DNA of 29,823 nt from a virus. Positions 1 through 29,823 of the stretch are shown piece after piece (within the stretch, counting starts at the first letter, position 1; each line of letters begins with the position of its first letter). The notes under the pieces were generated by a model that made no database searches, was not told where the DNA came from, and saw nothing but the letters and a program-made list of their open reading frames with translations. The stretch lies in the IMG/VR virus record IMGVR_UViG_3300037137_002469, positions 1-29,823 of that record. One strand, given 5' to 3'. The position numbers and the translations under genes were made by a program.

Positions 1-36
1 CTCGGCGAGCAACTCGCGCCGCTCGTCTCGGATCAC
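1..36 (-). CDS. 5' end of a gene running off the left edge
   Basis: A GTG codon at 36-34 overlaps the TGA of the preceding gene (GTGA), the junction used throughout this genome. The twelve visible codons read VIRDERRELLAE and stay open to the window edge. The product is unknown. Support is the coupling pattern only. Confidence 0.5.
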   Translation of the reverse strand, partial: MIRDERRELLAE

Positions 37-203
37 GCGCCACGCCCCCTCTCGACGGCCGCGGCCACCGCCAGCGCCATCTCCGACTCCGGGTGGTTCT
101 CGACCAGGTGCGGGACGATGCTCTCGCCGTACCTGGAGTCGTCGGGGTAGTACTGCCCGCACTCCGGGCACTGCCACGCGTCCACCATCTCGAGCTCCCT
201 CAT
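33..203 (-). CDS. Small C2H2-type zinc-finger-like protein
   Basis: 56 residues starting with MRELEMVDAW. A CPECG knuckle at residues 12-16 is followed by HLVENH near residues 32-37, giving a C-x2-C...H-x4-H set that could bind one zinc ion. The rest is an Ala/Val-rich helix and a short basic tail. The ATG at 203 overlaps the TGA of the upstream gene (ATGA), which decides the start over a longer in-frame start. Small fingers of this kind are common in actinophage early regions and may bind DNA or host proteins. That role is inference. Confidence 0.65.
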   Translation of the reverse strand: MRELEMVDAWQCPECGQYYPDDSRYGESIVPHLVENHPESEMALAVAAAVERGRGA

Positions 204-631
204 CGTGCCCACCCCTTCCTCATCGCCTCGCGCTGCCGAATCCAGTCGCACAGAATGTCCTCGTCCGCAGCGCTCAGATCCATGACTGCGGCCTTCACGC
301 TCCCGACCGTCGCGGGACGAACGAGGGCGCTCAAGTGAGCGCGGGAGAGGGCACGCACTGCCTCGTCGAGCGCCGTGTTCAAGATCGAGAACGCTGCCTT
401 CAGGTCGGCGTTCTCCGCGGCGAGAGCTTCCAACCCTGACCGCTGCGGCGGCGCGTCGGCCTCGGCAGGCTCACTCATGGGCTGGACTCCAGCTCGTGCT
501 TCGTCTCGTTCCTGTTCGGCTTGGGCGAGGCGGGCGACGAGGCGGTCGAGGGCCGCCCAGTGATAGTCCGGGTCCAGCGTGTCCTCTAGCCCGCTTCTGA
601 TGATGTCCTCGTCGGTTCGTTCGTGGGTCAT
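200..631 (-). CDS. Hypothetical helical protein
   Basis: 143 residues beginning MTHERTDED. The ATG at 631 follows a good ribosome site (AGAGGAG, then six bases); an in-frame GTG at 751 is rejected because it lacks such a site and gives an Arg-rich, unlikely N-terminus. Two heptad-like stretches, around residues 28-45 and 65-95, suggest a coiled coil. The C-terminus ends in a compact DWIRQREAMRKGW helix. No family is recognised. It overlaps the downstream finger gene by ATGA. Confidence 0.65.
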   Translation of the reverse strand: MTHERTDEDIIRSGLEDTLDPDYHWAALDRLVARLAQAEQERDEARAGVQPMSEPAEADAPPQRSGLEALAAENADLKAAFSILNTALDEAVRALSRAHLSALVRPATVGSVKAAVMDLSAADEDILCDWIRQREAMRKGWAR

Positions 632-751
632 GTGGACTCCTCTGGGGTGGTGAAGGCGGCGGCAAGAAGGCGGTCCAGTGCCTCGAATGCGAGTTCTACT
701 TGGTCGCCGCCGGGTCGGCAGGAACAGGTCCCCGGCCGGGAACCCCTCCAC
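628..751 (-). pseudogene. Possible frame-disrupted small gene
   Basis: Two well-formed protein segments lie in different frames. A GTG at 751 opens VEGFPAGDLFLPTRR, and one frame over the text DQVELAFEALDRLLAAAF continues to a TGA at 630-628 that overlaps the next ATG as ATGA, like real junctions here. The second segment has no ATG, GTG or TTG of its own. Removing one base near 700-712 would join the two. This may be a frameshifted gene, a programmed shift, a sequencing indel, or chance. Confidence 0.3.
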
Positions 752-785
752 GGCGCAGGTTCTTCTTGGTCTTGGTCTTGGTCAT
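696..785 (-). CDS. Very small basic peptide
   Basis: 29 residues starting MTKTKTKKNLRR, with a strong ribosome site (AAGGAGA, then six bases) and an ATGA overlap with the upstream gene. Its C-terminal half is Pro/Gly-rich and runs in a different frame from the more protein-like segments described at 628-751. The start is well supported; the reading frame after the first dozen codons is less so. Confidence 0.4.
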   Translation of the reverse strand: MTKTKTKKNLRRGGVPGRGPVPADPAATK

Positions 786-1045
786 GCCAGTCTCCTTCCG
801 CTCACGAGGCCCTCGAGCGCCACGGCTGTCTTCCACCCTCGCGGGCGCACCACGACGCCCAGCTCTCGGTCGCGCTCCTTGCGTGCCGCCTGCTCCTCGA
901 GCAGCGCGCGGCGCTCGTCGGCGACCTCGTAGGTCTCGAGCTCCACCTCGTGCGTGTACGCGACCTTCCTGGAGTCGCACCACCGGCAGCAGTCCGAGCC
1001 CGGCCCGCCGTGCGGGATGCTGCTGACGTAGACGTCCATCATCAT
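782..1045 (-). CDS. Small CxxC protein, faintly glutaredoxin-like
   Basis: 87 residues. The ATG at 1045 overlaps the upstream TGA (ATGA) and sits behind AAGGAGG with a five-base gap; two further ATGs follow directly, so the exact start is uncertain by two codons. Near the N-terminus a strand-like MDVYVSS is followed by CCRWCDSRK and then an acidic helix. The order strand, CxxC, helix resembles glutaredoxin or NrdH folds, but the cis-Pro signature of that family is not clear. It could equally be a zinc-binding protein. Confidence 0.6.
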   Translation of the reverse strand: MMMDVYVSSIPHGGPGSDCCRWCDSRKVAYTHEVELETYEVADERRALLEEQAARKERDRELGVVVRPRGWKTAVALEGLVSGRRLA

Positions 1046-1143
1046 CGCCACCTCCTTGAGAGCAGCCACCTCAGTGACAGGTAGTAGACTGCCGCGAACA
1101 CAACCAGGCCGGCGCCGGTCAAGAGCGCCTCTCCCGCGCTCAC
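1042..1143 (-). CDS. 33-residue single-pass membrane peptide
   Basis: Starts at GTG 1143, overlapping the upstream TGA (GTGA), and ends at a TGA that overlaps the next ATG (ATGA), so both ends fit the coupling pattern. The sequence is a short N-terminus, a hydrophobic stretch (LTGAGLVVFAAVYYLSL) and a basic end (RWLLSRRWR). By the positive-inside rule the C-terminus would be cytoplasmic. Function unknown; small membrane peptides in phage early regions sometimes act in superinfection exclusion, which is inference here. Confidence 0.6.
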   Translation of the reverse strand: MSAGEALLTGAGLVVFAAVYYLSLRWLLSRRWR

Positions 1144-1244
1144 TTGAGCGCCCCCGCCACGAGCTCCAGCGCGCGCGCCGCGGCGTGGACCACCGGCAGC
1201 ACCAGGAACAGTGCCGCGGCGAAGACCACCAGCCGGGCGATCAC
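1140..1244 (-). CDS. 34-residue single-pass membrane peptide
   Basis: GTG start at 1244 overlapping the upstream TGA (GTGA); the stop overlaps the start of the next membrane peptide. Residues 2-22 (IARLVVFAAALFLVLPVVHAA) form one clear membrane segment, followed by a short helix ending in Lys. It sits directly before a second single-pass peptide of similar size, so the two may act together. Confidence 0.6.
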   Translation of the reverse strand: MIARLVVFAAALFLVLPVVHAAARALELVAGALK

Positions 1245-1447
1245 GGGAACAGCTCCGCGATCGGCGCCAGCTCCGCGAGCTCGTACTCGAGCCACGCCAG
1301 CGTCTCCTCGAGCTCCGCGTCCTCGCGGGCCCTGACCAGTGCCTGGAGCGCGTTGACGTTGCCGCCGTACCCCATCGAGTTGCGCTCCTGCCGCTCGAGG
1401 CGCTCTGCCTGCTCCTGCTCCCACCGCTCGTACTTGGCCCCCATCAT
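1241..1447 (-). CDS. Hypothetical acidic helical protein
   Basis: 68 residues from the first of two adjacent ATGs at 1447, which overlaps the upstream stop; GGAGGAGG lies just upstream. The N-terminal half is a charged helix rich in Glu, Gln and Arg; the C-terminal half is acidic and Leu/Ala-rich. No family is recognised. Confidence 0.65.
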   Translation of the reverse strand: MMGAKYERWEQEQAERLERQERNSMGYGGNVNALQALVRAREDAELEETLAWLEYELAELAPIAELFP

Positions 1448-1608
1448 CGTGCCTCCTCCTCCCGTTCGTCGGTCGCCGTTGGGTTGGTCAGGCGATGTTC
1501 GGCGACTCGGCGCAGGTGCTCGCGCCTTGCCTTCAGGATGTCCGCGTCGACCTTCAGGTCGAGCGGCGTGCGCGCTTGTTTGTCTAGATTCTCCTGGACG
1601 GCCATCAT
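1444..1608 (-). CDS. Hypothetical small protein
   Basis: 54 residues starting MMAVQENLDK and ending TDEREEEAR. Both ends are ATGA junctions (start 1608 with the upstream gene, stop with the downstream gene). The composition, rich in Arg, Glu and Leu with a central HLRRVAEHRL segment, suggests one helix. No function can be assigned. Confidence 0.6.
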   Translation of the reverse strand: MMAVQENLDKQARTPLDLKVDADILKARREHLRRVAEHRLTNPTATDEREEEAR

Positions 1609-1889
1609 CGTGCGTCAACTCCCAGCGCCTTGCCTTCGGCGCGAATGTCCTCGAGCTCTTCGTCCGTGATCTCGTGGCCGTCATCGTCGAAGCGGCGACC
1701 GCCGTCCTCGGGCTCCGGCATCTCCATGAACGAAGCAGCGAGGTCCGCTGCGCTCGCCTGTCGGTCGTCTGCTTCCCAGTCGAAGCCAACGTTCCCCGTG
1801 AAGCCGGTGTGCGCGTCGCGGAAGTGCCTGCCCGCGATCTTCGTCGCGTGGAGGGTGCAGTCGCAGTCCCTCACCTTGCTCAGGTCCAT
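1605..1889 (-). CDS. Hypothetical acidic protein
   Basis: 94 residues from ATG 1889; the upstream gene stops two bases before it, and GGGGAGC upstream provides the ribosome site. The N-terminus has a CDCT motif and His residues (H14, H22, H27). The C-terminal half is strongly acidic (EITDEELEDI). A longer Arg-rich in-frame extension is rejected. No family recognised. Confidence 0.65.
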   Translation of the reverse strand: MDLSKVRDCDCTLHATKIAGRHFRDAHTGFTGNVGFDWEADDRQASAADLAASFMEMPEPEDGGRRFDDDGHEITDEELEDIRAEGKALGVDAR

Positions 1890-1891
1890 CG

Positions 1892-2197
1892 TCACCAGCT
1901 CCCCTCTGCGATGTACTTGCGCATCTGCGCCATGCTGCTCCGCGCCTTGCTCAGCTTCTCGGCCGCTGCCGGGTTGTGACTCCGGCTGGACTTCCAGAAG
2001 TAGCCCTCGTCCTCCGCGTACCAGCGGCCCAGCTTGCTCCGGAGCCACTGGCCGAACTCGTCCTCCGACAGGCAGGACTCGTTGGCCGCCTTGACTACTG
2101 CGCGGTCCACGCTCGGGCCTGCGGACCGCATCATGCCGCGCTCGCCGCAGTAGCCGAAGTCGCTGCCCAACCGGTCGATGTCCTGTGTTGTGATCAT
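1892..2197 (-). CDS. Hypothetical protein
   Basis: 101 residues starting MITTQDIDRL. It includes a Trp/Tyr-rich centre (QWLRSKLGRWYAEDEGYFW) and a basic helical C-terminus. It begins after the stop of the gene at 2205 with AGGAGC upstream. I do not recognise a family. The aromatic and basic composition would suit nucleic-acid binding, but that is a guess. Confidence 0.65.
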   Translation of the reverse strand: MITTQDIDRLGSDFGYCGERGMMRSAGPSVDRAVVKAANESCLSEDEFGQWLRSKLGRWYAEDEGYFWKSSRSHNPAAAEKLSKARSSMAQMRKYIAEGSW

Positions 2198-2204
2198 CGT
2201 ACGC

Positions 2205-2378
2205 TCAGCTCCTCTCGCCGACGACGACGTCGCCGTCCATGCAGATGTGCCGGAAGTCCGGCATGTCCGCGCCGCTGCGCCAGATCTTCAGCTCGCTCCC
2301 CGACAGCGGCGCGAGCACGTGGCCCGCGGCGCGCAGCTTGCGGGTGTACTCCGCCTGCAGCTCCTTGCCCTTGTTCAT
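2205..2378 (-). CDS. Hypothetical small protein, first gene behind a repeated promoter
   Basis: 57 residues from ATG 2378, which has AGAGGAG seven bases upstream. An in-frame alternative start at 2405 would add MSKSERSTE; it lies exactly six bases after a -10-like GACAAT and could be a leaderless start. The same nine-residue extension, encoded by an identical DNA stretch, precedes the gene at 3876, so it is either a shared N-terminus or a shared 5' leader. The C-terminus (PDFRHICMDGDVVVG) looks beta-stranded. No family recognised. Confidence 0.6.
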   Translation of the reverse strand: MNKGKELQAEYTRKLRAAGHVLAPLSGSELKIWRSGADMPDFRHICMDGDVVVGERS

Positions 2379-2405
2379 CTCCGTGCTCCTCTCGCTCTTG
2401 CTCAT

Positions 2406-2451
2406 GCTCTTATTGTCGGCCAGGAGGCGGCCCCGGCACACCGGCCGAAGG
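2406..2451 (-). promoter_or_regulatory. Candidate phage promoter, copy 1
   Basis: On the minus strand a box CCTTCGGCCGGT (2451-2440) is followed after exactly 22 bases by GACAAT (2417-2412), then AAGAGC and an ATG at 2405. Two other intergenic regions share the box, the 22-base gap and the six-base gap to ATG. A normal -35 hexamer is not visible at 17 bases. The spacing puts the likely start of transcription on or next to the ATG. Confidence 0.6.
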
Positions 2452-2472
2452 TCTATAAACTCTCCTGGCAGA

Positions 2473-2928
2473 TCAGCCTAGGACCTCTGACCTGTGCCGC
2501 CTGCAGAGCGGGACCTTCCCCGCCCTGTCCGGGACGACGGTCAGCCCGGCGGCCTCGGCGAGCAGCGGCTCGGCAGTCCCGGCGTAGGTCCGGCCGCAGG
2601 CCTCGACGCTGCAGAGCCTGACGGTCCTGCCCTTGCCCCCGCCGATCCTGACGCCGGAGCCCGGCGCTGCGGCCGGACGGAGGGACTCGGCGGGGAACGA
2701 GTACGCGCCGCTCGTGGTCTTCCCAGAGCGCGCGTCAGCCTCCACGAGGTACACGCGTGCAGACTGGCCAGAGTAGTCCCTCGGCCACGGGAACGAGTCA
2801 CCGAGGCCCACGCCCTCGCCAGCACGCTTCGGCTCGACGGGCCGCTCCCAGTGGCTGAACGACCAGAGCGCCTCGGGATCGACCCATGGCAGATCGCACA
2901 CCAGCACCTGTCCGCGCTCGAAGTCCAT
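2473..2928 (-). CDS. Hypothetical protein with C-terminal Cys/His cluster
   Basis: 151 residues starting MDFERGQVLV; the ATG overlaps the upstream TGA as TGATG, with GGAGGAG upstream. The first half has a DLPWVDPEALW segment and a Gly-rich loop. The C-terminal part carries C106, C111, C142 and H145 (C-x4-C...C-x2-H), a possible zinc site. It is the last gene before promoter copy 1. No family recognised. Confidence 0.65.
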   Translation of the reverse strand: MDFERGQVLVCDLPWVDPEALWSFSHWERPVEPKRAGEGVGLGDSFPWPRDYSGQSARVYLVEADARSGKTTSGAYSFPAESLRPAAAPGSGVRIGGGKGRTVRLCSVEACGRTYAGTAEPLLAEAAGLTVVPDRAGKVPLCRRHRSEVLG

Positions 2929-3149
2929 CACTCCTCCTCCACGTCGAAGCCCTGCTCCCAGAGCCGCTGCTCGTTCTCGTCGGCCGTGAGCAGGCGCTCC
3001 ACGACGATGGTGATGTCGTCGCCCGTCGGCACGAGCGGGTGCCCCTGGCCGCACTTCACTGTCCAGAGCGCGAGCTCAGGGACGAAGTCCTTGGCGCCGC
3101 GGAGCACGAGGGTGCCGGTGCCGCACGTCCCACACATGTAGTCGCTCAT
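2928..3149 (-). CDS. Small zinc-ribbon-like protein
   Basis: 73 residues, ATG at 3149 overlapping the upstream stop (ATGA). CGTCG near the N-terminus and CGQGH about 25 residues later give a C-x2-C...C-x3-H set typical of a small zinc ribbon. The C-terminal third is acidic (QGFDVEEE). Function unknown; small ribbons often contact nucleic acid or RNA polymerase. Confidence 0.65.
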   Translation of the reverse strand: MSDYMCGTCGTGTLVLRGAKDFVPELALWTVKCGQGHPLVPTGDDITIVVERLLTADENEQRLWEQGFDVEEE

Positions 3150-3721
3150 GCCCCGTCCTCTCTGTTCTCCAGCACCGACTGCCGCACGGTCTCGATGGTC
3201 TCCGGGTCGACGAGGTCCGCGAGCTCCAGCGCCTCGAGCACCTCGGCCCCGAGCTCCAGCGCGCGCCGCCCCTCGAGGAACTGGCGCAAGACCTCGAGGT
3301 CGACCTCGACGCGGTTCGTCTTGATCCCGTCGCCGCGGTACACGCTGTTAGCGTGCAGGACGTCCGGGAGCTCGTTGATCGCGGCAGCGTGCGCGGCCTC
3401 GCGGTCGCGCTGCGCCAGCCGCCGAATACCCGCCAGGCGGGCCTGCTCGTCGGCAACGTCCGCGCTCTTGGTCTGTGACAGCTGCCATATCTGCGGGACC
3501 AGTTGGACCTCGAGTTCTGGCGAACGCGACCTGCAGACCGCCACGGCAACGCCGTTGTGCGACTCGCCGCTCGTGGCCGGGTGGTACCGGCCGGTGCCCA
3601 CAGCGCCGAACCTTCCGAGGTACTGCTTGCTCTCCGCCCACGGCTCCGTCGCGACGACAATCCCGCGATCTCCGTACTTGCCGACGACCTCGTCGCCTAC
3701 GCTCAGCTCTGCGCGCTTCAT
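3146..3721 (-). CDS. Hypothetical protein, beta-barrel N-terminus plus helices
   Basis: 191 residues starting MKRAELSVGDEVV; ATG 3721 overlaps the upstream TGA (ATGA). The first ~75 residues look like a small beta barrel (GDEVVGKYGDRGIVVATEPW), a pattern seen in KOW/SH3-like modules. Residues 95-125 and 140-190 are helical and charged. A longer Arg-rich in-frame extension is rejected in favour of the coupled start. No specific family recognised. Confidence 0.65.
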   Translation of the reverse strand: MKRAELSVGDEVVGKYGDRGIVVATEPWAESKQYLGRFGAVGTGRYHPATSGESHNGVAVAVCRSRSPELEVQLVPQIWQLSQTKSADVADEQARLAGIRRLAQRDREAAHAAAINELPDVLHANSVYRGDGIKTNRVEVDLEVLRQFLEGRRALELGAEVLEALELADLVDPETIETVRQSVLENREDGA

Positions 3722-3879
3722 CGTGTGCCCCTTCCCTTCAGGTACCCAGGCGCGCGACGGTCGTCGACGCCTTCCAGCTCGGCCTTCTCCAGCAGCAGCT
3801 CTACGTAGTCGACGCGCTTGTCCGCGAACCGCGGGTTGAACGCGACCGCCCACTTGGCTGCGATCTCGCGGCGCGTCAT
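3718..3879 (-). CDS. Hypothetical small basic protein
   Basis: 53 residues, MTRREIAAKW at the N-terminus and a Lys/Arg-rich end. Start at 3879 and stop both sit in ATGA overlaps. Residues 24-36 (DYVELLLEKAELE) form a likely helix. No function assigned. Confidence 0.6.
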   Translation of the reverse strand: MTRREIAAKWAVAFNPRFADKRVDYVELLLEKAELEGVDDRRAPGYLKGRGTR

Positions 3880-4040
3880 CGTGCGCCGGCCTTCGCGTAC
3901 ATGTCCTGCTGGTGGCTGCAGTGCTTCTCGCCCTTGCAGAGTGCCGCGCACTCGTCGTCGCATGGGCCACAGTTCGTGGTGGGGGTGCCTGGGTGGCCCT
4001 GGCTGCAGTAGTACTTGGCCTTCCGTGTCTCGGTCTTCAT
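3876..4040 (-). CDS. Cys/His-rich small protein
   Basis: 54 residues from ATG 4040, which has AGAGGAG seven bases upstream. Six Cys and several His (C12, H16, C24, C27, C31, C35, H40, C41, H43) in about 30 residues suggest one or two bound metal ions. An in-frame start at 4067 would add MSKSERSTE and lies six bases after the -10 box GATAAT, so a leaderless start is possible. It is the first gene behind promoter copy 2. Confidence 0.6.
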   Translation of the reverse strand: MKTETRKAKYYCSQGHPGTPTTNCGPCDDECAALCKGEKHCSHQQDMYAKAGAR

Positions 4041-4067
4041 CTCCGTGCTCCTCTCGCTCTTGCTCAT

Positions 4068-4138
4068 GCCTTTATTATCGGCCATGGCGGGGGAGGAGCA
4101 TACCGGTCGAAGGGCTAGTTCTTGGTCCAGGCCGAAGG
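4068..4138 (-). promoter_or_regulatory. Candidate phage promoter, copy 2, with tandem box
   Basis: CCTTCGACCGGT (4113-4102), 22 bases, GATAAT (4079-4074), AAAGGC, then ATG at 4067. A second box, CCTTCGGCCT (4138-4129), lies 25 bases further upstream. The region after the -10 is identical to copy 1 for about 30 bases. The tandem boxes look like operator or activator sites. Confidence 0.6.
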
Positions 4139-4140
4139 AC

Positions 4141-4287
4141 CTATGCGCGCTGGAGGCCCTTGCCGCCGCCCTCGACGGGGGTCATGGACCAGCCGCAGGC
4201 CGGGCAGTCGGCGGACTTGCCGCGGTCGACGCCGACGACCTTGCCCTCCTTCGGGCAGTCCGGGTTGGAGCACGCGTACGGGAGCAT
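4141..4287 (-). CDS. Small zinc-ribbon-like protein
   Basis: 48 residues, starting MLPYACSNPDCPKEG and holding a second knuckle CPACG; together C-x4-C...C-x2-C, a typical zinc-ribbon layout. The ATG at 4287 overlaps the stop of a 30-codon reading frame upstream (TGATG), which favours this start over in-frame GTG codons further upstream. No clear ribosome site is seen, so it is probably coupled. It ends just before promoter copy 2. Confidence 0.55.
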   Translation of the reverse strand: MLPYACSNPDCPKEGKVVGVDRGKSADCPACGWSMTPVEGGGKGLQRA

Positions 4288-4379
4288 CACCGCCACCGGC
4301 AGCAGGTGCAGCGCCGGGCCGGGCAGCCGCAGCGCGCCATGCCGATCGCGTGGCGCAGGCGCGACCACAGGCTAAGCAT
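4287..4379 (-). CDS. Possible 30-residue Cys-rich peptide
   Basis: An ATG at 4379 overlaps the end of the upstream gene and the TGA overlaps the next ATG. The peptide begins MLSLWSRLRH and has five Cys in its second half (CGC and CTCC). Support is only the junction pattern and Cys content, and chance is possible in GC-rich DNA. Confidence 0.35.
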   Translation of the reverse strand: MLSLWSRLRHAIGMARCGCPARRCTCCRWR

Positions 4380-4626
4380 CGGCCTGCCTGAAGTTGTCGC
4401 ACGAGCAGGGGAACGCGACGAGCGAACCGATCGCCGACCTCGGCGCGAACGCCCCGCGGCACCGGAAGAGCCAGCCGATCGACGGGTCCTGCAGGTCGCC
4501 CAGCAGCGTCACGCGATCCAGGTCGTGGAGGTCCGAGCCGTGGCCGCAGGCGCACGGCGCGCCAGTACCCGCGATCGTGTCGCGGTGCTTCTCGTCGTCC
4601 CAGAACGGCGGCCAGGGCGTCGGCAT
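4372..4626 (-). CDS. Cys-rich hypothetical protein
   Basis: 84 residues starting MPTPWPPFWDDEK; ATG 4626 lies five bases after the upstream stop. Three Cys pairs are present: CACGHG (residues 25-30), CRC (56-58) and CSC (74-76), a likely metal site. The N-terminus is rich in Trp and Pro. It follows the MazG-like gene in the same operon. No family recognised. Confidence 0.6.
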   Translation of the reverse strand: MPTPWPPFWDDEKHRDTIAGTGAPCACGHGSDLHDLDRVTLLGDLQDPSIGWLFRCRGAFAPRSAIGSLVAFPCSCDNFRQADA

Positions 4627-4631
4627 CTCGG

Positions 4632-4901
4632 TTACCTGCCGCTCCACGGCGGCCTGCTCCTGCCGAGCGGGATCGACCCCGCCCACCGCGCGGCCATCGC
4701 CGCGACCTGGACGAGCTCCTCGCGGAGCCGCTCGTCGGTCTCGTCCTGCATCGCGCGGGCGGCCTCGCCGACCTCCTCGACCAGGACGGCCAGCCACTCC
4801 GCGTCGGTCAGGGTGCCCTCCTCGCCCGGGAACTTCTTGCGCGCCTTCGCGAGCTCGAACCGCGCCGCGTCGAAGAACCTTCCGTCCGTGTCCACCATCA
4901 T
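4632..4901 (-). CDS. MazG-like nucleotide pyrophosphohydrolase
   Basis: 89 residues from ATG 4901, overlapping the polymerase stop (ATGA), with CAGGAGG upstream. The segment LAVLVEEVGEAARAMQDE, followed by LREELVQVAAMAARW, matches the short MazG-like families in which an EExxE helix and a second E-containing helix bind Mg and the triphosphate. The family cleaves NTPs or dNTPs to the monophosphate and PPi, often clearing unwanted nucleotides. In the second helix the usual D is replaced by Q/A, so activity is not certain. Its place directly behind the DNA polymerase suggests dNTP-pool control. Confidence 0.75.
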   Translation of the reverse strand: MMVDTDGRFFDAARFELAKARKKFPGEEGTLTDAEWLAVLVEEVGEAARAMQDETDERLREELVQVAAMAARWAGSIPLGRSRPPWSGR

Positions 4902-7123
4902 CTCGCCCTCCTGCCGGGTTGTGCGCCACCGTTGCCGACGGCGCGATCGTTCTGCGCGGCCGCCCTCGCCGCCTGCCTCGTCCTCCCGAGGTCCGATGCC
5001 TTCCTCGACTGCAGGCCCTCCGACCTGTTCCGCTTCATCCTGTCGGTGAAGAGGCCGTGCGCGTTCTGCCCGGCGGCGCCCTTGTCGGCCCACGTCTCCG
5101 CGAGCTGCGCCTCGAACCTCAGCGGGATCTTGAGGTCGTATCCCTCGACCCGCTCGCAGAGCCCGACGAGCTTATCGAGCGAGTCGTCCCCCCAACCCTC
5201 GAGTCGCTCCCACACCATCTCGTCGTGGACCTGCACCAGGGTCCTTACCTCGTCGGGCATACCGAGCCGCACCTGGGTCATCGCGCCGCCGACGACATCG
5301 GCCGCCCCGCCCTGGCAGAGGGTGTTGATGGCCTGCCGCTCGGTCGCGAAGCCCGCGGCCTGCTCCTCCTTGGAGTACCACTGCCGCGCGCGCCGGCGCC
5401 TGCGCTCCCAGCCTTCGGGGAACGCCAGAGGCCGCCACCTCCCGGACAGCGTCCTCACGCCCCCGTTCCTGATGGCGCTGGCCACGACCTCGTCGCGCCA
5501 CGAGAAGAAGTCGGGGAACACCTTGCGGAGCTGGCCGATGAGCTCGCCAGCGCGCTCCTTCTGCGCGTCGCTGACCTGGCCCGCGACCATGGTCTTGACC
5601 TGCGAGCCCGTGACGTTGAACTCCAGCTCCGCGCTGTCGTCGATCATGATGAGCTGCGCGAGCTTGCCCGCGCCGGCGCCGTACTGGATGCCGAGCATGC
5701 CCGTCTTCATGAGCCCGCGCTGCGGGTGCTTCTTGCCGGGCTCGCCGCCGAACAGGACGGACGCTGCCAGCCCGTAGAGGTCGACGTCCTCGGTGTAGGC
5801 CTTGACCATCGCCGGGTCCATGCAGTAGTGCGTGGCGATCCGCTGCTCCAGCTGCGCGTAGTCCCCCAGCGCGAGGTCGCCGCGGAACAGGGACCTGACC
5901 TGCGCGCCGTAGGTGCCGTGTGCCGGGATGTTCTGGAGGTTCGGCTGCGCGCTGGAGAACCTTCCCGTCACCGTCCCGCACCTGTTGACGGTGCCGTAGA
6001 GCCTGCCCCCGTCGACGTAGTTGGGGAACTTGGCGAGGAACGAACCGGCGAGCTTGTCCAGCTCCCGCCAGTACACGAGTCGCGCGACCCAGTCGGAGTC
6101 GGGGTTCGACAGCACGAGCGAGACGCTCGAGGTGCTCGGCCTCTTGTGCGCGGCGGTCTTCTCCTGCCAGTGCTTCGACGACCCGAACCCGTGCTCCGCC
6201 GTCGCCAGGCCCATGCCCTCGAGCACCCAGTGCCCCTTGACGTAGAGCCTGCCCACGCTCACGACCTCGAACCGCTCGGGCAGGTTGCCGCCCTCGTTGA
6301 ACCATCGAGCCCTGTCTTCCTTGGGCACGTCCTGGAGCAGCGGCAGGTCGTCCTCGTCTATGGCCAGCGAGGCGCCGAGCTCCACGCGCTCGCCCCTCGG
6401 CGCGAAGAGCACGCGCGACAGCTGCGTCGGCGAGCTCAGCTTGACGGGCCCGGCCAGCGCGACCAGTTCCTCCTCGATGCCGTCGGCCTCGAGCTCCACC
6501 GCCGCGCGCAGATCGGCGCAGGCGACGCCGTCGAAGGGCAGGCCCGCGGCCTCCATCTCGACGATGCTGCGCGACAGCGGGACCTCGGTGCGCAGGAACA
6601 CCTCGTCCCAGAGCGCCTCGCGCCGCAGCAGGTCGCGCAGGCGCTCGTAGAGCCGCGCCTCCTCGTCGAGGTCGTTCCCGCTGTACTCGTCCATGACGTC
6701 TGCGCCGACCTCTGACAGGGGGACGAAGTCCTTCGGTCCTCGGTCTTGGAGCGGCCACACCGCGCAGCTCCAGACCGGCGCGCCCTTCCTCTGGACGATG
6801 GGCTTGACGATGGCCGCCTCGTCGAGGTACCGCGCCATGAGCGATCCCAGGTCCAGCTTCTGCTCGGGTTCCAGGAGCCATGCCATGACCCTCGTGTCGT
6901 GGATCTGGGTCTCCGGTCCCAGCACGGCGCCGTCGAGCAGCGCCCACCGCGCGTCGAACATCGTGTGCTCGACGATGATGCCGGGCGCGGCGAGCAGCGC
7001 GTGCATCTTCGCCCGCGCCTGCGGCATCTGCCACGAGGTAGCGCCGATGCCCGCGCGCAGCAGCTTCGCTTGCCATGGCGTCCGGCCGGTGGTCTCGATG
7101 TCGAAGACCGTGAAGTCGGTCAC
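4898..7123 (-). CDS. polA: Family A DNA polymerase with 3'-5' exonuclease
   Basis: 741 residues from GTG 7123 (GTGA overlap; AGGAGG upstream). The N-terminal proofreading domain shows Exo I FDIETTG (D8, E10), Exo II with D57, and Exo III with Y147 and D151. The polymerase domain has TGRFSSAQPNLQNIP (386-400), motif A DYAQLEQR (421-428), motif B R469...K473...Y481 and motif C QVHDEMV (631-637, D634). No 5'-3' exonuclease domain is present, as usual for phage PolA. The residue equivalent to E. coli Phe762 is Leu477. About 55 basic residues after the core form a tail. It replicates the phage genome with the neighbouring primase-helicase. Confidence 0.95.
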   Translation of the reverse strand: MTDFTVFDIETTGRTPWQAKLLRAGIGATSWQMPQARAKMHALLAAPGIIVEHTMFDARWALLDGAVLGPETQIHDTRVMAWLLEPEQKLDLGSLMARYLDEAAIVKPIVQRKGAPVWSCAVWPLQDRGPKDFVPLSEVGADVMDEYSGNDLDEEARLYERLRDLLRREALWDEVFLRTEVPLSRSIVEMEAAGLPFDGVACADLRAAVELEADGIEEELVALAGPVKLSSPTQLSRVLFAPRGERVELGASLAIDEDDLPLLQDVPKEDRARWFNEGGNLPERFEVVSVGRLYVKGHWVLEGMGLATAEHGFGSSKHWQEKTAAHKRPSTSSVSLVLSNPDSDWVARLVYWRELDKLAGSFLAKFPNYVDGGRLYGTVNRCGTVTGRFSSAQPNLQNIPAHGTYGAQVRSLFRGDLALGDYAQLEQRIATHYCMDPAMVKAYTEDVDLYGLAASVLFGGEPGKKHPQRGLMKTGMLGIQYGAGAGKLAQLIMIDDSAELEFNVTGSQVKTMVAGQVSDAQKERAGELIGQLRKVFPDFFSWRDEVVASAIRNGGVRTLSGRWRPLAFPEGWERRRRRARQWYSKEEQAAGFATERQAINTLCQGGAADVVGGAMTQVRLGMPDEVRTLVQVHDEMVWERLEGWGDDSLDKLVGLCERVEGYDLKIPLRFEAQLAETWADKGAAGQNAHGLFTDRMKRNRSEGLQSRKASDLGRTRQAARAAAQNDRAVGNGGAQPGRRAR

Positions 7124-7515
7124 TTCGGCCTCCTCTCCGCGTACCGCGCGAGGTACGCCGCGGCGCGCTCCGCCTTCGCCGCGGTCATCCCCCGCGGCAG
7201 CAGGTGCCGGTTGCACGGCCAGCACGTTATGCCGCGGACGTAGAGCCTGCGCCGGTCCGCGGGCATCTGCTTCCACAGCCGGACGTGCTCGTGGTCCGTG
7301 ACGAACCTGCCCGACGCCGGTGCCTTCTCGCAGATCGGGCACTGCCAGCCCTGCCCCGCGAGCGTCTCGAGCCAGTCGAGCATGGTCCACCCGTACCGCT
7401 TGAGCGTCTCCGGCACCGGCGGCACGACGCCCCGGCTGCGAGACTCGGCCTCGAGCTTGGGCAGCGTGCGGTTGCGTGCGGCTGCCGTCCTGGGCCGCGC
7501 ACCGGCGGCGGTCAC
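7120..7515 (-). CDS. Endonuclease VII-like HNH nuclease
   Basis: 131 residues from GTG 7515 (GTGA overlap). The C-terminal half has CPIC (59-62), TDHEHV (73-78) and, after RGI, CWPCN (98-102), the zinc-bracketed beta-beta-alpha metal layout of recombination endonuclease VII (T4 gp49 family). The family cuts Holliday junctions and other branched DNA before packaging. The first 40 residues are basic and probably flexible. It is coupled to the polymerase and primase-helicase genes, fitting a role in resolving replication intermediates. Confidence 0.85.
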   Translation of the reverse strand: MTAAGARPRTAAARNRTLPKLEAESRSRGVVPPVPETLKRYGWTMLDWLETLAGQGWQCPICEKAPASGRFVTDHEHVRLWKQMPADRRRLYVRGITCWPCNRHLLPRGMTAAKAERAAAYLARYAERRPK

Positions 7516-9080
7516 TTCGGCACCTCCCACTCCATCTCGGCCGCCGCGTCCTGGTCCCAGTCCAGCTCCATGCCGTCGCCGACGTCGACGACCCTGCCCC
7601 TGAACTCGTACGGGTTCTCGAAGCGCGACGACTTCGTGCACCTCATGCTGAAGTGCATCGGCTCGCCCGCGGCCCAGTCCCTCGTGCGCTTCATGAGCGC
7701 GGAGGTGTCGACCTGCTGCCGCTTGGCGCTGGCGTCGCGCGGCTCGTCCTGGTTCTCGTACCCCACGTGGTCCAGCACGACGACCGAGACCTGGGTCTCG
7801 CGCATGACGCGCCGGACGATCCTGGCGAACTCGATGGCGCGCGCGTTCCCGTCCTCTGCCCTCGACCAGTACGCGTGGGCGTAGGTGTCGACGACGATGA
7901 AGCGCGACTGGAACTCGAGCTCCGACTGGATCAGCTCGTCGACGACCGCATCGTCGCCCATGTCGAGGTAGTCGACGGACACGCGGACGTTATCGGGGTC
8001 GGCGCCGAGGCGCGTGAACCGGCGGTGCTCGACGGCCTCTCCGTTCTCGAGCTGGTAGTAGCTGGACCGTATGCCCCTGCGGGACGCCTCCGCGCAGAGC
8101 CCGGCGAACACCATCGACTTCGCCGCCTCGGCCGCCCCGTAGATCAGCACGTACGCGTTCTCCGGGATTATCGGCCAGAGAACGAACGGGGGGCGGGGCG
8201 GGATGTCTCCCGTCAGATCCAGCCAGCGCCGCTCACCCGTGTGGACAGCGTGCACCGGCGGCCTGCGCTCGCGCTCCGGCGCCGACCTGGGCTCCTGAAG
8301 ACCTGCGCCGAAGGCGCTCTCGACAGTCATCTCCACCTCGCGCTCCTCCAGCCCGAGCTCCAGTCCGGCCTCCACCAGCTGCTCCCTGGCGTCGGCCTCG
8401 CGGAGCTCGCCACCGGCCACCAGCTGCGCCATCGCAAAGGTCGACCGGTTGAGCGCGTCGTTGCGCTCGCCCTCGACCGACTCCCTCAGCTGCCCCAGCT
8501 CAAGCTCCAGCGCGCGCTCGCCGTAGGCGGTGCCAGCGGCGAACGGGAACATGGCCTGCGACTCCCGGCCCGCGCGCTCGACCCGCTCCGGCGCGAGCAG
8601 CGCCTCGACCATCCACTCCGGCGCCGGCACCGGCTCGCGCTCGTCCACCCACGTGTACGGGCCGGACTCGCTGACGCTGGGCGGCACGATCACGTAACCG
8701 GTCCCGGCACGCTTCACGTCGATGCCCACGCCCAGCCTGCCGCGCAGCCTGAGCTCGGGGTCGGCGGTGTACCACCTGTGCGTCCCGCCGCTCCCGGTCT
8801 TGGCCTTCCTCGTTGCGGGGAACGCGTCCGGCGCGTGCTGCCTGGCGAGTGCCGCCGCGGTCGCGCCGCCGCCGTTGCGCGGATCCATGTCCACGACGAT
8901 GACTCCCTCAGGAACGGCGATGCCCACCAGCGAGTCGGGCGCCACCGCCCACCAGTCACGGACCTGGCCCTCGTCGCTGCTGGCATCGTGGAAGCCATGC
9001 GCCGACCGCGGCGCCTTGTCCGCCCCGCACGGGAAGACAAGGAGACCGCGGCCAGCGTACTCCAGCGCTGCCTCTAGCAC
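7512..9080 (-). CDS. Bifunctional prim-pol and RecA-like helicase
   Basis: 522 residues from GTG 9080. Residues 1-165 fit the bifunctional DNA primase/polymerase family: VVDMDPRNG (D64, D66), SGGTHRWY (98-104) and DVKRAGTGYVIVPPS (121-135). Residues 285-522 fit a RepA/DnaB-like ATPase: Walker A GAAEAAKS (315-322), Walker B FIVVDT (394-399) and VVVLDHVG (433-440). In Walker A the Gly before Lys is Ala; the catalytic Lys321 and Ser322 are kept. A helical linker (residues 185-265) joins the two. The protein should prime and unwind at the fork, beside PolA and endonuclease VII. Confidence 0.88.
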   Translation of the reverse strand: MLEAALEYAGRGLLVFPCGADKAPRSAHGFHDASSDEGQVRDWWAVAPDSLVGIAVPEGVIVVDMDPRNGGGATAAALARQHAPDAFPATRKAKTGSGGTHRWYTADPELRLRGRLGVGIDVKRAGTGYVIVPPSVSESGPYTWVDEREPVPAPEWMVEALLAPERVERAGRESQAMFPFAAGTAYGERALELELGQLRESVEGERNDALNRSTFAMAQLVAGGELREADAREQLVEAGLELGLEEREVEMTVESAFGAGLQEPRSAPERERRPPVHAVHTGERRWLDLTGDIPPRPPFVLWPIIPENAYVLIYGAAEAAKSMVFAGLCAEASRRGIRSSYYQLENGEAVEHRRFTRLGADPDNVRVSVDYLDMGDDAVVDELIQSELEFQSRFIVVDTYAHAYWSRAEDGNARAIEFARIVRRVMRETQVSVVVLDHVGYENQDEPRDASAKRQQVDTSALMKRTRDWAAGEPMHFSMRCTKSSRFENPYEFRGRVVDVGDGMELDWDQDAAAEMEWEVPK

Positions 9081-9083
9081 CGG

Positions 9084-9551
9084 TTACTTCTTCGTGCCGC
9101 GGGTCGTGGGCTTCGCCGCCGTCCTCCGCGCCGTCGGCTTGGCAGCGGGCTTGGCCTTGGCCTTGGGCTCCGCCTTCGGCTCCTCCTGGTCCGGCGCGTC
9201 TGCCGGGATCACGAGCAGCGACCGGCCGACCATGGTCAGCTTGACCGTGGGCGGGTCGTTCGCCGCGTCCTCGAGCCACTCCGCCATCTTGTCGAGCACG
9301 CGGTCGCGCGAGTCCACCGTCCCGACCGTGAAGGTCAGGATGCGGTCCGCGTCCTCGCCCTCCTCATCTGGCAGCACGACCGTCACGACGTACTGCTCGC
9401 CGCCCGCCTCGAACGGGTTGTCCCTGACCGAGACGGCCGTGACCGGGAACGTCTGCCCGCTCGCGATCAGCTCGGCCTTCTCGTCCTTGCCCACGTACGC
9501 ACCACTCCCCGCGCCGTCGGCTATGCCTTCGTTCTCTTCCCAGAACCCCAT
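9084..9551 (-). CDS. Possible ssDNA-binding protein with low-complexity tail
   Basis: 155 residues from ATG 9551 with GGAGGAG upstream. Residues 30-115 alternate beta strands and acidic loops (FPVTAVSVRDNPF, YVVTVVLPDEEG, ILTFTVGTVD), which could be an OB-like fold. The tail, from about residue 120, is a Lys/Ala/Pro repeat ending TRGTKK. Its place between a RecB-like nuclease and the primase-helicase favours a replication or recombination accessory such as an SSB, but no family signature is certain. Confidence 0.6.
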   Translation of the reverse strand: MGFWEENEGIADGAGSGAYVGKDEKAELIASGQTFPVTAVSVRDNPFEAGGEQYVVTVVLPDEEGEDADRILTFTVGTVDSRDRVLDKMAEWLEDAANDPPTVKLTMVGRSLLVIPADAPDQEEPKAEPKAKAKPAAKPTARRTAAKPTTRGTKK

Positions 9552-9573
9552 CGCGGGCTCCTCCTTCCGGGCG

Positions 9574-10431
9574 CTACAGCGCCCTGCTCAGGCCCTTTGC
9601 GGACCGCCACTCCCTGACCTCGATGGCCAGCTGCGCAGCCTTCAGGCCGCGCACGATGTCGAGCTCGTGCAGCTCGCACCGCGCTTCTCCGGCGGGCACG
9701 TGGATGATGACCGCCGCCTTCTTGTCGACGGTCGGCATCTTCTCCAGCCGCTCCGTCTTCGGGTCCCAGTAGTGCGACGCGTTCGCGTACATCGCCTGCT
9801 GGACCGAGTGATCCAGCTCGGAGAAGTGGACAGTGCCGCCCGTCTTGATGTCGCAGACACGGGGCAGCTCCCAGTCCGGGGCGGTGTTCACCCTGTCGAG
9901 GGTCCCGGCGACGCCGAGCGCCGTGTTCACGACTATGCGCTCGATCCACTGCGCGCCGCTCTCGTCCAGCAGCGGCAGTATCTCGCGCTTGTCCATCTCT
10001 GCGCCGTACTTCTCGATGTCCCTGTCGTACGGGGCGGGCACGTCCCACTGCTCGCCCCGGTCCATCATCTCCGTCGCGGCGTGGAGTGCTGTCCCAAGGT
10101 TGGCGCGCTGCTCTGTGTTGCCCGCCTCGATCGCGTCCTTGACGACGCGGTTCAGCGTCCTCTTGCCGTTGGGCGTCTTAGACTTGCGCGCGTTGGTCTT
10201 GACCAGTGCCAGCAGGTCCTCGCGCCGCGCTAGCCCGAGCGCCACCATGCGCTGCGCCCAGAGCTCGAGGTTGTACCTGTCGCTCAGGATGCCGCTGACG
10301 GTGGTGACGCGGGTCCACGCGCGCTCGACGCCGGTCGCCGGGTCGGGCAGCAGGTACCGGCCCCACCTGTCTCTTCGCGGCTCGTTCGGCGCCTGGTCGA
10401 AGTGCTGGTCGTCCGTGTCCTGGTCCGTCAC
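9574..10431 (-). CDS. Cas4/RecB-like PD-(D/E)XK nuclease
   Basis: 285 residues from GTG 10431 (GTGA overlap). The motifs follow RecB-family order: GTALH (113-117), GTLD (176-179), DIKTG (194-198, D194 and K196) and QQAMY (211-215). The family degrades dsDNA ends in recombination or host-DNA breakdown. No 4Fe-4S cluster Cys set is seen, so it resembles phage RecB-like exonucleases more than true Cas4. It sits between nucleotide-pool enzymes and replication proteins. Confidence 0.85.
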   Translation of the reverse strand: MTDQDTDDQHFDQAPNEPRRDRWGRYLLPDPATGVERAWTRVTTVSGILSDRYNLELWAQRMVALGLARREDLLALVKTNARKSKTPNGKRTLNRVVKDAIEAGNTEQRANLGTALHAATEMMDRGEQWDVPAPYDRDIEKYGAEMDKREILPLLDESGAQWIERIVVNTALGVAGTLDRVNTAPDWELPRVCDIKTGGTVHFSELDHSVQQAMYANASHYWDPKTERLEKMPTVDKKAAVIIHVPAGEARCELHELDIVRGLKAAQLAIEVREWRSAKGLSRAL

Positions 10432-10778
10432 TCGTCGTCCCCCTTGTCGAGGAGGTGCTGCCTGTCATCGACGCCCAGCGACTCGAGCTCCTTCTCGAGC
10501 AGCATCATCGTGTCGCAGACGACGTGCGCCAGGTGCGGCATCCCGGTCTCGGGATCTGTGTCCTCGCCCTGCCACCACGCGGACAGGTGCCGCATCGTCG
10601 CCGCGAATAGGCGCGACTGCGCGAGCCCCTGGTAGTTGCGCTCGCTGTACTTCTGCGCGCCGAAGGCGAACACCTCGGCCGCCGCGTCGACCGCGGCCCA
10701 GGGAATCAGATCCATCCTGCGCTTGCCGCCGTCGTCCTTCGCGCCGCCAGCCTTGTCGTAGACGAAGCTGCTGTCCAT
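10428..10778 (-). CDS. dATP/dGTP diphosphohydrolase-like protein (DUF5664)
   Basis: 116 residues from ATG 10778 (TGATG overlap; AGAGGAG upstream). DDGGKRRMDLIPWAAV, FGAQKYSERNYQ, RHLSAWWQGEDTD and HLAHVVCD reproduce the pattern of the DUF5664 / dGTP diphosphohydrolase N-terminal family, a MazG-type all-alpha fold common in phages. Members hydrolyse purine dNTPs; one branch (MazZ) works in Z-genome phages, but no PurZ is present here, so that role is not claimed. It is coupled to the HAD gene upstream and the nuclease downstream. Confidence 0.8.
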   Translation of the reverse strand: MDSSFVYDKAGGAKDDGGKRRMDLIPWAAVDAAAEVFAFGAQKYSERNYQGLAQSRLFAATMRHLSAWWQGEDTDPETGMPHLAHVVCDTMMLLEKELESLGVDDRQHLLDKGDDE

Positions 10779-11353
10779 CACCGTGCTCCTCTCGCCCTTA
10801 CGGCTCGCTCTACTTCTGCCCATGTCTCGACTCGTTGGATTATCCTACCGGATGCCAGTGACGCGCGGGGCAGCTCACCACGGTTCCAGGGCTGGTCCCA
10901 TACCAGCACGTCTCCGAAGGCGTTGTCGACCAGGTCCTCGACGTTCTCGAGCGAGTCGTCTAGGTAGATGTCGCAGTCCACGGACGACTTCGGTGTCGCC
11001 TCGTTCAGCAGGTGCGCCTCCTTGATGGGCCAGCTCCGCGCGCCGAGCCAGCTGAGTCGGTCGCATATCCCGCCGGGCGGGACCTTCGAGACGACGACCA
11101 CGCGCGCGATCGCGCAGAGGCGCGTCACCGCGACCGCTGCGCCGGGGTAGGCGTCGGCGTGGCGGAACATCCCGCCCTCGACGCCTTCGGTCCAGAGCCA
11201 GGCCCAGTGCTCCGGCGCGACCAGTCTCTTGGCGTGGTCCCACCGCTCCCACGGACCTACCTCGTACCCGAAGTGCTCGCGGAGCAGGTCGTTCACGCAC
11301 GTGACCCAGTCCACCACCACGCCGTCCAGGTCCAGACCCAGTCGCGGCCTCAC
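10778..11353 (-). CDS. HAD-family 5'(3')-deoxyribonucleotidase-like phosphatase
   Basis: 191 residues from GTG 11353 (GTGA overlap). LDLDGVVVDW gives the nucleophile Asp8 and Asp10; VVVVSKVPP near the middle supplies motif II; DIYLDDSLENVEDL gives the acidic motif IV. The size and layout match HAD nucleotidases of the NT5C type, which dephosphorylate deoxynucleoside monophosphates. With the MazG-like, DUF5664 and TS-like proteins it probably reshapes the dNTP pool. Substrate is not predictable from sequence. Confidence 0.8.
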   Translation of the reverse strand: MRPRLGLDLDGVVVDWVTCVNDLLREHFGYEVGPWERWDHAKRLVAPEHWAWLWTEGVEGGMFRHADAYPGAAVAVTRLCAIARVVVVSKVPPGGICDRLSWLGARSWPIKEAHLLNEATPKSSVDCDIYLDDSLENVEDLVDNAFGDVLVWDQPWNRGELPRASLASGRIIQRVETWAEVERAVRARGAR

Positions 11354-11475
11354 CAGGCCGCCCCGCCGGGAGGGCCATTCTGGGCCCTGCGGAGGCCGCT
11401 GGCCTCGATGCGTGCACCAGATGCCGGTCTGAGCGCCCGAACCATCTGGAGCTCTGTGTGGCCCCGGCCGCTCAC
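11350..11475 (-). CDS. 41-residue hypothetical peptide
   Basis: Starts at GTG 11475 and ends at 11350, with GTGA overlaps at both ends, so it fills the gap between the UDG-like and HAD genes exactly. It begins VSGRGHTELQMVRALRP and ends Gly/Pro-rich. No function is visible. Confidence 0.5.
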   Translation of the reverse strand: MSGRGHTELQMVRALRPASGARIEASGLRRAQNGPPGGAAW

Positions 11476-11873
11476 GAGACCAGCTCCCTGAAGAACTCGC
11501 CCGCGGCCTCGACGTTGGCCGGGTCGTTCCACCAGAGAACGATGCCGCTCGGGTGCGGCATGACCGCCACGCGCCGGCCGCGGTACTCGCGCCACCAGAG
11601 GAACTCGTACTCTGCCCTGTCGCGCAGGCCGAAGGCGGCTGCCACGCGCGTTCCCACGAACAACATCGGGACGCGCAGGGGCGTCCTGCTCCAGAGCTTC
11701 ATGGCCGCGGGCACCGCGAGCGCCATCGGGAATGCGGAGCCCTTGCCCTCGCTGCCCGGCCACTCCTGCAGCAGGTTCTTCCTGGGCAGGCCGACGGTCC
11801 CGAGGTCTGCCATCCTCTTGCCCGCCAGGCCGGTCTTCCCCGACCTGTTCGGCGCCTCTCCCACGATCAGCAC
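11472..11873 (-). CDS. Short uracil-DNA glycosylase superfamily protein
   Basis: 133 residues from GTG 11873. VGEAPNRSG (4-12) matches the GEAPG motif that begins the UDG fold and MPHPSG (105-110) matches the C-terminal HPS motif that contacts DNA. The protein is much shorter than family 4 or 5 UDGs (about 190-230 residues), has no Fe-S Cys set, and lacks an obvious catalytic acid after GEAP. It could be a minimal glycosylase or a non-catalytic relative. It sits within the nucleotide-metabolism block near the TS-like gene. Confidence 0.7.
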   Translation of the reverse strand: MLIVGEAPNRSGKTGLAGKRMADLGTVGLPRKNLLQEWPGSEGKGSAFPMALAVPAAMKLWSRTPLRVPMLFVGTRVAAAFGLRDRAEYEFLWWREYRGRRVAVMPHPSGIVLWWNDPANVEAAGEFFRELVS

Positions 11874-11986
11874 TTCAGCCTCATCCCCTCGTCGTCGAGC
11901 ACGACGACAGGCCCGAGCTCCCGGCGCAGGTACGACAGCGCGGTCCAGTAGCTCATTCTCACGATCTTCCGGCGCTTGTGGCTCAT
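11867..11986 (-). CDS. 39-residue basic peptide
   Basis: ATG at 11986 overlaps the upstream TGA (ATGA), with GGAG a few bases upstream. Sequence MSHKRRKIVRMSYWTALSYL then an acidic end. The 3' end overlaps the next gene by seven bases. The basic N-terminus and helical middle could bind nucleic acid; nothing specific is recognised. Confidence 0.55.
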   Translation of the reverse strand: MSHKRRKIVRMSYWTALSYLRRELGPVVVLDDEGMRLKC

Positions 11987-12159
11987 TGGTACTCCGTCAC
12001 CCGGCGCACCCGACCCGTGTGCTTCGGAACCTTCCGCCACTCTGAGTCGAGCGCCTCTTCGATCTCGAACTCGGCCTGCTTGACCGCGTCCATCTCGGAC
12101 GAGCCGGACACGCGCATGCGCAGCACGACCTCGACTTCGTACTCGTTGAGTAGTCCCAT
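11983..12159 (-). CDS. Hypothetical 58-residue protein
   Basis: Starts at ATG 12159 (TGATG overlap with the TS-like gene; AAGGAGAG upstream) and ends in an ATGA overlap. The pattern EYEVEVVLRMRVSG, a helix AVKQAEFEIEEALD, then a basic strand-rich end suggests a small alpha/beta fold. Function unknown. Confidence 0.6.
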   Translation of the reverse strand: MGLLNEYEVEVVLRMRVSGSSEMDAVKQAEFEIEEALDSEWRKVPKHTGRVRRVTEYQ

Positions 12160-13043
12160 CAGCTCTCCTTCCTCGGCCCGCAGTGGTGGTGGATGTACCA
12201 GGCCTCGCTCTCGTCCTCGGAGTACACCAGCTCGAGGTCAGCGATCGCCCGCGCCCGCGCCGATGCCACGCCGAACGGGAGACCGGCCGCGCCGACGCCC
12301 GTGGCGAGCGGCGCCTTCGGTGCACCGGCGGCGGTCAGCGACAGGTGGAGTGCCGCGTCCCAGTGCGGCTCGTAGACGTGCAGCGACGCGGCGTGGTGGT
12401 AGTAGGTCCCGACCGGAACGTCCAGCGACCTCGCCAGTGTGTGCTGGAGTTGGTTGAACACGAAGGCGTCGTACGCGAGCCCGTGCCACGCGTCGTTGGA
12501 CCTCATCGTCACGTGCAGGTCGAGTGACAGCCTGTCACGACCCAGCCTGTCACGGTCCACGCGCCTGAGCATGAACTGGAGCTGCGTCGTGCAGGGGTAG
12601 TTCTTGACGCCCTCGATGGAGTCGCGCAGCGGGTCCCACACCGAGACGACCGCGCGCCGGGAGTACGGGTCCTCGCGCAGCCTGCGCTCTGCCGTCTCCA
12701 TCTGTGCACGCACTCTCGGGCCGTAGGCACCGTGGAACGCGCCCTGGTCCGCGAAGTCGCGCAGGTGCCCGTTGACGCGGAACAGTGCCTCTGCGTCGCT
12801 GTACCCGCCAATCAGCTGGAGCGCCTCCTCGGCGGCCAGCGCCTGGCTCACTCCGCGACCTGCGCCGACGGGCAGCATGGGCGCGCCACCCGGGATGACG
12901 AGCGTAGCGCCGAGCACCTCTGTCGTCTCGAGTCCCCGCGGCGCAGCGTGCTCGCCGAAGGTCATAACCGTCTGCACCGTGGTGACGTACCCGCCGACGA
13001 AGTCGTCGAGGCGCAGCAGCAACCCCTGGTTCGGCCTGGTCAT
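12159..13043 (-). CDS. Thymidylate synthase homologue with Asn-to-Asp switch (dCMP-type)
   Basis: 294 residues from ATG 13043 (GAGGGAGG upstream). It aligns with ThyA-type enzymes: SRRAVVSVWDP (128-138), YPCTTQLQF (149-157; Cys151 nucleophile), RSND (181-184) and LHVYEPH (221-227; His222, Tyr224). Eleven residues after Arg181, where E. coli TS has Asn177, this protein has Asp192 (GLAYD for GLPFN). In T4 dCMP hydroxymethylase this residue is Asp, and Asn-to-Asp in L. casei TS turns it toward dCMP. The enzyme is therefore predicted to add a methyl or hydroxymethyl group to C5 of dCMP. Chemistry, cofactor and product are inference. The 5' leader holds an inverted repeat that can hide its ribosome site. 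Confidence 0.85.
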   Translation of the reverse strand: MTRPNQGLLLRLDDFVGGYVTTVQTVMTFGEHAAPRGLETTEVLGATLVIPGGAPMLPVGAGRGVSQALAAEEALQLIGGYSDAEALFRVNGHLRDFADQGAFHGAYGPRVRAQMETAERRLREDPYSRRAVVSVWDPLRDSIEGVKNYPCTTQLQFMLRRVDRDRLGRDRLSLDLHVTMRSNDAWHGLAYDAFVFNQLQHTLARSLDVPVGTYYHHAASLHVYEPHWDAALHLSLTAAGAPKAPLATGVGAAGLPFGVASARARAIADLELVYSEDESEAWYIHHHCGPRKES

Positions 13044-13051
13044 GTTCGTAC

Positions 13052-13108
13052 CTCCCTCTCGTTGGGAAGTGAAGCCGGGCCCGCCGCGCGACGGGCGGCG
13101 AGAGGGAG
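13052..13108 (-). promoter_or_regulatory. Inverted repeat that can mask the TS-like gene's ribosome site
   Basis: A perfect 10-base inverted repeat, CTCCCTCTCG (13108-13099 on the minus strand is its upstream arm) and CGAGAGGGAG (13061-13052), has the ribosome site of the TS-like gene in the downstream arm. Between the arms a second stem (CCGCC/GGCGG) can form. The pairing would sequester GAGGGAGG eight bases before the ATG. Confidence 0.5.
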
Positions 13109-13114
13109 TGGGGT

Positions 13115-13133
13115 GACGACGTATGGCGTCGTC
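13115..13133 (-). other. Short hairpin in the TS-like leader
   Basis: GACGACG and CGTCGTC flank five bases, a perfect 7-bp stem, between the DUF932 stop and the inverted repeat at 13052-13108. No U-run follows, so it is not a clear terminator; it may be part of a folded leader. The rest of 13044-13179 shows no gene. Confidence 0.4.
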
Positions 13134-13179
13134 TTCCACCCTCGCGCGACGGTCCGGCTCCAGTCTCTTCCAGAGCGTA

Positions 13180-14115
13180 TCACGAGCTCAGCGCTGCGAG
13201 CATCCGGTCCCTGGCCTTCGCTGCTGCGCCACCGGGGAGGGTGCCGATCACGCGGGACTCCTCGGTGCGCGGGTTGCGCGCCCAGTCGAAGTACTCGCCC
13301 ACCGCGTTCAGCGCGCCGAGCTTCGTCCCACGCCCGAACTCGTTGGTCCCGGAGTGCAGGAACAGGTCCACGACCGCGTCGCGCGCGCCCTCAGCCTGCG
13401 GCCTGTCCGGGATCACGGCGTTCAGCGTGGTCCGGAGCCTGCGCTCGGTGAACGGCTGCGCGAGCAGTGCCTCGAGCTCTGCCTGCAGTGCGTCGCGGTA
13501 GCCCAGCGTGAGCCCGAGAGCCGCGCGCGCCTCCTGGAGCCTGCCCTGCACGTCGCCGACGTGCCTGGCCGTCCAGACGCGCTTCGCGCCGCGGATCGCC
13601 ATGTTCAGGGTGTTCCTGCAGACCACCCTGACGGGGGTGGGAAGACACGTCACGGCCTTCAGCCCGTCGTGCGACGTCACGAGCAGCAGGTACATCTCGT
13701 GCTCGTCGAAGCCGTCCACGTCGAAGCCCTCCGCACGCATCGCCAGGAACACGGTCCGGCCGCCGCGCAGCGAGGCCGCGGTCTCGTACTTCGCGTCGCT
13801 CGAGTCGACCAGGTTGTCCGCGAACCGGAACGCCTCGCGGTTCTGGAAGGGGACGTAGTCCGTTCCCACGACACCGAGCGGGGAGTCGTCGGAGGTCCTG
13901 ACCACCGCGCGCCGCGTCGGGATCGGGATCGGTAGCATGCGCCGCCCGGAGTCGTCGACAACCGTGAACACCGGCCGCAGCTCCACCTCCCAGTCCAGGC
14001 CCGCGGCGACGAGCGCCGCCTGCGCCGTCATGACCCCGTCGACCGGCGTGCCGAGTCCATGCCACGGAACTCCGCGCTCCACGGCGTACGCCATCGTTTC
14101 AACTTCTGCTGGCAT
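13180..14115 (-). CDS. DUF932 / TIGR03299 phage-plasmid protein
   Basis: 311 residues from ATG 14115, with GGGAG upstream. The N-terminus MPAEVETMAY...PWHGLGTPVDG is the family's opening signature; TDYVPFQNREAFRF, SHDGLKAVTCLPTPVRVVCRNTL (with a break in spacing) and the GTNEFGRGTKLGALNAVGEY stretch follow in the usual order. The family is common on phages and plasmids; its role is not established. It lies just upstream of the TS-like gene, separated by a structured leader. Confidence 0.85.
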   Translation of the reverse strand: MPAEVETMAYAVERGVPWHGLGTPVDGVMTAQAALVAAGLDWEVELRPVFTVVDDSGRRMLPIPIPTRRAVVRTSDDSPLGVVGTDYVPFQNREAFRFADNLVDSSDAKYETAASLRGGRTVFLAMRAEGFDVDGFDEHEMYLLLVTSHDGLKAVTCLPTPVRVVCRNTLNMAIRGAKRVWTARHVGDVQGRLQEARAALGLTLGYRDALQAELEALLAQPFTERRLRTTLNAVIPDRPQAEGARDAVVDLFLHSGTNEFGRGTKLGALNAVGEYFDWARNPRTEESRVIGTLPGGAAAKARDRMLAALSS

Positions 14116-14220
14116 CTGCTTCTCCCTTCGTCGTCTCGCGGCGCTCTCGGCCGCGCGCGTAGTTGCTGCCCCAGTACGTCCTGCCGTGCTCGACGCCCTC
14201 CTCGCGAAGTACCTCAGCTG
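14099..14220 (-). pseudogene. Possible 3' remnant of a gene cut by the duplication
   Basis: From the edge of the duplicated segment a frame reads AEVLREEGVEHGRTYWGSN and on to a basic end, stopping at a TGA inside the DUF932 start. The text is protein-like, yet no ATG, GTG or TTG opens it, and upstream it merges into an out-of-frame reading of the duplicate. It may be the C-terminal end of a gene whose front was replaced. Chance is possible. Confidence 0.3.
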
Positions 14221-14411
14221 TCGCCGGAGACCAGGTCGCCGCCCAGCGGCAGGACGATCCCGTCGTACTCCACGCCCGCTAGGCGCTCGAAGAACATCCT
14301 GGTCCTCTTCTCCGCGATGGCCAGGTCGTACGCGTTGTACCCGCCGAGCTCGCCCGGCTGGACGACCTCGCCGAAGTGCGCGTCCGAGAAGAAGGCGACC
14401 AGGGCGCTCAC
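14214..14411 (-). CDS. Truncated metallophosphoesterase copy (65 residues)
   Basis: GTG 14411 overlaps the upstream TGA (GTGA) and opens SALVAFFSDAHFGEV, continuing to GGDLVSGDS and a stop. It matches residues 88-156 of the full-length enzyme at 17540-18646 exactly, minus eight residues (TITVARHY). Motifs I (D10, H12) and II (GGD) are present, but GNH and the two His motifs are missing, so catalysis is unlikely. It may be decaying or serve as a separate fragment. Confidence 0.6.
   Translation of the reverse strand: MSALVAFFSDAHFGEVVQPGELGGYNAYDLAIAEKRTRMFFERLAGVEYDGIVLPLGGDLVSGDS
14219..14402. repeat. Partial direct duplication, copy A (184 nt)
   Basis: Identical base for base to 18178-18242 plus 18267-18385; the 24 bases at 18243-18266 are missing here, at the junction after 14283. 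Same orientation as copy B, about 4 kb away. Perfect identity implies a very recent duplication, ongoing gene conversion, or an assembly artefact. Confidence 0.9.
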
Positions 14412-14662
14412 AGCTCCGCCCACCCCTCCATGTCCAGCCAGTCGCTGAGCCCGTCCATGCCGTCGACCTCGAGCGACAGGAACGCCGCGCGGATCGCCTC
14501 GACCATCGCGCCGTGCTCCCTGTCCAGGCCGACGCTCTTGGGGTCGCGGCCGCCGGCGCGGCAGAGCCGTATCCAGGCCGCCTCGCCGACCGCCGTCCCG
14601 CGCGACCACCGCTCCTCTGCGTCCAGGTCGGCCGTACCGTTGTCCTCGTGGCGGGGGTTCAT
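14408..14662 (-). CDS. Hypothetical protein
   Basis: 84 residues from ATG 14662 (ATGA overlap with the amidotransferase gene). It starts MNPRHEDNGT, has a WIRLCRAGGRDP segment and ends acidic and Trp-rich (WLDMEGWAEL). Its stop overlaps the start of the truncated phosphoesterase copy. No family recognised; it may assist the amidotransferase to which it is coupled. Confidence 0.6.
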   Translation of the reverse strand: MNPRHEDNGTADLDAEERWSRGTAVGEAAWIRLCRAGGRDPKSVGLDREHGAMVEAIRAAFLSLEVDGMDGLSDWLDMEGWAEL

Positions 14663-15618
14663 GCGTCGACCCCTTCCCACATCATGTCCTCGTCCCCGTC
14701 CCAGAGCAGTGCGCGCCCGTGCTCGGTGTGGCTCTCCACGTCGACGCCGTGCAGAATCCACATGTGGTCCACATGGTCTTCACGCTCGTCGAACAGGATG
14801 CCGCACCTGAAGCACTTCCAGCTCGAGAGCACGGGCGAGCTCCAGGTCTGGAGCCTGTCGCGCCGCACCTTCGGCTTGGCCTTCGGCTTGGGGCTAGGCT
14901 GGCGTATGGCCTTCGCCTGTGCAGGCTTAGCAGCAGGCCGCGCCGGCGCGGGAAGGCCCGCGCTCTTGGCTGCTGCCGCGACGAACAGGTCGAAGATCTC
15001 CTGCGAGCCGGGGCCGCGGTGCATCTCCGGGTGGAACTGGACGCCCATCATCCAGCCCTCGACCGACTCGATGCACTCCACGACGCCGTCGCTGGCCCAG
15101 CCCGTCGCGACGAAGCCCGGCGCCACCTTGTTCACTGCCTGGTGGTGGAGGTGAAGCGTCTCGCGCTCCCTGCCGCCGAAGGCCTTGGCCAGGCGCGAGC
15201 CTTTGGCGGGCCTGACGCCTCGCGTGTGGTTGGAGTGCGGGCCCGAGCCCTTGAGCGCCGGGACGTGCTGGTGCAGCGTGCCACCGCACCCGGCGTTTAG
15301 CATCTGCGCGCCGCGGCAGATCCCCAGAATAGGGATGCCCGCCTTGACGGCCGCCTGCAGCGCCAGGAGCTCGGCCAGGTCGCGCTCTACCCACGCGTCG
15401 CCGGTCGCGGCGTGCGGCTTGGCGCCGTAGAGGTTCGGGCTGATGTCGCTGCCGCCCGTCAGGAGCAGCGCGTCGACCTTGCCTGCAGCGATCGCCTTGT
15501 GCGCCGAGTCGTCGCTGGTGCTCACCTTCACGGGCGTTCCGCCAGCCCGCACTATCTGCGCGTCGACGTGGCCCATGACGAGCACCCGTGCCCGCTTGAC
15601 CTTCACCTTAGCCGTCAT
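14659..15618 (-). CDS. Class-I glutamine amidotransferase (peptidase C26) fused to a zinc finger
   Basis: 319 residues from ATG 15618 (ATGA overlap). Residues 10-220 match the PuuD-like class-I amidotransferase / gamma-glutamyl hydrolase fold: LLLTGGSDISP (51-61), GICRGAQMLN (99-108, nucleophile Cys101) and GVQFHPEM (192-199, His196 and Glu198). A Lys/Pro/Ala linker (about 222-252) leads to CFRC...DHVDHMWILH, a C2H2-like finger (C269, C272, H285, H290). The first domain may release ammonia from glutamine or cleave gamma-glutamyl bonds. Known amidoligase operons often include such a partner. The finger tail is unusual and suggests nucleic-acid or protein targeting. Confidence 0.88.
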   Translation of the reverse strand: MTAKVKVKRARVLVMGHVDAQIVRAGGTPVKVSTSDDSAHKAIAAGKVDALLLTGGSDISPNLYGAKPHAATGDAWVERDLAELLALQAAVKAGIPILGICRGAQMLNAGCGGTLHQHVPALKGSGPHSNHTRGVRPAKGSRLAKAFGGRERETLHLHHQAVNKVAPGFVATGWASDGVVECIESVEGWMMGVQFHPEMHRGPGSQEIFDLFVAAAAKSAGLPAPARPAAKPAQAKAIRQPSPKPKAKPKVRRDRLQTWSSPVLSSWKCFRCGILFDEREDHVDHMWILHGVDVESHTEHGRALLWDGDEDMMWEGVDA

Positions 15619-15863
15619 CGTCCTGCCTCCTCGTCCACTACCCTGGCCATGCCCGCATCTTCCAGCTCCGCGAAGAGCCGCCTGCTACTGCCCTCCGTGT
15701 GGAGCGCGCTCTCCGACCAGTTCCATGCCCGCTGCGCCAGCTCCTCTCGGAACGATCCCTTGTCGGGAGAGTTGTTCCAGGAGTCCTCGCGCAGTGCCTG
15801 CTCCAGCTCCCTCCACGTCGCGGCGGAGAGAACGGCGCCGTCTGCGAAGATCACCGTCGCCAT
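15615..15863 (-). CDS. Hypothetical protein between amidoligase and amidotransferase
   Basis: 82 residues from ATG 15863, one base after the amidoligase stop; its own stop overlaps the amidotransferase start (ATGA). MATVIFADGAVLSAATW suggests two short strands, followed by a helical, Trp-containing middle. The position between the two enzymes suggests a helper or small substrate protein. No family recognised. Confidence 0.6.
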   Translation of the reverse strand: MATVIFADGAVLSAATWRELEQALREDSWNNSPDKGSFREELAQRAWNWSESALHTEGSSRRLFAELEDAGMARVVDEEAGR

Positions 15864-15864
15864 C

Positions 15865-16830
15865 TCAGCTCACCTCTTCCAGGACCGAGGTCGCCGCGTC
15901 CATCTGGGACTGCAGGCTCTCGATGCGCGCCGCGACCGTCGCCCGCGTCTCGCCGCTCGTCTCGAACCTGAGCAGCCAGCTCGCATCCGTCGTCGTCAAG
16001 CCGAAGGGCTCGAGGTCGACGAGCATCTGGGTGAGGTCGGTGCCGCTGACCGTCGCGCTTGCGAGAGCCGCTGCGAAGAGCGCCTGGCCGAAGTGAATCC
16101 ACGCGCGGATCTTGTTGAAGTTCGTCGTCCCGGCGTGGCACCGCATCTCGACGCTGCCGTGGCGCGGGTAGGCGTGGAGGTTGATGTTGCCGCGCGGTCC
16201 GACCGAGCCGATCTCGCGGAGGTTGCGTGCCCTCAGCAGTGCACTCACCTGGTTGGACGCCCAGCCGCCGCAGTAGTGGTTGTCCCGGCGGCTCGGTGCG
16301 ACCATCCGCCACACGAGGTCCTGACGCTCGACGAAGGCGACGACCTGGGTGCGGATCTGGTCGACGTCCATGTTTCGCATGTCGTGGTGGACGTGGAGGC
16401 CTGCGCTGCTGTCGACCGTCGCTCCAACGGAGTTGAGCGCCGCGCACACCGTCTCCAGCTGGCGGAGTCCCGCCTCGCCGCGGAGCTTGGGGCTGACCAG
16501 CTCGAGGTGCTCGCCGCGAACGGAGCTGTCGTACTTGAGCTCCCACTTCGATCCGTTGGTGCTCGCGTAGGCGTAGCGGTCGACGACGTCGATGCCCGCC
16601 TGCAGCAGCGCGCTCATCACCAGGCGACGGTCCGGGCCTGTCATCTCAAGCTCTACGCCGAAGGCGCGACCTTGAGCGGTGCCAGCGTCGCGGCGCTGCG
16701 TGCCGTTCGTGCGGTTGTAGCGGAGGCGGTAGCACGGCTTGCAGTAGTTCACGAAGCGGCCGCCGCTCATGTAGAAGTGTGCGCGATCCTCCGGGAGGCT
16801 CTGTCCGCATCCCCTGCAAGTTCTCCTCAT
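15865..16830 (-). CDS. Amidoligase (Amidoligase_2 family) with N-terminal zinc ribbon
   Basis: 321 residues from ATG 16830, behind GAAGGAG and coupled by ATGA to a short upstream reading frame. Residues 5-33 form a ribbon (CRGC...CKPC). From residue 57 the text follows the COOH-NH2 ligase family related to glutamine synthetase: FGVELEM (57-63), HLELVSPKLRG (108-118), SSAGLHVHHD (141-150), NINLHAYPRHGSVEMRCHAGT (broken across 215-235) and an IRAWIHFGQAL helix. These supply the Glu, His and Arg residues that bind ATP-Mg. Family members join a carboxylate to an amine; in phages the substrates are not known. The amidotransferase two genes on fits the neighbourhood described for this family. Confidence 0.85.
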   Translation of the reverse strand: MRRTCRGCGQSLPEDRAHFYMSGGRFVNYCKPCYRLRYNRTNGTQRRDAGTAQGRAFGVELEMTGPDRRLVMSALLQAGIDVVDRYAYASTNGSKWELKYDSSVRGEHLELVSPKLRGEAGLRQLETVCAALNSVGATVDSSAGLHVHHDMRNMDVDQIRTQVVAFVERQDLVWRMVAPSRRDNHYCGGWASNQVSALLRARNLREIGSVGPRGNINLHAYPRHGSVEMRCHAGTTNFNKIRAWIHFGQALFAAALASATVSGTDLTQMLVDLEPFGLTTTDASWLLRFETSGETRATVAARIESLQSQMDAATSVLEEVS

Positions 16831-16874
16831 CCTGCTGCTCCTTCTCGCCTTGAGCGGCCCCACGCCGCTCTCAT
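16827..16874 (-). CDS. Possible leader peptide before the amidoligase
   Basis: Fifteen codons, MRAAWGRSRREGAAG, from an ATG that lies six bases after the -10 box, ending in a TGA that overlaps the amidoligase ATG. If the transcript is leaderless this would be its first reading frame and would deliver ribosomes to the amidoligase start. The codons span a 7-bp hairpin at 16852-16870. Confidence 0.4.
   Translation of the reverse strand: MRAAWGRSRREGAAG
16852..16870 (-). other. Hairpin in the amidoligase leader
   Basis: GAGCGGC and GCCGCTC pair perfectly around a five-base loop, between the promoter and the amidoligase ribosome site. No U-run follows. It could slow ribosomes or be a simple mRNA end structure. 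Confidence 0.45.
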
Positions 16875-16944
16875 GCCTTTATTATCGACCCCCGGCACCG
16901 TGCAGAGCACCGGCCAAAGGGCTGTTCTCGCTCTAGGCCAAAGG
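16875..16944 (-). promoter_or_regulatory. Candidate phage promoter, copy 3, with tandem box
   Basis: CCTTTGGCCGGT (16920-16909), 22 bases, GATAAT (16886-16881), AAAGGC, ATG at 16874: the same geometry as copies 1 and 2. A second box CCTTTGGCCT (16944-16935) lies 24 bases upstream. It should drive the amidoligase-to-polymerase operon. The remaining bases to 16966 hold nothing else clear. Confidence 0.6.
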
Positions 16945-16966
16945 TGAGTAACCGCAGCTCAGGGGC

Positions 16967-17158
16967 CTAGAGCACGGTCACGTCCGGCACGGGTCGGGGC
17001 ACGGCGTGCGGTCTCGCGAAGCCCGGCACGTCCTCCCGCCTGCGGCTGGATCGCCGGGCCTGCTCCTCCTCCGCGGCGCGGTGCCAGTGCTCTACGCGGC
17101 GCAGGCCGCAGCGCTTGTCGGTGCAGGCGTCGCCTAGCGGTTCCGGCCGCGCCGTCAC
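16967..17158 (-). CDS. Small basic protein with Cys/His pairs
   Basis: 63 residues from GTG 17158 (GTGA overlap). CTDKRC near residue 12 and HWH near residue 24 could form a small metal site; the middle is strongly basic (RRSSRRRE). It is the last gene before promoter copy 3. Nucleic-acid binding is plausible but unproven. Confidence 0.55.
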   Translation of the reverse strand: MTARPEPLGDACTDKRCGLRRVEHWHRAAEEEQARRSSRRREDVPGFARPHAVPRPVPDVTVL

Positions 17159-17346
17159 CGGCGGACGATCGCGCCGCCGGACCTCGCCACGACGCGCCGC
17201 TCGCGGAACGCCTGGAGGACCTCATCCGTCAGCGACCTCCGCAGGGCGTTGCTCGGTCGACCCCGCCGGAGACGCACGCCAGCCAGCTCGGCCAGCTCGG
17301 CCGTGCCCATGGCCTCGAGCCGGTCGAGTAGCTCCTGCTGCTTCAT
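17155..17346 (-). CDS. Small basic, possibly DNA-binding protein
   Basis: 63 residues from ATG 17346 (ATGA overlap). A helical N-terminus (QQELLDRLEAMGTAELAELA) precedes RLRRGRPSNALRRSLTDEVL, which has the look of a basic loop and recognition helix, and a short strand-rich end. No established family; a small winged or ribbon-helix fold is possible. Confidence 0.6.
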   Translation of the reverse strand: MKQQELLDRLEAMGTAELAELAGVRLRRGRPSNALRRSLTDEVLQAFRERRVVARSGGAIVRR

Positions 17347-17546
17347 GCCCCCTCCTCCTTGACGAAGATGATGCCCTGACCCGCGCAGGCCGGGCAGCTG
17401 TACAGCCGCATCGTCGACGCGACCCACTCCCGCTGGTCTCCCGCGACCCATGGCGGCTTCTGCGTCGTGCCGTGGCCGCCGCAGACTGGGCAGGTCGTGA
17501 GGCGCTGCCCCGACTGCGGCCAGGACGTGGGCGCTATGGTCACCAT
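17343..17546 (-). CDS. Small protein with two DnaJ-type CxxCxGxG motifs
   Basis: 67 residues from ATG 17546 (a GTG at 17543 is an alternative and would give a GTGA overlap). CPVCGGHG (19-26) and CPACAGQG (51-58) match the repeat unit of the DnaJ Cys-rich zinc domain, so one zinc ion is probably bound by the four Cys. No J domain is present. Such small free-standing proteins occur in phages without known function. Confidence 0.65.
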   Translation of the reverse strand: MVTIAPTSWPQSGQRLTTCPVCGGHGTTQKPPWVAGDQREWVASTMRLYSCPACAGQGIIFVKEEGA

Positions 17547-18646
17547 CCCTCCTCGGACCGCTTCGTGCAGATGACGGGCGCCGTCACGGTGATCCCGTGC
17601 TCCGGCGTCACGACCATCAACGCCTGCTGCGCCGGCTCTGGCGCGAACTGTCCGTCTGACGCGTACTCGTCGTACCCCTTCAGCGAGCCGTTCATGACGA
17701 AGCCCTGCGTGTACGCGGGGATGAACTGGTGGAAGTGACCGTACAGCCCGTACCTGAACTGTCGACCCATCTCCTGGCGCTTCTTGGTCTTGCGCAGGTT
17801 GCCCCGCTTGACCGGCCCGAACGATCCGATCTCGCTCGTCCCGTTGAACCTGAGGTTGTCGCCGTGCTCCATCGAGAAGACGTGGCCGTAGACATCGAAG
17901 TCCACGTCCGTCGACTCGGGGATGTCGAAGGTGACCGCCTGCTCGTCTCGCAGCGTCACGGCCAGCAGCCGCGCGACGTGCGTGTCCGCGTTGTTCTCGG
18001 ACCGCTTCTTGTGGCGCGGCTTCTTGGAGTTGCGCCCGTGGTTGCCCGGCGCGCTGACGACGTGGACCCGCCCGAACTCCTCCGCGAGCATCTCGATACC
18101 GGCCTGCAGCCACGGCAGGCACGTCTCTACGGTCCTGAGCGTCGACTGCTCGTTGGTCTCGATCAGCTCGTCGTGGATGTCGCCGGAGACCAGGTCGCCG
18201 CCCAGCGGCAGGACGATCCCGTCGTACTCCACGCCCGCTAGGTAGTGGCGGGCGACGGTGATGGTGCGCTCGAAGAACATCCTGGTCCTCTTCTCCGCGA
18301 TGGCCAGGTCGTACGCGTTGTACCCGCCGAGCTCGCCCGGCTGGACGACCTCGCCGAAGTGCGCGTCCGAGAAGAAGGCGACCAGAGTGCCGTGGTGCTG
18401 CCCGTCGTCCCTGACCTCGCCGAGCCACTCCGGCCTGTCAGAGAAGTCCCGCCTGTACAGCGCCAGCTCGGTTGCCAGCTCGTCGGCCTCGGCAGTCGAG
18501 TCGCGAAGCTGCCGCGCCACGCTGTCCTTGTCTCGCTTGGCAGAGTTGGCCAGCTCCCTGAGCCTGAAGTTCTGCTCCCTCAGCTGCTGCTCGGTCGCCG
18601 CCGCGCCCAGCTCCTCGATAGCCTTGCCGAAGTCTCCCTGTACCAT
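17540..18646 (-). CDS. Calcineurin-like metallophosphoesterase with coiled-coil N-terminus
   Basis: 368 residues from ATG 18646, directly after the upstream stop. Residues 1-75 are a charged coiled-coil-like region. The phosphoesterase domain shows D94-A-H96, GGD (149-151), GNH (201-203), H261 and GHFH (303-306), the complete two-metal site. Relatives include Mre11/SbcD-like DNA nucleases and other phosphatases; the substrate is not evident. Part of the gene (18178-18385) is duplicated at 14219-14402. Confidence 0.88.
   Translation of the reverse strand: MVQGDFGKAIEELGAAATEQQLREQNFRLRELANSAKRDKDSVARQLRDSTAEADELATELALYRRDFSDRPEWLGEVRDDGQHHGTLVAFFSDAHFGEVVQPGELGGYNAYDLAIAEKRTRMFFERTITVARHYLAGVEYDGIVLPLGGDLVSGDIHDELIETNEQSTLRTVETCLPWLQAGIEMLAEEFGRVHVVSAPGNHGRNSKKPRHKKRSENNADTHVARLLAVTLRDEQAVTFDIPESTDVDFDVYGHVFSMEHGDNLRFNGTSEIGSFGPVKRGNLRKTKKRQEMGRQFRYGLYGHFHQFIPAYTQGFVMNGSLKGYDEYASDGQFAPEPAQQALMVVTPEHGITVTAPVICTKRSEEGW
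18178..18385. repeat. Partial direct duplication, copy B, inside the phosphoesterase gene
   Basis: Source-like copy of the 184-nt repeat. It encodes the first two phosphoesterase motifs and contains 24 extra bases (18243-18266) absent from copy A. Confidence 0.9.
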
Positions 18647-18895
18647 CTACGCCTCCTTCGGTGGGTGCGGCGTGGTGAAGTGGACCCGCACCCTCTTCGT
18701 CGCCGTGTCGTGCGTGACGTTGGGGTCGATCACCGCCGTCTTCTGCAGCGCCTGCGCGATCAGGCTGAACGGCGCACCGGCCTTCTTGCTGTCCTCGATG
18801 TTCGCCCTCTCTGACGACTCGCAGATCGCGCACACCGTTCCCTGCGCCTTCAGCAGTGCCTCGATCACCTCTGCGAAGCTCTCGGTCTTGGCCAC
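18647..18895 (-). CDS. CxxC and helix-turn-helix-like small protein
   Basis: 82 residues from GTG 18895 (GAGAGG upstream). CAIC (22-25), followed by a helix and GAPFSLIAQAL, resembles the phage pattern C-x2-C, then RxxIE and GxxxxxIA, of small helix-turn-helix proteins. The end is basic and beta-like (TKRVRVHF). It opens the operon behind the 18896-19033 intergenic region and could be a regulator or terminase-like DNA binder; this is inference. Confidence 0.6.
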   Translation of the reverse strand: MAKTESFAEVIEALLKAQGTVCAICESSERANIEDSKKAGAPFSLIAQALQKTAVIDPNVTHDTATKRVRVHFTTPHPPKEA

Positions 18896-18902
18896 CGTTA
18901 CC

Positions 18903-18997
18903 GCCTCTCGCTCGTGGGAGCCATATTGTAACCCGGTGGCTGGCCCGCAGCGCTTCTTACACGGTCCTACCACCGGCCCTTATTGTGGCCAAGGGCC
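18903..18997 (-). promoter_or_regulatory. Junction between late and middle genes: hairpin and weak promoter signals
   Basis: In the 138-base gap 18896-19033 the minus strand holds GGCCCTT/AAGGGCC (18997-18991 and 18981-18975), a 7-bp hairpin whose loop and arm include GGCCACAATAAGGGC, close to the -10 region of the repeated promoter. Further on lies TACAAT (18930-18925) 30 bases before the GTG of the next gene. No T-run makes the hairpin a classical terminator. The 22-base-spaced box is absent. Confidence 0.35.
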
Positions 18998-19033
18998 CGG
19001 GAACGGATCGCGCTCCCGAGCCCTCGCCCTCTC

Positions 19034-19414
19034 TTACGCCTCGGTGCCCTTGGCCAGCGTCAGGAACGACAGCAGGCCCGAGCCCACCGCGGCAGCGGCC
19101 AGCCAGCCGACAGACCTGGCGGCGCTGACTGCCGCCGCGTTGGTCAGGTCGGCCACGGCCACGGTCGCGAGACCGGACCCGAACACCTGCAGCGCCTGCG
19201 CGACGGACTTGCCGAGCGGCGAGCTCGCCACGAGCCCGGCCACCGCCAGCACGTAGGCGGACGACGCCGCCACGAGCGAGGCGATGGTGCCGAGCACGAA
19301 GGCCTTCGCGTCACCGGCGGACCTGGTCCCGTTCAGGGCAGCTACGCCCACGGACACGACGGCCACCTCAGACGATGCGAACGTGCGAACGAAGCGCGTG
19401 AGTGCGCTCTTCAT
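19034..19414 (-). CDS. Multi-pass membrane protein, possible holin
   Basis: 126 residues from ATG 19414, behind GGAGGAGG. Ala/Val-rich hydrophobic segments lie near residues 14-28, 40-62, 70-90 and 95-118, with few charges. It is the last gene of the late operon, two genes from another small membrane protein and close to the endolysin, so a holin or co-holin role is plausible. An in-frame ATG seven codons upstream lacks a ribosome site. Confidence 0.6.
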   Translation of the reverse strand: MKSALTRFVRTFASSEVAVVSVGVAALNGTRSAGDAKAFVLGTIASLVAASSAYVLAVAGLVASSPLGKSVAQALQVFGSGLATVAVADLTNAAAVSAARSVGWLAAAAVGSGLLSFLTLAKGTEA

Positions 19415-19454
19415 GGGCTCCTCCTCCTGGGGCACGATCGGCCCCTCTAGGTCA

Positions 19455-19745
19455 TCATACCTTGGGCGGCCTCGGCGCGAGGAACGCGGAGAGCTTCTCG
19501 ATACCGTCGTGGACCTCGTCCCGGATAGACCGCGCCGCGCGCCGCTCCCAGCTGTCCTGCCGCAGACCCCAGCGCAGCGCCCGGGTCACGGCGACGACCG
19601 TCCCGGAGGCCAGTGCCAGCTGCGGCACCGGCGCCGGCGCCGTCATCACGAAGAGCACCGCGACGAGCGTGCCGAACCCGAGCAGCACCAGGACCACGGG
19701 CCTGCCCGCGTCGTCGCCGCTCGGGAGGATCGGTCTGCGCGCCAC
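19455..19745 (-). CDS. Small membrane protein, probable holin
   Basis: 96 residues from GTG 19745. Two hydrophobic segments (about residues 17-37 and 42-58) are followed by a charged cytoplasmic helix and a basic end, the usual class II holin plan. A nearly exact tandem repeat (GGTTCTAA twice) precedes the start. It lies in the lysis cassette behind the endolysin. Confidence 0.6.
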   Translation of the reverse strand: MARRPILPSGDDAGRPVVLVLLGFGTLVAVLFVMTAPAPVPQLALASGTVVAVTRALRWGLRQDSWERRAARSIRDEVHDGIEKLSAFLAPRPPKV

Positions 19746-19754
19746 CTTAGAACC

Positions 19755-20174
19755 TTAGAACCACTTCTCGGCGATGCCCACGTTCAGGACGACCATCAGG
19801 ACCATCAGGCCGCCGACGGCCATCCACATCCGCATCCTGACCCCGTCGAGACGCGTCGCAATGTGGCCCAGTCGCGCGTCGTGATCCGCCAGGTCCGTCG
19901 CGAGCTGGGCGGCGCGCGGCGCGACGTTGACCTCGATGATGCGTATGCGCTCGGTCAGCGCAATGAGGTCGTGCTCGGCCGCCTGCGCCTGCTTCGACCC
20001 GTTCAGCTCGAGGAGTCCGAGGCGCGCGCTCATGCTGTCCATGCGCGCGTCCATCTTGCTGTCGATCCTCTCGAGCATGGCCTCGATGCGCTCGAGGCGC
20101 TCGCGGGGCGATATGCCCGCGCCGCGCAGGCCGTCGTCCCTGTACGCCTCCGGCTCGCCCTCCACGCCAGTCAT
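19755..20174 (-). CDS. Coiled-coil protein with C-terminal membrane anchor
   Basis: 139 residues from ATG 20174 (ATGA overlap with the endolysin). Residues 24-105 are heptad-rich (RLERIEAMLERIDSKMDARM and following). One membrane segment lies at about 116-134 (MWMAVGGLMVLMVVLNVGI). This plan is typical of actinophage proteins next to the lysin and may act as holin, antiholin or spanin-like factor. Confidence 0.65.
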   Translation of the reverse strand: MTGVEGEPEAYRDDGLRGAGISPRERLERIEAMLERIDSKMDARMDSMSARLGLLELNGSKQAQAAEHDLIALTERIRIIEVNVAPRAAQLATDLADHDARLGHIATRLDGVRMRMWMAVGGLMVLMVVLNVGIAEKWF

Positions 20175-20821
20175 CCCCTGACCCCGCACGGCCCGAAGTA
20201 CTGCGGGCTTAGATCGACGTGCAGGTGGCTGTGGTAGTCCCCAGTGTACGCGTGCCAGCCCTGCCCGCGCGACCAGATTCTGTTCCTCGAGATGACGTGC
20301 TCGACGTGGAGCTCGTCCGCGTGCGCGACGACCCATGCCGCGACGGCATCCTGGTGCGCGAGCGAGTCGAAGAAGAAGTCCACGGCGTTGCCGTAGGAGT
20401 GCTGGCTCAGCTCGCTGGTTCCGGCTATGTCCTTGCAGACGTAGGAGCCCGCGTACCTGGGGCGGTACTGCGGGAACTCCTGCAGGATCGTCGAGTAGTA
20501 GACGTCGGCGCGGTCGTTGCCGTTGATGTCGATGACGTCGAGCGACGGCTGAACCTCCCTGGCGCGAAGAAGTGCCTCATCCGGGACGGTCGCGGAGTAC
20601 ACCCTCGAGAAGTCGCCGACAGAGCCTGTGGTGAGCTGCTTGCGCAGGCGCCTGAGCACCTCTGCGCGCGACCGCTCTGGGCCCGCATCGTCCTCGTTCC
20701 TTCGCAGCCTGAACGGGCCGCTGCCCTGCACGACTCGCGCGGCGGCGACGGTCATGACCCGCGCCATGCCAGCGGGGTTCGAGGGCTCTCCGCTCTTCCT
20801 GACGTAGACGAAGTGTCTCAC
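20171..20821 (-). CDS. M15/extensin-type zinc peptidase, probable endolysin
   Basis: 216 residues from GTG 20821 with AAAGGAGAGG upstream. SQHSYGNAVDFFFD (139-152; H141, D148) and HSHLHVDLSPQ (197-207; H201) form the zinc site of LAS-type D-Ala-D-Ala or L-Ala-D-Glu peptidases. The first 60 residues are Arg-rich and of no known domain; no LysM, SH3 or signal peptide is seen. It should cut peptidoglycan stem peptides at lysis, released by the membrane proteins encoded just after it. A role on the tail is a lesser possibility. Confidence 0.82.
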   Translation of the reverse strand: MRHFVYVRKSGEPSNPAGMARVMTVAAARVVQGSGPFRLRRNEDDAGPERSRAEVLRRLRKQLTTGSVGDFSRVYSATVPDEALLRAREVQPSLDVIDINGNDRADVYYSTILQEFPQYRPRYAGSYVCKDIAGTSELSQHSYGNAVDFFFDSLAHQDAVAAWVVAHADELHVEHVISRNRIWSRGQGWHAYTGDYHSHLHVDLSPQYFGPCGVRG

Positions 20822-20850
20822 GGCTTACCTCTCCTTTGTGTGCCCTCATT

Positions 20851-21921
20851 CTATCGGAGTTCCATCCCCCAGTGCGGACCGTCTGCCGGTGAGCTCACGG
20901 CCACCTCCCACAGCAGCCCGCCGAACATGCGCTGCACGCTCGCGTTCTGCCCCGCGGCCTCGAGAACGAGCCCGCCGATCTGGCGCTGCGGGGACGACGA
21001 GCCCGATACTTCCCATTGCTCGCTGCCGAACTGGCGGGCGGCCTCGGTGCTGGTCCTGGCATCGTAGTGGGCGACGACACGCGCGCCTGAGAGCGCGAAC
21101 GGGTACATCGCCACCTCGTCGATCCGGCCGTTGAAGAACTGGAAGCTGCCCGTGTCATGGCGACGGCCGATATAGAGGTTCTCGATGCCGGTCGGCGGCA
21201 CTCCAACGGTCGCTTGCGTCGCCTTCGAGACCTTGTCCACGAACAGTTCCAGCTGCGTGCCGTTCCACGTGCCGACGAGGTGGTGCCAGGTCTCTGGGGT
21301 GATGTCGTCTGCTGAGATGGCCTCGCGCCATACCCCGTTGTACCACCCGAACTTCGGCTTCAGCGTCGTCTGGTTCGTGCCGCCGTTGTAGAATCCAAGC
21401 GAATACCGAACGTTGTTGTCCCCGGAGAACGCCTCGCCTAAGACCGTGGCTCCAGGCGCGGTCACGCCGGACCCCACGTACACCCACGCCTCAAGGGTGA
21501 AGTTCCCGGCGAACTGCAGCTTGGCGGGGAGTGCCCCGATGTTCACGTACCCGGAGACGCCGTCGAGCAGCGGCGCCTTGTCGACCGCCCCGACCTGGCC
21601 GAGGGTGAAGCCGCCGGTGTAGGTGCCGTTGGCCGCAGGTGAGATGCCGAAGTCCTGGGCCGTTGTGCCGGACGTTTCATTCAACGGCCAGTATGCGCCC
21701 GGCAGATCAGCCAAGACCTCCGCAGCGTAGGACACGCTGCTGTACTTCTGCGGAAGGCCCATCGGTAGCCCGAGTCGACCTGCGCGCAACCGCGGCATCG
21801 GCCGGTCTGGGCTGAACAGGACGACGGGGGCCGCTGGGCTCTCATTCGGCGCCGGCAGCGGCGATGGCGGCGGAAGCGGCGGCGAGCCCGGGTTGCGCCC
21901 GCGCCGCGGTAGCGCCGGCAT
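20851..21921 (-). CDS. LamG-domain minor tail protein, adhesin-like
   Basis: 356 residues from ATG 21921. A Pro-rich N-terminus (about 9-40) leads to a LamG/concanavalin-like domain (about 65-290; DLPGAYWPLNETSG, FTLEAWVYVG, TWHHLVGTWNG, GRIDEVAMY). The C-terminus (293-345) holds three short repeats of about 17 residues (RQFGSEQWEV, RQIGGLVLEA, RMFGGLLWEV). The lectin-like domain suggests binding to host surface sugars. It is the last tail gene before the lysis cassette. Confidence 0.82.
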   Translation of the reverse strand: MPALPRRGRNPGSPPLPPPSPLPAPNESPAAPVVLFSPDRPMPRLRAGRLGLPMGLPQKYSSVSYAAEVLADLPGAYWPLNETSGTTAQDFGISPAANGTYTGGFTLGQVGAVDKAPLLDGVSGYVNIGALPAKLQFAGNFTLEAWVYVGSGVTAPGATVLGEAFSGDNNVRYSLGFYNGGTNQTTLKPKFGWYNGVWREAISADDITPETWHHLVGTWNGTQLELFVDKVSKATQATVGVPPTGIENLYIGRRHDTGSFQFFNGRIDEVAMYPFALSGARVVAHYDARTSTEAARQFGSEQWEVSGSSSPQRQIGGLVLEAAGQNASVQRMFGGLLWEVAVSSPADGPHWGMELR

Positions 21922-21922
21922 C

Positions 21923-23716
21923 CTACTTGACCTTCAGCCCGGATTGCGCAGAGTTCACGTCAGCGATCGTCCAGTCAGCAGGCCCGACCGGGTTCCGGTC
22001 GTAGACCTTGGTGTACTGCAACCACGAGCCAGCGGCAAGGCCGATGTCGGCGCCGGTGTCGGTCGTGACGCCAGACTTCAGGAGGAACGCGAACAGCCCG
22101 ACCCCCGCGTCCGACTTGCGCGCACGTGCCCACACCTGGACAGCTTGGACCGCATCGAACTCCGGCGGAAGGTTGTCCATGCCGTACAGGTCTAGATCGT
22201 TCACGGTGTTCTCCTGCACGAAGGCGTTGTCGTCCTCGTGGCTGGGCTGGTAGACGTCGTCGAAGCGCCAGGCGCCGGTGATGTTCGAGAACGTCGGTCC
22301 GCGCCGTTGCGATGTGTCGTCCAGCAGCTCGAAGTTTCGCCATGTCAGCGCGTAGAGCGTCTTGATACGAGCGGCCGTCAGCGTGCTCTGGATCACCGCG
22401 AACTCGCTCATCTTGCCGACGAACCGGTTCCAGTTTGCCGTGGCTTCTGGGTCGCGCCCCAGCAGGCAGCGGTCGCACACCAAGCCAGAGGCCATGGTGT
22501 GCGTCAGCGTCTGCGTCAACCAGCCGTCGATATACATCGAGACCAGCTTCGCGGAGTCGAACGTGACCGCCAGCATATGCCACTTGTTGTCGTCGACGGA
22601 GTACGGGAACTTGGCATTGAGGACGCTGAAGGTCTGGTTCCCGGTCCCGTCGGTCGCGCGCCACGACACTTCTATCCTACCCGGGGAGCTGCCTCCGGCG
22701 TCGTCCCTGACCCTGACCCGGAAGTGCGGGTCAACGTCCACTACGTCGTCCGCCCCGATGAGGGTGACGTTCTGCGTCGCGGTCTTGAACCAGAGCAGCA
22801 CGGTCAGCGGGGACGTGGCGGTGGCGAGCGCGAACGTCTGCGCGGGCAAGGTGATCTCGTCGTCCGACCCGTCGAAGTCCACCATGTTGTCGCCGGCGCG
22901 GATTCCCTCGAGCCCCGAGTCGGCACCGAGCGTCGGCGAGCCAACATAGGTGCCGTCGCGATTGTTCGGGCTGGCGTCGTTGGCGTTGGTACCGGCCGTC
23001 TCGTCCAGCTGCAGGTACATCCACGGCGCGTCTGCCAGGATCTCGGTGGCCAGGTCGTTGATAGAGGGGCGGTTGAGCTGAGTGGTGTCGCCGACGGCGT
23101 TGGGCCACAGGCCGATGACCTTGGTGTCACCGGGCCACGAGTTGTTCACCGCGCCAGCCACGCTGTTGCACACGAAGTCGTCGAAGTAGACGGTGTTGCC
23201 CAAGCCGTTGTGCGCCCACACGATGCGGTCCACGCTGGCAGCGAGACCGGCGTTCCGCGTGTCCAGGCCGGACAGGTCGAGGATCAGCTGACCGTTGAGC
23301 TTCACCTGGACGATGGCCCCAGCGTCGGCAATCGTGAAGTGGATCTCGACGTAGCTCCACACCGCGGTGGTGATGGCGTTGGGGGACGACGTGCCCAGCA
23401 GGGTGCTGGTCCCGCGCAGCGCCCGGATGAACCCAGTTGCGTTCCCGCCGTCGATGGTGAGATGGGTCGTGTTGTCCGAACCTCGAAACTGCACGGAGAA
23501 CTGGTCTATGGTGGTGCTGTACACACCGAACCCGATGTAGAACTCGCCGAGGTCGGCCCTGAGAAGGTCGATGCCGCCGTACCCCGCGCCGCTGGATCGG
23601 TTGGCGTACTTCGACCAGCTGCCTCGGGTGAACGCGCGCTGCGCCTCCCCAGAAGTGCCGTCGAGCTGGACCATCTTGTCGCCCTGTTCCCAGCCCAGTT
23701 GTGTGGTTCGTGCCAT
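21923..23716 (-). CDS. Large minor tail protein with LamG domain
   Basis: 597 residues from ATG 23716, behind a strong AAGGAGG. The first ~215 residues look like a jelly-roll (FSVQFRGSD, GFIRALRGTS, VYFDDFV). Residues 225-460 form a LamG domain (APWMYLQLDETAG, LTVLLWFKTA, KWHMLAVTFDSA, GKMSEFAVIQ) paralogous to that of the next gene. A third beta-rich domain ends the protein. The product is most likely a tail-tip or fibre protein that contacts the host. Confidence 0.8.
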   Translation of the reverse strand: MARTTQLGWEQGDKMVQLDGTSGEAQRAFTRGSWSKYANRSSGAGYGGIDLLRADLGEFYIGFGVYSTTIDQFSVQFRGSDNTTHLTIDGGNATGFIRALRGTSTLLGTSSPNAITTAVWSYVEIHFTIADAGAIVQVKLNGQLILDLSGLDTRNAGLAASVDRIVWAHNGLGNTVYFDDFVCNSVAGAVNNSWPGDTKVIGLWPNAVGDTTQLNRPSINDLATEILADAPWMYLQLDETAGTNANDASPNNRDGTYVGSPTLGADSGLEGIRAGDNMVDFDGSDDEITLPAQTFALATATSPLTVLLWFKTATQNVTLIGADDVVDVDPHFRVRVRDDAGGSSPGRIEVSWRATDGTGNQTFSVLNAKFPYSVDDNKWHMLAVTFDSAKLVSMYIDGWLTQTLTHTMASGLVCDRCLLGRDPEATANWNRFVGKMSEFAVIQSTLTAARIKTLYALTWRNFELLDDTSQRRGPTFSNITGAWRFDDVYQPSHEDDNAFVQENTVNDLDLYGMDNLPPEFDAVQAVQVWARARKSDAGVGLFAFLLKSGVTTDTGADIGLAAGSWLQYTKVYDRNPVGPADWTIADVNSAQSGLKVK

Positions 23717-23738
23717 TGTTTTCTGCCCTCCTTAGGAG

Positions 23739-25169
23739 CTACTGCGGAACCATCGTCAGGTGAACCACCAGGTCCGTGCCCGGCGCGGTCGACCCGACCT
23801 GGACGACCTTCACCGAGAGCGTGTCGCCCTTCGCGAAGAGCGTCTTGTTGAAGTCGGCCGTCCAGTTCACATCGGTGTGCGTGCCCGCGGCGATGATGAG
23901 CTTCGAGTCCGTCGCGAAGATGTTCTGGTGCGTGTCCTCGTTCGTCCCGTCATGCCAGACTATCTGAATGAGCATGTCGGCGCCCTGCGGACAGCCGTCG
24001 GCCGGGTGCGCCGCGATCGTGTGCTCGCCGCAGTGGGCGCGCGCCTGGATCGCCTTCAGGTCGTCGTGGCAGGTGTAGAGCTGCTGGTACGCCTGCGCGA
24101 CGACCGAGCCGGGCTTCGTCCACGTCGCGACGGTTTTCTCCAGCCTGCAGAAGGCCGCGTCTGGTACGCCGAGCGGGTCCGAGTTGCCGGGGTCGAGCTT
24201 AGCCGGTATCCACGCGGACTTGTCCCTGTCCGTGCTCACCGACCTGGCACGGCCATAGAACCCGTCCTGCCTGTCGGTCTTCGGGATCACGAAGCCCTTG
24301 CGCGACAGGTGGACGAACTTGTCGTGCTTGTAGATTGTGGTCGCGGTGCCCGACCCGCCGGACGTGACGTCGACCGGCGCGCCTCCCAGCGTCAGCGACA
24401 CCTTGAAGGTGGTCCCGGTCGGGCTGACGACGAAGTACCAGATGTTCTGCGCGAGCCCGCCGCCGAGGGACGCGCCGACCAGCTTCACCCGGTCGCCCGC
24501 GATGAGCAAGTGACCGCCCGACACGGTCAGGTTGTCGTCTGCCGCGGACGTGAACGCGTAGAGGTAGAAGTTGGAGTTGCGCGAAATCTGCGCCGCGAAG
24601 TGAGCGACCTTCTCGTCGAGGATGTCGTCGTCCAGCGTCTCGAGCGGGGGGTCCCAGTCCAGGATGATCTTGTCGTGCGCCTTCTCGAAGATGACGACGT
24701 TGCTCGGCGCCGGCGGCTCCTCGGGCCCGGGCGTGCCCATGTTCTGCCACGCCGTCCAGTCGGACTTGCAGCCGTTGAGTGCGACTGCGCGCACCCGCCA
24801 CCTGTACGCGAACTTCTTGTTGAGGTGCTTGACGATGAGGTGGTCCTGCGTGCCGGGGTCGTCGTCGAACTTCGCGCTGACGTTCCTGCGGACGTCGAGG
24901 AACCAGTTGACCTGGTCCGCGGAGTACTCCACGACCACCACGTAGTTGCGCAGCGTCAGCCTGAAGCCGGACGTGTCCTCGTGGACCTCGTCCCACCTCA
25001 TCTTCAGGCGAATCTTCAGGTGCCGCGCGCCGACCCGGTCGAAGGACGAGACCGGGTTCAGCGGAGCGATGGGCGGGCGGTCGCACGGCGACTTCCAGTG
25101 GCGCCTGTGCTTCTTCTCCGTGTCCTTCTGCCGGTTGTGCTGCGACTTGGGCTTGCGCGGCGCGCTCAT
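23739..25169 (-). CDS. Minor tail protein with fibronectin-III-like domains
   Basis: 476 residues from ATG 25169 (ATGA overlap). A Lys/Arg-rich first 30 residues is followed by an Fn3-like domain (about 32-150; YRWRVRAVALNGCKSDWTAW) and a second (about 152-330; PPAPSNVVIFEKAHDKIILD), with YGRARSVSTDRDKSAW as the closing strand. The last ~100 residues are a separate beta-rich domain. Fn3 modules are common on tail proteins and bind surfaces or shape the tip. Confidence 0.78.
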   Translation of the reverse strand: MSAPRKPKSQHNRQKDTEKKHRRHWKSPCDRPPIAPLNPVSSFDRVGARHLKIRLKMRWDEVHEDTSGFRLTLRNYVVVVEYSADQVNWFLDVRRNVSAKFDDDPGTQDHLIVKHLNKKFAYRWRVRAVALNGCKSDWTAWQNMGTPGPEEPPAPSNVVIFEKAHDKIILDWDPPLETLDDDILDEKVAHFAAQISRNSNFYLYAFTSAADDNLTVSGGHLLIAGDRVKLVGASLGGGLAQNIWYFVVSPTGTTFKVSLTLGGAPVDVTSGGSGTATTIYKHDKFVHLSRKGFVIPKTDRQDGFYGRARSVSTDRDKSAWIPAKLDPGNSDPLGVPDAAFCRLEKTVATWTKPGSVVAQAYQQLYTCHDDLKAIQARAHCGEHTIAAHPADGCPQGADMLIQIVWHDGTNEDTHQNIFATDSKLIIAAGTHTDVNWTADFNKTLFAKGDTLSVKVVQVGSTAPGTDLVVHLTMVPQ

Positions 25170-26389
25170 CGGTTCGTACCCCCCTGCCTGCCGATCTGCA
25201 CGAGCGGCTGGGCCTGCTGGGTTGGGCCCGGCGGCGGCGCCGGCGGCGGGGCCGGGATGCCGAAGGCCTGGCCGTCGACTGTCAGGACGACGACCTCGTA
25301 TCCCGGCGCGGAGACGGACACGTCGCGCCCGAGCACGCGGAAGGCCGCGGAGAAGTTGCCGAACCCGTCCGAGGGCCCGCGCGCAGTCGTCACCGTGATC
25401 GTGTCTCCGATGTTGTACGCGGTGAGCGTCGGCCCGGCCAGCGCGAGCGGGACGGCGAACCTCGGCTGCAGGCGCGGGGCCTTGGACTCGTCCAGCGCCT
25501 CCTGCGCCACGGCCAGCGCGTGCGCGTCGTCGTCGAAGTGCTGGACGTCGACCGAGTCCTGCAGCAGGCCGTAGATCGTCCTGGCAGCGTCGTCGTGAAC
25601 GGTCTGCACGAACGGCTCCGCGCAGTCCTGCTTCGACCCGACGGCAGACACCTCGGTGTTCAGGTCGGATGCGTCATCCTGGTAGCCGAAGTCAGTGATC
25701 CCCGACGAACCGTCGAAGGTCAGGCCCGGCGTCGAGCCGCGCTGCGGGCTCCAGAGCTGGAACGTCTTGTCGGGCAGCACCGCGAAGTCGAGCCCGTCCT
25801 TGGCAGAGGCCAGGTCCTCGATCGCGTCGGACACCTTGCGCTTCTCCTCCGTGCAGATGACTACGCGCCGCTCGGTCCCGGAGTTCTGCGCGTTGCTCCA
25901 GAACGTGATGCCCAGCCCGCCGTCCGTCTCGGCCTGCGTGCCGCCCGTCAGACCCGGCCCGCCGACGAGGTCGCGCACGATGTCGAACTGGTCACGCTTG
26001 TGGTTGGCGTACTGCGTCGTGGAGTAGTCCGTGCGCACCTCGCGGCGCGTCAGGTCCCAGTACCAGCTGCGCGCGACGAACCGCACCCACCAGCCCTGCA
26101 CGTCTGCGGTCCAGAGCTTGCCGCCCCAGACGAGCGTCCCGTTCCGGAAGAGGTGAATCTCGCGCTGCCCGACGGCGAAGTTCGACTTTGTGACCAGCGC
26201 GTGGTCGATCGGCAGGCTGAACTCCAGGGCGCCCGCGTCGTTCAGGACCTCGGACCACCGGAGTCCGACGGCTGCGGGCTGGACGCCAACGGTGCCGAGC
26301 ACGTTGTCGATGACCGTCGACCCGAGCCCCGTCGTGGATCTGGTCGCGAGCCGGAGGTTGTAGTCCGCGCCGAGCGCCGGCGCTACCAT
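25166..26389 (-). CDS. Tail-tip protein of the ReqiPepy6 Gp37-like family
   Basis: 407 residues from ATG 26389, overlapping the tape-measure stop by seven bases. LRWSEVLNDAGALEFSLPID, FRNGTLVWGGKLW and AVLPDKTFQLWSPQRG follow the pattern of the Gp37-like tail hub proteins found directly after the tape measure in actinophages. A Pro-rich stretch (PAPPPAPPPGPTQQAQP) ends the protein. It probably forms the baseplate hub at the end of the tail tube. Confidence 0.8.
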   Translation of the reverse strand: MVAPALGADYNLRLATRSTTGLGSTVIDNVLGTVGVQPAAVGLRWSEVLNDAGALEFSLPIDHALVTKSNFAVGQREIHLFRNGTLVWGGKLWTADVQGWWVRFVARSWYWDLTRREVRTDYSTTQYANHKRDQFDIVRDLVGGPGLTGGTQAETDGGLGITFWSNAQNSGTERRVVICTEEKRKVSDAIEDLASAKDGLDFAVLPDKTFQLWSPQRGSTPGLTFDGSSGITDFGYQDDASDLNTEVSAVGSKQDCAEPFVQTVHDDAARTIYGLLQDSVDVQHFDDDAHALAVAQEALDESKAPRLQPRFAVPLALAGPTLTAYNIGDTITVTTARGPSDGFGNFSAAFRVLGRDVSVSAPGYEVVVLTVDGQAFGIPAPPPAPPPGPTQQAQPLVQIGRQGGTNR

Positions 26390-28503
26390 CCCTGCGCCTC
26401 GGCGGTGTCCATCCAGTCGAGCTCGCGCGAGAGCTCAACGATCCCGGCGCGCCAGTCCAGCACGCGCATGGTCAGCGGCCCGGCCGCCCTGCCGCTCAGC
26501 GGGATGATCGCCTCGGGCCCGGCCTCGCCCGCGAGGATGGTCGTCGGCTTCGTGACGATGCCGCCAGCCGCGAGCGGGTACGGGGTCTTGACGTCGCCGT
26601 CCCTGCCGCCCGGGAACGACGGGCTGGCCGTGATCGACACCTGGAGCTCGAGGTTCGGGTTGCGGTGCAGGTTCTCCCACATGGCGTTGACGGGGCTAAG
26701 GTGGCCGACCACGGTATCGAGCTGCGTGTTCAGGTTGTCGACGTTCGTCTGCGTCTGGGTCACGAGCGTGTCCTGCTGCTTCAGCTGCTTCGTGATCTGC
26801 GCCTTCTCCTTGTCGGTACCCTGCACCCACGCATCGACGACCTCGGCAGGCTGCGCGAGCAGCCGCGCCTTCTGCGCCGGCGTCAGGCCCTGCGTCGAGG
26901 TCACGACGGCGACGTCGTTGGCCCAGCGCTTCAGGCGGCCGGTCTGCGCGTCTAGGCCGCGGATCACGTTCTTGACCGTCTTCCAGAAGTCCTTCTTGAA
27001 GTCGTCGAGACTGCCCTTCACGCTGTCTGTCGACGCGGCGACCGTCTCCTTGAAGGCATCCCACGCGTCGTTGGACATCTTCGCGAAGTTCTTCTCCACG
27101 CCGCCCAGCTTGTTCAGGTGCTTGATCGACTCGCCCGTCGTCGCGTTCAGTCGCTGGAGGGCCTCCTTCTCGAGCTTCACCGCGGTCGCCGAGTCGCCGG
27201 TGGCCTGCGCGTGCCTGATGGCCGCGGCCTCGGCGTCGCTCAGGACGTTCGGCGTCTCCTGGAGCTTGACGATGACGTCCTCGATGGTCTTGCCGAAGGC
27301 GTCGAGCACGGTCTGGTCTCCGTTGAACTTGTCTGCGAAGCCGGTGTCGCCCGTCACGTCCTTGACGGCGACCTGGAGGTCCTTCAGCTTGATCGTCCCG
27401 GCGACGACGCCGTCCGCCCACTTCTGACCCATCTCGTCGTCCATGTTCAAGAAGGCGTGCAGCTTGACGAGCGCCAGGCCGGTGAGCGCGACCGCCGCGA
27501 CGAACACGCCCGAGGCGAAGGCCGCGGACTCGAAGGCCGTCGTCAGTGCGTAGGTCGCCGCGGTGGCCAGGCCAGACTCGGCGATGTCCGCGGCGAGGAA
27601 CCCGATCCACCCGACCAGGCCAGCGATGGCCGCGGTGATGGAGGCCACGAACGAGCTGCCCATCACGAAGGAGAACGCGGTCAGGGCCAGCGTCGCCAGG
27701 CCGAGCGCGATGGCCAGCTCGCGAACCGGCTTAGGCAGCGCACCGATGAGCTTGACCGCCTCCTTCATGCCGCCCTCGATGAACCGGCCGACGATGATGT
27801 TGAACTGGTTCCAGTAGTTGCCGAGTCGCTGCGTCAGGGTCGAGGTCGAGGCGGCCGCGCCGTTGTACTTCTCCTGGATGGCCGTGATCTCGAGCTGCGT
27901 GGCGGCCTGCTGCTTCCCCGCGGCGACCAGGTCGAGAACCTTCTGGGCCTGGTCGTCGGTCAGCGCGCCGAACTTCTGGAGCATCGGGATGGCCTTCTGC
28001 GGCACGTTCAGGATGGACGGGCCGAGGGACCTCATGAGCATCTGCGCGGACTTGCCCGTCGCAGACGCCATGTCCGTCAGGCCGCCCGTGATCTTCTCGA
28101 TCCAGCTCGCGGCATCCGGGCCCAGCGCCTCGAAGAAGGCCGAGCCCATCACCGTCAGCTTCGACCCCATGGCGACGATCGAGTCCTGGTTGATACCCGT
28201 CGCGATCGAGAACTCCCTCGACCAGTCGAGGATGCCCTGCAGGCCCGGACCCTGCCCGATCTTCTCGAGCCCGTACTCCAGGCGGTTCGACGCGGCCTCC
28301 AGCTCGTCGAACGCCTCCAGCGACTTCTTGCCGAACGAGAGCAGCAGAGCACCGCCCATGATGAGCCCGATGGACTTGCCAATACCGGCGACCTTGGACT
28401 TGACGCCACCCAGCGAGCTCTCCACGCCCGCAGCGGTCTTGGCGCCGAACCCCGTCATCTGGGGAACGACGTCGATGTACGCGGTTCCTGCTAGGACTCC
28501 CAC
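26383..28503 (-). CDS. Tape measure protein
   Basis: 706 residues from GTG 28503, behind AAGGAG and overlapping the frameshifted chaperone by 13 bases. Typical parts are the VLAGTAYIDVVPQMTGF start, helical repeats, a hydrophobic stretch (about 255-350) and the C-terminal AGEAGPEAIIPLSG (about 658-671). It sets tail length and may help DNA entry; at about 0.15 nm per residue the tail would be near 105 nm. No lysozyme or peptidase domain is visible. Confidence 0.92.
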   Translation of the reverse strand: MGVLAGTAYIDVVPQMTGFGAKTAAGVESSLGGVKSKVAGIGKSIGLIMGGALLLSFGKKSLEAFDELEAASNRLEYGLEKIGQGPGLQGILDWSREFSIATGINQDSIVAMGSKLTVMGSAFFEALGPDAASWIEKITGGLTDMASATGKSAQMLMRSLGPSILNVPQKAIPMLQKFGALTDDQAQKVLDLVAAGKQQAATQLEITAIQEKYNGAAASTSTLTQRLGNYWNQFNIIVGRFIEGGMKEAVKLIGALPKPVRELAIALGLATLALTAFSFVMGSSFVASITAAIAGLVGWIGFLAADIAESGLATAATYALTTAFESAAFASGVFVAAVALTGLALVKLHAFLNMDDEMGQKWADGVVAGTIKLKDLQVAVKDVTGDTGFADKFNGDQTVLDAFGKTIEDVIVKLQETPNVLSDAEAAAIRHAQATGDSATAVKLEKEALQRLNATTGESIKHLNKLGGVEKNFAKMSNDAWDAFKETVAASTDSVKGSLDDFKKDFWKTVKNVIRGLDAQTGRLKRWANDVAVVTSTQGLTPAQKARLLAQPAEVVDAWVQGTDKEKAQITKQLKQQDTLVTQTQTNVDNLNTQLDTVVGHLSPVNAMWENLHRNPNLELQVSITASPSFPGGRDGDVKTPYPLAAGGIVTKPTTILAGEAGPEAIIPLSGRAAGPLTMRVLDWRAGIVELSRELDWMDTAEAQGW

Positions 28504-29230
28504 GGCGCCTGCTCCTTCACCACTGCGAGCCAGTCTTGACCGACGAACGCGGCAAGCTCCTTGGCCTCGTCCCTCGGTCGCTCAGGCTCGACCTGCTCCA
28601 CGACCTTTGCCATGCCAGGCCTCGGGACTCGGACCGCCTCCGGCACGCCCGTCCCGCGCTTCGAGTTGGCCTGCAGGAACATCCTGTTGCCCAGGTCGAC
28701 GGCCTCGACCAGGACGGCGAGTAGCTCCGTCGACTCCGTCCAGCGCCAGCCCTCCGGGTCCAGGGAGCGATGCAGTGCGGACCCGGGCGGGAGTCCGCAG
28801 ACCAGGACCCAGAGCCGGCGCGCGCCGAAGGTGCGCAGCGCGTCGCGCAGGTCCAGGCCGTAGGCCGCGAGGAAGTCGGCCTCGAGAGCGTCGCCGTGCT
28901 CATCTACGACGCTGCCGAGGCCGCTGATTCCCCCGAGCTCATCCCGTAGGCCACGAGCAGCTCGTCCATGAGCTCGGTCAGGTCGTCGAGCGACGGACCG
29001 ACCGCCATGAACGCATCGTACTCGTCGCCCAGGAGCTGCTTGAACACAGCGCTGACGGCCGCGATGGAGTCGGCGCCGGACGACTCGCGCGTGAGTGACA
29101 CCAGCGTCACGACGACGTCGAAGGGCAGCTCGACGGGGAAGTCGAACGTCTTCGCGCCGAGCTTGACCCTGATGGGCGCGCGGTTAGCCTCGCGTTGCCT
29201 GGCGGCACGCTTCTTGTTGAGGTCGATCAT
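28491..29230 (-). CDS. Tail assembly chaperone, frameshifted long form (G-T)
   Basis: Predicted 246 residues made by a -1 shift in GGGGGAA (28934-28928). After the shared first 100 residues the text changes to GISGLGSVVDEHGDALEADF and AAYGLDLRDALRTFGARRLW, ending WES at 28493-28491. This segment has the Leu-rich, WVLVCGLPPGSALHRSL pattern expected of the T domain, while the same region in other frames is Arg/Ser-rich noise. The G-T protein should load tail subunits onto the tape measure, as in lambda. Confidence 0.82.
28904..29230 (-). CDS. Tail assembly chaperone, short form (G)
   Basis: 108 residues from ATG 29230 (GTG three codons upstream is an alternative; a G-rich stretch precedes both). 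The protein has a basic N-terminus, KTFDFPVELPFDVVVTLVSL, and ends SSGESAASAAS. Its place between the major tail and tape measure genes, and the shift signal near its 3' end, identify it. Confidence 0.82.
   Translation of the reverse strand: MIDLNKKRAARQREANRAPIRVKLGAKTFDFPVELPFDVVVTLVSLTRESSGADSIAAVSAVFKQLLGDEYDAFMAVGPSLDDLTELMDELLVAYGMSSGESAASAAS
28928..28934 (-). other. Slippery site for -1 frameshift
   Basis: GGGGGAA on the minus strand, read in frame zero as TCG GGG GAA. After a -1 slip on GGG the ribosome reads GGA ATC and enters the T frame, which is open for 146 codons. It lies 22 bases before the short-form stop. Confidence 0.75.
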
Positions 29231-29242
29231 CAACCCCACCCC

Positions 29243-29806
29243 CTACAACGACGACGTGAACGCCGGGTCGTCGGTGAACAGGGTGTAGGCGGAGGTCACG
29301 CCGTCGGACAGCGCCGAGAACGAGATGGCCAGGTCCGCGGGCGAGGTCCTCTGGAGCTGCGCCTCGGTGTTGGCGGTCGCGATCCCGCGCGGCACGTACA
29401 GCATGTACCTCTTGATCCCGTCGGCCCAGGTCAGGGTCAGCGAGCGCTCGTCGATCGTGCTCGGGTCCGGCGGGGTGAACTTCCAACCACCGGAGTTGTT
29501 CACGACGGAGCCGCCGCCGAAGGCGAAGGGAACGTTGTCCTGGTTCCACTGCCTCATCGCGAAGTCCACCATGAACTCGCGCGCGGTCAGGATGCGCCTG
29601 ATCGGGTAGAACGACTGCCACGCACCGATGTTCTCGATGGTCTTCGCATCGGTGAGCTTCGCGCCGTCCTCGCTGACGAAGCCGAGCTCCACCCAGGGAG
29701 TCACGAGTGGCGAGTTGATGTTCGTCGGTGCGGTCGCGCTGGTGGGGCCGACGTAGATCTTGCCCGTCGCGCCGACCACTACCTCGGTAACGTTGTTCCC
29801 TGCCAT
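29243..29806 (-). CDS. Major tail protein
   Basis: 187 residues from ATG 29806, behind AGAGGAGG. MAGNNVTEVVVGATGKIYVGPT, WVELGFVSEDGAKLTD and IRRILTAREFMVDFAMRQWN (each shown in part) match the actinophage major tail tube family: a beta-sandwich with the conserved early VGATGKIYVGP and later FT/LTWADG segments. It directly precedes the chaperone pair in transcription order. It polymerises into the tail tube. Upstream genes lie past the window edge. Confidence 0.85.
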   Translation of the reverse strand: MAGNNVTEVVVGATGKIYVGPTSATAPTNINSPLVTPWVELGFVSEDGAKLTDAKTIENIGAWQSFYPIRRILTAREFMVDFAMRQWNQDNVPFAFGGGSVVNNSGGWKFTPPDPSTIDERSLTLTWADGIKRYMLYVPRGIATANTEAQLQRTSPADLAISFSALSDGVTSAYTLFTDDPAFTSSL

Positions 29807-29823
29807 GCTTCACCCTCCTCTGG

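Follow-up and report, generated by a model that had tools for sequence, protein, structure and literature searches.

Little is known about the promoter classes that uncultivated phages of high G+C content use. The stretch of DNA analysed here (the window, an IMG/VR virus record of 29,823 bases with about 69% G+C) carries nearly all its genes on the minus strand, among them genes for a Prim-Pol primase, a thymidylate synthase, an amidoligase, an exonuclease and the tail. A near-identity search with the window found no named phage close to it at the DNA level. Three gaps of the window had been proposed to share a box, a spacer of 22 bases, the hexamer GAYAAT and, six bases further on, an ATG at which the mRNA would begin. 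This raises two questions: which protein recognizes such putative promoters, and where does translation of the genes behind them start?

The pattern CCTTYGRCCGGT-N22-GAYAAT has three exact matches in the window (2412-2451, 4074-4113 and 16881-16920), where none is expected from 100 dinucleotide shuffles. All three lie on the minus strand, which the original prediction had left unstated. An ATG follows six bases past each hexamer (2403-2405, 4065-4067 and 16872-16874). The copies at 2.4, 4.1 and 16.9 kb are called A, B and C, and the A of the ATG is numbered +1. Read 5' to 3', they run ...GACCTTCGGCCGGT-N22-GACAATAAGAGCATGAGC (A), ...GCCCTTCGACCGGT-N22-GATAATAAAGGCATGAGC (B) and ...GCCCTTTGGCCGGT-N22-GATAATAAAGGCATGAGA (C). 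From the ATG on, A and B have about 32 identical nt before they diverge, which points to a common cassette, with C being independent. Because of this partial duplication, the window holds about two independent instances rather than three. The shared architecture is thus present in all three gaps, and the reading frames are as predicted: the ATG is in frame in A and B (MSKSERSTEM), and in C it opens a 15-codon frame (MRAAWGRSRREGAAG) whose TGA overlaps the ATG of the amidoligase. A further copy of the box, in a distal position, had been missed; it reads CCTTCGGCCTGG, CCTTTGGCCTAG or, in degenerate form, GTCCTAGGCT. The features of the three putative promoters are as follows.

2475-2484, minus strand: distal box of A, GTCCTAGGCT, centred at about -73.5
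2440-2451, minus strand: proximal box of A, CCTTCGGCCGGT, -46 to -35
2412-2420, minus strand: extended -10 of A, GCCGACAAT
2403-2405, minus strand: ATG at the predicted +1 of A, in frame, MSKSERSTEM
2386-2390, minus strand: Shine-Dalgarno sequence AGGAG of A, 7 nt before the ATG at 2378
2205-2378, minus strand: 57-aa open reading frame behind promoter A, with Shine-Dalgarno-led start
4124-4133, minus strand: distal box of B, GGCCTGGACC inside CCTTCGGCCTGGACC, centred at about -60.5
4102-4113, minus strand: proximal box of B, CCTTCGACCGGT
4074-4082, minus strand: extended -10 of B, GCCGATAAT
4065-4067, minus strand: ATG at the predicted +1 of B, in frame
4048-4052, minus strand: Shine-Dalgarno sequence AGGAG of B, 7 nt before the ATG at 4040
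3876-4040, minus strand: 54-aa open reading frame behind promoter B, with Shine-Dalgarno-led start
16930-16939, minus strand: distal box of C, GGCCTAGAGC inside CCTTTGGCCTAGAGC, centred at about -59.5
16909-16920, minus strand: proximal box of C, CCTTTGGCCGGT
16881-16889, minus strand: extended -10 of C, GTCGATAAT
16827-16874, minus strand: 15-codon open reading frame from the +1 ATG of C, with a TGA that overlaps the start codon of the amidoligase gene (ATGA)
16852-16870, minus strand: 5' stem-loop GAGCGGC-GUGGG-GCCGCUC in the leader of C, also in R88998 and shorter in R39563 (sites of the relative R, see below)
16838-16843, minus strand: Shine-Dalgarno sequence AAGGAG of C, 7 nt before the ATG at 16830
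15865-16830, minus strand: amidoligase gene (PF12224) behind promoter C

A close relative of the window, here called R (IMGVR_UViG_3300036760_001167, a viral contig of 106,510 bp), was found via the exonuclease, which is 82% identical. The search of relatives that the original prediction had suggested yielded six further sites in R (39563, 41963, 43441, 88998, 91705 and 94503), all on the minus strand, and two of them form orthologous pairs with window sites. C and R88998 both precede amidoligases (70-71% identical), and A and R39563 are positional orthologues whose upstream neighbour genes are 64% identical. The R sites precede non-structural genes or an apparently noncoding stretch, and all six hexamers carry the same upstream architecture, whole or in part. 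A matrix trained on the window found family sites as its four best matches in R (18.2-28.3 bits), and a fifth family site ranked sixth. Conversely, a matrix trained on R scored the three window sites at 21.7-30.4, the next match at 11.6 and the maximum of 30 simulated genomes at 16.8. Between box and -10 element a spacing of 22 was sharply preferred over the range of 14-30; R39563 fits 21 slightly better than 22, and R94503, which has no clear proximal box, is the exception in the family.

A strict pattern search of viral contigs gave no match. The looser search for the full architecture in all viral contigs returned R with five copies and three AT-rich contigs; the latter were rejected as chance matches, so that no credible match outside R was obtained. 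Two short fragments also found via the exonuclease (L005 and L006, 65%) contained no promoter site, and none of 77 further, more distant exonuclease relatives had a family site. Blastn with promoter C gave no match and with R43441 only partial matches (E=0.4), and a search of genome contigs returned only distant loci of 33-43% identity. Among the contigs and relatives searched the sites thus occur only in the window and R, which confines the family to this lineage. Judged by these comparisons, the family of putative promoters is real, conserved and lineage-specific and is carried by two genomes only. It is new, but the kind of promoter is already known. An archaeal TATA/BRE reading was dropped, as the WhiB protein of R, its mycobacteriophage-type families and the use of Shine-Dalgarno sequences point to an actinobacterial host. 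For a protein taken for DNA polymerase A no named relative was obtained, and the gene chosen was probably not the right one.

Over the nine sites two blocks of columns are conserved, the proximal box from -46 to -35 and the -10 element from -15 to -7, which in full reads GCCGATAAT and so is longer than the hexamer first described. The box had been placed about five bases upstream of a normal -35; it actually abuts the canonical -35 position or overlaps it by one base, and its conservation extends weakly to -31. The spacer from -29 to -16 is not conserved, positions -6 to -3 are purine-rich, and the start region favours C at -1, A at +1 and T at +2. Compared with a TATAAT-like -10, the sites have an invariant A at -11 and an invariant T at -7, but G at -12 is invariant as well; in R the hexamer served as the key with which the sites were first collected, so that the search itself accounts for part of its invariance there. 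A TTGACA-like -35 at 16-18 bp was found in none of the nine sites, the best match being two to three of six positions. The distal box has the sequence GRCCTAGGCC or one derived from it. Its centre lies at -59.5 in C, at -60.5 in B and between -70.5 and -73.5 in the remaining seven sites; the two positions are about one helical turn apart. Since the geometry is fixed, is conserved in R and lacks a sigma-70 type -35, a phage-lineage activator, or else a sigma factor, is likely. The original prediction had left the choice between these two open.

We considered first that an alternative sigma factor, either phage-encoded or a host factor of the FliA/WhiG type, might use the box as its -35 element, with no need for a separate activator. 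The -10 element GCCGATAAT, exact in seven of the nine sites and with one change in the other two, matches the GCCGATAA of flagellar/WhiG (sigma-28) promoters (PMC8325347), and the invariant G at -12 stands where sigma-70 prefers T. The conserved SCGGTRYKC extends into the -35 slot, and the N15 between it and GCCGATAA is the FliA spacing, and the weak conservation to -31 could also be explained by a sigma -35. Unlike FliA/WhiG promoters, however, none of the nine sites has TAAA in the -35 slot 15 bp upstream, and searches of R and the window, both of which may be incomplete records, gave no match to Sigma70 region 2 or region 4. Moreover, the box is variable in its upstream half, and a helically phased distal box is not explained by sigma alone. 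With no TAAA -35 in nine sites and no sigma family found, an activator is preferred; the alternative sigma factor is the main rival and appears unlikely. Sigma-28 promoters, too, can respond to an activator, the example being the CRP-activated aer promoter (PMC2859248, PMC8325347).

Second, the boxes could be operators of a repressor or of a nucleoid or partition protein, similar to stoperators, in front of otherwise constitutive promoters. The distal box is palindromic, and of the 15 CCTAGG words in R five are at promoters and eight in one mostly intergenic cluster of 0.5 kb (46438-46950; L011:6438-6950), which also contains CCCTTCGATC, CCCGATCG and GGAAAGTCGCC words or repeats. The CCCTTCGATC and CCCGATCG words resemble proximal boxes. 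That 13 of the 15 are at promoters or in this one cluster is most simply explained by a dedicated DNA-binding protein, which speaks equally for the activator proposed below; the cluster is possibly a regulator-binding array, an origin or a partition site. Integrase and RDF families are encoded in R, which is thus probably a temperate phage, as operators would suit. An additional inverted repeat, CTAGTRTG-N3-CACACTAG, is situated just upstream of the distal box at R39563, R41963, R43441 and R88998; it may be the operator of another regulator, and such repeats also speak for repressor binding in this region. Yet the sites lack the consensus -35 that a constitutive promoter would have, the box is located upstream of the -10 and the start instead of over them, and an operator does not need a near-fixed distance. 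Operators are therefore a very unlikely explanation.

We thus favour activator-dependent promoters of one actinophage-like lineage, with the genes downstream of them mostly starting at a Shine-Dalgarno-led ATG, and give this reading a probability of roughly 0.6. A phage-encoded activator would bind the proximal box, where sigma region 4 would otherwise contact the DNA, and also the distal GRCCTAGGCC box at about -60 or -71. From there it would bring RNA polymerase to a GCCGATAAT-type -10 without a usable -35, and transcription would start on an A seven bases past the hexamer. The mRNA would then open with a short leader of 27-44 nt that contains a Shine-Dalgarno sequence and sometimes a 5' stem-loop, and the gene would begin at the ATG behind the Shine-Dalgarno sequence. 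In a host tolerant of leaderless mRNAs a minor second start from the +1 AUG might add an N-terminal extension in A and B and produce the 15-codon coupled frame in C. As the genes behind the promoters are non-structural, we infer early or middle expression.

Several known systems are of this kind. Activators are typically centred near -41.5 at class II and near -61.5 at class I promoters (PMC2859248). A fixed site that abuts or overlaps the -35 region without a good -35, as at class II promoters, was found throughout the family except at R94503. The resemblance to CRP-type class II/III promoters (-41.5, -61.5/-71.5) includes the site over the -35 region, the fixed distance to the -10, the weak -35 and a second upstream site displaced by a helical turn; the proximal centre of about -43.5, the GC-rich site, the phage genome and the fact that the activators are candidates only are different. 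Middle promoters of phage T4 are activated by MotA/AsiA, in which a phage activator box centred at -30 replaces the -35 and the -10 is of the host type. The promoters described here likewise combine a putative phage activator box in place of the -35 with a host-type -10, but the T4 position and sequence differ from theirs. In actinobacteria, WhiB7 binds both region 4 of sigma and a motif directly upstream of the -35 of SigA promoters (PMC3905903). This location, the probable actinobacterial setting and, for R but not for the window fragment, an encoded WhiB protein are common features; the WhiB7 motif, however, is AT-rich and accompanied by a SigA-like -35, whereas here the box is GC-rich, there is no -35 and the role of WhiB is putative.

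R encodes a WhiB protein (PF02467; 31008-31316) with four cysteines and a GIRGG turn, a GerE/LuxR helix-turn-helix protein of 66 aa (50844-51044) and a second, weaker GerE/LuxR match at 49.4-49.7 kb. The WhiB and small GerE/LuxR proteins are candidate activators by their domain matches; the 29.8-kb window fragment has no WhiB or GerE match. The half of the original prediction that named a phage-specific activator is thus likely, and for the half that named a sigma factor no gene was found in the window or R. Sequence alone has in this way yielded a predicted regulon marked by a proximal box, a distal box and GCCGATAAT, two phages that carry it and a short list of candidate regulators.

It had further been proposed that these mRNAs are leaderless, with the ATG six bases past the -10 as the main start in the window. 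Such starts are compatible with either promoter model. An ATG is found at the predicted +1 in five of the nine sites, where base composition predicts about 0.8% per site (P of about 3e-9, or 2e-7 if A and B are counted once). In mycobacteria an ATG or GTG at +1 is necessary and sufficient for leaderless initiation, with C at -1 and a pyrimidine at +2 preferred, and small coupled frames like the ATGA-overlapping one in C have been described (PMC4633059). At R94503 a 50-codon frame opens at +1; it is the only coding site without any Shine-Dalgarno sequence and the only R promoter that looks truly leaderless. On the other hand, part of the ATG excess may reflect the CAT preference of the initiator, and the +1 ATG is absent from both R orthologues (ATA in R88998, the orthologue of C; no ATG in R39563, that of A) as well as from R41963 and R43441. 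In C the frame opened at +1 also differs from that of the gene. Unlike in the mycobacterial leaderless genes, a second ATG preceded at 7 nt by AGGAG or AAGGAG follows 27-44 nt downstream in A, B and C (2378, 4040 and 16830), in the same arrangement as at other genes of this phage, for example at 15863, 15618 and 29806. What A and R39563 share is this downstream Shine-Dalgarno sequence with its ATG(AAC), and not the +1 ATG (AGGAGCACGGAGATGAAC; AGGAGACGCAGGATGAAC).

MSKSERSTEM is consequently best read as leader, the codons GAG AGG AGC of "SER" being the Shine-Dalgarno sequence; where a Shine-Dalgarno sequence lies within a conserved 5' leader, the leader can mimic a conserved protein N-terminus. 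The over-representation of ATG at +1 stands, but leaderless initiation is mostly not upheld for the window and is weakly supported by the starts predicted here. As the main mode of initiation in the window it is improbable. Since the first base of the window transcripts would also begin an AUG, a minor or dual leaderless start, possible in a tolerant host, is more likely. We regard as highly speculative a combined scheme in which a WhiB- or GerE-like phage activator redirects a sigma-28/WhiG-type holoenzyme to promoters without a -35, and transcripts beginning exactly at AUG are translated both leaderless from +1 and from a Shine-Dalgarno-led start 27-44 nt further on.

The leaders of C, R88998 and R39563 begin with a stem-loop. 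For the whole leaders, folding energies of -10.6 to -16.8 kcal/mol were predicted (z-scores -1.5 to -2.9), which is suggestive only.

Directly downstream of R43441 a region of about 1 kb on the minus strand (R 42351-43430; L011:2351-3430) is without convincing open reading frames. Its G+C content is flat over the codon phases, it has internal repeats of 24-29 nt, and it folds far better than 20 shuffled sequences (z -6.8). No match to Rfam and no blastn match to a named phage were found for it. By its predicted folding this region is a candidate for a large structured noncoding RNA under the control of this promoter family.

A palindrome near 19.0 kb of the window (CCTTGGCCACAATAAGGG) was weighed as a possible fourth copy but does not qualify, as its spacing is wrong and it is not scored by the R-trained matrix. 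The gap at 18974-19033 contains the imperfect palindrome GGGCCCTTGGCCACAATAAGGGCC, which does not belong to the promoter family and suggests a terminator-like or regulatory element. In R, 19 tRNA genes (95420-97556; L013:15420-17556) are situated between the exonuclease and the ligase/R94503 region, and the interval between amidoligase and exonuclease comprises about 9 kb, compared with about 0.7 kb in the window. A 65-aa open reading frame of the window (14214-14411) is 76% identical to part of the exonuclease of R and, from this similarity, appears to duplicate part of the exonuclease gene at 17540-18646.

Follow-up and report, generated by a model that had tools for sequence, protein, structure and literature searches.

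The literature that we found on phage amidoligases (ALs) holds predicted roles only and no measured substrate. In cassettes of the Zobellviridae type (Pseudomonas O4/PA11, RIO-1/PSA-HP1-like), an AL is clustered with a COOH-NH2 ligase, an ATP-grasp enzyme, a class-II GATase, a C26 protein, and a gamma-glutamylcyclotransferase (GGCT). Modification of the cell wall has been proposed for these Zobellviridae-like ligase clusters (PMC5498523, PMC10580990, PMC11318856). The Arthrobacter phages Salgado, Ottawa, and Kovu carry a different set of genes, in which an AL is accompanied by a class-II (Ntn) GATase and a GGCT. Two further systems invite comparison. The gamma-glutamyl-polyamine pathway of PuuA/PuuD and SpuA combines a ligase of the glutamine synthetase (GS) fold with a C26 hydrolase, and the Pup-PafA-Dop system combines a ligase of the GS superfamily with a small protein partner (PMC3511204).

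The locus analyzed here consists of an AL, an 82-aa protein, and a C26 protein, and it has features in common with each of these systems. We refer to the 82-aa protein and its relatives as ASP, for amidoligase small partner, a name given here. AL and C26 are clustered as they are in the Zobellviridae-type cassettes, but the latter have several extra ligases, an AL from a distant branch, no ASP, and a C26 protein without zinc modules. The Arthrobacter phages share with the locus the AL clade, ASP (gp67 in Ottawa; in Salgado, an ORF that spans the cos junction), and amide-acting accessory enzymes. They differ from it in having the class-II GATase and GGCT where the locus has C26, and an HTH-like N terminus on AL where the locus has a zinc ribbon; their ASP is either unannotated or listed as hypothetical. 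The ligase and hydrolase chemistry of the PuuA/PuuD/SpuA pathway is shared, but that pathway has no counterpart of the zinc modules or of ASP, and the AL of the locus belongs to another family of the GS superfamily. The locus and the Pup system are alike in that a small protein accompanies a ligase of the GS superfamily, although ASP, unlike Pup, is predicted to be folded and is without a conserved C-terminal Gln/Glu. The AL-ASP unit and the zinc-bearing triad to which it belongs are a variant form among the phage amidoligase cassettes already known.

Layout and enzymes of the cassette

The window, by which we mean the whole 29.8-kb virus record that was analyzed (~69% G+C, probably a fragment), contains Caudoviricetes tail and replication genes and, on its minus strand, the gene order AL, ASP, C26 (Table 1). 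A sequence-only reading of this DNA had described an Amidoligase_2 protein with an N-terminal zinc ribbon, an 82-residue protein, and a C26 protein that carries a C2H2-like finger and extends to 14659, and we found all of these elements in place. The interval given for the cassette in that reading, 15615-16830, takes in AL and the small protein and leaves C26 (14659-15618) outside. ASP starts 2 bp after AL, and at both junctions the stop and start codons touch or overlap, so that AL, ASP, and C26 are translationally coupled. The 82-aa ORF has a coding-like GC3 of 0.82.

Table 1. Positions of the cassette genes and of their domains, motifs, and junctions in the window
Feature	Coordinates	Strand	Evidence
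Amidoligase (AL), 321 aa; ATG at 16830, stop ends at 15865	15865-16830	-	Pfam PF12224
Amidoligase_2 domain of AL, residues 54-251	16078-16671	-	Pfam PF12224, E = 4e-29
N-terminal zinc ribbon of AL, C5-x2-C8-x21-C30-x2-C33	16732-16818	-	Sequence motif
ASP, 82 aa; predicted beta-beta-alpha-alpha-alpha-beta	15615-15863	-	Profile match and position after AL
C26 gamma-glutamyl hydrolase-like protein, 319 aa	14659-15618	-	Pfam PF07722, E = 1.4e-48
C-terminal C2H2-like finger of C26, residues 269-290, C269-x2-C272-x12-H285-x4-H290	14749-14814	-	Sequence
Junction of AL stop and ASP start, TGAGATG	15861-15867	-	Sequence
Overlap of ASP stop and C26 start, ATGA	15615-15618	-	Sequence

The cassette is bordered by a 208-nt direct repeat (88% identity) at 14219-14402 and 18178-18385, of which the copy at 14219-14402 is a partial copy of the exonuclease gene (17540-18646) that lies upstream of AL. 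Since these repeats stand on both sides of the AL-ASP-C26 segment, the segment may have been acquired or duplicated in one piece. A second direct repeat, of 49 nt (94%), is found at 2374-2422 and 4036-4084 and overlaps two small ORFs in their N-terminal parts. It probably sits just upstream of the true start codons of both and may be a repeated promoter or ribosome-binding leader.

AL matches the Amidoligase_2 family with a score of 102.7 bits (curated cutoff, 22), and an alignment of 54 ALs shows no variation at residues E60, E62, H146, H148, R181, N217, E228, R230, and H232, as the sequence-only reading would have it for the Glu, His, and Arg residues of the active site. AL was modeled in one chain with ASP by means of a read-through code, and in Foldseek comparisons this model resembled glutamine synthetases, YbdK, and gamma-glutamyl-methylamide synthetase, with E values as low as 4e-5. 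GS-type chemistry is assigned to AL by family, and the enzyme very probably forms amides in an ATP-dependent manner. Scans of IMG/VR with single AL, C26, or Ottawa gp67 sequences gave no matches; a scan with the AL alignment in place of a single sequence recovered relatives.

The C26 protein scores 166 bits against Peptidase_C26 (cutoff, 20.5), and its catalytic triad of C101, H196, and E198 is intact and invariant among relatives. Its nearest solved structures are Lin1909 (3fij), a SpuA-type protein (7d4r), and PuuD (6vtv), all of which belong to groups that cleave gamma-glutamyl amides. Neither AL nor C26 was placed in a different fold from the one anticipated for it. Given what the closest relatives of C26 cleave, the word "amidotransferase" in its designation as a class-I amidotransferase is probably wrong. 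The protein is better described as a probable PuuD/SpuA-like gamma-glutamyl hydrolase than as an ammonia-transferring amidotransferase, a description that applies at the family level only, as its score is below the equivalog level of PuuD (NF008471, 53.5 bits; cutoff, 266). The closeness of C26 to the SpuA-type and PuuD hydrolases, together with the GS-like AL, would also suit a pair of the PuuA/PuuD kind that gamma-glutamylates polyamines or other amines, sets them free again, and, for example, tunes free polyamines during DNA packaging; gamma-glutamylpolyamine synthetases of the GlnA2/GlnA3 type are known from actinobacteria (PMC5403932, PMC8998196). Such a pathway would leave the zinc ribbon or HTH of AL, the finger of C26, and an obligatory partner of 80 aa unexplained, and we consider it improbable.

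The ASP family

Single-sequence searches with the 82-aa protein found no relatives, and tblastn against phages gave nothing credible, so that the protein seemed to be an orphan until profiles were used. Look-alike small ORFs adjoin AL genes in a Porphyromonas phage and two gut contigs. In dozens of loci, an HMM seeded only with these ORFs and run on the 8251 ORFs of 126 loci picked out the ORF immediately after AL. The window protein was among those recovered (E = 3e-4), and after iteration it matched with E = 3.5e-19. With the iterated HMM, ASP is found downstream of AL in 103 of 121 AL loci; several of the loci without a match are cut by a contig end. ASP is always on the same strand as AL, which it either overlaps or follows at no more than about 1.05 kb; where the gap is long, a GATase gene or another small gene lies in between. 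Elsewhere among the 8251 ORFs, the next match to the profile had an E value of 0.017, and none was below 0.01. When 194 whole genomes of one order were considered, strong ASP matches occurred in nine, in every case beside AL (hypergeometric P = 1.3e-11). Pairwise distances among ALs and among ASPs are correlated (Mantel r = 0.56; permutation maximum, 0.12). In the Arthrobacter phage Salgado (KU160664; locus L127), ASP spans the two ends of the linear record at the cos junction (E = 1e-20); the annotated gene is a 44-aa ORF that stops at the junction. The AL loci examined come from at least eight phyla, and those in host genomes belong to Bacteroidota, Balneolota, Verrucomicrobiota, Thermodesulfobacteriota, Spirochaetota, Bacillota, Cyanobacteriota, and Pseudomonadota. 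By its profile, ASP is a conserved family that includes the 82-aa protein of the window, and AL and ASP almost certainly form the core two-gene unit of these cassettes.

The unit occurs in different genomic settings. In Porphyromonas phages (L005, L014), it lies inside the late module, between the portal/adaptor and neck/tail genes, and in the Arthrobacter phages it lies near replication genes. ASP genes without an adjacent AL are present at 1501-1725 of L139 and 1501-1731 of L156, in both cases in a genome with an AL-ASP pair elsewhere, and one of these two orphans is downstream of a MazG-type gene. No credible Pfam or NCBIfam model for ASP was found and PADLOC likewise had no match, while two members of the family match a single PHROG, which has no assigned function. 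The newness of ASP is judged from databases and from papers that cite the foundational study of Iyer et al. 2009.

An AF2 model of ASP based on 64 relatives has the order of secondary structure given in Table 1, with a pLDDT of 88 and a pTM of 0.76. Comparisons with the PDB by fold and by sequence returned no neighbor, and the viral structure models that share the fold are uncharacterized proteins only. Arg45 is conserved best and is near-invariant (96%); position 67, with Leu or Met, ranks second. Lys does not exceed 24% in any column, nor does an acid exceed 71%, and the C terminus is variable, with E or Q as the last residue in 14 of 90 proteins and EAGR as the ending of the window ASP. The sequence-only reading had named the small protein as a possible helper or substrate, and this was the right place to look. 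One near-invariant Arg, together with the lack of a conserved Lys and of a conserved C-terminal acid, favors a helper or adaptor over a covalently modified substrate; the pattern is more suggestive of a binding partner than of a tag like Pup or of a substrate modified at one fixed acceptor. In a model of AL and ASP as a fused chain (pTM, 0.63), the mutual placement of the two is not confident.

The same data bear on whether AL could conjugate ASP itself, as a tag or substrate, in the way that PafA conjugates Pup, with C26 or GGCT as the deconjugase. AL belongs to the GS-like ligase superfamily, as does PafA (PMC3511204), the pairing of AL with ASP is strict, and orphan ASP copies exist in two genomes that also have the pair, all of which count in favor of such a modifier. 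Pup is disordered, whereas ASP is confidently modeled as folded, few ASPs end in Glu or Gln, no Lys is conserved and no acid column is high, and the residue that is conserved best is an Arg. We regard a modifier role as very unlikely, and the folded model and variable C terminus led us to disfavor a Pup-like identity for ASP.

Accessory enzymes, appendages, and the target

GGCT, class-II GATase, and C26 proteins all act on gamma-glutamyl amides. The commonest accessory near AL-ASP is GGCT (AIG2-like), in about 40 loci; a class-II GATase is present in about 16 loci of actinophages, usually between AL and ASP; and C26 is present in the window, L032, and L065 (3 of about 120 loci), as well as in L169 and L170. 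Within 3.5 kb, no accessory enzyme was recognized in about half of the AL+ASP loci. The three enzymes are interchangeable neighbors of a fixed AL+ASP pair, so the pairing of AL with a class-I amidotransferase put forward by the sequence-only reading gives way to one in which C26 is one of three alternatives. The presence of class-II GATase domains in the C26 slot of relatives would agree with a glutaminase role for C26, in which it feeds ammonia to AL for the synthesis of a primary amide, as in MurT/GatD. The closest relatives of C26 are hydrolases, however, and not ammonia-channeling subunits, GGCT cannot supply ammonia, and half of the loci have no such enzyme, which makes this route quite improbable. 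We also rejected the idea that the cassette is a known anti-phage defense system, as no PADLOC model matched AL, ASP, C26, GGCT, GATase, or DUF932.

From the side of C26, an AL is adjacent in 56 of 80 phage C26 loci. Apart from L169, L170, and L171, these loci have the distant AL branch without ASP and are Zobellviridae-like ligase clusters. For cassettes of the phiEco32, RIO-1, PSA-HP1, PA11, and tf type, which combine AL, GATase/C26, GGCT, ATP-grasp, and COOH-NH2 ligase, the published proposal is one of wall modification (PMC5498523, PMC10580990, PMC11318856). Applied to the window, it would have AL add an amino acid or amide to a peptidoglycan precursor and C26 or GGCT trim wall peptides, with superinfection blocked as a result. 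The ALs of those cassettes form a separate branch without ASP, however, whereas the AL clade of the window has HTH and zinc appendages. No ATP-grasp or COOH-NH2 ligase family was found in the window proteins scanned (the smallest ORFs partly included), and no second ligase was seen beside the cassette. Finally, AL, ASP, and C26 of the window contain no hydrophobic or signal-like segment that could serve for export or membrane insertion. A role at the cell wall is for these reasons unlikely.

The zinc modules of the window recur together elsewhere. The triad in L169 has a ribbon (CPRC-x21-CVTC), ASP, and a C26 protein with CPHC-x12-H-x4-H; that in L170 has C-x2-H-x22-CDQC, ASP, and a C26 protein with CPVC-x12-H-x4-H; and that in L065/L171 has a ribbon (CRHC-x25-CREC), GGCT, ASP, and a C26 protein with a homologous but degenerate finger that is missing the last ligand. 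L169 and L170 are unrelated contigs, and the recurrence in them of the gene order and both zinc modules is more than chance. The AL ribbon is also present in L067 and L088, which brings the ALs with ribbons to six overall, and it has a weak PHROG match to the ribbons of endonuclease VII. Support in the AL tree is too low to decide whether the ribbon had a single origin. In the window, the C26 finger is joined through a K/P/A-rich linker, and a small ORF at 33-251 (minus strand) has a finger-like CPEC...H...H motif that stands alone, in the style of the C26 tail. Other ALs carry N-terminal matches to HTH families (HTH_23 in 9 of 54, plus several others), and in 4 of 54 the C terminus has a DUF3489 domain (best E = 4.5e-15). 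The repeated fusion of ALs to domains of the nucleic-acid type suggests a nucleic-acid-associated target for the ASP-type AL clade. Zinc and nucleic-acid binding are predicted for these modules, and the ribbon may alternatively mediate protein contacts. The sequence-only reading had taken the zinc appendages as pointing to a macromolecular target; their retention in three other triads (one with the degenerate finger) and the HTH and DUF3489 domains fit that view.

Two more genes on the minus strand of the window are of interest. The protein encoded at 12159-13139 belongs to the thymidylate synthase (TS) family and has Asp at the position of the thymidylate synthase Asn ('MRSNDAWHGLAYDAF'), a cytosine-type signature also present in the TS-family protein of the L062 record (L251). 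It is probably a dCMP-type hydroxymethylase or methylase, and the window phage may carry modified cytosine. The gene at 10428-10823 encodes a dATP/dGTP pyrophosphohydrolase-like protein (Pfam dGTP_diPhyd_N, E = 1.8e-32; PHROG 801), of a family known from phages with altered nucleotide pools. The cassette could then provide an amide-forming step on a modified cytosine of virion DNA, aided by the TS-family enzyme. That enzyme has CMP 5-hydroxymethylase MilA as its nearest relative (E = 6.5e-15) and Asp in place of Asn ('GLAYDAF'), the pyrophosphohydrolase gene is nearby, and AL has zinc or HTH appendages. A TS-family gene is present, however, in only 4 of the 38 other AL-ASP records (several of which are fragments), and no kinase, aminotransferase, or glycosyltransferase of base modification was recognized in the window. 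DNA hypermodification is accordingly a doubtful explanation.

A proposed mechanism

The reading that we prefer, tentatively and as something short of probable, is one in which AL and ASP gamma-glutamylate (amidate) a nucleic-acid-associated target, ASP provides specificity, and C26 is the eraser. AL would activate a carboxylate with ATP, which by analogy with the family would be the gamma-carboxyl of glutamate, and would join it to an amine on the target, either a nucleoprotein or DNA. ASP would be a non-covalent specificity subunit of the ligase. C26 would hydrolyze the gamma-glutamyl amide and so make the mark reversible, and the AL ribbon and the C26 finger would dock both enzymes on the same nucleoprotein target. 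The class of chemistry carried out by the cassette is well supported; glutamate as the acid, the class of target, and the roles of ASP as a subunit and of C26 as an eraser are what we infer.

Several observations count in favor of this proposal. The GS/YbdK fold match and invariant residues of AL agree with the ligase step, and the intact triad of C26, with its nearest relatives among the gamma-glutamyl(-polyamine/GABA) hydrolases, agrees with the reverse step, as does the shared specificity of GGCT, class-II GATase, and C26. We also count the linkage of AL to ASP (across loci, in Salgado, by co-occurrence in genomes, and by distance correlation), the nucleic-acid-type appendages of ALs and the zinc triads in L169, L170, and L065/L171, the lack of hydrophobic or signal-like segments in the window proteins, and the pattern of conservation in ASP. 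Against the proposal, we count the roughly half of AL+ASP loci in which no eraser is recognizable within 3.5 kb, the missing ligand in the C26 finger of L065/L171, and the fused AL-ASP model, in which the relative placement is not settled.

On a broader reading, which strikes us as improbable, AL-ASP would be a conjugation system of two components, widespread in phages and mobile elements and so far unrecognized. A GS-fold ligase would act on nucleic-acid-bound proteins or DNA, ASP would be its adaptor, carrier, or tag, and C26, GGCT, and Ntn-GATase would be erasers that swap for one another. Such a system would be a functional analogue of Pup-PafA-Dop tagging in which both the fold and the small protein are new.

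Our analysis corrects the picture of an amidoligase and amidotransferase pair: AL stays paired with ASP, and it is the enzymes that cleave amides that can be exchanged. For the ASP-type clade, the DNA-binding-type domains found on ALs of different lineages speak for a target associated with nucleic acids and against the cell wall. The presence of the ASP family across at least eight phyla provides a handle on the target of AL, that is, on what the AL-ASP complex binds and amidates.
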